Source of the DNA: Rhodoferax sp.
GTDB taxonomy: Bacteria > Pseudomonadota > Gammaproteobacteria > Burkholderiales > Burkholderiaceae_C
DNA: 64,000 bases
NCBI RefSeq assembly: GCF_028689305.1
Contig: NZ_JAQTWM010000002.1
Span: 41,724 to 105,723, forward strand
Reading direction: 5' to 3'
Shown: one piece after another, positions 1 through 64,000 of the stretch
Numbering within the stretch: position 1 is the stretch's first letter
Layout: each line of letters opens with the position of its first letter
The notes under the pieces: model-generated
What the model saw: the letters and a program-made list of their open reading frames with translations, nothing else
Told to the model about the DNA's origin: nothing
Database searches by the model: none
Program-made: the position numbers and the translations under genes

Positions 1-184
1 GGTCGAGCGTATTCGGGTCAAATCCTCGTTGCAACAAGGCACTCACCTGGCCACCGTCATCTTGTTGAATGGCGCGGAAGAAGTCCTCGTAAGAGCCTGC
101 GTGAGCAATTGAAAAACTTGTAAAAACAATAAGATAAATACTTTTCTTAAAGTAATTTGTGATGATTTGAAACCACTGAATCAT
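1..184 (-). CDS. Ankyrin-repeat-like protein, N-terminal part (runs off the window start)
   Basis: Read by hand on the minus strand from ATG at 184: [61 protein letters not shown]... Signal peptide followed by an ankyrin-type 'F..AI..DD...V..LL.RGFDPN' motif. ATGA overlap with the tatD stop. Not in the ORF track. Confidence 0.75.
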
Positions 185-978
185 GAGCGCTCAACCTCTT
201 TGAACAGGGTGTCGAAATTACGGCTGGTGATGCGTGCGATCTCTTCCACGGACAGTTCCCGCAGCTGGGCCAATTGGGCCGCCACCCACGGTACATAAGA
301 GGGATTGTTGGTTTTGCCGCGGTACGGCACCGGAGCCAAGTAGGGGCTGTCGGTTTCGATCAACAAGCGATCCAGCGGCACCATGGTGGCCACATCACGG
401 ATGGCTTGCGCACTTTTGAAGGTCAAAATACCCGAAAACGAGATGTAAAACCCCAGATCAAGGGCGGCCAGCGCCACTTCAAGGTCTTCGGTGAAACAGT
501 GGAAGACCCCGCCGGCACTGTCGCCGCAACCCGTTTCGCCCTCCTCCCGCAGGATTTGCAGCGTATCAGCTGCCGCTTGACGGGTGTGGATCACCAGTGG
601 TTTGCCCAGCTGGCGGGCGGCCCGGATGTGGGTGCGAAAACGTTCACGCTGCCAGTGCATGTCGGCCACACTGCGGCCATTGAGCCGGTAATAGTCCAGG
701 CCGGTTTCGCCAATCCCTACCACCCGCGGCAAGCTGCCCAGCTTGAGCAGCTCTGCCAAAGTCGGCTCCTGAACACCTTCGCTGTCCGGATGGACCCCGA
801 CGGTGGCCCACAGATTCTCATGGGCCAGCGCCAGCTGGTGCACGGCGCCAAATTCTTCCAGCGTGGTGCTGATGCACAACGCCCGCCCGACACGGGCCGC
901 CTGCATGGCATCCAGGATGGTGGGCAAATCCGAAATCAGTTCCGGGAAATTCAGGTGGCAGTGTGAATCAGTGAACAT
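181..978 (-). CDS. tatD: TatD family hydrolase
   Basis: [14 protein letters not shown]..., [44 protein letters not shown] motifs. Confidence 0.93.
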
Positions 979-996
979 GGATCAAGCCGGTCCCGG

Positions 997-1383
997 TCAA
1001 ATCGTCTGGGTGGCCCGGTCCGAGGCCAGATGTGAGCCCAGGATGTCTTCGATCTTGAGCTTGAGCGCCTGGGATTTTTCGTCCCTGGGGAACTGGATAC
1101 CCACCCCCTGGGTGCGGTTGCCCATGGCTTTGGCAGGGGTCACCCAGGCCACCTTGCCGGCCACCGGGTAACGTTGTGGGTCATCGGGCAGGGAAATCAG
1201 CACGTAAACCGATTCACCCAGGCTGTATTCGCGGGTGGTCGGGATGAACAGGCCACCATCGGCAAAAATCGGGATGTAGGCGGCGTACAGGGCCGACTTT
1301 TCCTTGATGGCCAGCTGGATCACGCTGGGGCGCGGAACCCCTGCTGCCGCGCCACTTTCATGTGGGTGTTTGGGCTTGTTCAT
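997..1383 (-). CDS. PilZ domain-containing protein
   Basis: Short PilZ-like protein between tatD and holB, a common betaproteobacterial context; GGLFIPT...GESVYVLISLPD...VAGKVAWVTP...GVGIQF. Confidence 0.85.
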   Translation of the reverse strand: MNKPKHPHESGAAAGVPRPSVIQLAIKEKSALYAAYIPIFADGGLFIPTTREYSLGESVYVLISLPDDPQRYPVAGKVAWVTPAKAMGNRTQGVGIQFPRDEKSQALKLKIEDILGSHLASDRATQTI

Positions 1384-2375
1384 GGCCGTGAGTTTAGGGC
1401 TTGTTGCGCCTGGCTGACCAAGGCCTCCTGCATCAGCCCGACGTTGAACGGGTGCTCCACTGTGCGCATGGTGTCGCTCAGTGCCTTGGCCCAGCTGGTC
1501 AGGCTTTGCCAGCTGCCACCTTGCGGCAAATCACCAGCCTCAAAAAACCGTGGTGCGGCGCCGGTCTTGACGGCCAGCAGATCATGGCAGAGCTTGTGCA
1601 GGGCATCGACGGTTTGGGCTGGCGTCCAGTCTTTGAACACACTCACATCGCCACGCTGCACGGCTTTGGGCAACAGGCGCCACAAATCGCTGATCGGTGC
1701 AAATTGCAAGGCATTGGCGGGTCGGCCCCCGGCGGCGCGCAACATCACCGTGGCCTGGGCAGCGGGCACGCCCTGTGACTGTAACCACTGCATGGCGCTG
1801 TTTTGATCAGGCCAGATCATGGTGTGGCCCAGGCAGCGGCTGCGAATGGTGGGCAGCAACAGGTGGGCAGCCTCGGTGGCCAGCACAAATTTCACGTCGC
1901 CAGCCGGTTCTTCCAGGGTTTTGAGCAAGGCGTTGGCGGTAAACACATTCATGCGCTCGGCAGGAAACACCAGCACCACCTTGCCCCGGCCGCGGGCGCT
2001 GGTGCGCTGGGCGAATTCCACGGTATCACGCATGGCCTCGACCCGGATTTCCTTGCTGATCTTGCGCTTTTTGCTGTCGATCTCAGACTGGGCCTTTTCG
2101 CTCAATGGCCAGCCCAGATCCACCAACGCCGATTCGGGCATCAGCACACACAGGTCGGCGTGGGCGTGCACGTCAATGGCGTGGCAGCTGCCGCAATGGC
2201 CACAGGCGCCCTGCGGCGTGGGCTGGTCGCATAACCAGGCACGGGCCAGGGCCAAGGCCAGCGCATATTGACCCAGCCCGGAAGGGCCGGCCAGCAGCCA
2301 GGCGTGGCCGCGTTGCGCCAGCAGGGTCTGCGCCTGCGCCGCCAGCCAGGGGGCCAGTGGGGTGGAGGCCGTCAT
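1380..2375 (-). CDS. holB: DNA polymerase III subunit delta'
   Basis: [55 protein letters not shown]. Confidence 0.93.
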
Positions 2376-3040
2376 GTCAACCAGCCCTTCTGCCGCACGG
2401 CCCGCAGCACTTCCAGCCAGACCGTTTCACGCGAATTGGCGGCAGCAATGCGGGCAAATCGCTGCGGGTCGGTCTGCAGGCGCTGTAAATACCCCTCACT
2501 GACACGGCTGAAAAAGGCTGCTGGCTGGGCCTCGAATTTGTCAGGCACCCGCACACCCGCCAGACGCCGGGCGGCAATATCGGGCGCCAATTCAAACCAG
2601 ATGGTCAGGTCGGGTTGACGAACAAAATAACCCTCCAGCCCACGTTTTGACTGCACAAGTTGCTCTAGAAAAGATAGCGTATGGAGATCGAATCCGCGCC
2701 CGCCGCCCTGGTAGGCAAAGGTGGCGTCGGTGAACCGGTCACACAGCACCACATCGCCACGGGCCAGCGCTGGCTCGATCAGTTGCTGCAAGTGGTCGCG
2801 CCGGGCGGCGAACACCAGCAGGGCTTCGGTCATGGCATCCATGGTGTCGTTGAGCACCAGGGCACGCAATTTCTCGGCCAGAGGTGTGCCACCTGGCTCG
2901 CGGGTCAGGGTGACCGCCCTGCCCTGCGCTTCAAAAGCGCGCGCCAGAGCGTCGATATGGGTTGATTTGCCGGCACCGTCGATGCCTTCAAAACTGATGA
3001 AAAGTCCCGGAGTGGCCATGGCGGACAGAGGCAGGTTCAT
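2372..3040 (-). CDS. tmk: Thymidylate kinase
   Basis: [20 protein letters not shown]-loop, [30 protein letters not shown]; stop/start overlap with holB. Confidence 0.95.
2619..2678 (-). repeat. Dispersed repeat copy M (inside tmk)
   Basis: minus strand GCTAT-CTTTTCT-AGAGC ... ACGTGGGCTGGAGGGTTATTTTGTTC. Confidence 0.7.
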
Positions 3041-4038
3041 GGCCTGCGCTGGTATTTGTTGACAGCACGATTGTGCGCCGTCAAGTCGTTGCTGAATTCA
3101 CTGCTGCCGTCCCCTCGTGCCACAAAATACAGCGCCTGGCTGGACGCTGGCTGGGCGGCGGCCATCAGGGCCGCCTTGCCTGGCATGGCAATGGGCGTTG
3201 GTGGCAGGCCAACGCGGGTATAGGTATTCCATGGGGTGTCGGCCTGCAAGTCACTGCGGCGCAAATTGCCGTCAAAACGTTCACCCATGCCGTAAATCAC
3301 GGTTGGGTCGGTCTGCAGCAGCATGCCCAGGCGCAAGCGGTTGGTAAATACCGCGGCAATCATGGGCCGGTCACTGGCGCGGCCCGTTTCCTTTTCGATG
3401 ATGCTGGCCAGCGTCAGCAGTTGCTCCGGGGTTTTCAGCGGCGTGTTGTTCTGGCGCATCTGCCAGGCCGCCTCCAGATGCCGGTCCATCGCGCGCAATG
3501 CCCGTGCCAGCACCGCCAAGTCGCTGCTGCCTTTGGCGTAGGTGTAGGTGTCGGGGTAAAAATGCCCCTCGGGCGGGACCCCTGGCCGCCCCAGCTTTTG
3601 CATGATCAAATCGGGCTCCAGCCCGCGTGTATCGGACTTGAGCTGCTCTGCTTTTGAGAGTGTTTCAAGAAACTGCCGAAAGGTCAGCCCCTCCACCAGC
3701 GTGACGGCGCGCAAGGCTTCTTCACCACGAACCAGTTTGGCCAGCAGGCGCTGCGGCGTGACCTCCCCCTCAAGCTCGTAACTGCCCGCCTTGATCTGGC
3801 GGGCCTGGCCAGACAGGCGAAACCACCAGTACAGCAGCTGGGGCGAGGTTTGGACGCCAGCATCCACCACACTCTGGGCAATGCCCCGCACCGGGGTGCC
3901 GGGTTCAATCGACAGGTCGACCACCGGTGTGGCCAAGGACAGGCGCTGATGGACCCACCACCAGCCCGAACCCGCCAGCCCCACTGCCACCACCATCAAT
4001 AAACCGATCAATCGCCGCACAACCCTGTTGCCTTCCAC
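3037..4038 (-). CDS. mltG: Endolytic transglycosylase MltG
   Basis: YceG-like: [67 protein letters not shown]. Confidence 0.95.
3601..3661 (-). repeat. Dispersed repeat copy N (inside mltG)
   Basis: minus strand ACTCT-CAAAAGC-AGAGC ... CGCGGGCTGGAGCCCGATTTGATCATG. Confidence 0.65.
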
Positions 4039-4067
4039 AAAATCAACCGCGCATCATAATCGGCGCC

Positions 4068-4997
4068 ATGCAAAACCAACTCAACGGCGTCGCCCCGCTG
4101 ACACATTTAGGGCTGATTCGTGCACAGGGCGAGGAAGCCGCCAAATTTCTGCACAGCCAATTCACCAACGATTTTGTGCTGCTGGGCCAGACTGAAGCCC
4201 GGCTGGCGGGCTTTTGTACCGCCAAAGGCCGACTGCAAGCCAGTTTCATCGGCTTCAAGCGCAGCCCCACCGATCTCCTGCTGGTCTGCAGCCGTGACAT
4301 CCTGGCGGCCACACTCAAGCGTCTGTCGATGTTTGTCATGCGTGCCAAGGTCAAACTGAGTGATGCCAGCAGCGACTTTGCCGTGTATGGCTTGGTCGGG
4401 TCAGCGGCCATGGATGCTTTCAAAAAAGGAGCTATCCAGGTCCATTCGACGTGGGCTAAGGCCGATTTTGATGATATCAGCCTGATCCAGCTGTATCCGG
4501 CAGATGAGGTGCCCCGGGCGCTCTGGGTGGCACCGCTGAACAGCGTGCTACCAGCGGGTGATGTCTTGCCGCCAGCGTTGTGGGACTGGAGCGAGGTGCG
4601 TAGCGGCATTGCCACCGTGACCCAGCCCATCGTCGAAGCCTTTGTCCCCCAAATGCTCAATTACGAGTCGGTCGGTGGTGTGAATTTCAAAAAAGGTTGT
4701 TATCCGGGGCAGGAAGTGGTGGCGCGCAGCCAGTTTCGCGGCACACTGAAGCGGCGTGCCTACTTGGCGCACGCGGAACTTGCGCTGACCGCGGGCGACG
4801 AGCTGTTTTTGCCTGCTGACGAGGGGCAGCCCTGTGGTCTCGTGGCTCAAGCTGCACCGGCCCCAGACGGCGGCTTTGATGCCATTGTGTCGATCCAGAT
4901 CAGCGCTTTTGAGACCGGTGGTGTCCGTGTGGGACAGGTAGCGGGGCCCCAGCTGGCGCTGTCACCCGTACCCTACCCTTTGCTGGCGGATATTTGA
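4068..4997 (+). CDS. ygfZ: Folate-binding protein YgfZ
   Basis: MQNQLNGVAPLTHLGLIRAQGEEAAKFLHSQFTND..., signature KKGCYPGQEVVARSQFRGTLKRR. Start moved from 3927 to 4068 because the upstream part overlaps mltG antisense. Confidence 0.93.
   Translation: MQNQLNGVAPLTHLGLIRAQGEEAAKFLHSQFTNDFVLLGQTEARLAGFCTAKGRLQASFIGFKRSPTDLLLVCSRDILAATLKRLSMFVMRAKVKLSDASSDFAVYGLVGSAAMDAFKKGAIQVHSTWAKADFDDISLIQLYPADEVPRALWVAPLNSVLPAGDVLPPALWDWSEVRSGIATVTQPIVEAFVPQMLNYESVGGVNFKKGCYPGQEVVARSQFRGTLKRRAYLAHAELALTAGDELFLPADEGQPCGLVAQAAPAPDGGFDAIVSIQISAFETGGVRVGQVAGPQLALSPVPYPLLADI
4416..4478 (+). repeat. Dispersed repeat copy K (inside ygfZ)
   Basis: GCTTT-CAAAAAA-GGAGC ... CGACGTGGGCTAAGGCCGATTTTGATGATAT. Confidence 0.7.
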
Positions 4998-5064
4998 GCC
5001 GCCCAGGCATGGTGGCCCCTGGTGGACGAGGCCAGGCCCTCAGGCTGCGGGTTGTTTGGATATT

Positions 5065-5078
5065 TTGATCCCTGTCAA
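5065..5078. promoter_or_regulatory. FNR/CRP-family-like box upstream of the diguanylate cyclase
   Basis: TTGATCCCTGTCAA versus FNR consensus TTGATNNNNATCAA (one mismatch); CATAAT -10-like hexamer at 5089-5094. Confidence 0.55.
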
Positions 5079-5174
5079 ATAAGACAAGCATAATGTCCCT
5101 TGGGTGGATCAGATCAAATTCAAAACCGTTATGCCTTTTGGCGCCAGCATCCGCTGGTCGTCCAGCAAGTTGAC

Positions 5175-6296
5175 ATGAAGACTGAAAAGAAGACCGGCAG
5201 GCACTGGGTGGTTCGCATGAACTACTTCAATCGCACCGTGTCGTGGGTCTTCGCCTTTGTGCTGCTGGGCTCCCACTTGGTGGACCGTGCTGATGGTGTG
5301 ATGGGCTGGTTCTGGCTGGTCCTGCAGTTTCTTGTTTATCCCCATCTGGTCTACCTGCGCACCCGGTTGGCGAGTGATCCCCTTCAGGCAGAACTCCAGA
5401 ACCTGTTGCTGGATTCGTTTCTGTTCGGCATCTGGATCTCGGCGCTGGGTTTTCCGCTATGGATCAGCTTCCCGTTGGTGATTTCCACCTGCATCAACCT
5501 GTCGGCATTTCGTGGTCTCCGGGGGCTGCTGCAGGCGACAGCAGCGCTGGCGGCGGGTGTTTTGCTGACGATCCCTGTCACGGGCTGGCATTTCCAGCCC
5601 GATACCAGCCTGATCACCAGCTTGCTGGCCATCATGAGCCTGTCAACCTACCTGACGCTGTTTGCCTTTGGTGCGCACAAACGCACACTCAAATTGCATG
5701 AAGTGCGATTGAAACTGCGCCAGAGCGAGCAGGCACTGCACAAGCAGATCGCGGAAATCAGCTTTCTGCAGGGACAGTTGACCGAGCAGGTCAACCGCGA
5801 CCCGCTGACCGGGCTCTTCAATCGTCGTTACCTCGATGCCACCCTGGATCGGGAAATTGCCCGCTGTGAACGGGAACAGAACCCGCTTTGTCTCATGATG
5901 GTCGACATCGACCATTTCAAACACATCAATGACACCTACGGTCACCAGGCGGGTGACGCCGTACTGGTGCAGGTGGCAAAAACACTGTCAGATGAGTTAC
6001 GTGCCGGCGACATTGCCTGCCGCTACGGTGGCGAGGAATTCCTGCTGCTCATGCCCAATCTGACACCGGCAGTGGCGATGGAACGTGCGGAAGAACTGCG
6101 CAAAAAACAGGCAGCCAGCAATATTCTGGTCTCAGGCCAGCAAATGGCGGTGCGTCTGTCCATTGGCCTGGCCTCATTGCCATCGGATGCTCTTACCGCC
6201 CATGCGCTGATCCGCAATGCAGACGCCGCGCTGTATCAGGCCAAGCAGCAGGGCCGCAATCGTGTCGTCTCGTTTGTCCAAGTGACGGCGACCTGA
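5175..6296 (+). CDS. Diguanylate cyclase with N-terminal MASE2-like membrane sensor
   Basis: GGDEF domain with the GGEEF variant (CRYGGEEFLLLMPN), DPLTGLFNRRYLD; hydrophobic N-terminus resembling MASE2. Likely start ATG 5175 (ORF opens at TTG 5100). Confidence 0.88.
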   Translation: MKTEKKTGRHWVVRMNYFNRTVSWVFAFVLLGSHLVDRADGVMGWFWLVLQFLVYPHLVYLRTRLASDPLQAELQNLLLDSFLFGIWISALGFPLWISFPLVISTCINLSAFRGLRGLLQATAALAAGVLLTIPVTGWHFQPDTSLITSLLAIMSLSTYLTLFAFGAHKRTLKLHEVRLKLRQSEQALHKQIAEISFLQGQLTEQVNRDPLTGLFNRRYLDATLDREIARCEREQNPLCLMMVDIDHFKHINDTYGHQAGDAVLVQVAKTLSDELRAGDIACRYGGEEFLLLMPNLTPAVAMERAEELRKKQAASNILVSGQQMAVRLSIGLASLPSDALTAHALIRNADAALYQAKQQGRNRVVSFVQVTAT

Positions 6297-6308
6297 ACGC
6301 CGACCGGT

Positions 6309-6995
6309 TCAAAGACCGTCCTCTTCCGGCGCAATCCGCCCGGCTTCGATGGTGATACGCCGCTGGCAGCGTGCCGCAATGGCCTTGTCGTGGGTCACCA
6401 GCACCAGGGTGGTGCCCAGTTCGCGGTTCAGGTCAAACATCAGTTCCATCACCGTCTCGCCGGTGGCAAAGTCCAGGCTGCCGGTAGGCTCGTCAGCCAG
6501 CAGCACGGCCGGCTGGACCACAAAGGCACGTGCCAGCGCCACCCGCTGCTGTTCACCGCCCGAAAGTACCCTGGGGTAGTGGCCCAGGCGCTGCGACAAG
6601 CCCACACGCGCCAGCATCTCGGTGGCAGCCTGGCGGGCATCACGCCGGTTGGCCAGCTCCAGCGGCAGCATCACGTTTTCCAGGGCGGTCAGATTGCCCA
6701 GCAATTGAAAGCTCTGGAACACAAAACCCATTTTTTGCGCCCGCAGTGCGGCACGGGCATCTTCGTCGATGGCAAACAAGTCCTGACCGGCCAGATGCAC
6801 CGTGCCGCGACTGGGGACATCCAGTCCGGCGATGATCGACAGCAGCGTGCTTTTCCCGGAGCCGGAGGCACCGACAATGGCGACGGTTTCCCGCTGGCTC
6901 AAACGGAAATCGATATCACGCAAAATGTCGAGTGTGCCGGTGGAGTCACTGACGGACTTGAAGACGTGCTCAACCGAAATAATGCAATCTGACAT
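6309..6995 (-). CDS. ABC transporter ATP-binding protein (LolD/YbbA-like)
   Basis: Walker A GASGSGKST, signature LSGGEQQRVALARA, Walker B VLLADEPTGSLD; start MSDCIISVEHVFK at 6995. Confidence 0.9.
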   Translation of the reverse strand: MSDCIISVEHVFKSVSDSTGTLDILRDIDFRLSQRETVAIVGASGSGKSTLLSIIAGLDVPSRGTVHLAGQDLFAIDEDARAALRAQKMGFVFQSFQLLGNLTALENVMLPLELANRRDARQAATEMLARVGLSQRLGHYPRVLSGGEQQRVALARAFVVQPAVLLADEPTGSLDFATGETVMELMFDLNRELGTTLVLVTHDKAIAARCQRRITIEAGRIAPEEDGL

Positions 6996-7014
6996 GGATG
7001 TTTCTTTGAATTTG

Positions 7015-7674
7015 ATGACAATGAACCGCCGCCACTGTATCGCGTTGGCAGCGACGCTGGCGGCGGTGGGGATTCCTGCCCACCCCGCACGGGCCCAGAC
7101 CGCGGCAGCCAAACGCCTGCCCGGCACCATTCTGGTCGTTGGAGATTCGTTGAGTGCCGAGTATGGCCTGCAGCGCGGCAGTGGCTGGGTAGCGCTGCTG
7201 GAAAAAAAGCTCAAGGCCGAGAAAATCGCAGCCACGGTGGTCAACGCCAGCATCAGCGGTGACACCACATCGGGTGGACGCACCCGCCTACCAGCCTTGC
7301 TGGAAAAACATCACCCGACCCTGGTGGTGATCGAACTGGGTGGCAACGATGCGCTGCGTGGCCTGTCATTGGCGATGACGCAGGACAACCTGATGGCCAT
7401 GACACAGGTGGCGCAAAAGGCCGGGGCCAGGGTGCTGTTGCTGGGCATGCAGATGCCGCCCAACTATGGGCGCGACTACAGCCAGCGTTTTGCCCAGATG
7501 TATGTGGATGTGGCCAAGTCCGGCAAGGCGGCGCTGGTGCCGTTCCTGCTCAAAGGCATCGCTGACGTGCCTGACAGCGCCCGCTGGTTTCAGGCCGACC
7601 GCATCCACCCGCTTGAGGCGGCGCACCCAGTGATCTTGGCTAATGTCTGGCCCGAGTTGAAAAAAGGATTGTGA
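7015..7674 (+). CDS. tesA: Arylesterase / acyl-CoA thioesterase I-like SGNH hydrolase
   Basis: Signal peptide, ILVVGDSLSAEYGL (GDSL), VIELGGNDALRGL, DRIHPLEAAHP; divergent from the ABC ATPase. Confidence 0.9.
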   Translation: MTMNRRHCIALAATLAAVGIPAHPARAQTAAAKRLPGTILVVGDSLSAEYGLQRGSGWVALLEKKLKAEKIAATVVNASISGDTTSGGRTRLPALLEKHHPTLVVIELGGNDALRGLSLAMTQDNLMAMTQVAQKAGARVLLLGMQMPPNYGRDYSQRFAQMYVDVAKSGKAALVPFLLKGIADVPDSARWFQADRIHPLEAAHPVILANVWPELKKGL

Positions 7675-8738
7675 TGAGTCTGACCCCTATGAGTGCGGCC
7701 GAAGCCATGAGCCGGCTGGCCGATTTCGACACCATCATCGATGCCCGCAGCGAAGACGAATTTGCCGAAGACCACCTGCCCCAGGCCGTGAACTGGCCCA
7801 CGCTCAACAATGACGAGCGCCGCGAGATCGGTACCCTGTACAAACAGGTGAACCCATTTGAGGCCCGTAAACGCGGTGCCGCCGTGGCGGCGCGCAATAT
7901 CGCCGCGCACATCGAGCGCGAGGTGATGGACAAGCCCAAGGACTGGAAGCCGCTGACCTATTGCTGGCGCGGCGGTCAGCGCAGCGGCGCACTGTCGCTG
8001 ATCCTGAGCCAGATCGGTTTTCGGGTGACCCTGATCGACGGTGGCTACAAGGCCTTTCGCTCCGCCATGGTCCAGGACATTGACCGTCTGGTATTGCCGC
8101 TGCAGTTCCAGGTGGTGTGCGGCCCGACGGGCTCCGGCAAAACCCGTTTGCTGCAGGCACTGGCCGCGCAGGGCGCGCAGGTGCTGGACCTCGAAGCCCT
8201 GGCCAACCACCGCAGTTCGGTGCTGGGGGCCATTCCGGGGCTGCCCCAGCCCAGTCAGAAACACTTTGACATGTTGATCTGGGACACGTTGCGCCATCTG
8301 GACAACAGCCGGCCTGTGTACGTGGAGAGTGAAAGCAAGAAGGTCGGCAATGTGTCCGTCCCGGCCACCCTGGTGCAGGCCATGCGCCAGAGCCCGTGCC
8401 TGAATTTACAGCTGTCCGACGCCGAGCGTGTAGCCTTGTTGATGGAGGACTACGACTATCTGGTGCGTGATGTGGATTATTTCTGCAACCGCCTGGCGGT
8501 GCTGACGGCGCTCAAAGGCCGTGTGGTGGTAGAGGGCTGGCAAGCCCAGGCGCGTGCCGGTGCCTTGGCGCCGGTGGTGCAGGACTTGTTGACCAGTCAT
8601 TACGACCCGGCCTATTCCCAGTCCATGCAGCGCAATTTTGTTCAGTTCAATGATTCAAAAACCATAGCACCCATGGACCGTTCCATGCGGGCTATGGCCG
8701 ATTTGGCTGCTCAAATACTGGCCTGTGCGGCGGGCTGA
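7671..8738 (+). CDS. mnmH: tRNA 2-selenouridine synthase (rhodanese + P-loop)
   Basis: N-terminal rhodanese with CWRGGQRSGALS; CGPTGSGKTRLLQAL; YVESESKKVGNVSVP; known synonyms selU/ybbB. Confidence 0.93.
   Translation: MMSLTPMSAAEAMSRLADFDTIIDARSEDEFAEDHLPQAVNWPTLNNDERREIGTLYKQVNPFEARKRGAAVAARNIAAHIEREVMDKPKDWKPLTYCWRGGQRSGALSLILSQIGFRVTLIDGGYKAFRSAMVQDIDRLVLPLQFQVVCGPTGSGKTRLLQALAAQGAQVLDLEALANHRSSVLGAIPGLPQPSQKHFDMLIWDTLRHLDNSRPVYVESESKKVGNVSVPATLVQAMRQSPCLNLQLSDAERVALLMEDYDYLVRDVDYFCNRLAVLTALKGRVVVEGWQAQARAGALAPVVQDLLTSHYDPAYSQSMQRNFVQFNDSKTIAPMDRSMRAMADLAAQILACAAG
8652..8712 (+). repeat. Dispersed repeat copy L (inside mnmH/selU)
   Basis: GATTCAAAAACCATAGC ... CATGCGGGCTATGGCCGATTTGG; tail near-identical to copy K. 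Confidence 0.65.
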
Positions 8739-8754
8739 GTGGATACCAACGGCA

Positions 8755-8925
8755 TCAAGCCGTCGGGGCTGAAGGGTCGACCTGGGCACCGGATGGATCC
8801 GATGACTCGACTGGCGCGCCCTCACCCGCCTTGCGTTGGGCCTTCTCCTTCAGCTTTTCTTCTTTTTTCTTCTTTTTAGCCAGTTCTTTTTGACGTTTTT
8901 CGTAGCCGTAATTAGGTGTTGCCAA
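8755..8925 (-). CDS. Small lysine-rich protein (56 aa), TTG start, not in the supplied ORF track
   Basis: Minus-strand translation MATPNYGYEKRQKELAKKKKKEEKLKEKAQRKAGEGAPVESSDPSGAQVDPSAPTA*; GAAAG ribosome-binding-like sequence upstream of the TTG. Confidence 0.7.
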   Translation of the reverse strand: MATPNYGYEKRQKELAKKKKKEEKLKEKAQRKAGEGAPVESSDPSGAQVDPSAPTA

Positions 8926-8967
8926 TGTAGTCTTTCAAGGTTGAAGGCTGCGATTTTACCTGCTGGC

Positions 8968-10173
8968 TCAAGCCAGGCACTGCAGCGCCTGGGCCAGATC
9001 AGCCTGCAAGTCAGCCACCGCTTCCAACCCGATCGAAAAACGTACCAGGGTGCCTGGCTGCAAATGGGCTGGCCAGCCTTGGCGCATGCCGGCCAACTCG
9101 TAAGGCACCACCAGGCTAACGGGGCCACCCCAGCTGTAACCAATCTTGAAGAGTTTCAGGGCATCACAAAAGGTATCCACCTGGGCCTGGCTGTAGTCGG
9201 GCTTGAAGATGACACTGAACAGGCCGGCAGCCCCGCCTGGCGTGTTTTGGCACAGGGCACGCCAGTGGTCGTGCCCGGGTGATGTAGGCAATGCCGGGTG
9301 CAGCACCTGGGCAAACTCGGGGCGGGTCAGGCTCCACCGGGCCAGGGCGCGGGTGGCTTCATCGTGGCTGCGATAACGCAACGGCAGGCTGGGCAGACCA
9401 CGCAGCACGGCCTCGGCATCGTTGGCGGCGACCCCCAGGCCCAGCCGCATGTGGCACAGCTTGAGCTTCATGTGCAGACGCTCATCGGTGGTGATGATGC
9501 TGCCCATCAACACGTCACCGCCGCCGCTGGGGTATTTGGTCAGCGCGTGCACCGAGATGTCCACCGCCAGTGCCGGGCTGGCGCCGGGTTGCAGGTCAAA
9601 CGGTGTGAACGCCAGTCCTGCGCCCCAGGTGTTGTCCAGCGCACACAAAATGCCAGCGGCCTTGCAAATACGCACCTGCTCCAGCAGGTCGGGGAACTCA
9701 AGGGTGACCGACCCGGCGGCCTCCAGCCAGATCAGACGGGTCCGGGGACTGATCTTGGCGGCCAGATCCTGCGGAGCCAGCGGGTCATAAAACCGATGAC
9801 TGATGCCCCAGTGCGCCAGTTCGCCTTCGGCCAGCGCCTTGCTGGGGCCGTAGGCGTTGTCGGGAATCAGCACCTCGTCACCGCTTTGGAGCAAGGCCAG
9901 CGCCACCGTGGCAATCGCCGCCAGCCCGCTGGGTACCAGCAGGCACTGGGCACCGCCTTCCAGGGTGCACAGGCGTTCTTCGAGCGTGTAGGTGGTGGGG
10001 GTACCGTGCAGACCGTAGGTGTAGGCGCTTTTGTCTTTCCAGTCAAAATGGCGCATGGCAGCCACGCTGGGGAAAAACACGGTCGAGGCCTTGAACACAC
10101 CTGGCTGCGGTGCGGCAAAACCTGCCGGCGGTGTGTAAGGGTGATGGATCAGGTCGGTGCTGGAAGCGGACAT
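8968..10173 (-). CDS. metC: Cystathionine beta-lyase-like PLP enzyme
   Basis: Cys/Met metabolism PLP family: YGLHGTPTTYTLEERLCTLEGG, LDNTWGAGL, ALTKYPSGGGDVLMG; start MSASSTDLIHHPYTPP at 10173. Confidence 0.88.
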   Translation of the reverse strand: MSASSTDLIHHPYTPPAGFAAPQPGVFKASTVFFPSVAAMRHFDWKDKSAYTYGLHGTPTTYTLEERLCTLEGGAQCLLVPSGLAAIATVALALLQSGDEVLIPDNAYGPSKALAEGELAHWGISHRFYDPLAPQDLAAKISPRTRLIWLEAAGSVTLEFPDLLEQVRICKAAGILCALDNTWGAGLAFTPFDLQPGASPALAVDISVHALTKYPSGGGDVLMGSIITTDERLHMKLKLCHMRLGLGVAANDAEAVLRGLPSLPLRYRSHDEATRALARWSLTRPEFAQVLHPALPTSPGHDHWRALCQNTPGGAAGLFSVIFKPDYSQAQVDTFCDALKLFKIGYSWGGPVSLVVPYELAGMRQGWPAHLQPGTLVRFSIGLEAVADLQADLAQALQCLA

Positions 10174-10226
10174 GGTGCAATGGGGCTCACAAACGAAAGG
10201 AATGGGCGGCAATCACACGGCGGCTG

Positions 10227-10751
10227 TCAAACGCTCCACTTCTGGATCAGTTGTTCGGGGCGCAGGCTGTCGTAGCTCTCGAACGGCTGATGAATCCAGG
10301 GGTTGGTGGGCAGGTATTCCACACAGTAGTCAGCCGCAAAAGTCGAGATCGCCTTGGTCCAGATCACGGCACTGCGCAGTTCGGTGATCGGTTTGTAGTT
10401 GCTCTTCAACTGCGCGATGACGGCATTGAGCGTGTGGCCGGAATCGGCCAGATCGTCCACCAGCAGGACTTTTCCGGCGATCTGTCCCTTGGGGGTGGTG
10501 ATGTAGTGGGCAATGTCCAACTGCCCCTGCACCGTGCCTGCTTCCGAGCGGTAGGAGCTGGTGGACATGATGGCCAATGGCTTGTCAAATACGCGCGACA
10601 GGATGTCGCCCGGGCGCATGCCACCCCGTGCCAGGCACAGGATGGTGTCGAACTGCCAGCCGGATTGATGGACCTTGATGGCCAGTTTTTCGATCAGGTT
10701 GTGGTATTCGTCATAACTGACGTACAGGTGTTTGCCGTCTTCAGTCAACAT
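10227..10751 (-). CDS. Phosphoribosyltransferase family protein (xanthine/hypoxanthine type)
   Basis: ILCLARGGMRPGDILSR, KVLLVDDLADSGHTL PRPP-binding motif. Confidence 0.88.
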   Translation of the reverse strand: MLTEDGKHLYVSYDEYHNLIEKLAIKVHQSGWQFDTILCLARGGMRPGDILSRVFDKPLAIMSTSSYRSEAGTVQGQLDIAHYITTPKGQIAGKVLLVDDLADSGHTLNAVIAQLKSNYKPITELRSAVIWTKAISTFAADYCVEYLPTNPWIHQPFESYDSLRPEQLIQKWSV

Positions 10752-10760
10752 GAATTTACT

Positions 10761-10820
10761 CCTGAAAATATAGCTAATAAGGCAATGAATACGTGGGCTA
10801 GAGGCCTATTTTTTATATAA
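10761..10820 (+). repeat. Dispersed repeat copy A (intergenic, purA / PRT gene)
   Basis: AAAATATAGCTAATAAGGCAATGAATACGTGGGCTAGAGGCCTATTTTTTATATAA. Confidence 0.75.
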
Positions 10821-10846
10821 ACCGGTTGACCCGCAGGGTGACCGGT

Positions 10847-13391
<2,545 letters not shown>

Positions 13392-13448
13392 GTGATTGTG
13401 GGAGGCTGTTAAAACCCGGATTTTACCGGGCGAAAGCGGCGGATTTTG

Positions 13449-13649
13449 TCAAACCAGCCACCAAATCAGCAGAACCCCCAGAAGCAAGCTGCACAGGCCG
13501 AAAAAACGCAACTGGCCATCGTCAAGTTGCAAAATCTGCAAAAAGGTCCTGCGCCAGGTCGCTGGTGACACGAAAGGCATGAAGCCCTCAATGAGCAGCA
13601 CCAGTGCCATGGCCAGCCAGAAAGTGGTACTGTTCAACCCCTCTTGCAT
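13449..13649 (-). CDS. DUF2065 family small membrane protein
   Basis: FWLAMALVLLIEGFMPFVSPATWRRTFLQILQLDDGQLRFFGL, typical hflC neighbour. Confidence 0.85.
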   Translation of the reverse strand: MQEGLNSTTFWLAMALVLLIEGFMPFVSPATWRRTFLQILQLDDGQLRFFGLCSLLLGVLLIWWLV

Positions 13650-13651
13650 GG

Positions 13652-14557
13652 CTATTTTTTGCCACCAGTGGTTGCTGGCGGGGTATTGCCACGCAGGACC
13701 TTGAAGAAGTCGGAACTGCTTGGGTCAACCACCATGACGTCGCTCTTCTTGGCGAAAGTGGCCTTGTAGGCATCCAGACTACGGTAGAACTGGGCAAACT
13801 GCGGGTCACGGCCAAAAGCCTCCGCGTAGGTGCGGGCCGCTTCGGCATCACCCTCCCCCTTGATCTTCTGGGCGTCACGGTAGGCATTGGCCACGGTCAC
13901 TTCGCGTTGGCGATCAGCGTCGGCGCGGATTTTTTCGCCTTCGGCTGCACCAGTGGAGCGCAACTCATTGGCCACACGCTTGCGTTCGGCTTCCATCCGG
14001 CGGTAGACCGACTCGGTGATGGCATCCACATAGTCCACCCGGGTGATGCGCACGTCAATCACATCCACACCCCAAGGTTTGGCGCCACGAACCTGGCTGA
14101 GCACTTCCTTCTTGACGTCCTCCATCAAGGCTTCGCGTTTGGCCGAGAGCAGTTCCTTCACCGTGCGTTTGTTGATTTCTTCCTGAAAGGCATTACGTAC
14201 CACGCGGTTAAGCTGGCTGGCACCCGCTGCTTCGGTGGTGCCGACATTGCGAATGTATTCGGAGGGTTCGGAAATGCGCCAGCGCACATACCAGTCAATC
14301 ACCACCCGCTGCTTTTCGGCGGTCAGCACCGGTTCGTTGTCGGAACTGTCGAGGGTCAACAGGCGTTTGTCAATGTAAGACACATTCTGGAATGGCGGTG
14401 GCAACTTGAAGTTCAGGCCTGGTTCGGTGATGACTTCCTTGATCTGCCCCAAGGCAAAGACCACGCCAAACTGCCGCTGATCCACTACAAACAGTGTGGA
14501 GCTGGCCAACGCCAGTACCACCAGCAAACTCGAAAAAATAAAACCTAAGCGATTCAT
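13652..14557 (-). CDS. hflC: Protease modulator HflC
   Basis: SPFH protein: STLFVVDQRQFGVVFALGQIKEV..., next to hflK; start MNRLGFIFSS at 14557. Confidence 0.95.
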   Translation of the reverse strand: MNRLGFIFSSLLVVLALASSTLFVVDQRQFGVVFALGQIKEVITEPGLNFKLPPPFQNVSYIDKRLLTLDSSDNEPVLTAEKQRVVIDWYVRWRISEPSEYIRNVGTTEAAGASQLNRVVRNAFQEEINKRTVKELLSAKREALMEDVKKEVLSQVRGAKPWGVDVIDVRITRVDYVDAITESVYRRMEAERKRVANELRSTGAAEGEKIRADADRQREVTVANAYRDAQKIKGEGDAEAARTYAEAFGRDPQFAQFYRSLDAYKATFAKKSDVMVVDPSSSDFFKVLRGNTPPATTGGKK

Positions 14558-14567
14558 GGGGTGGCTC

Positions 14568-15977
14568 CTAGCGGGTTTCGCGGGTGCGAGCGCGCGCGGC
14601 ATCTCGGGCACGGGCATCGACAGTCGCAGCGGCGTCAGTGGCCGGACTGCCCGGTGGGACTGCTGGCACTGGTGTGGCGGCGGCGGGGGTGTCCTGGGAC
14701 GACTGCCCTGTCATTTGAATGATTTTGTCCAGCGGCAGGTAGAGCAAATTGGACCCCTGTTTGGAGTCCACCATGACCTTGGTCACATTGCTGTAGATTT
14801 GCTGCATGGTGTCGATGTACATGCGATCACGCGTCACCTGCGGTGCCTTTTGGTACTCTGCCAGCACTGACTTGAAGCGCTGCGAATCACCTTGTGCCTG
14901 GGCGACGATACGTGCCTTGTAAGCGTCTGCTTCTTCTTTCAAACGTGAAGCAGCACCAACGGCACGCGGTATCACGTCATTGGCGTAGGCTTGGGCTTCG
15001 TTTTTGGCCCGTTCACGCTCCTGACCAGCCTTAAGCACGTCGTCAAAAGCCGCCTGCACCTGTTCCGGTGGCCGAACACCGCCCTGCTGCAGGTTGATCC
15101 CCACCACTTCAATGCCTACCTTGTAACGGTCAAGAATTTTTTGCGTCAGGGCCCGCACACGGGGGGCGATCTGGTCACGTTCCTCAGACAAGGCGCTGTC
15201 CATGCGCATCTTGCCAACCACCTCGCGCACGGCAGTTTCAGCGGCCTGCACCACGGCTTCTTCCGGGTTACGGCTCTCAAACAAAAAGGCCCTGGCGTCA
15301 TTGAGACGGTATTGCACCGCGAATTTGATTTCGACAATGTTTTCGTCTTCAGTCAGCATGGCGGATTCACGCAGGCCCGTAGCCTTGATGATGGTGTCAC
15401 GCCCGACATCCTTGGAACGGATTTGTGTCACGAACACCAGCTCATGACGTTGAATCGGGTACGGCAGGCGCCAGTTGAAGCCAGCACCCACGGTGGAGTT
15501 GTATTTGCCAAACTGGGTGATGACAGCCTGCTGACCTTCCTGAACGATGAAAAAGCCGGTTCCCAGCCAGATCAGGGCCGCCACGCCAACAATCAAACCC
15601 GCCCCGATGCCGGCATTTTTCATGTCGGGTTGAAAGCCGCCCGAACTCCCGTTGCCACCACCGCCAGCGTCGCCCCCCGGTGGCGTACCGCGGCCTGTCG
15701 GTTTCACATTACCGAAAAGACCACCGAGCTTGCGATTGAAATCACGCCAGAGTTCGTCCAGATCTGGAGGCCCCTGGTTGGCGCCACCTCGGGGCCGGCG
15801 ATCTTCGTTGCCACGCGGCGGCTCAGCGCCGTTGCCTGACGGACGCTCGGCATCACCACCGGTGTTGTCGGCTGGCTTGTCGTCGCCGCGACCCCAGCGA
15901 GGGTCGTTGAGGTTGAACATCCCTCTCAGGCGCTGCGGCAGAAGTGCCAGACTAAAGGTAGGTAATTGAAGTTTCAT
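14568..15977 (-). CDS. hflK: FtsH protease activity modulator HflK
   Basis: Gly-rich N-terminus, GFFIVQEGQQAVITQFGKY, SPFH domain, QGDSQRFKSVLAEYQKAPQVTRDRMY. Confidence 0.95.
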   Translation of the reverse strand: MKLQLPTFSLALLPQRLRGMFNLNDPRWGRGDDKPADNTGGDAERPSGNGAEPPRGNEDRRPRGGANQGPPDLDELWRDFNRKLGGLFGNVKPTGRGTPPGGDAGGGGNGSSGGFQPDMKNAGIGAGLIVGVAALIWLGTGFFIVQEGQQAVITQFGKYNSTVGAGFNWRLPYPIQRHELVFVTQIRSKDVGRDTIIKATGLRESAMLTEDENIVEIKFAVQYRLNDARAFLFESRNPEEAVVQAAETAVREVVGKMRMDSALSEERDQIAPRVRALTQKILDRYKVGIEVVGINLQQGGVRPPEQVQAAFDDVLKAGQERERAKNEAQAYANDVIPRAVGAASRLKEEADAYKARIVAQAQGDSQRFKSVLAEYQKAPQVTRDRMYIDTMQQIYSNVTKVMVDSKQGSNLLYLPLDKIIQMTGQSSQDTPAAATPVPAVPPGSPATDAAATVDARARDAARARTRETR

Positions 15978-16016
15978 CGGATCAGCTCTTGTCTAACAGA
16001 TGGCGATTGTGCCGAA

Positions 16017-17192
16017 TCAGGTGTCAGCCTCATGGCTTTCAGGGAAATGGGTTGCCACTGAAGTTGGGTAACGGGTCATGACTGCATCCGCCAGAAGCTG
16101 ACGCAGCACAACCAGGCCTTCACCGTCTTTGGCGCTCAAAAAAACCCGTGGTGTCGGTTTGCCATCAAGCTCGTAGCTATCTTGCATGACGGTTGGTCGA
16201 CATTCTGCCGCGACAGCATCAAGTTTATTGAATACCAATACTTGTGGGATATCACCGGCACCAATTTCCTTGAGTACCCGCTGCACCTCGGCGATTTGGT
16301 TCAGGTGATTTTCACTGGAAAAATCGACCACATGCAGCAGCAAGTCAGCGTCCACGGCCTCCTGTAGGGTGGCTTGAAATGCATCAATCAAGCCATGCGG
16401 CAGATCACGAATGAAGCCAACCGTGTCAGACAGGGAAATCAGGCGGCCGATATCACCCAAATAAAGTTGACGGGTGGTGGTGTCCAGTGTGGCGAACAAT
16501 TGATCTGCTGCATAGGCCCGCGCTTTGACCAATGCGTTGAACAGGGTGGACTTGCCCGCGTTGGTATATCCCACTAGCGAGATGCTGAAAGCCTCTCGGC
16601 GGTCACGCTGGCGGCGCTGGGTGTTTCGCTGGCGCTTGACTTTGCTCAAGCGTTCTTTGATGCGCTTGATGTTGTCACCAATCATCCGGCGGTCAAGTTC
16701 AATCTGAGTTTCACCAGGACCACCACGCATGCCGATGCCGCCGCTTTGCCGCTCCAGGTGCGACCAACGGCGCACCAGCCGGGTACTCAGGTATTGCAGC
16801 CGCGCCAGTTCAACTTGAAGCTTGCCCTCATGACTGCGGGCGCGCTGGGCAAAAATTTCAAGAATCAGCAAGGTGCGGTCATTGACCGGCAAGCCCAGAT
16901 GACGTTCCAGGTTACGCTGTTGTGCCGGGCTGAGGCTTTGATCAAACAAAATTTCCTGCACACCCATCTGTTCCGCAAGCAACTTGATTTCGTCAGCTTT
17001 ACCACTGCCAATGAACAAGGCAGCGTCAGGTGCCCGGCGCTTGCAAGTGACTCGCGCTACAGGTTTCAGCCCCGCCGTTTCAGCCAGCAAACCGAGCTCT
17101 TCGAGCTCGGCATCAAAGTGGGGAAGTCCAAAGTCAACCCCCACCAGCAAAGTGGGGGCTTTGTTCAATTCAGGCGGCGGCAGGCTGGTCAC
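16017..17192 (-). CDS. hflX: GTPase HflX
   Basis: [40 protein letters not shown]; 23 bp overlap with the hfq 3' end. Confidence 0.95.
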
Positions 17193-17418
17193 CCTCTGTT
17201 GCGGAGAAATTCACGGCACGTCCCGGCACAATGGTCGAAATGGCATGTTTGTAAACCATCTGGGTGACGGTATTACGCAACAACACCACATACTGATCAA
17301 AGGACTCGATTTGGCCTTGAAGCTTGATCCCGTTAACGAGATAGATGGAGACAGGCACATGCTCTCGACGCAGTGTATTGAGAAATGGATCCTGTAAGAG
17401 TTGGCCTTTGTTACTCAC
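17170..17418 (-). CDS. hfq: RNA chaperone Hfq
   Basis: [63 protein letters not shown]. Confidence 0.98.
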
Positions 17419-17537
17419 GATATTCTCCGTGTTCGGATAATTGACGAAGCGGCCACGATACCACAGACATGTGCCACATTAGCGCCAGATATTGCGAAAC
17501 TCACAAACTATTTGTCGTCATGCCTGATCACCAGCGC

Positions 17538-18878
17538 CTATTCAGCCTTGTCGGCAAAAGGATTGGTCGAGGTTTTCATTTCAATCCGCAACGGCGTTCC
17601 CACCAAGTCAAATTCTTTGCGGAAGCGCCCTTCAAGATAACGTTTGTAAGCATCCGTGACGTGTTCCAGCGAATTGCCATGGATCACGATAACGGGTGGA
17701 TTCATGCCACCTTGGTGAGCGTAACGCAACTTAGGGCGGAACATGCCAGCGCGTTGAGGACTTTGGAATTGCACTGATTCCAGCAGCAGGCGTGTCAGCA
17801 CTGGTGTTGACATTTTGCAGGTGGCGGCTTTGTAGGCCTGAGCAATCGACGTCCACAACGGCCCCAAACCTTGGCGCTTTTTGGCCGAAATCAAATGCAG
17901 ATTGGCAAATTTGAGGAAAGCCAGACGCGTTTCGATAGACCGTTTCACCAGTTCCCGTTGATATTCGTCGACGGCATCCCATTTGTTGACAGCAAGCACC
18001 ACTGCCCTGCCGTTCTCAAGGATATAGCCAGCGATATGAGCATCCTGATCGGTGACTCCCTGGGTGGCGTCAATCAGCAGCAAAACCACATGGGCTGATT
18101 CGATGGCTTGTAAGGTTTTAACGACCGAGAATTTTTCAATCGCTTCAAAAACTTTGCCTTTGCGGCGCAAACCGGCCGTGTCGATCAACTCAAATTTCTG
18201 ACCATTCCGCTCAAAAGGAACCGCAATGGCATCTCGGGTGGTTCCCGGCATGTCAAATGCCACCAATCGTTCTTCGCCGAGCCACACATTGATCAGGGTT
18301 GACTTCCCGACGTTTGGGCGACCCGCTACAGCCAGCTTGATGACGCCAGGCTCCGCCTGTTCGTTTTCCTCGTCTGCCTCTTGAAGGTTCAACGGTGCCA
18401 GGGCAAGATCAATCAGGGAACGGATACCTTGGCCGTGAGCGGCTGAAACTGGATGGACTTCACCCAGCCCCAATTCGTAGAACTCCACCAACTGGACACC
18501 TTCACGCATGCCCTCGGCCTTGTTCGCGACCAAGAGGCAGGGTTTGCCCAATCGCCGCAGGTAATTCGCGATGTCATGGTCCTGGGCCGAAACACCACCA
18601 CGCGCATCCACCACAAAAATAACCACGTCCGCCTCGGCGACGGCCTGCCGGGTCTGCTTGGCCATTTCTTTGTAAATGCCGCTTGATGCATCAGGTTCGA
18701 AGCCTCCGGTGTCGATCACGATGAATTCGTGACCGCCCTGCTTACCATTGCCGTAATGGCGATCACGGGTCAAGCCCGAAAAATCAGCCACGATGGCATC
18801 ACGTGATTTGGTCAGCCGATTAAACAGCGTTGATTTACCCACATTGGGGCGGCCCACCAGAGCCAATACGGGTTTCAT
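17538..18878 (-). CDS. der: Ribosome biogenesis GTPase Der (EngA)
   Basis: Two G domains ([37 protein letters not shown]), KH-like C-terminus. Confidence 0.97.
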
Positions 18879-18905
18879 GATGATTTGTCTGCCAATGGGG
18901 CGGGT

Positions 18906-20045
18906 TTATTCGGGCTGAAAGCCAAACACACCACCGTTACGGGTTATTGCAACCAAGGTTCCCCCGGCCAGCACCGGGGTGACTGAAATGGCTGACCCGT
19001 CGGTGCTGAGACGGGTCAGAGGCGAGCCGTCCGCCCGGGACAAAAAGTGAATCAAGCCGGTTTCATCACCCACAACAACCGAGCGCCCAAGTGCCAGTGG
19101 TGTACTCAACTGGCGATAACGCAGCCGATCTGAAGTCCACACGGATCCACCATCAGCAAGCCCCCAGGCGATCATGCGGCCATCCCCTTCGACACCATAA
19201 ATCTGTTTGTCATCGCCATGCAGACCCACCACGCCGGACGCTGCTTGCTTCCAGACAACACTGCCACGCGTTGTATTGACACACCCGATGGCAGCCTGAA
19301 ACGCGCGGGCACAGATTACATGGCCATCACGGGTAACGCCTGCAACCAGATCCACCAAGCGCTCAATATCGTTGGTACCACGCGGAGTGGCAATCGGTGC
19401 ATCCCATTGCACATTGCCGTTCAAAGGATTGAATCCCACCAACCGGCCAGCCAGTCCAACCACCAGGGTATTGTTGACTGCGATCATGACGCCTGCCTGG
19501 CGTAACACCAAGGCTTCGCCAGGTCGTTGATTGGACCAAAGTTTTTTACCTGAACGGGCGTCAAAAGCGCTGACCCCACGGTCGGCACCCAAAACAAAGA
19601 CACGCTCCCCTGCAACCAGCGGTGCAGTAAAGACTTGACTGGTCAAACGTGTACGCCACAGCTCCCGCGCACCCTCCAAGGTCACCAGTTCGTTGTCACG
19701 TGTGACAACCGCCGCATATCGCCCATCACTGCCAACACCTGCGGCAATACGCGCACCAATGTGAGTGCGCCACAAGGCTGCACCAGTAGCTGCATTCAGG
19801 GAAATGACGGCGCCATCCGAACCTGCCAACGTGATGCTATTGCCTGTAACAGGCACTGAAAGCGGAAAATCAATCACACCAATTTGACTAGTCCAAACAG
19901 ACCGCACGCCCAAGAGAGCCGGGTTGGGTCCCAGGTCCGCCGGCTTGGGGACACTTGGTCCGCTGGCACAGGCTACCAATCCCCAAATAGCAAGCGCGCT
20001 CAAGCTGAGCTTACACCACCGATGAACACCAGCAATTGTCACCAT
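18906..20045 (-). CDS. bamB: Outer membrane assembly lipoprotein BamB
   Basis: Lipobox LVACASG, PQQ-like beta-propeller repeats (SAFDARSGKKLW, etc.), adjacent to der. Confidence 0.93.
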   Translation of the reverse strand: MVTIAGVHRWCKLSLSALAIWGLVACASGPSVPKPADLGPNPALLGVRSVWTSQIGVIDFPLSVPVTGNSITLAGSDGAVISLNAATGAALWRTHIGARIAAGVGSDGRYAAVVTRDNELVTLEGARELWRTRLTSQVFTAPLVAGERVFVLGADRGVSAFDARSGKKLWSNQRPGEALVLRQAGVMIAVNNTLVVGLAGRLVGFNPLNGNVQWDAPIATPRGTNDIERLVDLVAGVTRDGHVICARAFQAAIGCVNTTRGSVVWKQAASGVVGLHGDDKQIYGVEGDGRMIAWGLADGGSVWTSDRLRYRQLSTPLALGRSVVVGDETGLIHFLSRADGSPLTRLSTDGSAISVTPVLAGGTLVAITRNGGVFGFQPE

Positions 20046-20048
20046 GTC

Positions 20049-20726
20049 TTACTTTCCACTCGCCGCCACAACTGGGGCATTCTGCTGCAGATCAATACCC
20101 AACGCATTGAGTTTGACTTCAACCAAACGCCGATATTCGGCACGCTGATCAAACAGGCGGTAGGCCTTCTGATATTCGACCGCAGCCTGAGCCTTGTTAC
20201 CCTGCAACAGCAGAACATCACCTTTTCGATCAGCCACCAAAGCTTCAAATCCGGCTGGAAAGGTTCCAGACAGTTGGCTGATGGCACTGTTATAGTTCTT
20301 GGCGTCCAGCAGGATGCCTGCGAGCCTGAGTTTGGCGATCGCCTGATAGCCAGGATCCGTTGACTTTTCGGCCACCCAAGTCAATGCCGACTTGGCGGCA
20401 TCCATCTTGCCTGCCGTCATATATTGTTTGGCCACCAGCAGCCCGGATTGCTGTGCATAGGTCGTAGCGGCGAAACGCTCCTTCATATCAGCAAAAACAC
20501 GGTCAATTTTTGTCGCGTCACCCGATTGAATCGAACGCTCAACTTCATCAAACAACGCTGCGGCCTGGTTGGCCTGATTGCGCTGCCAATACTGATAAAA
20601 ATTCCAGCTGGCAAAAGCGGCCAGAATGACAATCAGAGCCCACGTGATGGCGTTGCCATACTGCTTCCAGAAATGCTTGATTTGATCAAGCTGCTCTTGT
20701 TCTTCAAGATCCAAATGATTTGCCAT
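20049..20726 (-). CDS. yfgM: YfgM-like tetratricopeptide protein
   Basis: MANHLDLEEQEQLDQIKHFWKQYGNAITWALIVILAAFASWNFYQYWQ; between bamB and hisS. Confidence 0.9.
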   Translation of the reverse strand: MANHLDLEEQEQLDQIKHFWKQYGNAITWALIVILAAFASWNFYQYWQRNQANQAAALFDEVERSIQSGDATKIDRVFADMKERFAATTYAQQSGLLVAKQYMTAGKMDAAKSALTWVAEKSTDPGYQAIAKLRLAGILLDAKNYNSAISQLSGTFPAGFEALVADRKGDVLLLQGNKAQAAVEYQKAYRLFDQRAEYRRLVEVKLNALGIDLQQNAPVVAASGK

Positions 20727-20738
20727 GTCGTGATTCTG

Positions 20739-22052
20739 TTAAAGGGGAGATTGTAGGGTTGCGGCCCATGAGGCTAGACTTGCCAGCGGCTGTGTCACCT
20801 GTTGGGCTGCTGCGTCACGCAAGGGTTTGATTGTGACCCGCTGCGCCTTGATTTCATCAGCCCCGAAAATGAGGGCATAACGTGCACCACTGGTATCTGC
20901 CCGCTTGAATTGGCTTTTCATGCTACCCATGCCATCGGGTGAGCTCGTGTGCATCTGAACACTGACGCCTGCAGTGCGCAAGGTATGCAAGACACCCATG
21001 ATCAGGGGCATGGCAGTTGGGTCTGTGATGATGGCATAGGCATCAAGCCGGGGCTCCGTGCCGGTTAATCCCGAGGCTTTGGCCAGTTCCAGTACTCGGT
21101 CAACACCCAGCGCCCAGCCTACCGCGGGTGTGGATTTCCCCCCCAGTTGCTCGAACAGGTAATCATATCGACCTCCGGCACAGACTGTGCCTTGTGACCC
21201 AAGACGGTCTGTGACGAATTCAAAAACCGTGAGGTTGTAATAATCCATGCCGCGTACCAGCCGAGGATTGACCGTGTAGGCCACGCCATTGGTTTCCAGA
21301 ATGGATTTCAAGGTATTGAAGTGAGCCAGCGAAGCTTCTCCCAGGAAATCGAGCAACTTGGGAGCGGCATTGACAATCGATTGCATGTGTGGATTTTTGG
21401 TATCCAGAATGCGTAACGGATTGCTGTAGAGGCGACGGCGTGCATCTTCATCCAGTGCATCACTGTGTTGTTCAAAATGAGCAATCAGCGCTTGCCGGTG
21501 GGCCAGACGCTCCTGTGGCTGCCCAAGGCTGTTGAGTTCCAGACGAACATCACGCAGGCCAATTTCAGCCCACAATGCAGATGCCATCAAGATCAATTCA
21601 GCATCCACCTCGGCACCGGGAAACCCAAGGGCTTCTGCACCAATCTGGTCAAACTGACGGTAACGTCCTTTCTGTGGGCGCTCATGCCGAAACATCGGCC
21701 CCATGTAGTACAGCCGCTTGCCACCGTCATACAGCAGACTGTGTTCGAGGGCAGCACGGACCACCCCAGCAGTTGCCTCAGGGCGAAGAGTGAGTGAGTC
21801 GCCGTTAAGTCGATCCTCAAAACAATACATTTCCTTCTCGACAATATCCGTCACCTGCCCCAAACCACGAACAAACAGAGGTGTTCGTTCAACAATGGGA
21901 GTGCGGATGTTCCGATAAGCAAAACGGGCCATCAACTGGCGTACCTTGGCTTCGAACCATTCAACAAGAGCGGAGTCCGGCGGCAACAGGTCATTCATGC
22001 CTTTGACGCCAGTCAGTTTGCCAGCTTGGGGCAGGATTACTTTTTCATTCAT
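20739..22052 (-). CDS. hisS: Histidine-tRNA ligase
   Basis: [71 protein letters not shown]. Confidence 0.97.
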
Positions 22053-22063
22053 GGATTTGTGTA

Positions 22064-23335
22064 TTAGGCTTTGGTGGCGCCAAGTCCGCCAAAACGTTTC
22101 TCAACATAGTTTTCAACAATGACCTGAAACTCCTGCGCGATGGCATCACCACGCAGAGTCATGCGTTTCTCGCCATCAATAAAGACCGGGGCTGCAGGTG
22201 CTTCACCGGTTCCAGGAAGACTGATTCCGATATCTGCGTGCTTGCTTTCCCCAGGTCCGTTGACGATGCAACCCATCACGGCTACTTTCATTTTTTCTAC
22301 ACCAGGATATTTGTTGCGCCATACCGGCATCTGGGCCCGCAAAAAAGCCTCAATCTGCTGGGTGAGTTCTTGGAACGTGGTACTGGTGGTGCGCCCACAA
22401 CCCGGACAGGCAGTCACACTGGGAACAAATGAACGCAATTCGAGTGCCTGAAGTATCTCAGCGGCAATGACCACCTCCTGGGTACGTGACTCTCCTGGCT
22501 GTGGCGTCAAGGAAACACGGATGGTGTCACCTATCCCTTCCTGCAACAACACGGATAAGGCGGCAGCAGATGCAACAGCACCTTTGACCCCCATACCTGC
22601 TTCAGTCAACCCCAGATGCAGGGCATAGTCGCACCGCCGAGAGAGTTCTCGATACACGGAAATCAGGTCCTGAACTCCGCTGACTTTGCAGGACAAAATG
22701 ATCTGATCCGGATTCATGCCCAGTTCAACAGCCTGTTGAGCAGACTGGATAGCGGAGGAGATCAAGGCCTCATACATGACGGGTTTGGCATCCCAGGGTA
22801 CTGCCCGACGGCTGTTTTGATCCATCAGATCGGCCAACAACTCCTGGTCAAGGCTGCCCCAGTTGACACCAATACGTACTGGCTTGTTCCAGCGTATAGC
22901 CGCTTCGATCATCAAGCCGAATTGCCGGTCACGTTTATCACCCTTGCCCACATTGCCTGGGTTGATCCGGTACTTGGAGAGAGTTTGCGCACATTCTGGA
23001 TAATCTGTCAGCAAACGATGCCCGTTGTAGTGAAAATCACCGATCAGCGGAACATCGACACCCATACGATCAAGTTGGGCTCGAATATGGGGAACAGCTT
23101 GCGCAGCCTCCGGCGTATTGACCGTCAGACGCACCATCTCCGAGCCTGCTAAAGCCAGCGCTTTGATCTGGATAGCAGTACCAATGACATCCACCGTGTC
23201 CGTATTCGTCATCGATTGCACGCGTACGGGGGCATTGCCCCCTACCGTGACAAGACGACTTCCCCAGGCCACGGTTGCCTGGCGAGTCTTTCGGGACATC
23301 GCACTCGCGGATGCCACCGGCGTTGATCTCTCCAT
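22064..23335 (-). CDS. ispG: 4-hydroxy-3-methylbut-2-enyl-diphosphate synthase
   Basis: [73 protein letters not shown]. Confidence 0.97.
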
Positions 23336-24282
23336 TACTTCACCTCAAATCGGGCCACGTTGTCCTTGGTCACAGCGGTCAGTTCCATTGGCTTTCCCCG
23401 CACGGTGACTGAAATCAGGTCGGCCCGCCCCAGTACCACAGTCAATGGCAGCGGACCGGACACCTGCAAAACATCGCCGTCTGCGGTGGTTTTCCGCAAC
23501 AGGGTCGCACCCCTGGCATCGGTGACCTCCACCCATGAAGCGCCGCGAGCCTGCAAGGAAAGCACCTGCAGTTCCTGCTGGGGGAGCGCCATGGCGGTAC
23601 TTGATGCAGAAACAGGAGCAACCGTTGGCATGGCACTGGTCTGATTGGCTGCGGCAATGTTCACCACAGGGACGGTCGATGGGAGCGAAGCGGACGAAGG
23701 TTCAGCCATCGACGAAGCTGCAACAGCCGACACAGGGGTATTCTGTGATGATGAGCTCATCGGCATGTTCAGTCCCCCTGTATCGGGCTCATGAATGACC
23801 AACTTGGCATTGTCCGTTGTCATCTTGGATGGCCAGAATAATAAAACGCCAATGGCCAGCAGGAAAAACAGGACGCCCAAGCCCACTGGACTTTTCAGTT
23901 GCGTCAACAGGGCATGATGCGCCCCCCCACCTGCTGGTGTAAACGTTGTATTCAAACCAGCTTCGTCGGTCTTGATTTGTGGAGCTTGCAATTGTGGCAA
24001 GGCTGCCATGACCGGGGCTGGATCGAGCTTCAACGTTCGACAAACGCTCAATGCCAGCGCTCGCACAAACACAAGGTCAGGCAGCAGTTCCAAGCGGTCA
24101 GCTTCCAGGGCCTCCAGCTTTTTGACAGACACTTTCAGGGCAACCGCCAAGGCTGCGATATGTAAACCTTGCGCCTCTCGTGCCTCACGCAACATGGCAC
24201 CAGGGAGTGCCCGCATGGTTACACCAGATCCAGATGCTGCCGTACCCGTTTCAGCGCTCTCCTGGGTTGGCTCAATCATCAA
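23335..24282 (-). CDS. rodZ: RodZ-like HTH/DUF4115 protein
   Basis: [60 protein letters not shown] segment, C-terminal DUF4115-like domain. Confidence 0.88.
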
Positions 24283-25129
24283 ATGCTCCGCGTTGATACG
24301 ATGTCGCTTCCGGTGATTGGGGGAAACGTTTGACCAATTGGGTAGCCAGTTGTGTCATGGCCTCCAGATCTGCCAAACGACGCTCAATTTTGATGCCCAA
24401 CCAAAGTGTTTCTGCATTGGCCAGCTCGGTGTTATTCAGCCGGCGGATGTAAAACCGTGCACGGGTGTAGTCTTTTTTCTGATAAAGCACTGTGGCCAGA
24501 TTAAAGCCAGTGACCGGATTGGCCGCATCATATTCATAAGACTTGATCAGGCTTGCCTCAGCTTCCAGCAAGGAACCGGCTTTCATCTGACATAAACCTT
24601 GTGCCATATAGGTTTTGGCACGCTCGCCATAAAGCGGATTTGCCAGAGCTTGCGTGAAAAAATTCACGGCTTGCGGATATTGACCATTCTGGCATTTCAA
24701 CCAACCCAGATTGTGCAAGACATTACTGTCCCGTGGCCTGATCGACAAAGCTTTGTTGAAGCTGTCCTCCGCCACGGCGTAATCGTTCAAGCGCATGTAT
24801 ATCAATCCACGCAAACTGAAAGCATCAGAGTACGTCGGATCTGCCGCAATTGCCTGCTTGATTTCATCCAAGGCAATCGTGGTTTTTCCCTGTTCAAAAT
24901 AACCCAGTGCCAACTCTACCCGGATGCGCGCACGTTTGCGTTCGGCCGATTCATCCGAATCAGTCAATATCTCACCTCGTCCATTGTCCGCACCCGGCAC
25001 ACCCAGTTGATTGGCACAGCCACCCAAATGCCAACAGACCATCAACATCATGGCCGTAAAAACAAAGCCCGGATGCAGCATCATCTTGATCGCGGGATTG
25101 GCAATCATGGTCTTAAATTTTCGTAACAT
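24272..25129 (-). CDS. pilF: Type IV pilus biogenesis/stability protein PilF/PilW (TPR)
   Basis: TPR repeats, lipobox-like LGGCAN, between rlmN and rodZ; likely start MLRKFKTM at 25129 because the longer ORF overlaps rlmN further. Confidence 0.85.
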
Positions 25130-26258
25130 TCTCGACGTGCCTGTCAACAGGCTTGATGGCAATGGTACGTTGACGTGCCATCCGCTCGCCAACTTTGGTG
25201 CGGTCTTTGACATCGCCGGCTAATTGTCCACACGCGGCATCGATGTCGTCACCGCGTGTTTTGCGAATTGTGGTGGTAATACCAGCACCATTCAGTATCT
25301 GGGCGAACTCTAAAACCCGTTTCTGTGGTGAACGCAGTAAACCCGAAGCTGGGAAAGGGTTGAAAGGGATCAAATTAAATTTGCACCAAGGAGCGGATGA
25401 GTATTTCTGAACCATCTGAACAATTTCATGCGCATGTTCTGCCTGGTCATTTACCCCATCAAGCATGCAATATTCAAATGTCAGGAAGTCTCTCGGCGCA
25501 TGGGTCAAATAGCGCCTGCAGGCTGGCAACAATTCCTCCAAGGGGTATTTGATATTGAGTGGCACCAAGTGATCTCGCAGGGCATTATTCGGGGCATGTA
25601 AGGAAACAGCCAGTGCAACGGGACAGTCCTGTCCGAGCATGTCCATCTTGGGGATCACGCCGGAGGTGGATACCGTCACCCGTCGTCTCGATAAACCATA
25701 GCCATGATCATCAAGCATGATCCGCAGGGCCGGGATCAGCGCTGCATAGTTCTGCAGCGGCTCCCCCATTCCCATCATCACAACGTTGGAAATAATTCTT
25801 TCGTCACGTTGAAGATGCCGGCGCAAAAAATGCTCAGCAAACCACAATTGCGCAACGATCTCTCCAGTAGTCAGATTGCGGCTAAATCCCTGATGACCGG
25901 TTGAGCAAAACCGGCAACCCATGGCACATCCTGCTTGCGAAGAAACACATAGAGTGCCACGATCGTCCTCGGGTATGAAAACCGTTTCAACGGCATTGCC
26001 TCCACCCACATCAAACAGCCATTTGATGGTGCCGTCTGCAGAGATGTGCTGTGAGACGACGTCGAGCGCCTTGACATATGCCACACCCTTGAGCTTCTCG
26101 CGCAAGGATTTGGCCAAATCACTCATATCGTCAAAGTGAGCACAGCCTCTCTGATGAATCCAACGAAACAACTGCACGGCTCGAAAGCGTTTTTCGCCAA
26201 GCCGCTCACAAAAAGCGGCCAAACTCTCGAGGTCATAGTCGAGCAGATTGACCGTCAT
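25113..26258 (-). CDS. rlmN: 23S rRNA (adenine2503-C2)-methyltransferase
   Basis: Radical [55 protein letters not shown]. Confidence 0.96.
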
Positions 26259-26266
26259 GATAGTGA

Positions 26267-26692
26267 TCAGCGTGAATAAACGTTCATACCCGGGAAGAAG
26301 AAGCTCACTTCAACAGCAGCTGTTTCAGCGGCATCCGATCCGTGTACGGCGTTGGCGTCGATGCTGTCGGCAAAATCTGCACGAATGGTGCCAGGAGCCG
26401 CCTTCTTGGGATCAGTAGCCCCCATCAGATCGCGATTTTTCTGGATGGCGTTCTCACCTTCGAGAGCCTGAATCATGACCGGACCAGAAACCATGAAGTC
26501 CACCAGATCCTTGAAAAAAGGACGCGCTTTGTGCACAGCATAAAAAGCCTCCGCCTCTCCGCGGGAAAGATGGGCCATTTTTGCGGCCACAATCTTGAGG
26601 CCAGCGGCTTCAAAACGGGCATAGATCTGACCAATGACGTTCTTGGCAACAGCGTCGGGTTTGATGATAGAGAGAGTACGTTCGATAGCCAT
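26267..26692 (-). CDS. ndk: Nucleoside diphosphate kinase
   Basis: [33 protein letters not shown]. Confidence 0.97.
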
Positions 26693-26827
26693 AAGTTTTC
26701 CTAGTCGATGAAAAAAATCTTGACAATTCAGTCAAAGCTCTTGATGTTAACCTGAACCAGATGGTTGTTGAGCCACTTGGGCCGAATTCACCTGAATGAC
26801 AAGTCCAGCTACCCTGAGAAGGAAGGA

Positions 26828-27970
26828 TCACCTGCTGCGACCACCTGCCCGGCGCGCGGCACCACTGACCCGCTTTTTGCCAGCTTCCTGGCGCTGTCTT
26901 GAAAAACTGTCGGCACCAATGTAGCCCATTGAGGTCTTCATCGGATCAGGCTGACTTGCCGCAGCCGATCCCGGTCGTGCCGGCCGCTGGTTGCGTCGTC
27001 CGGCCTGGTTTTTTCCTCCTGGTGATGAGCCGGGTACGCGCGCCCTGCCCGGCATGCCATCTGCCGCTGATCGTTCAGCCCGGTCATTCTGAACCTGAGC
27101 ATGTGCAGCCCGAGTCAGCAATCGAATATCTGCCTCATCCAGCTCCACCCAGGCACCACGCCTGAGGCCACGCGGTAGCACCATGGAGCCATATCGAATG
27201 CGAATCAACCGGCTGACGGCATGCCCCACAGACTCCAGCATCCGACGCACTTCGCGATTGCGCCCTTCGGAGATGGTCACCCGATACCAGCAGTTTGACC
27301 CTTCCCCACCGCCGTCCTCAATGGACCCAAATTGCGCCTTGCCATCGTCCAGCTGGACACCATCGAGCAACTTCTGCTTCTCGTCCTGGCTGAGTGCGCC
27401 CAGCACGCGCACGGCATACTCCCGCTCGAGGCCAAAGCGGGGGTGCATCAGGTTGTTGGCCAGCTCCCCTGAGCTGGTAAACAGCAGCAGTCCCTCTGTA
27501 TTCAAATCCAGACGTCCAACCGATTGCCATTTTCCCTGGAACAATTTGGGTAACTTGCGAAAAACAGTTGGCCGGTTCTGCGGATCATCGTGACTGACCA
27601 CTTCGCCCGCAGGCTTGTGGTAGGCAATCACTCTGGCTGGGGGGGGCGCAATCCTGAAACGGATGGGTTTGCCATTGACCTTGACGTGATCACCAAATTG
27701 AACTCGCTGCCCAATATGTGCAGGCTCGTTATTGACAGTGATGCGGCCCTCAAGAATGAGTTGCTCCATTTCAAGACGAGATCCCATACCCGCCTGGGCC
27801 AGCACTTTATGCAGCTTGGGGGACTCAGGCTGAGGTGGCAGAACCCGTTTCAGGGAAACCGTTTCCGGCTTGTTTTCCTCGGCATCAAACCGACCAGAAA
27901 CAACATCTTCGAAACGGATGGCATCGGAAATGACTTCGGTGGCAGACGACTCAGCAGGTGGTTTTGTCAT
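26828..27970 (-). CDS. rluB: 23S rRNA pseudouridine synthase (RluB-type)
   Basis: S4 domain ([29 protein letters not shown]), [26 protein letters not shown], basic disordered tail; adjacent to scpB. Confidence 0.92.
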
Positions 27971-28671
27971 TGTGGGTCCTTTTGAGGTTCAGCTTCAGAA
28001 TAGGGTGGAAAGACTGGCGCTTCTTCAGACCAGTCCAATTCAGCGGTTTTGGACATCGCAGCGACGTTGTCTCCAAGAAGGTCCGACACCGATTCCGCCA
28101 GCATGGGCAATTCATCAGCCATACCCGATTCAAAGGCATCCAATGGACTCATGGACGACTCCAGTAACGGCAGTTGATCCAGCGAATTCAGTCCCAAATC
28201 ATCCAGAAAATGGCGGGTAGTGGCAAACAAGGCAGGACGACCAACCGTGTCGCGGTGACCAATAACCTCAATCCATCCCCGATCTTCCAGTTGTCTGAGC
28301 GTGAGCGAGTTCACAGTCACCCCGCGAATGTCCTCGATATCACCACGGGTCACTGGCTGTTTATACGCAATGATGGCCAGCGTCTCCAGTGTTGCTCTGG
28401 CATAACGGGGCGGTTTCTCTGGATGCAGGCGGTCCAGGTAAACCCGCATCTCTGGTCGACTTTGAAAACGCCAGCCGTTGGCCACAGTGACAAGTTCCAC
28501 GCCACGCTGAGACCACTCCTGCTGCAACTCGGACAAAATGAGTCGGACGGAGTCCGCGCTCAACTCATCACCCAGCAAGGTGCGCATGTCGCGCAGCGGC
28601 ATGGGTTGCTGGGCACAAATCAATGCAGTTTCCAGGATGCGCTTGGCATCCGACGTGTTCATGGTTGTCAA
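27967..28671 (-). CDS. scpB: Segregation and condensation protein B
   Basis: [52 protein letters not shown]. Confidence 0.94.
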
Positions 28672-28779
28672 GTTCCGGTCAAAACACCCATTGGGGGTTG
28701 GAAAAAAATAAGGCTAGGAGACGTGATGAAGACCGACAAGAACATCGGTGCCACGCAAAAAAACCAACTGTAGAGCGGT

Positions 28780-29796
28780 TTAAAAAGATGCCCAATTGTA
28801 CTTGAGCCCCCAGCATTCGAGTGCAGCTGCAAAATCGACGGGTGGCTTGGCCTCAAAAATCATGGGCTGAGAGGTGACAGGATGCACCAGTGCCAGTCTT
28901 GCAGCATGTAGTGCCTGCCTTTGCATGCCTGCGGCCAGGGCACCACCGTAGACCAAATCAGCAACCAGGGGGTGTCCAATGGATGCCATGTGAACCCTGA
29001 TCTGGTGCGTTCTGCCAGTGTGCAGGGTGCACTTGACCAGACAGCCCAAAGGGCCATTGGCCAAACATTCAAGGTCGGTCTGGGCCAGTTTGCCTGAATG
29101 CTGGTTCAAATCCACCACCGCCATGCGGAGTCGGTTCCCCGGATCCCGTCCGACGGGAGCATCCACATGCCGCTGCGGTGCGCCGTACCACGTGCCATGC
29201 GCCAAAGCCAGATACTGACGCTTCACCGTGCGTGCTGCAATGGCTTGTACCAATGCCTCCATCACGGCCCGGCTGCGGGCCACCACCATCAGGCCACTGG
29301 TGTCCTTGTCAAGCCGGTGCACAATGCCAGCGCGCGGCAAATTGAAGGCTTGTGCATCAAAACCCAACAAACCATTCATCAAGGTGCCGCTCCAGTTGCC
29401 AGGCGCTGGATGAACCACCATGCCGGCAGGCTTGTTGACCACCAGCAAGTGCTCATCCTGGTAGACCAGATCCAGCGGGAAGGACTCTGCCTTGAAGGCC
29501 TGGCTTTGCGGCGTTGGCCTCAGTTCGATCTGCCCGCTGTCCGATGCCTTGACTTTGAAAGACGCCTTACCGATGACCCTGCCGTTCACCGAGACGCTGC
29601 CAAGCTCGATAAGCTGCTGCAAATAATTGCGGGAGAATTCGGGCACCAGATCGGCCAGCGCCCGGTCGAGCCGGGCACCGTGGTGCTCCGAACTGAATGA
29701 CAATGTTCTGAGCTCTACCTCGGGGCCAGTGTCCTCAGCGGCTTCGGCCTCCGTCAACGCAGGGGTGACCGATATAATTGGTGAGGTATTTTTCAA
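28780..29796 (-). CDS. rluD: 23S rRNA pseudouridine synthase RluD
   Basis: GIVHRLDKDTSGLMVVARS, HTGRTHQIRVHMASIGHPLVADLVYGG. Start uncertain: TTG at 29796 (LKNTSPIISVTPAL); the ORF upstream of 29796 overlaps bamD. Confidence 0.9.
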   Translation of the reverse strand: MKNTSPIISVTPALTEAEAAEDTGPEVELRTLSFSSEHHGARLDRALADLVPEFSRNYLQQLIELGSVSVNGRVIGKASFKVKASDSGQIELRPTPQSQAFKAESFPLDLVYQDEHLLVVNKPAGMVVHPAPGNWSGTLMNGLLGFDAQAFNLPRAGIVHRLDKDTSGLMVVARSRAVMEALVQAIAARTVKRQYLALAHGTWYGAPQRHVDAPVGRDPGNRLRMAVVDLNQHSGKLAQTDLECLANGPLGCLVKCTLHTGRTHQIRVHMASIGHPLVADLVYGGALAAGMQRQALHAARLALVHPVTSQPMIFEAKPPVDFAAALECWGLKYNWASF

Positions 29797-29810
29797 GAAA
29801 GTTGTCCTAC

Positions 29811-30617
29811 ATGCCTGATGCCAAATTATCTGCTGTCCGCGCCTGGTCTTTGGCTTGTGGCGTTCTGTTGTTGGGGGCGTGTTCTTCCAAGCCGGTGGAC
29901 CCCACCGCAGGATGGAGTCCAAACAAGATTTATGCCGAGGCCAAGGATGAACTGAAATCGGGGAGTTACGACAAAGCCGTTCCCCTGTTTGAGAAACTCG
30001 AAGGTCGCGCAGCGGGTACTCCCCTGGCGCAACAAGCGCAACTCGACAAGGCCTACGCTCATTACAAAAATGGCGATCCTGCGCTGGCCATCGCCACACT
30101 GGACCGGTTCATGAAGTTGCACCCGGCCAGTACAGCCATTGATTACGCGCTGTACCTCAAGGGGATCGTCAACTTCAACGATGATCTGGGCCTCTTTTCA
30201 GCAATCACCAGCCAGGATTTGTCTGAGCGGGATCAGAAAGCTGCCAAAGAATCATTTGAGGCATTCAAGGAACTCGTGACCCGATTTCCGGCTTCACGCT
30301 ACACGCCTGATGCGAGTGCACGCATGAATTACATCGTGAACTCGCTGGCTCAGTCGGAAGTCCATGTGGCACGCTACTACTACCAGCGTGGCGCTTATCT
30401 GGCAGCCGTCAACCGGGCTCAAACCGCCGTCAGTGACTATCAAGGTGTACCAGCGCTGGAGGAAGCCTTGTTCATCATGATGCAGTCCTATGACGCACTG
30501 AAGATGACGCAGATGCGTGATGACACACGACGTGTACTGGAAAAAAACTTTCCCCAGACCTCTTATCTGACGCTCGGATTCAAGACCAAAACCCAGCCCT
30601 GGTGGAAACTCTGGTAA
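29811..30617 (+). CDS. bamD: Outer membrane protein assembly factor BamD
   Basis: Lipobox LLLGACSSKP, TPR: YAEAKDELKSGSYDKAVPLFEKLEGRAAGTPLAQQAQLDKAYAHYK. Confidence 0.95.
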   Translation: MPDAKLSAVRAWSLACGVLLLGACSSKPVDPTAGWSPNKIYAEAKDELKSGSYDKAVPLFEKLEGRAAGTPLAQQAQLDKAYAHYKNGDPALAIATLDRFMKLHPASTAIDYALYLKGIVNFNDDLGLFSAITSQDLSERDQKAAKESFEAFKELVTRFPASRYTPDASARMNYIVNSLAQSEVHVARYYYQRGAYLAAVNRAQTAVSDYQGVPALEEALFIMMQSYDALKMTQMRDDTRRVLEKNFPQTSYLTLGFKTKTQPWWKLW

Positions 30618-30621
30618 GGGC

Positions 30622-31386
30622 ATGAGCATCAAGGGCTATCGGCTTTCTGCGGCAACGGGTATCCACAAGGGCGACCGGGATTACCAGCAAGACCAGGTTT
30701 GTCTGATCAGCCATCCCCGGGCCAAAGGCTGTGTGATGGCCGTGGTGGCAGATGGCATGGGTGGGCGTAGCGGTGGGCGAAAAGCGTCTGACCAGGTCAT
30801 GATGACCGCCAGACAGCTGTTCGAGCGTTACGCTCCGGCCACGGATGATCCGCTAGCCACGCTGAAACAGCTGGTTCTGGAAGCTCACATGGTGATCAAG
30901 CTGACAGCCATTTCATCCGAGGAAGAGCCACACAGCACGATTGCCTTGTTTCTAATCAATCCGGATGGCAGTTGCCATTGGGTGCACGCGGGGGACTCAC
31001 GGATTTACCATTTTCGTGGGAACCAGTTGGTCACACGGACCAAGGACCATTCCTACGTCCAGACCCTGGTCAACCAAGGTGAAATCACACCGGAGCAGGC
31101 CAATTTCCATCCCCAGGCCAATATTCTGATGAGTTGTCTGGGGACAGAAAAAGAGCCACCGCTGGAGCACCATTTCATTCTGAAATTGCAGCCTGGTGAC
31201 ACGCTGATGGCTTGCAGTGACGGGGTGTGGCACTACTTCACGGATATGGAGCTGGGCTCGGTTCTGTCGAACCTGTCGCCGCGTGATGCCAGTGAATTCC
31301 TGATCGACAAGGCCCGTGCCAGAGCCAAAGGTGGTGGGGACAACTTGTCACTGGCCATTGTCAAGCTGGAGTCTCTGAACGCCTGA
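30622..31386 (+). CDS. PP2C-family serine/threonine phosphatase
   Basis: VADGMGGRSGGRKAS, HAGDSRIYHFRG, RTKDHSYVQ, ACSDGVWHYF motifs. Confidence 0.92.
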   Translation: MSIKGYRLSAATGIHKGDRDYQQDQVCLISHPRAKGCVMAVVADGMGGRSGGRKASDQVMMTARQLFERYAPATDDPLATLKQLVLEAHMVIKLTAISSEEEPHSTIALFLINPDGSCHWVHAGDSRIYHFRGNQLVTRTKDHSYVQTLVNQGEITPEQANFHPQANILMSCLGTEKEPPLEHHFILKLQPGDTLMACSDGVWHYFTDMELGSVLSNLSPRDASEFLIDKARARAKGGGDNLSLAIVKLESLNA

Positions 31387-31412
31387 AGAGCAGGCAGGCC
31401 ACCCTGCCCCGC

Positions 31413-31790
31413 TTATTTGGCCAGCGTTTTTGGCTCAGCTTGTCGCTGTATTGCTCCCTGCTGCTGCTCTGACACCTTGTTTTGGATCCGATCCAGCGCC
31501 TGAACTGCCCTGGACTTTCTTTCGATGTCATTGAGGACCAACTCCTGACGACGCAGCGGGTCAAGTGCAGCGCGTCGATCCTTGCGCGCCTGTTGCAAAC
31601 AGTCGGACACGGCAAAACGGGCGTAACAGTCACGCTCGGCCTGCAAAAAAACGGCCTCATGGTGGGCACGCTCCCGTGCAATCCGCTCCCGCTCTGCTTC
31701 AATGTTCAGAGGCTCTTCGGCCTGAGCCAGCAGCGGCACAGGCAATAGCGCGACAACCAGCAACAGTCTGAGCCCCAACCGATGCTTCAT
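31413..31790 (-). CDS. Hypothetical secreted protein (charged, coiled-coil-like)
   Basis: Signal peptide MKHRLGLRLLLVVALLPVPLLAQAEE; RERIARERAHHEAVFLQAERDCYARFAVSDCL. Confidence 0.75.
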   Translation of the reverse strand: MKHRLGLRLLLVVALLPVPLLAQAEEPLNIEAERERIARERAHHEAVFLQAERDCYARFAVSDCLQQARKDRRAALDPLRRQELVLNDIERKSRAVQALDRIQNKVSEQQQGAIQRQAEPKTLAK

Positions 31791-32884
31791 GTCAGTCGCG
31801 TGTCCACGGCACGGCGCTCCAGCGCCAAAAACTCACCCGATTGCATTTCATTGATGCGCGACACCGTGCGTACAAACTCGTTAACCATCTGCCCCTCCGT
31901 ATAAAGCTGGCTGGCTGGAACCTCAGCCGACATGATCAGCTTGACCCGCCGATCGTAAAGCACATCCACCAGCCAGGTAAATCGGCGCGCTTCTGCTGCC
32001 ATCCGGGGTGACATCTGGGGCACGTCGCTGAGCAACACGGTGTGGAACTGGGTCGCCAGTTCCAGATAGTCGTTTTGCGAGCGTGGACCACCACACAGGG
32101 TCTTGAAATCGAACCAGACCACACCGCCCGCTTTGCGCCGGGCGTGAATTTTTCGGGACTCGATCTGCAATACTGGATCTTCGTCCTGCATCTCTGCCAA
32201 CCGCCCGAACGCATCCTGCATGGCCGCCTCGGACGCCTCACCCAGCGGGCTGTGATACAGCTGCAACTGCTCCAGTGTGAGGCCACGGTAATCGGTACCG
32301 TTATCCACGTTGATCACGTTGAGTTGTGCCTTCAGCATCGCAATCGCAGGCAGCAGGCGATCCCGGTTCAAGCCATTGGGGTACAGATCATCCGGCTTGA
32401 AATTGGAGGTGGTAACCAACCCGACACCATTGTCAAACAGGGCCTTGAGCAAGCGGTGAAGAATCATGGCATCGGTGATATCCGAGACATGGAACTCGTC
32501 AAAACAGATCAGCCGATATTTTTCGGCGATCCGCCTGGCCAGTAGATCCAGCGGATTGGCCGTCCCTTGCAGACCTGCCAGCTCACGATGCACCTCGCGC
32601 ATGAACTCGTGGAAATGCAGTCGCGTCTTGCGCCGCAAAGGCACCGCGCTGTAGAAGCAATCCATCAGGAAACTCTTGCCCCGCCCTACGCCGCCATACA
32701 TGTAAACCCCACGGGGAATGACCGGGTGGTTGATCAGTTTTTTGAGCGCGTTGGACCGCTTTTCCTTGAAGTGAGCCCACTCACGCGCGCAGGCGTCCAG
32801 TGTCTGCACCGCGCGCAGCTGGGCCGGGTCCGCGTTGTACCCGCGAGCAGCCAGCTCAGCCTGATAGATTTTCTTGACCGTCAC
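31787..32884 (-). CDS. zapE: Cell division protein ZapE (AFG1-like ATPase)
   Basis: GVYMYGGVGRGKSFLMDCFY, LICFDEFHVSDITDAMIL, TSNFKPDDLYPNGL. Confidence 0.95.
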   Translation of the reverse strand: MTVKKIYQAELAARGYNADPAQLRAVQTLDACAREWAHFKEKRSNALKKLINHPVIPRGVYMYGGVGRGKSFLMDCFYSAVPLRRKTRLHFHEFMREVHRELAGLQGTANPLDLLARRIAEKYRLICFDEFHVSDITDAMILHRLLKALFDNGVGLVTTSNFKPDDLYPNGLNRDRLLPAIAMLKAQLNVINVDNGTDYRGLTLEQLQLYHSPLGEASEAAMQDAFGRLAEMQDEDPVLQIESRKIHARRKAGGVVWFDFKTLCGGPRSQNDYLELATQFHTVLLSDVPQMSPRMAAEARRFTWLVDVLYDRRVKLIMSAEVPASQLYTEGQMVNEFVRTVSRINEMQSGEFLALERRAVDTRLT

Positions 32885-32898
32885 AAATCGTCTATATT

Positions 32899-32961
32899 GC
32901 TATATAAAACATAGCTTATCACGCATATTTTATGCGGGCTAGAGGTCTATTTCTTATATAA
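32899..32961 (+). repeat. Dispersed repeat copy B (intergenic, zapE / lpdA)
   Basis: GCTAT-ATAAAAC-ATAGC, internal hairpin CGCATA-ttt-TATGCG, GGGCTAGAGGTCTATTTCTTATATAA. Confidence 0.8.
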
Positions 32962-32964
32962 ATA

Positions 32965-34392
32965 TCAGAAATTCAGCGTGCGCTTGTCCACCGCCAACGC
33001 AGCTTCCTTGGTGGACTCACTCAAGGACGGGTGCGCATGGCAAATGCGGGCAATGTCTTCGCTGCTGGCGCGGAATTCCATGGCCATCACGCATTCGGCA
33101 ATCAGCTCACTGGCCATGGGGCCAATGATGTGAACGCCCAGAATTTCATCGGTGGCGGCATCAGCCAACATCTTGACCATGCCGGTGGTGTCACCCAAGG
33201 CACGGGCCCGGCCATTGGCCAGGAACGGGAACGTGCCCGCCTTGTAGGCCACGCCGTCGGCCTTGAGCTGTTGCTCGGTACGGCCGACCCAGGCAATTTC
33301 GGGGCTGGTGTAAATCACGAACGGAATCGTGTTGAAGTTGACATGCCCGTGCTGACCAGCAATCCGCTCAGCCACGGCAACACCCTCTTCTTCCGCCTTG
33401 TGCGCCAGCATCGGCCCGCGTACCACGTCACCCACGGCCCAGACCCCGGACAGGTTGGTACGGCAATCCGCATCCACCACAATCGCACCGCGCTCGTCGA
33501 GCTTCAGGCCCACAGCCTCGGTATTCAAACCAATGGTATTGGGCACGCGGCCAATGGAGACGATCAGCTTGTCAGCCTCCAGCGTTTGAGCCTCACCTTT
33601 GGCGTTGGTCCAGGCCACATTGACGCCCTTTTTGCCGATCTTGACTTCACCAACCTTGACGCCCAGTTCAATCTTCAAGCCTTGTTTTTCAAAGACTTTC
33701 TTGGCCTCTTTGGCAATTTGCTGGTCCACGGCTCCCAAAAAGTCTGGCAAGCCTTCCAAGATCGTCACCTCAGCGCCCAAACGCCGCCAGACAGAGCCCA
33801 TCTCCAGGCCAATCACGCCAGAGCCGACCAAGGCCAGTTTCTTGGGAACAGTCGTGATGCGCAACGCACCTTCGTTGGAGAGGATGGTTTCCTCATCAAA
33901 CGGTGTACCCGGCAACGCCCGGGCATTCGACCCGGTGGCCACAATGATCTGCTGCCCAACCAGGGTTTCTTCAGCCGCACCACTCACCTTGATCTCGTAG
34001 CCGCCTTCTGCGGCTTTCACAAACGAGGCGCGGCCATGGAAGAAGCTGACTTTGTTCTTTTTGAACAGGTACAAAATGCCGTCGTTGTTTTGCTTCACCA
34101 CGGCATCTTTGCGTGCCACCATCTTGGCGGCATCCATCTTCAAGCCACTCAGCGAAATGCCGTGATCGGCAAAGTGGTGGCTGGCTTGCTCAAAATGCTC
34201 ACTCGATTGCAGCAAAGCCTTGCTGGGAATACAACCCACATTGGTACAAGTGCCGCCCGGGGCCGGGCCACCGTTGGCGTTTTTCCACTCATCCACACAG
34301 GCCACGTTTTTGCCCAACTGGGCGGCACGAATGGCGGCAATGTAGCCACCAGGGCCGCCACCAATCACGATCACATCAAATTGTTTGCTCAT
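32965..34392 (-). CDS. lpdA: Dihydrolipoyl dehydrogenase
   Basis: VIGGGPGGYIAAIRAAQLG, GGTCTNVGCIPSKALL, HAHPSLSE; adjacent to sucB. Confidence 0.97.
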   Translation of the reverse strand: MSKQFDVIVIGGGPGGYIAAIRAAQLGKNVACVDEWKNANGGPAPGGTCTNVGCIPSKALLQSSEHFEQASHHFADHGISLSGLKMDAAKMVARKDAVVKQNNDGILYLFKKNKVSFFHGRASFVKAAEGGYEIKVSGAAEETLVGQQIIVATGSNARALPGTPFDEETILSNEGALRITTVPKKLALVGSGVIGLEMGSVWRRLGAEVTILEGLPDFLGAVDQQIAKEAKKVFEKQGLKIELGVKVGEVKIGKKGVNVAWTNAKGEAQTLEADKLIVSIGRVPNTIGLNTEAVGLKLDERGAIVVDADCRTNLSGVWAVGDVVRGPMLAHKAEEEGVAVAERIAGQHGHVNFNTIPFVIYTSPEIAWVGRTEQQLKADGVAYKAGTFPFLANGRARALGDTTGMVKMLADAATDEILGVHIIGPMASELIAECVMAMEFRASSEDIARICHAHPSLSESTKEAALAVDKRTLNF

Positions 34393-34399
34393 AAAAATC

Positions 34400-34460
34400 C
34401 AGAATTAAAAATAAGAGCAGCCCACGCAGATAGAACGTGGGCTACGGGTCAATTTCTTAT
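34400..34460 (+). repeat. Dispersed repeat copy C (intergenic, lpdA / sucB), diverged 5' module
   Basis: Hairpin AGCCCACG (34419-34426) / CGTGGGCT (34436-34443), tail GGGCTACGGGTCAATTTCTTAT. Confidence 0.65.
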
Positions 34461-34463
34461 CAA

Positions 34464-35741
34464 TCAGATGTCAAACAACAAACGAGCCGGATCTTCCAGT
34501 GCTTCCTTCATCGCCACCAGGCCCAACACGGCTTCGCGGCCGTCGATGATGCGGTGGTCGTAGCTCATGGCAAAGTAGTTCATCGGGCGCACCACCACCT
34601 GGCCGTTTTCCACCATGGCGCGGTCTTTGGTGGCGTGTACGCCCAGAATCGCGCTTTGCGGCGGGTTGATGATGGGGGTGGACATCATGGAACCGAAGGT
34701 GCCGCCGTTGCTGATCGAGAACGTGCCGCCGGTCATTTCTTCCATGCCCAGCTTGCCATCACGGGCTTTGGTGCCAAATTCAGCAATCTTTTTCTCGATG
34801 TCGGCAAAACTCATCTGGTCGGCATTGCGCAAAATCGGCACCACCAGGCCACGGGGTGAACCAACCGCGATACCGATGTCAAAGTAACCGTGGTAGACGA
34901 TGTCGTTGCCATCCACCGAGGCGTTCAGCACCGGGAATTTCTTCAAGGCGTGCACCGCAGCTTTGACGAAGAAGCTCATGAAGCCCAGCTTCACGCCATG
35001 CTCTTTCTCAAACCGCTCTTGCATGCGCTTGCGCATGTCCATCACCGGGGCCATGTTGATCTCGTTGAAGGTCGTCAAAATGGCGTTGGTCGATTGCGAT
35101 TGCAGCAGACGCTCGGCCACGCGAGCGCGCAGGCGGGTCATCGGTACACGTTGTTCCGGGCGGCCCGCCAAAGCGTCGGCCAAGCTGCTGGCCGGTGCTG
35201 CCACTTGAGGCAATACCGGGGCTGTAGCCCTTGCTGGCATTGCGGGAGCAGCTACAACTTTAGGTGCAGCCACAGCCGCCAGAACATCACCCTTGGTGAC
35301 ACGGCCATCTTTGCCAGAACCGGCGACCGAACCGGCTGCCAGTTGGTTGTCGGCCATCAGCTTAGCGGCAGCGGGCATGGCCACACCGGCCATCGAGCCA
35401 CCGGTTGACGCGGGCACAGCAGCAGCCACCGCAGAGGGCGCTGCCGCAGCAGCCATGGCGGCAGCCACCGGCGTCACCGCCACTGCCGCACCGGCGACAG
35501 CTTCGGTGTCAATCCGGGCAATGAGCTGGTCCGCCGCGACCGTGCTGCCGTCGGCTTGTACGATTTCAACAATCACCCCCGCAGCAGGAGCGGGTACTTC
35601 CAGCACCACCTTGTCGGTTTCCACGTCGATCAGGATTTCATCCACAGCGACAGCGTCGCCGACTTTTTTCTTCCACTGCAACAGGGTGGCTTCAGCCACG
35701 GATTCAGACAGTTGCGGGACTTTGACTTCTACGATTGCCAT
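34464..35741 (-). CDS. sucB: 2-oxoglutarate dehydrogenase E2 (dihydrolipoyllysine succinyltransferase)
   Basis: Lipoyl domain [22 protein letters not shown], catalytic [14 protein letters not shown]; start [11 protein letters not shown] at 35741. Confidence 0.96.
35209..35267 (-). repeat. Dispersed repeat copy O (inside sucB linker)
   Basis: minus strand GCACC-TAAAGTT-GTAGC TGCTCCCGCAATGCCAGCAAGGGCTACAGCCCCGGTATTG. Confidence 0.5.
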
Positions 35742-35831
35742 GACAATTCTTTCAAAAATTTCTTGAGGGTTTGCACAAGCGGGCCACACGCCCGCTGCAA
35801 ACAGATGAAGTTGGTGATTGGGTTGTTGACC

Positions 35832-38699
35832 TTATTTGGTCAGCACAAAGCCCTTGAGCTTGGCAAACGCGCCTTCGACCAACGCTTTTTGCTGCTCTTG
35901 GTGCAGGTGCGAATACCCGACCGCTGGCGACGCAGAAGCCGCCCGGCCGGAGTAGCCCAGCTTTTGCCCCTCAAGCATGTTTTCGTGAATGTAGTGCTGC
36001 ACAAAGAACCAGGCACCCTGGTTTTGCGGCTCGTCCTGCGCCCAGACCACTTCGGTGGCGTTGGGGTACTTTTTGAGTTCGGTGGAAAACGCCTTGTGCG
36101 GGAACGGGTACAGCTGCTCCACCCGGATGATGGCCACATCGTCCGCGCCTTTTTCTTCGCGTTTTTTGGACAGGTCGTAATACACCTTGCCAGAACAAGC
36201 AATCACCCGTTTGACCTTGTCACCTTTGAGTGCCTTCTGATCCGGAATGATGGTCTGGAAGCTGCCTTTGGTGAACTCGGACAGCGGGGATGCGGCATCC
36301 TTGTGGCGCAGCAGTGACTTGGGCGTGAAGATCACCAGTGGCTTGCGCAGGTTACGCACCATCTGGCGACGCAGCACGTGGAAGATCTGGCTGGCCGTGG
36401 TGGGTTGCACCAGCTGCATGTTGGTGTCTGCTGCCAACTGCATGAAACGTTCCACACGGGCTGAAGAGTGCTCGGGGCCCTGGCCCTCGTAGCCGTGTGG
36501 CAGCATCAAGGTGATGCCATTCACCCGGCCCCACTTGACTTCACCCGAAGCAATGAATTGGTCAATCACCACCTGGGCACCGTTGGCAAAATCGCCAAAC
36601 TGGGCTTCCCAGATCACCAGCGTGTTGGGATCGTTGGAGGCATAGCCGTATTCAAAGCCCAGCACCGCTTCCTCAGACAGGATGGAGTCGATAACCACAA
36701 AGGGTGACTGGTTTTCAGCCACGTTCTGCAGCGGCACATAAGTACCCACGTCCCATTTCTCACGGCTTTGGTCATGAATGACGGCGTGACGGTGGGTAAA
36801 GGTGCCACGACCACAGTCTTCGCCAGACAGGCGCACCGGGTAGCCACTGGCCACCAGCGAGGCAAACGCCATGTGTTCACCCATGCCCCAGTCCACCGGA
36901 ATGTCGCCCCGGCCCATGGCGGCCCGGTCGTCATAGACTTTTTTCACCAACGGGTGCGGGTTGACGCTAGCCGGAATCGCGGTGATTTTTTCAGCCAGAC
37001 GTTTCCATTCCGCCATCGGAATGGCCGTGTCACCGGCATCCGTCCACTTCTTGCCCAGGTAGGGTGACCAGTCCACCGCGTATTTGCTTTTGAAGTTGGT
37101 CAACACCGGGTCAACCGTGTGTTTGCCGGCGTCCATGGCTGCACGGTAGGCCTTGACCATGTCGTCGCCCAAAGCCGCACCCAGCCCCTGGGCCGCCAGT
37201 TTGTCGGCGTAGAGCTTGCGCGTGCCAGGGTGGGCGCCAATCTTCTTGTACATCAGCGGCTGGGTCAGCGCCGGAGTGTCTTGTTCGTTGTGGCCGAGTT
37301 TGCGGAAACAGATGATGTCCAGCACCACGTCCTTGCGGAATTCCATGCGGTATTCCAGCGCCCACTGCATGGCCATCACCACGGCTTCGGGATCATCACC
37401 GTTGACGTGCATCACCGGGGCTTCCACACCTTTAACGATGTCGGTGCAATACAAGGTGGAGCGATAGTCACGCGGGTCAGAGGTGGTGAAACCAATCTGG
37501 TTGTTGATGATCAGGTGCACCGTGCCTGCGGTGGTGTAGCCACGGGTTTGTGCCAGCGCCAGGGTTTCCTGGTTGACGCCCTGGCCGGCAAACGCGGCAT
37601 CACCATGCACCAGCACTGGCAGCACTTGGCGACCCGTGGGGTCAGAGCGGCGATCCATCCGGGCACGCACGGAGCCTTCCACCACCGGGTTGACAATTTC
37701 AAGGTGCGACGGGTTGAACGCCAGGCTCAGGTGCACCGGACCGCCGGGGGTGGTCACGTCAGAGCTGAAGCCCTGGTGGTATTTCACGTCACCAGCGGGC
37801 AGGTCTTCAGGCGCAGTGTGATCAAACTCGGCAAACAGGTCGCCAGGCATTTTGCCCAGGGTATTCACCAGCACGTTCAGGCGGCCACGGTGGGCCATGC
37901 CGATCACGATTTCCTGCACGCCCAGACTCCCCGCTTGCTGGATCAGCTGATCCATGGCGGCGATAAAACTCTCGCCCCCTTCGAGGGAGAAGCGCTTCTG
38001 GCCCACATACTTGGTATGCAGGAAGCGCTCCAGGCCTTCAGCTGCGGTCAGTCGGTCCAGAATGTGTTTTTTCTGATCGGCGTTGAAGTTGGGTTTGCTG
38101 CGAACACTTTCCAGCTTTTGCTGCCACCAGCGCTTTTGCGTCTGGTCGGTCAGGTACATGTATTCAGCACCAATCGTGCCGCAGTAGGTTTCACGCAAGG
38201 CGTTGAGCAACTCGCGCAAAGACATCTTGTCTTTGCCAAAAAACGTGTTGCTGGTGTCAAACACGGTTTCCTGGTCGGCATCACTGAAGCCGTAAAAAGA
38301 GGGTTCCAGCTCAGGAATGGAGCGTCGTTCAGTGCGTTTCAGCGGGTCCAGGTCAGCCCAGCTGGCGCCCACATTGCGGTAAGCAGCAATGAGTTGTTGC
38401 ACAGCGGTGCGCTTGCGCCCCATCTCGGCATCCACACTGGCCACCACCACCTTGGTGCCGCCGGCTTTGGCGCGCTGCGCAAAAGCATCAATGACGGGCT
38501 GGTGGGGAACGTCTTTGGCGTTGCTGCCGTCCACGGCAGGCACGTGCTGCAAAGCATCAAAGTAATCGCGCCAGGTGTCGGGCACGCTGCCGGGGTTGGC
38601 CAGGTAGTTTTCGTACATCTCTTCGACATACGGGGCGTTCCCACCGAAAAGGTAGGTATTCGCCTGATAGGCTTGGTAAACCGTGTTGGTTTCACTCAT
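35832..38699 (-). CDS. sucA: 2-oxoglutarate dehydrogenase E1
   Basis: GMAHRGRLNVLVNTLGK, HGDAAFAGQGVNQETL, NNQIGFTTS, LPHGYEGQGPEHSSAR; start MSETNTVYQAYQ at 38699. Confidence 0.97.
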   Translation of the reverse strand: MSETNTVYQAYQANTYLFGGNAPYVEEMYENYLANPGSVPDTWRDYFDALQHVPAVDGSNAKDVPHQPVIDAFAQRAKAGGTKVVVASVDAEMGRKRTAVQQLIAAYRNVGASWADLDPLKRTERRSIPELEPSFYGFSDADQETVFDTSNTFFGKDKMSLRELLNALRETYCGTIGAEYMYLTDQTQKRWWQQKLESVRSKPNFNADQKKHILDRLTAAEGLERFLHTKYVGQKRFSLEGGESFIAAMDQLIQQAGSLGVQEIVIGMAHRGRLNVLVNTLGKMPGDLFAEFDHTAPEDLPAGDVKYHQGFSSDVTTPGGPVHLSLAFNPSHLEIVNPVVEGSVRARMDRRSDPTGRQVLPVLVHGDAAFAGQGVNQETLALAQTRGYTTAGTVHLIINNQIGFTTSDPRDYRSTLYCTDIVKGVEAPVMHVNGDDPEAVVMAMQWALEYRMEFRKDVVLDIICFRKLGHNEQDTPALTQPLMYKKIGAHPGTRKLYADKLAAQGLGAALGDDMVKAYRAAMDAGKHTVDPVLTNFKSKYAVDWSPYLGKKWTDAGDTAIPMAEWKRLAEKITAIPASVNPHPLVKKVYDDRAAMGRGDIPVDWGMGEHMAFASLVASGYPVRLSGEDCGRGTFTHRHAVIHDQSREKWDVGTYVPLQNVAENQSPFVVIDSILSEEAVLGFEYGYASNDPNTLVIWEAQFGDFANGAQVVIDQFIASGEVKWGRVNGITLMLPHGYEGQGPEHSSARVERFMQLAADTNMQLVQPTTASQIFHVLRRQMVRNLRKPLVIFTPKSLLRHKDAASPLSEFTKGSFQTIIPDQKALKGDKVKRVIACSGKVYYDLSKKREEKGADDVAIIRVEQLYPFPHKAFSTELKKYPNATEVVWAQDEPQNQGAWFFVQHYIHENMLEGQKLGYSGRAASASPAVGYSHLHQEQQKALVEGAFAKLKGFVLTK

Positions 38700-38879
38700 G
38701 TTTCGCTGACTTTCATTCCCCTTGAGGGAACTTTGGCTGGTTAAAGCTGATGGTTGATTAACCTTCCGCGTCACGGCTTGACCGTTTGGCGGATGCGACA
38801 GTGGCGTTGGAAGGGCCGTTTGCAGCGCCGGATTGTGCCACCAAATGTGGCAAGCAACCTGACGCTGAAGTTACGTCTC

Positions 38880-40775
38880 TCAGGCCGACATCAGGTCCTT
38901 GATCTGCTGCAGGGCGGCTGGATCGTCCATGGTGGTCAGGTCACCGGGGTCGCGGCCTTCACACACGGCGGCAATGGCACGGCGCAGGCACTTGCCGCTG
39001 CGGGTTTTGGGCAGCACGGTGACAAACCGAACCCTTGCAGGCCGCGCCACAGCACCCAGATCACGGTCTACCAGCTTGAAGATCTCAGCTTCCAGCTTGA
39101 GCGCACTGGCCTCATCAGCGACCAAACTGGCATCCTTGACCACCGCAAACGCCATGGCCACCTGGCCCTTGAGCTGATCGGCCACCCCCACCACTGCCAC
39201 TTCGGCAATGTTCGGGTGCGCCGAAATGCTCTCCTCGATTTCACGCGTGCCCAGGCGATGGCCGGCCACGTTGATCACGTCGTCGGTTCGCCCCAGGATG
39301 AAGTAATAACCGTCAGCATCACGGATGCCCCAGTCAAAAGTGGAGTACACCAGCTTGCCGGGCACGCTTTTCCAGTAGGTGTTGACAAAACGCTCGTCGT
39401 CACGCCACACGGTCTGCATGCAGCCCGGGGGGAGCGGGCCCTCAACGGCGACCACGCCCTTCTGGTTCGGACCAGTCAGCTCCTCACCGGTCTGGTCGTC
39501 GAGCAATTTGACGTTGTAGCCATACACCGCCTTGCCTGGTGAGCCGAACTTGCTGGCGGCTTGCTCGATCCCGTTGCACAGCGACAGGATCGGCCAACCG
39601 GTTTCTGTCTGCCAGTAGTTGTCAATGATCGGTTTGCCCAGCCCGGCGCTGATCCACTGCGCCGTGGGCTCGTCCAAGGGCTCTCCGGCCAGGAACAGAG
39701 CGCGCAGGCTTGACAGGTCGTATTTGGTGAGCAACGCCGGGTCCTGCTTCTTCAATACCCGTACGGCAGTCGGGGCGCTGAACATCACCGTCACCTTGTA
39801 TTTCTCCACCAGGCTCCACCAGATACCACCATCCGGGCGGATCGGCAGGCCTTCATACATGATGGTCGCCATGCCGGCAATCAGCGGGCCATAAATGATG
39901 TAGCTGTGCCCCACCACCCAGCCGATGTCACTGGTGGAAAAGTAAGTTTCACCAGCGTTGCCGCCATAGATGTGTTTCATGCTGGCGGCCAGCGCCACCG
40001 CATAACCGCCGGTGTCGCGCTGCACCCCTTTGGGTTTGCCGGTGGTGCCACTGGTGTAGAGCGTGTAGCTGGGGTGGGTCGCATCAACCCACTCGCAGGG
40101 CACCACGGTATGGAGGTGTTTCTCACGCAGCGGCGCCCACAGGTGGTCGCGTTGAGCCTCCAGCGCCATCGGCACCAGACCCCGATCCGCCAGCAGTACA
40201 GCTTCGGGCTTGTATTTGGACAGGCGGATGGCCTCATCCAGCAACGGTTTGTAAGCCACGGCCTTGCCGCCTCGTGACCCCGCATCGGCACTCACGATCA
40301 CCTTGGGTTCGGCATCTTCAATACGCGAAGCCAGCGAACCCGAGGCAAAGCCGCCAAATACCACTGAATGGATCGCACCGATGCGGGTGCAAGCCAGCAT
40401 GGCAAACGCTGCTTCAGGAATCATGGGCATGTAAATCAACACGCGGTCGCCCTTTTGTACTCCCAGGTCTTTGAGCACCGCCGCCATACGTTGTACTTCG
40501 GCATGCAGTTCGCGAAACGAGAACACCTTTTCCTGATCCGTTTCGGTAGACACAAAAATCAGGGCCGCCTGATCTGCGCGGGTGGCCAGATGCCGATCCA
40601 CCGCGTTGTGGCACAAATTGGTCACACCACCAACAAACCATTTGGCAAACGGCGGGTTGCTGTAGTCACAAATCTGTTGCGGCTGAACTTTCCAGTCCAC
40701 CAACTGAGCTTGTTCGCCCCAAAAGCCATCGCGATCAGTGAGAGAACGTTGGTGAAATTCGGCGTACGTGGTCAT
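38880..40775 (-). CDS. prpE: Propionate-CoA ligase (PrpE-type acyl-CoA synthetase)
   Basis: ACS-family YTSGTTGKPKGVQRDTGGYAVAL, DIGWVVGHSYIIYGPL, PKTRSGKCLRRAI; start MTTYAEFHQRSLTDRDGFW at 40775. Confidence 0.9.
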   Translation of the reverse strand: MTTYAEFHQRSLTDRDGFWGEQAQLVDWKVQPQQICDYSNPPFAKWFVGGVTNLCHNAVDRHLATRADQAALIFVSTETDQEKVFSFRELHAEVQRMAAVLKDLGVQKGDRVLIYMPMIPEAAFAMLACTRIGAIHSVVFGGFASGSLASRIEDAEPKVIVSADAGSRGGKAVAYKPLLDEAIRLSKYKPEAVLLADRGLVPMALEAQRDHLWAPLREKHLHTVVPCEWVDATHPSYTLYTSGTTGKPKGVQRDTGGYAVALAASMKHIYGGNAGETYFSTSDIGWVVGHSYIIYGPLIAGMATIMYEGLPIRPDGGIWWSLVEKYKVTVMFSAPTAVRVLKKQDPALLTKYDLSSLRALFLAGEPLDEPTAQWISAGLGKPIIDNYWQTETGWPILSLCNGIEQAASKFGSPGKAVYGYNVKLLDDQTGEELTGPNQKGVVAVEGPLPPGCMQTVWRDDERFVNTYWKSVPGKLVYSTFDWGIRDADGYYFILGRTDDVINVAGHRLGTREIEESISAHPNIAEVAVVGVADQLKGQVAMAFAVVKDASLVADEASALKLEAEIFKLVDRDLGAVARPARVRFVTVLPKTRSGKCLRRAIAAVCEGRDPGDLTTMDDPAALQQIKDLMSA

Positions 40776-40882
40776 TGGCGGTCTCCAATTGTTGTGAAAT
40801 AAACTGAATTCATAATTATGAATAGTGAGCTTGCTGTTCCCTGACGAGAACGGTATTGACGATCCCTCCAACAAACTCATAA

Positions 40883-40945
40883 GCTATCTTTTTTATAGCT
40901 ATATGTGATTATTCTTTCCGGGCTGGAAGGCTATTTGATCAATGA
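40883..40945 (+). repeat. Dispersed repeat copy D (prpE / isochorismatase gap, runs into gene 3' end)
   Basis: GCTAT-CTTTTTT-ATAGC ... CCGGGCTGGAAGGCTATTTGATC. Confidence 0.8.
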
Positions 40946-41533
40946 CTGGACGGCTTTGAACTGCGGATGCTCGGCTGAACGCAGCCATTCAAAAGCCACC
41001 ATCTCGGTCGTCACCAGTTCAGCACCAGCGCTGGCGAGCCGGTCAAAAGCGGCGTCGCGATTACGTTCAGTACGGGAACTGCAGGCGTCGGTAACGACCC
41101 AGACGTCAAACTCGTCCTCCAGCAAATGCAGCGCGGTTTGCAACAGGCACACATGCGCCTCACAACCGGCAATCACAATGCTGCTGCGCTCGGAAGGTGT
41201 ATTGGATGGCTTTTGCAAATGCTTGGGCAGGCTGCGGGCGTTGCCTGCCGCAGGCTTGACTGGAGGCCGCAGCCATTCACCCAGGCCCTCTTCGACCCCA
41301 CTGAACTGCATCTTGGCCAGCGTACGGTCGCACAAAGCCTTGATTTCCGGCGGGTTTTCACCCAGCCTGGACGGATTTTGCTCGGTGCCCATCACCGGAA
41401 CATGCAGCAACCGTGCCATTTGAGCCAACCTGCCAGCATTGGCCAACACCAGCGGCGCTTCGTGGATGGCTGGCATCAGGCGGGTCTGGTAGTCCACCAG
41501 GACCAGTTGGGATAAGGCGACGTCAAGCAACAT
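40931..41533 (-). CDS. Isochorismatase-family cysteine hydrolase
   Basis: LVLVDYQTRLMPAI, SSIVIAGCEAHVCLLQTALHLLEDEFDVWVVTDACSSR. Confidence 0.9.
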   Translation of the reverse strand: MLLDVALSQLVLVDYQTRLMPAIHEAPLVLANAGRLAQMARLLHVPVMGTEQNPSRLGENPPEIKALCDRTLAKMQFSGVEEGLGEWLRPPVKPAAGNARSLPKHLQKPSNTPSERSSIVIAGCEAHVCLLQTALHLLEDEFDVWVVTDACSSRTERNRDAAFDRLASAGAELVTTEMVAFEWLRSAEHPQFKAVQSLIK

Positions 41534-41620
41534 GTGAAACTTTCTGCAGAAATGGAAGCAATAGGATGACCGTGGATTAGACCTCAGGAGTTCGGAGCGC
41601 AGCAAGTCAACAAGGCCAGC

Positions 41621-43390
41621 TCAGGGCCTGATCGCCACCTGCAGGACCGACAGCGACTGGCGCGGCAGGGTGGTGTCGTCTTTCAGTAATTGCCAGACAA
41701 ACTGTTTGGGCAATTCAATCTCGTCAAACTGTTGCAAGGTCCTGACCTGCAACCTGGAACCCGCTTCGGCGCCAGGCCAGGCACCGATCTGTTTCGCCAG
41801 ATTCCGGATCAGATCAGGGGCTTCGCTGGTGCGGGCCACTACATAAAACCCCCTGCCCTGCGCGCCCATGCCGCAACACGGTGCACTGGCCTTGATCAGT
41901 TCGTCGGCACTGCGCACCGGCAGGCTGGGCGACTGGCTGAAAAAATCAAAGGTGTTGAAGATCATGTTGTAGACAAACACAGGCTGTCTGACCTGGGTGT
42001 TCAGGTACCGCGCCACCACATGCCCGGCATTGAACTTGACATACAGGTCACGGTGAAAGGTGACCGTGAAAGCAAACAACATCACCACGGCGCTGACCGA
42101 CCAGGCCAGCACACGACCTGGCGGCGTGAGCATTTCCCACACCAGAACGAGTGCCAACAAGGGCAGCAGGGCCAGCAGGACCCATGGGTTACCGGCATGC
42201 CAAAAATACAGCAGTGCACAGAGTGTGCTCAAGGCCAGCATCACTGTCACGTAACCGAGATGCAGGCGAAGCAGCCAGCTCGGGGACAGAACAGCCCAGT
42301 CCACTTTGCTGAGCCAATGTCCGCAGGCGATCGCAGCATACGGAAACACGATCACCAGGTAGTAATCCATCTGGTACTTGGTGGCGCTGAACACGGCCAG
42401 CGCCAGCAAGAAAGTGCTCCATAAAAACACCGGCGCCGCGACCGGCGCAAGACGTGTTGCCTGCGGCCCAGCGCCCCCCCCCTGTCCCCAGGCAAAGCCA
42501 CTATAGGCGTCGGCCCAAAGTGCCGCCACCAGCACCAGCAAGGTCGGGAAAAAAGTCCAGACCAGGTTGTGTAAAAAGAAAAAGGGGCTGCCTTTGTCGT
42601 TCTGGATCGGGCCGGTGTTCAGGAAACGTCCAAACTGGCTGTCCCAGAGAAAAAATTTCAGCCCCGAAACATGGGTCTGACCAAAGACCAGTTTCTCGGG
42701 TTGTGCATCAAACTGCAGATACAGGGCCAGCAGTTCCGGCAAGGTGAACAGCAGCGTGCCCATCATGGCGAGCAGCCATTTCCAGTGAAACAGGCGGGAC
42801 CAGGCACGGAGATAGACCAACATGGCCACCAGCCCCACGCCCAGAAACCCGAGCACAAACACCCCTTTGGTCATCACTGCAGCAGCCGTCCCCACTGAAC
42901 CCAGTAACCCGTATTTCAGACTGGTCTGTTGGTCATACCTGAGCCAGGCATAACTGGCCGCGGTCATCAGCGCCAGCAGATAGACTTCAGCTTTCTGGTC
43001 ATGCACCGCCAACAACAGGCCAAACAGGCTCAGGTAGATCAAGGTCGTCAGCGACGCCGTGGCTTCATCGTCAAAAAACAGGGCCAGCTGGCGGGTGAAC
43101 CAGGCCCCCATGGCAAAAAACAGCAGACCAGGGACCTGGTAAGCATATTCATTGATTCCGAACAGCTGGAAGGAGATCGCCATCATCCAGAACGGGAAAT
43201 GGGGCTTGTCCAGCCAATCCTTGCCCTGAAACACCAGATTGAAGGCGTCACCGTGCAACACCATGTGTTTGGCCAACAAGGCGTACACGGCGGCATCGCC
43301 GTCCATGCGAGGAAACAGCAGACACAGCAGGCTGATGGTCAGCAGCAGCCCAAAACCAAGACGATGAACACAGCGAACGGAAAAAGTCAT
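41621..43390 (-). CDS. GT39/ArnT-like membrane glycosyltransferase
   Basis: Multi-TM; DGDAAVYALLAKHMV, DWLDKPHFPFWMMAISFQLFGINEYAYQVPGLLF typical of PMT/ArnT family. Confidence 0.85.
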   Translation of the reverse strand: MTFSVRCVHRLGFGLLLTISLLCLLFPRMDGDAAVYALLAKHMVLHGDAFNLVFQGKDWLDKPHFPFWMMAISFQLFGINEYAYQVPGLLFFAMGAWFTRQLALFFDDEATASLTTLIYLSLFGLLLAVHDQKAEVYLLALMTAASYAWLRYDQQTSLKYGLLGSVGTAAAVMTKGVFVLGFLGVGLVAMLVYLRAWSRLFHWKWLLAMMGTLLFTLPELLALYLQFDAQPEKLVFGQTHVSGLKFFLWDSQFGRFLNTGPIQNDKGSPFFFLHNLVWTFFPTLLVLVAALWADAYSGFAWGQGGGAGPQATRLAPVAAPVFLWSTFLLALAVFSATKYQMDYYLVIVFPYAAIACGHWLSKVDWAVLSPSWLLRLHLGYVTVMLALSTLCALLYFWHAGNPWVLLALLPLLALVLVWEMLTPPGRVLAWSVSAVVMLFAFTVTFHRDLYVKFNAGHVVARYLNTQVRQPVFVYNMIFNTFDFFSQSPSLPVRSADELIKASAPCCGMGAQGRGFYVVARTSEAPDLIRNLAKQIGAWPGAEAGSRLQVRTLQQFDEIELPKQFVWQLLKDDTTLPRQSLSVLQVAIRP

Positions 43391-43428
43391 TCAGAGCTAA
43401 TTGAATAAAAATATTTAAAATCAATAAG

Positions 43429-43446
43429 TTGCAATGATAATTGCAA
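43429..43446. promoter_or_regulatory. Palindromic Fur-box-like operator between GT39 and NlpC/P60 genes
   Basis: TTGCAAT-GATA-ATTGCAA perfect 7-bp arms, contains AATGATAAT. Confidence 0.45.
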
Positions 43447-43459
43447 AAAACACTTTAAC

Positions 43460-43489
43460 TTGACACGATGCTTGAACTGCAAGTATGCT
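43460..43489 (+). promoter_or_regulatory. Sigma70-like promoter for the NlpC/P60 gene
   Basis: TTGACA (43460-43465), 18-bp spacer, TATGCT (43484-43489). Confidence 0.5.
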
Positions 43490-44075
43490 ACGGCCCATGC
43501 GCGTTTTTGCCACCATTTTTGCCCTTTTGTTTGCTGCCAGTGTTCATGCCAACCCGGTTGGTACGCAAGACGATATGGATCAATTGCTGGTGGACAAGGG
43601 GCTGCTGGCAAAGATTGACCAGGTGCGACAATCCGTCAGTGAAAAGGCCTCGGACCTGGTGGTAGCGGCCATCGGTTTTCTGGGTGTGCCTTACCGGCGC
43701 GGCGGCAACACGGCTGAAACCGGGTTTGATTGCAGCGGTTTTGTTCGGGCCATCTACCAGCAAACAGCGGGGCTGCTGCTGCCGCGCAGAGCAGAACAGC
43801 AAGCGGCTGCCACCCAAAAAATTGATCGTGCTGATCTGCAACCGGGTGATCTGGTGTTTTTCAACACCATGCGGCGGGCTTTCAGCCACGTCGGCATTTA
43901 CATCGGTGATGGCAAATTTGTGCACTCCCCCAAACCTGGTGCCGAGGTTCGGATTGAGAGCCTGAGCATGTCTTACTGGAATCGCCGGTTTGATGGTGCG
44001 CGCCGGGTCCAGCCCCTGTCGACGGAGACTCCTGTGCAGCAAGCCTTGCAAATCACGGAGTCAACTTTGCGCTGA
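43485..44075 (+). CDS. NlpC/P60 (C40) peptidase; start may be 43497
   Basis: GVPYRRGGNTAETGFDCSGFVRAIYQQTAG, LQPGDLVFFNT, FSHVGIYIGDGKFVHSP. Confidence 0.92.
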   Translation: MLRPMRVFATIFALLFAASVHANPVGTQDDMDQLLVDKGLLAKIDQVRQSVSEKASDLVVAAIGFLGVPYRRGGNTAETGFDCSGFVRAIYQQTAGLLLPRRAEQQAAATQKIDRADLQPGDLVFFNTMRRAFSHVGIYIGDGKFVHSPKPGAEVRIESLSMSYWNRRFDGARRVQPLSTETPVQQALQITESTLR

Positions 44076-44085
44076 ATCATCATTT

Positions 44086-44148
44086 GCTATATTATTTATA
44101 GCTAATGATGTCCTGTTTATCTGGGGTAGAGGTCCATATCTCATCTGT
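44086..44148 (+). repeat. Dispersed repeat copy E (after NlpC/P60 gene)
   Basis: GCTAT-ATTATTT-ATAGC ... ATCTGGGGTAGAGGTCCATATCTCATC. Confidence 0.75.
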
Positions 44149-44196
44149 TTGATTCACTCGCCCGAGGCTGACCAAGCGCTCGGGGTTTCACCGGGG

Positions 44197-44790
44197 ATGT
44201 CCATGAACGAGCGAATTTCCCAGATATTGGCCCAAATCGCGACGCTTGAAGATGATCTGCGCACGGCAGTTAACGAGCAGGAAAGCCGGATGGCCTTCCA
44301 GATCAAGGGCAAGCGAGTGGAATTTGAAAGCTCGGTCAAGGCCGCGCACCGCCAACTCAAAAGAAATTTTTTTCGCTGGCTGGTCACCAACCGCCCGCAG
44401 AACCTGCTCACCGGCCCGATCATCTACAGCATGATTGTCCCGCTGGTGATGCTTGATCTCTGTGTCACGTTTTACCAATGGACCTGTTTCCCCATCTATG
44501 GCGTGAAACGGGTTCGGCGTGCCGACTATTTTGTATTTGACCGGCACCAGTTGGAATACCTCAATTTCATTGAGAAATTTCACTGCGCTTATTGTGAATA
44601 TGGCAATGGCCTCATGAGTTACATGGCAGAAATCCTGGCCCGGACCGAAGAGTATTTTTGCCCCATCAAACATGCCCGCAAACTGCTGGGCGCGCATGGC
44701 CGGTATCAGCGCTTTCTGGAATACGGTGATGCGGTTGATTACCAGGCTCGGCTGGAAAAATTTCGTACCGGGCTCGGGAAAACCGAATAA
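44197..44790 (+). CDS. Conserved hypothetical membrane-associated protein
   Basis: MSMNERISQILAQIATLEDDLRTAVNEQESRMAFQIKGKRVEFE..., one hydrophobic stretch, Cys-containing C-terminal half; start moved downstream of the peptidase gene and repeat copy E. Confidence 0.65.
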   Translation: MSMNERISQILAQIATLEDDLRTAVNEQESRMAFQIKGKRVEFESSVKAAHRQLKRNFFRWLVTNRPQNLLTGPIIYSMIVPLVMLDLCVTFYQWTCFPIYGVKRVRRADYFVFDRHQLEYLNFIEKFHCAYCEYGNGLMSYMAEILARTEEYFCPIKHARKLLGAHGRYQRFLEYGDAVDYQARLEKFRTGLGKTE

Positions 44791-44809
44791 GGCAAAGCGA
44801 AGTTTTTGC

Positions 44810-45646
44810 TCACCCTAGCTTCGCCGCACTGAGCGCCGCCAAAGCCTGGGCGTGCAAGGCGGGTGTCGCCGCCGCCACCACCCGCCCATCGGATGCCACC
44901 CCAAGCGGCTGGCCATCCCAGTCGGTCATGACACCACCAGCAGCCTGTACCAAACTCACCACCGCCAGATAGTCATACGGCTGCAAGCCAGCCTCAACCA
45001 CCAGATCAATGTAGCCCCCGGCCAACTGCGCGTAGCTATAGCAATCACCCCCAAATCGGCGCAGTGCACAGGTACGACTCAGGGTGTCGAAGGCCGCCCA
45101 GTCCGCTGCTCCAAACGCGTCTGGCGAAGTGGTGTAGACCCGCGCCTGGGCCAGGTTTTGGCAGGTGCTGGCTCGCACCGGCCTGCCATTGCATTGGGCA
45201 GCTTGCCCACGCAGCGCCAGCCAGCGCTCGCCCAGCACGGGCATGTCAACCAGGCCTAGCAGCGGCCGCCCTTGGTGCAACAGCCCAATCAGGGTGCCCC
45301 ATAAGGGGGAACCGGTGATGAAACTCTTGGTGCCATCAATCGGATCCAACACCCACAGGTACTCGGCATCCATGCGTTCACGGCCATGCTCCTCACCCAG
45401 GATGCCATGGCCCGGAACTTGCGTATTGAGCAAACCGCGCATACTGGCTTCAGTGGCGCGGTCAGCCACCGTGACCGGGCTGTCATCCAGCTTGGCGATG
45501 ACTTCCAATGGCGTGCGAAACAGCGGTAGTGTGTTTTGACGCGCAACGTCTGCCAGATTGTTGGCGATCTGCAACAGCTTTTCAAGCTCAGAGGTAGGAA
45601 TGGGCGCCAGGGCGCTGTCATGCAACTCGGTCTGAATGGTTGGCAT
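44810..45646 (-). CDS. hisN: Histidinol-phosphatase / inositol monophosphatase family
   Basis: GILGEEHG, WVLDPIDGTKSFITGSPLWGTLIGL, GDCYSYAQLAGGYIDLVVEAGLQPYDYLA. Confidence 0.9.
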   Translation of the reverse strand: MPTIQTELHDSALAPIPTSELEKLLQIANNLADVARQNTLPLFRTPLEVIAKLDDSPVTVADRATEASMRGLLNTQVPGHGILGEEHGRERMDAEYLWVLDPIDGTKSFITGSPLWGTLIGLLHQGRPLLGLVDMPVLGERWLALRGQAAQCNGRPVRASTCQNLAQARVYTTSPDAFGAADWAAFDTLSRTCALRRFGGDCYSYAQLAGGYIDLVVEAGLQPYDYLAVVSLVQAAGGVMTDWDGQPLGVASDGRVVAAATPALHAQALAALSAAKLG

Positions 45647-45681
45647 ATTCTGCTTTTGGGTATTTTTGTGTAAAAATCAAA

Positions 45682-45700
45682 TTTTGCCACAAATGCAAAA
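45682..45700. promoter_or_regulatory. Candidate operator upstream of ABC importer operon
   Basis: Inverted repeat TTTTGC-CACAAAT-GCAAAA in the hisN / importer intergenic region. Confidence 0.35.
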
Positions 45701-45773
45701 ATGTGCACAATAGCGGTGGGCAACGTACCCAAACCCACCACCTTGATGGTTCTTACTTTTTTTGGAGACATTC

Positions 45774-46805
45774 ATGCGCATTCCTCAACCCTCTTCACGC
45801 CGCACCTTGCAACACACTGCGGCGGCCTTGTTCACCACCTTGGTGCTGGCCGCCAGCGCCACAGCAGGTTCTATCACCGTTTATTCGGCTTTGGAAGAAG
45901 ACGAAATCAAGGAATACATCGCTGCGGCCAAGAAAGACCTGCCCGATGTGGAGGTGCAGGTGTTGCGCCTGTCCACCGGTGACCTGGGAGCACGCATCCT
46001 GGCCGAAGCCGCCAACCCGCGTCATGATGTGATCTGGGGCTGGGCCTTGACCAACATGATGGACCCGCGCGTCACGGCACTGACCGAAAGTTATGCCGCC
46101 AAAGGCAGCGACAAACTGGCCCAGGCCCACAAGGCAGCAGATGGCAAGTGGTTTGCCAGCACCGGCTACATGGCCGCATTTTGTGTCAACACCGAAGTCC
46201 TGAAAGCCAAAAAATTGCCGATGCCCACGTCGTGGAAAGACCTGACCAACCCGGTTTACAAGGGCGAGATCGTGATGCCCAACCCCGTGTCTTCAGGCAC
46301 TGGTTATCTGCAGATCGCCGCCATCCTGCAGTCCAAAGGCCATGACGAGGGCTGGAAGTTCCTCAAGACCATTGACGGCAATGTGGCGCAGTACATCAAA
46401 TCGGGTTCACGTCCATGCAAGGCTGCCCGGGCCGGCGAATTTGCCATTGGCACCTCGCTCGCGTTTGCCGCCATGCAGTCGGTGGAAGAAGGTTTTCCGA
46501 TCAAGATGGTGATTCCCAATGACGGTGCCGGATATGAACTGGAAGCCTCGGCCCTGATGAGCAGCGCCAAGAACAAGGCCGATGCGAAACGTTTCCTGGA
46601 CTGGACGCTGTCACCCAGTGCCGCCGCCATCTACACCAAATACAAGGAAATCGTCACTATTCCTGGGGCACCACAGTCAAAAGCGGCCAAAGCCGCTGGT
46701 TTGCCCGCTGATCTGTCCAAGGTGTTGTACCCGGTCGACTTTGCCAAGTCGGCCAAGGAGCGTGACGCCACGCTGGCCACCTGGCAGAAAACCATCGGCC
46801 GTTGA
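45774..46805 (+). CDS. ABC transporter substrate-binding protein (Fe3+/2-aminoethylphosphonate-like family)
   Basis: Signal peptide, ITVYSALEEDEIKEYIAAAKKDLPDVEVQVLRLSTGDLGARI...; followed by ATPase and permease genes. Confidence 0.85.
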   Translation: MRIPQPSSRRTLQHTAAALFTTLVLAASATAGSITVYSALEEDEIKEYIAAAKKDLPDVEVQVLRLSTGDLGARILAEAANPRHDVIWGWALTNMMDPRVTALTESYAAKGSDKLAQAHKAADGKWFASTGYMAAFCVNTEVLKAKKLPMPTSWKDLTNPVYKGEIVMPNPVSSGTGYLQIAAILQSKGHDEGWKFLKTIDGNVAQYIKSGSRPCKAARAGEFAIGTSLAFAAMQSVEEGFPIKMVIPNDGAGYELEASALMSSAKNKADAKRFLDWTLSPSAAAIYTKYKEIVTIPGAPQSKAAKAAGLPADLSKVLYPVDFAKSAKERDATLATWQKTIGR

Positions 46806-46857
46806 GCCGACGTCCAGAGACAACATAGACAGAAAAAGTAACCTGCAGGCCCAGCCC

Positions 46858-47868
46858 ATGTCGTTGAAAATTGAGTCACTCCACAAACATTTCGCCGGCC
46901 TCACGGCCTTGGACAACATTGACCTCCAGGTTGGTGCCGCTGAATTTGTCTGTTTGCTCGGGCCCAGTGGTTGCGGCAAAACCACGCTGCTGCGCATCAT
47001 TGCCGGATTGCTCAGTGCCGACGGTGGGCGCATCCTGCTGGACCAGCAGGATCTGGCGATGCGCCCGGCGCGAGAACGTGGCTTTGGCATCGTGTTCCAG
47101 TCGTACTCGCTGTTTCCGCACATGACCGTGGCTCAGAATGTGGGTTATGGACTGACGATTCGCCACACGCCCCAGGCGGAAGTGCAACAACGCGTGAGCA
47201 AATTGTTGCAAACCGTCAAGCTGGCTGGTTTTGAGCAGCGCTATCCGGCGCAGCTCTCCGGCGGGCAGCAGCAGCGGGTGGCGATTGCCCGGGCGCTGGC
47301 GGTCAATCCGGCCCTGCTGCTGCTGGATGAGCCGCTGTCGGCGCTGGACGCCCGGGTACGGGCTGACCTGCGGCTGGAACTGCGCGAGGTGCAGCGCCAG
47401 CTTGGCATCCCGACCCTGATGGTGACACACGACCAGGAGGAAGCCATGGCCATGGCGGATCGCATCGTGTGTATGAATCATGGTCATATCGAGCAGGTGG
47501 GGACGCCGCAGGAGCTGTACTTGCGCCCGCACACCCGTTTTGTCGCCAACTTCATGGGCCACAGCAACCTGATGTCGCGTGAGCAGGTGCAGACCTACTG
47601 GCCGCAGTTGCTGGCTCATGCGCCGGCGGACGCCGACAACGACCATCTGGCACTGTGTGTACGTCCCGAGCGCCTCCAGCTCAAGGCCCAGACGGGTGCT
47701 GCCGGGCGCGTCGGCCAGGTCAGTTTCCTGGGCAGCATCCAGCGAATCCATGTGCACTGGATGGGCCAGGACCTGCTGGCGGAGACCAGCAGCGCCACAC
47801 CGTTTGCCCCGGGCGACACCGTGCAGGTGGATGTAGCCCCGCAAGACTGCGCCTGGATCACGGCATGA
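46858..47868 (+). CDS. ABC transporter ATP-binding protein (PotA/PhnT-like)
   Basis: LLGPSGCGKTTLLRIIAG, LSGGQQQRVAIARALAVNPALLLLDEPLSALDARV, TOBE-like C-terminus; start ATG 46858. Confidence 0.92.
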   Translation: MSLKIESLHKHFAGLTALDNIDLQVGAAEFVCLLGPSGCGKTTLLRIIAGLLSADGGRILLDQQDLAMRPARERGFGIVFQSYSLFPHMTVAQNVGYGLTIRHTPQAEVQQRVSKLLQTVKLAGFEQRYPAQLSGGQQQRVAIARALAVNPALLLLDEPLSALDARVRADLRLELREVQRQLGIPTLMVTHDQEEAMAMADRIVCMNHGHIEQVGTPQELYLRPHTRFVANFMGHSNLMSREQVQTYWPQLLAHAPADADNDHLALCVRPERLQLKAQTGAAGRVGQVSFLGSIQRIHVHWMGQDLLAETSSATPFAPGDTVQVDVAPQDCAWITA

Positions 47869-49550
47869 AGAGCGGCGTCACCACCATGAACGCCGGCATC
47901 ATCAGCACCCCGCTGCCCATGACGGCAGGTGACCGCTGGCTGCTGCGCGCCTGCCTCGGGCTGCCGCTGGCGGCGCTGGTGCTGTTTTTTGGCCTGCCCA
48001 TGCTCAGCATTGCCTGGCGTAGTCTGCAACAGGACAGTGGCGGCATCGGCCTGGGCAATTACCTGGCCCTGCTCGACACCCCCGGGGTCTGGCGGGCGGC
48101 CTTTAACAGCACCTGGTTGGGGCTGGCCACCACGGTGCTGACCGTGTTATTGGGTTTTGTGCTGGCCTATGGCCTGGAGCGCACCCGCATGGCAGGCAAA
48201 AGACTGGTGGCCGTGGGCATGGCGCTGCCGATGCTGGCACCGTCGCTGGTGCTGGGCCTGGGCCTGATCTTCCTGCTCGGGCGTAATGGACTGGTGGGCA
48301 AGCTGTTGGGTCTACGCATGGACGTGTATGGCTTCTGGGGGCTGCTGATCGCCGATATCCTGTATGCCCTGCCCCAAGCCGTGCTGATCATTCGCGCGGC
48401 ATTGCGCCATGGCGATGTGCGCCAGTACGACGCGGCCGAAGTGCTGGGTGCGACACCCTGGCGCCAGTTCCTGGATATCACGCTGCCCAATGCGCGGTAC
48501 GGCCTGCTCAGCGCCGGTTTTGTGGTGTTCACCATCACCATCACCGATTTTGGCAACGCTGTGGTGATTGGCGGCAACTTCCCCGTTCTGGCCACGGAAA
48601 TCTACAACCAGGTCAGTGGCCAGATGAAGTTCGGCATGGGCGCGGTGGTCGGTATCCTGCTGCTGGCTCCGGCAGCCATTTCGATCTGGATTGAACACGT
48701 GGCCACCCAACGCCAAGACCGCCTCAGTGGCGACGCGGCACAACCACCCTCCCCGCAGCGCCACCCGGTGCGTGATGTGGGCTTCACCGTGGCCTGCGGT
48801 GCCATCGTATTCAGTATTTACGCCGTGATCCTGACGGTGGTGGCGGGCAGTTTTGTGCGGCTGTGGCCCTACAAATTCGAGTTCACGCTCAAACACTACG
48901 ACATCACACTGTCCGACGGCTACGCGCCCTTGTGGAATTCGGTCTACGTTTCGCTGCTGGCGGCTCTGTTTGGCACCAGCATGCTGTTCATGCTGGCGTT
49001 TGCCGTGCGCAAGTTTCCGGGCCGCCTGGCCAATCTGGCCAGCCTGCTCAGTGCCCTGCCGGTGGGTGTGCCTGGCCTGGTGATGGGCCTGGCCTACGTG
49101 TTCACCTTCAACAGTGCCAGCATGCCTTGGGGCGTGTTGTACGGTTCGGCCGCCCTGTTGGCTCTGTGCAACTATTACCACTACCATACCCAGGGTTATG
49201 TGGCCATGATGACTGGCATGCGCAACGTGCCCACCAATCTGGAGGACGCCACCACGGTGCTGGGGGGTGGAACCGGCCATATCCTGCGCGACGTCTACTG
49301 GCCCGCCATCCAGACCACCCTGCTGTCCATCGTGGCGTTTCTGTTCATGCGGTCCATGGTCACCCTCTCGGCCATCATTTTCCTGATCACCCCCAACATG
49401 TCGTTGGGTTCGGTCAGTGTGATGCGCCTGGATGAAGCCGGCTTCACTTCGCAGGCCGCTGCGTTTTCCACCTGTATCATGGCATTGGTGGGGACACTGT
49501 CGCTGGTCTTGCATGTTCTGACAGCGCGCAAACCGGTGGCGTCCCACTGA
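47865..49550 (+). CDS. ABC transporter permease, double-module (PhnU2/FbpB-like)
   Basis: About 560 aa with two permease modules; start ATG at 47865 overlaps upstream TGA. Confidence 0.88.
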   Translation: MKSGVTTMNAGIISTPLPMTAGDRWLLRACLGLPLAALVLFFGLPMLSIAWRSLQQDSGGIGLGNYLALLDTPGVWRAAFNSTWLGLATTVLTVLLGFVLAYGLERTRMAGKRLVAVGMALPMLAPSLVLGLGLIFLLGRNGLVGKLLGLRMDVYGFWGLLIADILYALPQAVLIIRAALRHGDVRQYDAAEVLGATPWRQFLDITLPNARYGLLSAGFVVFTITITDFGNAVVIGGNFPVLATEIYNQVSGQMKFGMGAVVGILLLAPAAISIWIEHVATQRQDRLSGDAAQPPSPQRHPVRDVGFTVACGAIVFSIYAVILTVVAGSFVRLWPYKFEFTLKHYDITLSDGYAPLWNSVYVSLLAALFGTSMLFMLAFAVRKFPGRLANLASLLSALPVGVPGLVMGLAYVFTFNSASMPWGVLYGSAALLALCNYYHYHTQGYVAMMTGMRNVPTNLEDATTVLGGGTGHILRDVYWPAIQTTLLSIVAFLFMRSMVTLSAIIFLITPNMSLGSVSVMRLDEAGFTSQAAAFSTCIMALVGTLSLVLHVLTARKPVASH

Positions 49551-49571
49551 GACCAACAAGACATTAGCAGC

Positions 49572-50348
49572 ATGTTGCAAGAAGAACGGATCCTGCGCAT
49601 ACGCAGTCTGCTGGCAAAGTTCCAGCACATCAGCATTGAACGCATCGCGCAAGATCTTGACGTGTCGCGTGAAACGGCGCGGCGTGATGTGCTGCAACTC
49701 GAAGCCCAGGGGGAGCTGCGTCGGGTGCATGGCGGCGTGGTGCTCAAGAGCCCTGAGCCCGAGCCGCCAGTGAGTGAGCGTGCCCGGGTCAACCAGAAAG
49801 AAAAACGCGCCATTGCCAAGGCTGCCCTGAAGTTGCTGCAGCCTGGCCAGACCGTGTTTCTGGATGCGGGCAGCACCACCACCATCCTGGCCGAAGAGCT
49901 GGCGTCGATGAGCGGCCTGACCCTCATCACCAACGGCCTGAACATCGCCCTCAAGCTGGGCACGGCTGACGGTAGCCATCTGCCACGCAACACGGTGCTG
50001 CTTCTGGGTGGCCGGATCGATGCCGGGGTGCAGGCCACTTACGGCGACGACACCATCAACGAGATCCACCGTTATCAGGCCGACATCGCGCTGCTGTCAC
50101 CCGTTGGCCTCTGCCGCCAGCATGGTGCCACCAGTTTCGAGCACCACGAGGCGAGCGTTGCCCGGGCCATGGCGCAACAGGCCCGGCACGTGGTGATTCT
50201 GGCTGACTACAGCAAGATCGGGCAGAGCAGCCGCGTCAGTTACGTCAAAACCAATGACATCGATACCATCGTCACCGACGCACGGGCACGGACGGTTCCC
50301 GGCTTTGCGGCGTTGCAGCGTGGCACGGCCCAACTGGTGATCGCCTGA
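49572..50348 (+). CDS. DeoR/GlpR family transcriptional regulator
   Basis: LQEERILRIRSLLAKFQHISIERIAQDLDVSRETARRDVLQLEAQGELRRVHGG, DAGSTTTILAEEL. Confidence 0.92.
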   Translation: MLQEERILRIRSLLAKFQHISIERIAQDLDVSRETARRDVLQLEAQGELRRVHGGVVLKSPEPEPPVSERARVNQKEKRAIAKAALKLLQPGQTVFLDAGSTTTILAEELASMSGLTLITNGLNIALKLGTADGSHLPRNTVLLLGGRIDAGVQATYGDDTINEIHRYQADIALLSPVGLCRQHGATSFEHHEASVARAMAQQARHVVILADYSKIGQSSRVSYVKTNDIDTIVTDARARTVPGFAALQRGTAQLVIA

Positions 50349-50442
50349 GTACGCAGCACAGCTTACCTGGATGGGGCGGCCACTGCAGCAGCGGGTGGCG
50401 CGGGTAAAATCCAATGATTTTTCACCTTACAGGACTCCTCGC

Positions 50443-51639
50443 ATGTCACTCTTTTCTGCTGTCGAAATGGCCCCGCGCGACCCGATTCTGGGTCTGAACG
50501 AGCAGTACAACGCCGATACCAACCCCAACAAGGTCAACTTGGGCGTCGGCGTCTACTTTGACGACAACGGCAAATTGCCACTGCTGCAATGTGTGCAGGC
50601 TTTTGAAAAAACCATGATGGACAAGCCCACGGCCCGTGGTTACCTGCCGATTGACGGCATTGCCGCCTACGATGCTGCCGTCAAGGGCCTGGTGTTTGGT
50701 GCCGACAGCGAACCAGTCAAGTCTGGCCGCGTGGCCACGGTGCAGGGCATCGGCGGCACCGGCGGCCTGAAGATAGGCGCTGATTTCCTGAAGAAACTCA
50801 ACCCCGCAGCCAAGGTCCTGATTTCAGACCCGAGCTGGGAAAACCACCGCGCCCTGTTCACCAATGCCGGTTTCACGGTGGGCAGTTACCGCTACTACGA
50901 CGACCAGACCCGTGGCCTGAACTTTGACGGCATGCTGGCCGACCTGAACGCTGCTGCCCCCGGCACCGTTGTTGTCTTGCACGCCTGCTGCCACAACCCC
51001 ACCGGTTATGACATCACCCCAGCGCAGTGGGATCAGGTGATTGCCGTGGTCAAGGCCAAAAACCTGGTGCCGTTCCTGGACATGGCTTACCAGGGTTTCG
51101 GCCATGGCATTGCCGAAGATGGCGCGGTGATTGGCAAGTTCGTCGCCGCTGGCCTGGACTTCTTTGTTTCCACCTCGTTTTCCAAAAGCTTCAGCCTGTA
51201 CGGCGAGCGTGTCGGTGCCCTGTCGGTGTTGTGCGCCAGCAAGGAAGAAGCTGACCGGGTGCTGAGCCAACTCAAGATCGTGATCCGCACCAACTACAGC
51301 AACCCGCCCACCCATGGCGGTGCGATTGTGGCCGGCGTGTTGAACAACCCCGAGCTGCGTGCTCTGTGGGAAAAAGAACTCGGTGAAATGCGTGTGCGGA
51401 TCAAGGCCATGCGCCAGAAGCTGGTGGACGGCCTCAAGGCTGCGGGTGTCAAGCAGGACATGAGCTTCATCACCCAGCAAATTGGCATGTTCAGCTACTC
51501 TGGCCTGTCCAAGGAGCAAATGGTGCGCCTGCGCAGCGAGTTTGGCGTGTACGGCACCGACACCGGCCGCATGTGTGTGGCCGCGCTCAACAGCAAAAAC
51601 ATCGACTACGTTTGCGCCTGCATTGCCAAGGTCATGTAA
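50443..51639 (+). CDS. tyrB: Aromatic/aspartate amino acid aminotransferase
   Basis: MSLFSAVEMAPRDPILGLNEQYNADTNPNKVNLGVGVYFDDNGKLPLL, SFSKSFSLYGERVGAL PLP-lysine motif. Confidence 0.9.
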   Translation: MSLFSAVEMAPRDPILGLNEQYNADTNPNKVNLGVGVYFDDNGKLPLLQCVQAFEKTMMDKPTARGYLPIDGIAAYDAAVKGLVFGADSEPVKSGRVATVQGIGGTGGLKIGADFLKKLNPAAKVLISDPSWENHRALFTNAGFTVGSYRYYDDQTRGLNFDGMLADLNAAAPGTVVVLHACCHNPTGYDITPAQWDQVIAVVKAKNLVPFLDMAYQGFGHGIAEDGAVIGKFVAAGLDFFVSTSFSKSFSLYGERVGALSVLCASKEEADRVLSQLKIVIRTNYSNPPTHGGAIVAGVLNNPELRALWEKELGEMRVRIKAMRQKLVDGLKAAGVKQDMSFITQQIGMFSYSGLSKEQMVRLRSEFGVYGTDTGRMCVAALNSKNIDYVCACIAKVM

Positions 51640-51650
51640 ATCACTTCGTT

Positions 51651-51712
51651 GATCCAATAAATAGCTGCTTAGCCCTTATGAAATAAAGGTCAGCAGCTAT
51701 TTTTTTGATAGT
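51651..51712 (-). repeat. Dispersed repeat copy F (after aminotransferase gene; acts as terminator hairpin)
   Basis: minus strand ACTAT-CAAAAAA-ATAGC TGCTGACCTTTATTTCATAAGGGCTAAGCAGCTATTTATTGGATC. Confidence 0.75.
51659..51706 (+). terminator. Rho-independent terminator-like hairpin after the aminotransferase gene (also part of repeat copy F)
   Basis: Perfect 11-bp arms AAATAGCTGCT (51659-51669) / AGCAGCTATTT (51692-51702), T-run to 51706. Confidence 0.75.
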
Positions 51713-51723
51713 AATCTGGCAAC

Positions 51724-52542
51724 TTGATGAAAACCTTGAACATCATTGGTGGTGGCCGCGTGGGACAGACCCTGGGCCGCCTGTTCCAGACCGCTGGTCT
51801 GTTCCAGGTACAGGCCACACTGACACGCTCCAGGGCCAGCGCTGAACACGCCGTGGAGTTCATTGGGGCGGGTCAAGCCTGCACCAGCCTGGCGGCGATG
51901 CCGGCAGCCGATGTCTGGATGCTGGCGGTGTCCGACCAGCAGATTTCGGTGGTGGCTGCTGAACTGGCGAGGCTTGCCCCTGCCCGGCCTGCTGCCCTGG
52001 CCTTTCATTGCAGTGGCGCCCTGGACTCGACCGAGTTGTCACCCCTGCGCCAGTGCGGCTGGTCTGTGGCCAGCGCCCATTGCCTGCTGAGTTTTGCCCG
52101 GCCCGAACTGGCGCTGGCACAGTTTGCCGGCACACCCTGCGCACTGGAGGGTGACGCTGCCGCACTTGACCTGCTGGATGCTGTTTTCACTGTCGTGGGC
52201 GGCCAATGCTTTCGCTTGGCAGCCCAGCACAAACTGCGTTATCACGCCGCTGCCGTGTTTGCCACCAACTTTCTGCCGGTGCTGCAGGATCTGGCGGAAC
52301 AACTGTGGCAGCACAGCGGTATGCCCGACGCTCTGGCGCAACAGATGCGCGAACGCCTGTTGCGCCATGCCGTCAACAACATCGTGGCGCTGGGACCCAA
52401 GGCCGCGCTAACTGGCCCGGCAGCGCGCGGTGATCTGTCCCTGGTGGCTGCCCAGGGGCAGTCGGTCACCCAATGGAATGCCGATGCCGGACAGGCCTAC
52501 CAGGCGCTCAGCCGTCTGGCTGGCAAGCTGACGCACTCCTGA
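51724..52542 (+). CDS. Rossmann-like/DUF2520 domain protein
   Basis: MKTLNIIGGGRVGQTLGRLFQ, VWMLAVSDQQISVVAAEL, HCSGALDSTELSPL, AAVFATNFLPVL. Confidence 0.88.
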   Translation: MMKTLNIIGGGRVGQTLGRLFQTAGLFQVQATLTRSRASAEHAVEFIGAGQACTSLAAMPAADVWMLAVSDQQISVVAAELARLAPARPAALAFHCSGALDSTELSPLRQCGWSVASAHCLLSFARPELALAQFAGTPCALEGDAAALDLLDAVFTVVGGQCFRLAAQHKLRYHAAAVFATNFLPVLQDLAEQLWQHSGMPDALAQQMRERLLRHAVNNIVALGPKAALTGPAARGDLSLVAAQGQSVTQWNADAGQAYQALSRLAGKLTHS

Positions 52543-52665
52543 GTTCCGGCGATCGTGGAATTGGCCGGTTTTTGTAAAATTTGGCACCGCTTCTGACCGT
52601 CGTTGATGATTTTGAATGTCGTTTTTGACACTCCTGTCACCCATTAGAGGGCAAGTGCTGTTATA

Positions 52666-52676
52666 TTGCACTGCAA
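52666..52676. promoter_or_regulatory. Small palindrome TTGCACTGCAA upstream of phaZ (candidate PhaR-type operator)
   Basis: Perfect 5-bp arms around C, 23 bp before the GTG start. Confidence 0.3.
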
Positions 52677-52698
52677 CATTTTTACAAAAGGTATTTTC

Positions 52699-54057
52699 GT
52701 GCTCTACAAACTCTACGAAACCCAGCGTTCGCTGATGGAGCCATTCACAGATCTGGCCCAATCTGCCGCAAAAATCTACGCCAATCCACTCTCTCCGCTG
52801 GGTCAGCACCCGTTGTCGCAGCGTATTTCTGCTGGCTACGATCTGCTGCACCGGCTGGGCAAAGACTACGAAAAGCCGGAATTTGGTCTGCGTACCGTCG
52901 ATGTGGACGGCATTGAGGTGGCTATCCATGAGCGCGTTGAAATCAAGAAGCCCTTTTGTGAACTGCGTCGCTTCAAACGTTTCACCGATGACGTCAACAC
53001 CTTGACCAAGCTCAAGGACCAGCCCGCTGTGCTGATTGTGGCGCCGCTGTCTGGACACTATGCCACCCTGCTGCGTGACACCGTCAAAACCATGCTCAAG
53101 GACCACAAGGTGTACATCACCGACTGGACCAATGCCCGCCTGGTGCCGATGTCCGACGGTGAATTTCATCTGGATGATTACGTCAACTACGTTCAGGAGT
53201 TCATCCGCCACGTGCAGCGGCGCTACGGCAATTGCCATGTCATGAGTGTCTGCCAGCCCACAGTGCCCGTGCTGGCTGCCGTGTCGCTGATGGCCAGTCG
53301 GGGGGAAACCACACCGCTGAGCATGGTCATGATGGGGGGCCCGATTGACGCCCGCAAATCACCCACGGCGGTGAACAACCTGGCCATGAACAAGAGCATC
53401 GAGTGGTTTGAACACAATGTGATCTACCGCGTGCCCACCCGTTTCCCGGGTGCCGGCCGCAAGGTTTACCCCGGTTTCCTGCAGCACTCGGGTTTTGTGG
53501 CGATGAACCCGAGCAACCATGCCCGCAGCCACTACGACTACTTCAAGGACTTGATCAAGGGTGACGGTGCCAGCGCCGAAGCCCACCGCAAGTTTTATGA
53601 CGAGTACAACGCCGTCCTGGACATGGATGCGCCGTACTACCTGGAGACCATCAAAACCGTGTTCCAGGAGTTCAAACTGGTCAACGGCACCTGGGACGTG
53701 AAAGGTGTGAATGGCAAGGTGGAGCGCGTCCACCCTGAGGACATCACCAGTACAGCGCTGCTGTCGGTAGAAGGTGAGCTTGACGACATTTCCGGTTCGG
53801 GCCAGACGGCTGCGGTGCACACCATTTGCAGCGGTGTCGACAAATCCATGCAGCAGCATCTGGAAGTGGAAGGTGCTGGCCACTACGGCATTTTTGCCGG
53901 TCGCCGCTGGCGCGAGGTGGTCTACCCGAAGATCCGGGCCTTTATTCAGAACCACCAGGCTGTGCCCCCCATGGCCGAGGCCCATGAAGCGCCTGTGACG
54001 CCGAAGGCCACAGCCAAACGGACCACAGCCAAACGCAGCAGCTCTCCCAAGGAATGA
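52699..54057 (+). CDS. phaZ: Intracellular polyhydroxyalkanoate depolymerase
   Basis: [76 protein letters not shown] (nucleophile Cys motif), GTG start 52699. Confidence 0.93.
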
Positions 54058-54722
54058 CGGATCTGGCCGCCAAGATTCTGGCGGTGCTGCCGCAAACGCA
54101 GTGCACACGTTGCGGTTATGCGGATTGTGCTGCTTACGCCCAGGCACTTGCCACCGGCAGCGCCAACATCAACCAGTGCCCGCCCGGTGGCGCGGACGGT
54201 GTGACGCGGCTGGCAGCCCTGACCCAGCGCCCACCCTTGCCGCTCAATCCAGATCACGGTCTGGAGGGCCCGCGCACCGTGGCTTTCATTGACGAAAACT
54301 GGTGCATTGGCTGCACGCTGTGCATCAAGGCCTGTCCAGTGGACGCCATCGTTGGTGCCAACAAGCTGATGCACACAGTGATTGAACCCCATTGCACTGG
54401 GTGTGAGCTGTGTCTGCCCGTGTGCCCGGTGGACTGCATCTTGCTTGAAAACGTCTCCGGCACCGCCACCGGATGGCAGGCCTGGACCCAGGCGCAGGCT
54501 GATGAAGCCCGTAGTCGCTACGAATTCAGTAGCTATAAACGCAAGCGGGATGCGGGCGAGAATGCCAAAAGGCTTGAAGAAAAAGCCCGTCTCAAGCTCT
54601 CGGATCTGGCGGCTCATTCACAACACACCGACCCGGTCATTCTGGACAAGAAACGCGCCGTGATTGAAGCTGCCCTGGCCCGAGCGCGGGCCAAACGTGG
54701 CGCAGACCCTGCTCCCGGCTAA
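54054..54722 (+). CDS. rsxB: RnfB/RsxB-type ferredoxin
   Basis: [19 protein letters not shown], two 4Fe-4S motifs [16 protein letters not shown] and [16 protein letters not shown]. Confidence 0.93.
54517..54575 (+). repeat. Dispersed repeat copy Q (inside rsxB)
   Basis: GCTAC-GAATTCA-GTAGC TATAAACGCAAGCGGGATGCGGGCGAGAATGCCAAAAGGC; arms perfectly paired though base-substituted. Confidence 0.5.
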
Positions 54723-54737
54723 GTCCGCTGGCGCTCG

Positions 54738-56270
54738 TCAGTTCGCCAGATTCTTGTAGACCCCACAGCCCACGGCCATGTCATCGGCCAGCTCCACATA
54801 AGACATCTTGGACTGCACCCGTCCGGTGGTCGGGTTGTTGATGTCATACTCAACCCAGCCCGGCTCCCGCGCAGCCTGCTGGTAAATGGCATGGAGCAAA
54901 CCCGCTCCATCAATGCCGGGAATGTCCTGCACCCGGGTGCCGACCTTGGATGGGTTGCCGCCAAAAGCCAGGTAGGTGCCTTGTTTGTCCAGCACAAACA
55001 CGTACATGTCCCGGTCAAAAAAGCCCTGGTTGCGGTCGGTGATGTCACGCAAAAACGTGTCTCGCGAACCGGTGCGGTGCCAATGCTGCATGGCACGGGT
55101 CACCAGATCGACCGCTTCTTCTGGCGTGCCCTGCTGTAGCTTGAACAGGGCAAATCCCTCAACCAGCGTCGCGGCCCGGTATTTCAGGTTGGTGGACTGG
55201 GCCACGGCGTGTTCGACCATCTGTGCATTGTGCTGGGTGATCTGGTCGAGCTGGCGTACCGCAGAAGTGATCTCACTGAGGCCATGGCTTTGCTCCGCAC
55301 TGGAATTCGAGATTTGCGCCATATTGGCGGCAACATCCCGGATACCGGAAACAATGCGCGTGATCTGATCACCCGCCTGGCGAATGCTGGTGACACTGGT
55401 GCCCACCTGGGTGGACGATGTGCCAATAAGCTGGCGAATTTCCTTGGCTGACTCCGCCGAGCGCTGCGCCAGCGAGCGCACCTCGCTGGCCACCACGGCA
55501 AAACCACGCCCCGACTCGCCGGCCCGGGCCGCCTCGACAGCGGCGTTGAGCGCCAGGATATTGGTCTGGAAAGCCAAACCGTCAATCACACCAATGATTT
55601 CTTCCATGCGTTTGGCGCTGCCCTGGATCAATTCGATCGATGCAATCGCCTCATTCATGGCACGCACACCATCCTCGGCCATGTCACGCACACCTGCGGC
55701 ACGGGTGTTGGCGTCACCGGCCATGCGGGCGTTTTCATTCACCGCCGTGGACAAATCTTCAACGCTGGCGGCAGTTTGCTCAAGGCTGGCGGCCTGCTGT
55801 TCGGTGCGATGGGAGAGTTCCTGATTACCAGTGGCCAGACTGTTGCCGGCATGGGACACAAAGGCGGCATTGCTGCGGACATTGGCCACCATTTCCGAAA
55901 TGCTGGTGCTGAGCTTGTAACTGGCATCAAGCAAGGCGGCTACTTCGTCATGCCCGCCCAACACGGGTTTGAAGCGCAAATCACCACGAACCAGATGATG
56001 CAAGGCTTCGTCAACCCGCGCCAAGCCACGGGCCAAGGCCAAATACAAGGCCAGAGCCAGATACAGGGTCAGGCCGGCGCCCAGCAGCGCCAGCCAGAAC
56101 CCGACACTGTCTGATACCGTCAACGCGAGTCCCATGGTCACCATGAACATGATTGACAGCAACAGAAACCGGGCCGCCAGCCCCAAACGTGACAACAGCC
56201 ACCAGCCCGGGATCATCATCACTTTAAACATCTGGCCTTCCTTGCATTTCTGTGAGCGCGGCGCCATCAT
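54738..56270 (-). CDS. Methyl-accepting chemotaxis protein with C-terminal Cache-like domain
   Basis: N-terminal TMs, HAMP-like, MCP hairpin (IIGVIDGLAFQTNILALNAAVEAARAGESGRGFAVVASEVRSLAQRSAESAKEI), then DRNQGFFDRDMYVFVLDKQGTYLAFGGNPSKVGTRVQDIPGIDG...GWVEYDINNPTTGRVQSKMSYVE. Confidence 0.9.
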   Translation of the reverse strand: MMAPRSQKCKEGQMFKVMMIPGWWLLSRLGLAARFLLLSIMFMVTMGLALTVSDSVGFWLALLGAGLTLYLALALYLALARGLARVDEALHHLVRGDLRFKPVLGGHDEVAALLDASYKLSTSISEMVANVRSNAAFVSHAGNSLATGNQELSHRTEQQAASLEQTAASVEDLSTAVNENARMAGDANTRAAGVRDMAEDGVRAMNEAIASIELIQGSAKRMEEIIGVIDGLAFQTNILALNAAVEAARAGESGRGFAVVASEVRSLAQRSAESAKEIRQLIGTSSTQVGTSVTSIRQAGDQITRIVSGIRDVAANMAQISNSSAEQSHGLSEITSAVRQLDQITQHNAQMVEHAVAQSTNLKYRAATLVEGFALFKLQQGTPEEAVDLVTRAMQHWHRTGSRDTFLRDITDRNQGFFDRDMYVFVLDKQGTYLAFGGNPSKVGTRVQDIPGIDGAGLLHAIYQQAAREPGWVEYDINNPTTGRVQSKMSYVELADDMAVGCGVYKNLAN

Positions 56271-56329
56271 ACAGTGCAGTTATCCTTGCCTGCCCCGTGC
56301 TGCTGCCAACACTGGCAGCAGAAAATCAT

Positions 56330-56815
56330 TCAAGCGAGTGCCGTAAACGCCCGGATGACTTCGGGTGGTGCCTGCACCAGCTCAATCAATACCCCCTCGC
56401 CTGCAATCGGGAACTCTTCATTGGCCTTGGGGTGCAAAAAACAGATGTCAAAACCAGCGGCACCCTGGCGGATACCGCCGGGTGCAAAACGCACACCCTG
56501 GGCGCTGAGCCACGCCACCGCCGCGAGCAGGTCGTCAATCCACAGCCCCACATGGTTCAGTGGTGTGGTGTGCACAGCCGGCTTCTTGTCGGGGTCCATG
56601 GGTTGCATCAGGTCGACCTCGACCTTGAACGGCCCACTGCCCATGGCGCAAATGTCTTCGTCGACGTTTTCACGCTCGCTCTGAAACGTGCCGGTAACCT
56701 CCAGCCCGAGCATGTCGACCCAGAGTTTTTTCATCTGGTCCTTGCTGGTGCCTCCGATGGCGATTTGCTGGATACCCAGAACCTTGAACGGGCGCTGGTT
56801 GGTCTGGCTGCTCAT
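56330..56815 (-). CDS. VOC family protein, methylmalonyl-CoA epimerase-like
   Basis: Glyoxalase-like fold sequence ([15 protein letters not shown]..., [25 protein letters not shown]); immediately downstream of pccA. Confidence 0.8.
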
Positions 56816-58860
56816 ACAAACTCCACAATCGGCTGGTCCACCGTGAGACTTTCCCCCTTGGCCGCCAGCACCTTGCCTACCACACCGTCCGCCGCGGCAA
56901 ACAGCACGTTTTCCATCTTCATGGCTTCGATCACGGCCACCCGTTCCCCGGCCAACACCTTCTGCCCCACCTGAACGGCCACATCCACCAGCAAACCAGG
57001 CATGGGAGAGAGCACATAACGGCTCATGTCTGGCGGGGCCTTGAAGGGCATCAGGGCATGCAGCTCGGCCATGCGGGGCGAGACCACCAGCACATCGATG
57101 CGGGTCCCGTTGTGCTGCAGGCGCAGCGCCAGCGGGTTTTTCGGGGTCCCCCGTTCCACCTGAGCGGTAAACGGCTGGCCATTGCAGGTACCGGTGATAC
57201 AGACATCATTGAGCCGGGAATCGCTGTGAATTTCATAACTGCTGGCCCCCATCCTGATGCACGCCTGCCCGGTTTCACCGGCAAATTCATCCACATGCAC
57301 GGGGGTGTAGGCATTGCTACCATCCGGACCCAGTGTGACCACCACATAGTCGCTGCCAACATTCACCGCGTAGCCAGGCAGCTGACCACTCAACCCGGCG
57401 GCGCGCACGCGGGATTTGCGACGCACAAACGCAGCCAGTGCAATCAGGAAATGGGGGTCCTCATGCGGCACATCCTCGGCCCGGAAGCCGCTGGCGTAGT
57501 TTTCGGCAATGAACCCGGTATTGAAATCGCCGGCAACAAATTTGGGATGAGCCAGCAAAGCAGCCTGGAACGGGATGTTGCTGCTGATGCCGCGAATGAC
57601 AAAACCGTTCAGGGCTTCGCGCATCTTGGCAATGGCATCGAGCCGGTCAGTGCCGTGCACAATGAGCTTGGCGATCATCGAGTCGTAATACATCGGGATC
57701 TCGCCACCGTCCTGCACACCGGTGTCGACCCGCACGCCAAACCAGTCCAGGGTGTTGGCCTGGAACATGGTCTGCCTGGGCGGTGTAAAGCGCACCAGGC
57801 GGCCGGTGGAGGGTAGGAAGTTGCGGAACGGGTCTTCGGCGTTGATGCGGCATTCGATCGCCCAGCCGTTGCGCTTGACTTCGGCCTGAGTCATGGGCAG
57901 TTTCTCACCCGCAGCCACGCGGATCATCAGTTCCACCAGATCCAGCCCGGTGATGCACTCGGTGACCGGGTGCTCCACCTGCAGGCGGGTGTTCATTTCC
58001 AGGAAGTAGAAGCTCTGGTCTTTGCCGACAACGAACTCGACCGTACCCGCGCTCTGGTATTTGACGGCCTTGGCCAAGGCCACGGCCTGCTCGCCCATGG
58101 CCTTGCGCGTGGCGTCGCTGATGAAGGGGCTGGGGGCTTCCTCGATCACCTTCTGGTGACGGCGCTGGATGGAGCATTCGCGCTCGTTGAGGTACAGCAC
58201 GTTGCCGTGGGCATCACCGATCAACTGGATTTCGATGTGACGCGGCTCTTCGACGAACTTTTCCACAAACACACGGTCGTCGGCAAAACTGTTGCGGGCC
58301 TCATTGCTGCAACTGGTGAAACCTTCAAAGGCTTCCTTGTCGTTGTAGGCCACACGCAAGCCCTTGCCACCACCACCGGCGCTGGCCTTGATCATCACCG
58401 GGTAGCCAATGCCTTTGGCAATTTCAACGGCCTTTTCAGCCGATTCAATGGCGCTGTTGACACCGGGAATGCAGTTGACACCGGCCGAACCGGCGAGTTT
58501 TTTCGACTCGATCTTGTCGCCCATGGCCGCCATCGAGTAGTGCTTGGGGCCGATGAAGACAATGCCCTCTTCTTCCACCCGCTTGGCAAATTCAGCGTTT
58601 TCACTGAGGAAGCCATAGCCGGGGTGCAAGGCTTCAGCGCCGGTTTGTTTGCAGGCGGCGATGATCTTGTCTGCCACCAGGTAACTCTCGCGGCTGGCGG
58701 GAGCCCCAATGTGCACAGCTTCGTCAGCCAGCAGCACATGGCGGGCGTCACGGTCGGCATCCGAATACACAGCCACGGTCTTGATGCCCATCTTCTGGGC
58801 GGTGCGAATCACACGGCAGGCGATTTCACCCCGATTTGCGATCAGTATCTTCTTAAACAT
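56812..58860 (-). CDS. pccA: Propionyl-CoA carboxylase alpha subunit (biotin carboxylase/biotinyl)
   Basis: [46 protein letters not shown], biotinyl AMKMEN; start 58860. Confidence 0.94.
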
Positions 58861-58880
58861 GTTCTTGTTCTCCTCGGGTC

Positions 58881-60413
58881 TTAAAGCGGAATGTTGCCGT
58901 GTTTGCGCCACGGGTTGTCGAGTTTCTTGTCCTTGAGCATGACCAGGCTGCGGCAGATGCGTTTACGCGTTTCACTGGGCAGGATCACGTCATCAATGAA
59001 GCCACGGGCCCCTGCCACAAACGGATTGGCAAAGCGGGCCTTGTATTCGGCCTCCTTGGCGGCGAGTTTTTCGGGGTCACCCTTGTCCTCGCGGAAGATG
59101 ATTTCCACCGCGCCCTTGGCGCCCATCACCGCGATTTCGGCGTTGGGCCAGGCAAAGTTGACGTCACCGCGCAGGTGTTTGGAGCTCATCACGTCATACG
59201 CGCCGCCGTAAGCTTTGCGGGTGATGACGGTGATCTTGGGCACGGTGCACTCGGCGTAGGCGTAAAGCAGCTTGGCCCCGTGTTTGATGATGCCGCCGTA
59301 CTCTTGGCTCGTGCCTGGCATGAAACCGGGCACGTCGACAAAGGTGATGACCGGGATGTTGAAGGCATCACAAAAGCGCACAAAACGTGCGGCCTTGATG
59401 CTGCTCTTGATGTCCAGGCATCCAGCCAGCACCAGCGGCTGGTTGGCGACGATGCCGATGGTCTGGCCGTCCATGCGGCCAAAGCCGATGATGATGTTCT
59501 TGGCGTATTCGGGTTGCAGCTCAAAAAAGTCGCCATCGTCGACGGTTTTGACGATCAGCTCTTTCATGTCGTAAGGCTTGTTGGGGTTGTCTGGCACCAG
59601 CGTGTCCAGGCTATGCTCCATCCGTCCGGCCGGATCACCACTCTGGCGCACCGGGGCTTTTTCGCGGTTGTTCAGTGGCAGGTAGTTGTACAGGCGGCGC
59701 AACATCAGCAGCGCTTCGACATCGTTCTCAAACGCCAGGTCAGCCACGCCGCTCTTGGTGGTATGGGTGATGGCGCCGCCCAGTTCCTCCGCGGTGACAT
59801 CCTCATGGGTCACGGTCTTCACTACTTCGGGGCCGGTGACGAACATGTAGGAGCTGTCCTTCACCATGAAAATGAAGTCGGTCATGGCCGGGCTGTACAC
59901 CGCGCCCCCGGCGGATGGTCCCATGATCATGCTGATCTGCGGAATCACGCCGCTGGCCATCACATTGCGCTGAAACACGTCGGCATAACCGCCAAGAGAA
60001 GCCACGCCTTCCTGAATGCGCGCGCCGCCCGAGTCGTTCAGGCCAATCACCGGTGCACCAACTTTCATCGCCTGGTCCATGATCTTGCAGATCTTCTCAG
60101 CATGGGCTTCGGACAAGGCGCCGCCAAACACGGTGAAGTCCTGGCTGAAGACAAACACCAGGCGACCATTGATCATGCCGTAGCCGGTGACCACGCCGTC
60201 ACCGGGGATCTTGTTGTCTTGCATGCCGAAGTCTGAGCAGCGGTGCTCGACAAACATGTCCCATTCCTCAAACGTGCCCTCATCAAGCAACACGTCCAGG
60301 CGCTCGCGAGCGGTGAGTTTGCCTTTCTTGTGCTGGGCGTCAATGCGTTTTTGTCCCCCGCCCAAACGGGCGAGTTGGCGCTTCTTCTCCAGTTGTTCCA
60401 GGATGTCATGCAT
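58881..60413 (-). CDS. pccB: Propionyl-CoA carboxylase beta subunit
   Basis: Carboxyltransferase: [64 protein letters not shown]. Confidence 0.95.
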
Positions 60414-60456
60414 GGTGGTTGTCTTTCTTGGGTCGGAAAAATGGTTGAAAATAATT

Positions 60457-60515
60457 GCTATAAATTAGATAGCTGTCAGCGCTTATTTCTTCTGGGCTGA
60501 GAGCATATTTCTTGC
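60457..60515 (+). repeat. Dispersed repeat copy G (pccB / meaB gap, runs into meaB 3' end)
   Basis: GCTAT-AAATTAG-ATAGC TGTCAGCGCTTATTTCTTCTGGGCTGAGAGCATATTTCTTG. Confidence 0.8.
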
Positions 60516-61481
60516 TGCAGTTGAGGCCGCCATGCGACCTTGCAGAACCTCCTGGGTCAGCGTCGGCAGCATGGCCTGCACCGCCGGGTGCTGGCGAAAC
60601 GCCTGTTTCAAACCGGCGTCAATATGTTCCCACATCCAGGCCAATGCCTGGTTCTGCCGGCGCGTGAGCCACTGACCATGGCCGGTCTGCAGTGCCTTGA
60701 ACTCCAGCACCTTGTGCCAGAACACGTCCACCCCCTGACCCAGCAAGGCACTGAGTTGAATGACCTGCGGGTGCCAGATATGCGTGTCATGATGGGCATG
60801 GTCGGGGTGGCCATGCAGCCCCAGAAGACGCAGCGACGAGGTGATCTGGGCCTGCGCCCGGGTAGCGGCACTGGCATCAATATCTGCCTTGTTGATCACG
60901 ACCAGATCGGCCAGCTCCATCACACCTTTCTTGATGGCTTGCAAATCGTCGCCGGCGTTGGGCAATTGCAGCAGCACAAACATGTCAGTCATGTCGGCAA
61001 CTGCGGTTTCGCTCTGGCCCACACCCACGGTTTCGACGATCACCACGTCGTACCCTGCCGCCTCGCAGACCAGCATGGCCTCGCGGGTTTTTTCGGCCAC
61101 ACCGCCAAGCGTGCCGCTGCTGGGGCTGGGGCGAATAAAGGCCTTGTCGTTCACCGACAGGTGCTCCATGCGGGTTTTGTCACCCAGGATGGAGCCGCCA
61201 GAGACGCTGCTGCTGGGGTCCACCGCCAGCACCGCCACGCGGTGACCCTGACCGATCAGGTACAGGCCTAGCGCTTCAATAAAGGTGGATTTGCCCACGC
61301 CGGGCACGCCGCTGATGCCCAGGCGCAGCGCCTTGCCGGTGTGGGGCAGCAAGGCGGTCAGGAGCTCATCGGCCTGCACGCGGTGGTCAGCGCGGGTGGA
61401 TTCCAGCAACGTGATGGCTTTGGCGATGGCGCGGCGCTGCTGGGCACCGCTGCCTTGCAAAATAGGCTCCAGCAAGTTCAT
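60483..61481 (-). CDS. meaB: Methylmalonyl-CoA mutase-associated GTPase MeaB
   Basis: [51 protein letters not shown]. Confidence 0.94.
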
Positions 61482-61954
61482 TCCAACGCTCCCTGAGTCA
61501 GCGACCAGCGGTAATCCAGGTCAAACTCGGACTCGCCCACTTGAACAAAACCATGACGCAGGTAGAAACGATTGGAGGCACTGTGTTTCAACGCGGACAA
61601 GGTGATGTCACAGCCTTGTCCCGCCGCCTGTTCCTTGGCCCAATTCAGCGCCCACGCGCCGATGCCTTGACCTTGGCAGGCCGGCCGGATATAGAGGTGA
61701 TCCAGGTGTAGTGCGTGCAGCCCAGCACCATCATCCGGGCGCAAGGTGATGAAACCAATGCGCTGACCGTCCAGATTGATGTGCTGCATGTGTTCGGGCT
61801 TGAACCCAGCCGCGAGGCGCTCGCGTGCCCGAACCGGATCAAAACGCCCAAGGCGCTCCAGGCTCGGTCGCAGAGCCTCCATACGCAAGGCCACCATGTC
61901 GTCAAAATCGACAGTGGCAACGGGGCTCAAGGTTGGCATGGTGGCGGTCATCAC
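61478..61954 (-). CDS. GNAT family N-acetyltransferase
   Basis: [28 protein letters not shown] acetyl-CoA site; GNAT length. Confidence 0.88.
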
Positions 61955-62377
61955 TCACAAAATCTCAAACACACGCCCATCCGGCAGGCGGTAGCGGGAA
62001 AAGTCACGCACATCCAGCGTCATGATGCGGTTGATTCCAGTGTCTGCGGCCAGCCAGAACAGGGAAGCATCAGCCAAATCCATCTCGGTGTGTGGCTCTT
62101 CGGTGTACTGACGCATGAATTCGACCATGCTCTCCAGGGTTTCCTGATCAAACGGGTAAATCGTGACCCCGCCTGCGGCCACCCAACGTAAAAAGGCGAA
62201 GCGCCGTGGCAAGCCCAGCAAGTAGCTGGCTTCTGTGACGCAGGGCCAAGTGGATGCCAGCATCCAATGTTCGTTGGAGGCTTGCTCAAACAGGCCAACG
62301 TAGTGCGCCTGCTGCGGCTGGTCGTGCCCAAACAAGGCCACCAGGGCACTGGCATCAACAAGTGCCGCTGCAACCAT
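61955..62377 (-). CDS. PIN-domain toxin (VapC-like)
   Basis: ALVDASALVALFGHDQP (PIN acidic start), TEASYLLG, DLADASLFWLAADTGINRIMTLDVRDFSRYRLPDG; overlaps upstream RHH gene. Confidence 0.88.
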   Translation of the reverse strand: MVAAALVDASALVALFGHDQPQQAHYVGLFEQASNEHWMLASTWPCVTEASYLLGLPRRFAFLRWVAAGGVTIYPFDQETLESMVEFMRQYTEEPHTEMDLADASLFWLAADTGINRIMTLDVRDFSRYRLPDGRVFEIL

Positions 62378-62669
62378 GCTTGTCCTTGAGTTTGTTCAGC
62401 AGTTGAGCGCGGGAGGCTTCGGTGTCATAGGGCTGCTCATGCCCTTCAAATGATTTTGCGGCCAGGCGCTCGCTGGCCACGGCTACCGGGCCATAGGCAC
62501 GCTGCTCTTCTTCTGCCACGATGGTTTTCATCAAAGCATGCGGGTCGCGCTTGCCCAGTGCCATTTGCACGGCATTGATGACAAATTGCGACTTGGTCAG
62601 GCCCTTTCGCTTGGCGGCAAGCTCCATTTCTTTTTCGAGCAAGGGGTCCATGCGAACGGAAATCGCCAT
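62355..62669 (-). CDS. Ribbon-helix-helix antitoxin-like protein
   Basis: MAISVRMDPLLEKEMELAAKRKGLTKSQFVINAVQMAL RHH motif; 23-bp overlap with PIN toxin start. Confidence 0.82.
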   Translation of the reverse strand: MAISVRMDPLLEKEMELAAKRKGLTKSQFVINAVQMALGKRDPHALMKTIVAEEEQRAYGPVAVASERLAAKSFEGHEQPYDTEASRAQLLNKLKDKHGCSGTC

Positions 62670-62716
62670 GATCTACTCCTATTGAAATACGGTATTACAG
62701 TGTAACGACACGAATT

Positions 62717-64000
62717 TCAAACAGCCAGCGCTTTCTTGATCTGCTCCAACACATCCTTGGCGCTGGCCGGAATCGGCGTGCCAGGGCCGTAGATGCCTTT
62801 GACACCAGCTTCATAGAGCATGTCGTAATCCTGGCGCGGAATCACACCGCCAACGAAGACGATGATGTCGTCAGCGCCCTGCTTTTTCAACTCGGCAATG
62901 ATGGCGGGCACCAGGGTTTTGTGGCCGGCTGCCAGTGTAGAAACGCCCACGGCGTGCACGTCGTTTTCTATCGCCTGGCGGGCGCATTCTTCGGGGGTCT
63001 GGAACAACGGCCCCATGTCCACGTCAAAGCCCAGGTCGGCAAAAGCGGTGGCCACCACTTTGGCACCGCGGTCGTGGCCGTCCTGGCCGAGCTTGCTGAT
63101 CATCACCCGGGGGCGGCGACCCTGTGCTTCGGCAAAAGCGGCAATTTCTTCCTTGAGCTTGTCCCAACCTTCGGCACTGTCGTAAGCGGCTGCGTACACA
63201 CCGGTCACCTTTTGTGTATCGGCGCGGTGGCGGCCAAAAGCCTGCTCCATCGCGTCGCTGATTTCACCCACGGTGGCACGCGCGCGCACCGCCTTGATGC
63301 TCAAATCCAGCAGGTTGCCCGTGCCGGTTTTTGCTGCATTTGTGATAGCTGCCAGCGCTTGTTCTACCTGGGCTGCATCACGTTTTTGTTTGATGACTTT
63401 GAGGCGTTCAATCTGCCCGTCACGCACCGCCATGTTATCGATGTCGCGGGCTTCAATGACATCTTCGGTCTTGAGCTTGTATTTGTTCACACCGACGATC
63501 ACGTCGCGGCCAGAGTCAATGCGGGCCTGCTTGTCCGCAGCGGCAGCCTCGATCTTGAGCTTGGCCCAGCCGCTATCCACGGCCTTGGTCATGCCGCCCA
63601 TGGCCTCGACCTCTTCGATGATGGCCCAGGCGGCATCGGCCATGTCCTGGGTCAACTTTTCCATCATGTACGAACCGGCCCAGGGGTCAATCACGTTGGT
63701 GATGTGGGTCTCTTCCTGGATGATGAGCTGGGTGTTGCGGGCGATACGGGCGCTGAACTCGGTCGGCAGGGCAATGGCTTCGTCGAATGAATTGGTGTGC
63801 AGCGACTGGGTGCCGCCAAATACCGCCGCCATGGCCTCGATGGTGGTGCGCACCACGTTGTTGTAGGGGTCTTGCTCGGTGAGGCTCCAGCCGCTGGTCT
63901 GGCAGTGGGTGCGCAGCATCAGGCTCTTGGGCTTTTTGGCCTCAAAACCCTTCATGATGCGGCACCACAGCAGACGGGCAGCGCGCATTTTGGCCACTTC
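62717..64000 (-). CDS. Methylmalonyl-CoA mutase, C-terminal part incl. B12-binding domain (5' end beyond window)
   Basis: [45 protein letters not shown]12 motif [11 protein letters not shown]. Confidence 0.95.
63333..63394 (+). repeat. Dispersed repeat copy P (antisense inside methylmalonyl-CoA mutase gene)
   Basis: GCTGC-ATTTGTG-ATAGC TGCCAGCGCTTGTTCTACCTGGGCTGCATCACGTTTTTGTTTGATG; parallels copy G. Confidence 0.65.

Follow-up and report, generated by a model that had tools for sequence, protein, structure and literature searches.

The gene ygfZ, which encodes a CAF17-like Fe-S assembly/tRNA-modifying protein, is divergent from mltG and tmk in the window, by which we mean the whole 64,000-nucleotide stretch of Rhodoferax sp. 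DNA analysed here. Its 309-residue product scores 89.4 bits against TIGR03317 (cut-off 49), matches E. coli YgfZ (1nrk/1vly) in a phmmer search with an E value of 3e-18, and contains KGCYPGQE, the signature of the CAF17-like YgfZ signature domain. This gene and its two divergent neighbors each carry a copy of a dispersed sequence motif, further copies of which are found between and within other genes of the window (Table 1).

Table 1. Genes and motif copies in the window, with scores from the covariance model (R1) and the position matrix (PSSM)
Feature	Position	Strand	Evidence
Motif copy in tmk (2372-3040, -)	2614..2683	-	R1 33.4 bits; PSSM 37.7
Motif copy in mltG (3037-4038, -)	3597..3666	-	R1 28.6 bits; PSSM 30.0
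ygfZ, hosting a motif copy	4068..4997	+	TIGR03317 and phmmer
Motif copy in ygfZ	4411..4479	+	R1 37.7 bits, E 3.4e-5 (within the window); PSSM 42-47 bits
Weak copy near the C-terminal end of an ORF (7671-8738, +)	8647..8715	+	R1 21.0 bits, E 0.09; PSSM 18.3
Strong intergenic copy	10753..10822	+	R1 68.7 bits
Strong intergenic copy	32894..32963	+	R1 66.7 bits
Intergenic copy	34382..34466	+	R1 27.2 bits
Copy at gene end	40878..40947	+	R1 40.9 bits
Intergenic copy	44081..44150	+	R1 37.2 bits
Intergenic copy	51648..51717	-	R1 29.9 bits
Copy at gene end	60452..60521	+	R1 42.6 bits
Copy antisense inside an ORF (62717-63997, -)	63328..63397	+	R1 24.1 bits, E 0.02; PSSM 28.7

The original prediction placed a repeat copy inside ygfZ, as a string that begins at 4416 and is in frame with the gene, and stated that it follows the layout of its family. 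Both statements held: the string is in frame, and a covariance model, R1, trained on 29 copies that did not include the one in ygfZ, matches the gene over the full length of the model. The core of the copy (4415-4471) has lost one base at motif column 49 (GGGCTA-AGGCC), which keeps the frame GCC GAT TTT GAT. Scored against a position matrix, the copy reaches 47 bits, or 42 once a gap penalty is applied. When the same YgfZ peptide was recoded synonymously 3000 times with the codon usage of the genome, the scores had a mean of 1.7 and a standard deviation of 7.6, and none reached the observed 42 (maximum 30.8). The motif copy in ygfZ is therefore real.

The family is large. A search of the 3.83 Mb genome with the final 18 bases of the consensus, at most one mismatch being allowed, gave 81 matches, and the reversed pattern gave none; 29 pattern-matched copies align without gaps over 70 columns. 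The position matrix identified 118-120 copies in 814 kb (about 750 kb of genome stretches together with the window) and none in the reversed sequence at thresholds of 8 or more, and we estimate about 550-560 copies per genome. The motif is roughly TGCTAT-N7-ATAGCT-N19-GGGCTAGAGGCC-N-ATTTT, about 58-70 bp in length, with AT-rich blocks and about 58 informative columns that hold some 63 bits in all. Correlations between columns are mostly between neighbors, and apart from a slight excess of pair identity there are no clear subfamilies. Copies occur on both strands, in and between genes, with near-random spacing (CV 0.90). About a third lie within ORFs, a split that is approximate because our simple ORF caller missed ygfZ, whose ORF overlaps mltG. 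Three of the six reading frames dominate among them, and in phase 1 coding copies the TAG stop of the motif is altered, usually to GAG.

In the genome G010, the density of copies is even around the chromosome, without a gradient towards origin or terminus and without KOPS- or Chi-like strand polarity (52 of 106 copies run with the replication fork). Two of the strongest G010 copies stand in tandem, 103 bases from start to start (C1:1142111-1142283). Of 251 genomes sampled from the taxonomic family, 81 contain the family pattern, though single matches may be chance, and the highest count was 119 per genome; an R1 search of 24 other families of the order returned nothing, and the core string of the motif was absent from the relevant papers searched. 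We rejected a structured RNA, as a covariation test gave 0 pairs with changes on both sides; an Rfam search at the motif copies gave no match. Elsewhere in the window, a SucA RNA motif (RF01070, 73.6 bits, 38704-38798 on the minus strand) belongs to a known Rfam family.

A further claim, that the repeat adds the segment FKKGAIQVHSTWAKADFDDI to YgfZ, did not hold. The original prediction named the segment's presence in orthologs from repeat-less genomes as the observation that would speak against it, and this is largely what we found. The alignments covered over 100 orthologs from Comamonadaceae and about 20 from further Burkholderiales families. In them, the stretch also aligns in genomes without the repeat (e.g., G003 L070, G022 L068 and Variovorax L125), with almost no difference in length, and the outgroup families have a colinear stretch of about the same length. 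The sole length difference nearby is one of four residues (SAAM or equivalent; window 4401-4412), just before the motif, which splits one Rhodoferax group from the other Comamonadaceae. Carriers and non-carriers of the motif differ in ygfZ DNA and in the residues forced by that DNA, not in the presence of a segment. In an AlphaFold2 model of YgfZ (mean pLDDT 90.6), the stretch (approximately residues 116-136) comprises the end of a helix (112-121), a loop and a strand (130-134), and is thus predicted to belong to the protein fold. An old swap of the YgfZ loop for an element is conceivable, but this lineage gained no segment.

Among the Comamonadaceae ygfZ orthologs examined, approximately 40 have the motif at identical codons, in most cases 3-8 standard deviations above their own synonymous null; they include Rhodoferax antarcticus (46.5 bits), a Curvibacter, several Polaromonas and Simplicispira metamorpha. 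As the same place is occupied in all of these, the ygfZ copy is not recent.

Other core genes present a similar picture. R1 also detects the mltG and tmk copies in orthologs. The rlmI copy (54.6 bits) lies over a helix that aligns colinearly among carriers, non-carriers and an outgroup, and mltG is likewise colinear between carriers and orthologs without the motif, which indicates that the motif overlies existing protein in these two genes. In miaA, the motif-holding loop is about 16-22 residues longer in carriers than in non-carriers and outgroups, so at least one copy came with a gain or loss of residues. Overlay on existing protein is thus common, with residue gain also occurring. The MiaA loop after SSFH (orthologs L273-L302) ranges from none to more than 20 extra residues, varying with the motif, and non-carriers may hold trimmed relics of it (HTPKTAA, HTAKART).

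Codon choice at the motif is distinctive. Codon 77 of rlmI is ATA in 11 of 15 carriers and GTA in the other four, although ATA accounts for only 189 of 9391 Ile codons (2%) in the sampled genes. Codon 78 is GCT in 14/15 carriers and codon 89 is CGA in 10/15, with other codons used by non-carriers at 77, 78 and 89, and codon 86 is GCT in 13/15 carriers versus GCC in 11/12 non-carriers. The presence of AGA at codon 87 in 8/12 non-carriers is consistent with descent from a carrier. Carriers most often have ATA at codon 121 of ygfZ (7/16), and GCT is the next codon in 13/16. Between the genome pairs compared, identity at fourfold sites outside the motif is only 44-58%, which is near saturation. 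Inside versus outside the motif, fourfold identity is 0.66 versus 0.50 for ygfZ and 0.60 versus 0.53 for rlmI, so the mean rise is modest and the signal resides in particular codons, those that supply the core letters of the motif. The retention of rare codons at motif positions despite near-saturated synonymous sites looks like maintenance at the DNA level.

We then compared genomes with at least 10 R1 hits to those with at most 4. With few exceptions (ygfZ in G023; miaA in G036 and G026), the many-hit genomes have positive scores at ygfZ, rlmI, miaA and mltG, and the low-hit genomes have negative scores at all four. The apparent exception in the latter group, G029 (1 R1 hit, rlmI +21.5), is a divergent genome that can be scored at rlmI only. 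In trees of YgfZ, RlmI and MiaA with the motif columns removed, the non-carriers fall into four separate groups within the carriers, and strong branch support forces each of these. The motif was thus lost independently four times, jointly at ygfZ, rlmI, miaA and mltG. The G000 matrix found no copies in 140 kb from each of the non-carriers G003 and G006, while the carrier G032, sister to G006, has 18-22 copies in 120 kb. A missed dialect in the non-carriers was rejected, since two dialect matrices and a mixture of them gave 0-4 weak matches per 140 kb. GC content was also rejected as the cause of absence, as the GC3 ranges of carriers and non-carriers overlap; the GC3 of G006 is lower than that of G032.

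The motif differs among carrier genomes in a manner that we describe as dialects. Copies in G010 have the form CTTGCGC...ACAAGCGCTA, G000 copies are variable in place of the first of these two blocks and read TATGCGGGCTA in place of the second, and G032 has a third form; motif columns 41-42 are GC, CC, CT or GT in G000, AA in G010, and GG or GA in G032. In all eight orthologous copy pairs, each member is nearer to the dialect of its own genome, and leaving GC content out of the comparison gives the same direction in 8/8 pairs. Part of the raw score reflects decay (on this scale, random 58-mers come to about -14 in either genome), and with the log-odds partly decay our conclusion rests on the diagnostic columns: columns 41-42 are AA in six of the eight G010 members of these pairs and in none of the G000 members. 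The protein can shift with the dialect, as in MltG, where DTRGLEPD in G000 corresponds to DTQALDAN in G010.

The ygfZ copy is thus old and aligns colinearly with ordinary ygfZ; carriers retain it, each genome has shifted it to its own dialect, and it is lost in step with its family. The long-standing common position, the retained core codons, the concerted loss and the dialects jointly argue for a sequence that is recognized in trans and that selection or drive maintains, and we put the probability that the motif is maintained at the DNA level at roughly 0.65. The ygfZ stretch would then be one site of a dispersed DNA recognition sequence, bound by a trans-acting factor; selection or molecular drive would keep and remodel the motif at permissive places, genic and intergenic, and loss of the factor would let all copies decay together. 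The information content, about 63 bits, far exceeds what is needed to specify some 560 places, and copying of an element fits this better than site-by-site selection. The residue change in miaA, the modest mean rise in fourfold identity, the share of decay in the dialect scores and the distribution of comEC also count against the reading.

By analogy, the likeliest kind of factor would be a sequence-selective DNA uptake system of natural transformation, comparable to that behind the DUS dialects of Neisseriaceae. Like the DUS/USS of Neisseriaceae and Pasteurellaceae, the motif is strongly over-represented genome-wide, has hundreds of dispersed genic and intergenic copies, some of them over conserved proteins (rlmI, mltG, ygfZ), differs in form among lineages and is missing from some genomes of its family. 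DUS also show a reading-frame preference (PMC2346458), and their dialects follow phylogeny and they occupy permissive positions in core genes (PMC3630211); the motif shares this feature set (PMC3630211, PMC2346458). Natural transformation, with a slight indication of sequence specificity, is reported for one Comamonadaceae species, Verminephrobacter eiseniae (PMC4212676). DUS/USS, however, have a core of 9-12 bp, and we do not file the motif of Comamonadaceae as a DUS because it is far longer. Indeed, no known uptake sequence approaches its length, and DNA uptake sequences are not known from Comamonadaceae. The gene comEC does not track the motif, being present in carriers and non-carriers and in all congeners searched, and its loss was accordingly rejected as the cause of motif loss. 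One motif copy lies inside comEC of G010 (C1:2598998-2599067). We offer the uptake version only tentatively, at less than even odds and as less probable than DNA-level maintenance itself.

The main alternative is that the motif is the binding site of a chromosome-organizing or nucleoid-associated protein that was lost in four lineages, and is not an uptake signal. This would suit the even density around the G010 chromosome, the occurrence of copies on both strands and in and between genes, and the neighbor-column dependencies and AT-rich blocks, which resemble those of protein sites. The lack of an origin/terminus gradient or strand bias in G010 and the near-random spacing speak against it, as do the dialects, which over hundreds of sites would, to our knowledge, be unusual for such proteins, and we regard it as unlikely. 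Somewhat less likely again, and next among the alternatives, is an ancient mobile element that inserted in frame in a Comamonadaceae ancestor and has since decayed passively at differing rates. Rickettsia palindromic elements (RPE) are short, dispersed, and found in frame in housekeeping genes as well as between genes. The motif, compared with RPE as described, is likewise short, dispersed, and both in-frame genic and intergenic, and the preferred frames and altered TAG of its coding copies, the longer miaA loop in carriers and the very high information content would all agree with an element. Unlike RPE, most coding copies examined are colinear with motif-less orthologs, residues having been added only in miaA and not in ygfZ, rlmI or mltG, and the motif is kept at the DNA level and has genome dialects. 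Passive decay would not retain rare codons at near saturation, erase all sites together in four lineages, or shift orthologous copies to genome-specific dialects.

Other known repeats account for the data less well. A REP-type repeat mobilized by a single-copy RAYT-like Y1 transposase would share with the motif its many short copies with imperfect hairpins, and such a gene is present in G000 (L235, on C177) and in nearly all congeners (L236-L240), with a motif copy after its stop codon in the carriers examined. Yet the gene is equally present in non-carriers and so does not track the motif, its own recurring downstream flank is another sequence, AATTGGAATCTGACCCCAATT, and motif copies stay at orthologous places instead of moving, making this a very improbable explanation. 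The beta-proteobacterial repeat element BRE has been reported from Bordetella and Comamonadaceae, with some copies inside genes; it is about 90 bp long, 69% GC in Bordetella, present in at most 29 copies and often tandem (PMC3110155). The motif studied here is AT-rich, usually occurs singly and outnumbers BRE about 20-fold, and we rejected BRE as its identity on the basis of length, GC content, copy number and tandem habit. Finally, W-x-K-x-D is common among YgfZ orthologs without the motif, and WAKADF might merely read like the motif through chance or protein conservation; the failure of every synonymous recoding to reach the observed score, and the tracking of family presence in the genome by the ygfZ motif, leave a negligible probability for this.

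Returning to maintenance at the DNA level, we consider the chances about even that the motif represents an undescribed recognition sequence of Comamonadaceae, some 60 bp long and genome-wide, with dialects, maintained in trans, setting codons and amino acids of housekeeping genes, and discarded as a whole on several occasions. Given its dialects and these repeated losses of all copies, a recognizing protein would be findable by comparison of carriers with sister non-carriers. If this reading is correct, a DNA-level signal shapes core proteins (ygfZ, rlmI, mltG, tmk and miaA) in a large family of freshwater and soil bacteria. The motif would then either join the self-marking sequences of Neisseriaceae and Pasteurellaceae as a second and much longer type, or represent a new binding system that spans the chromosome.
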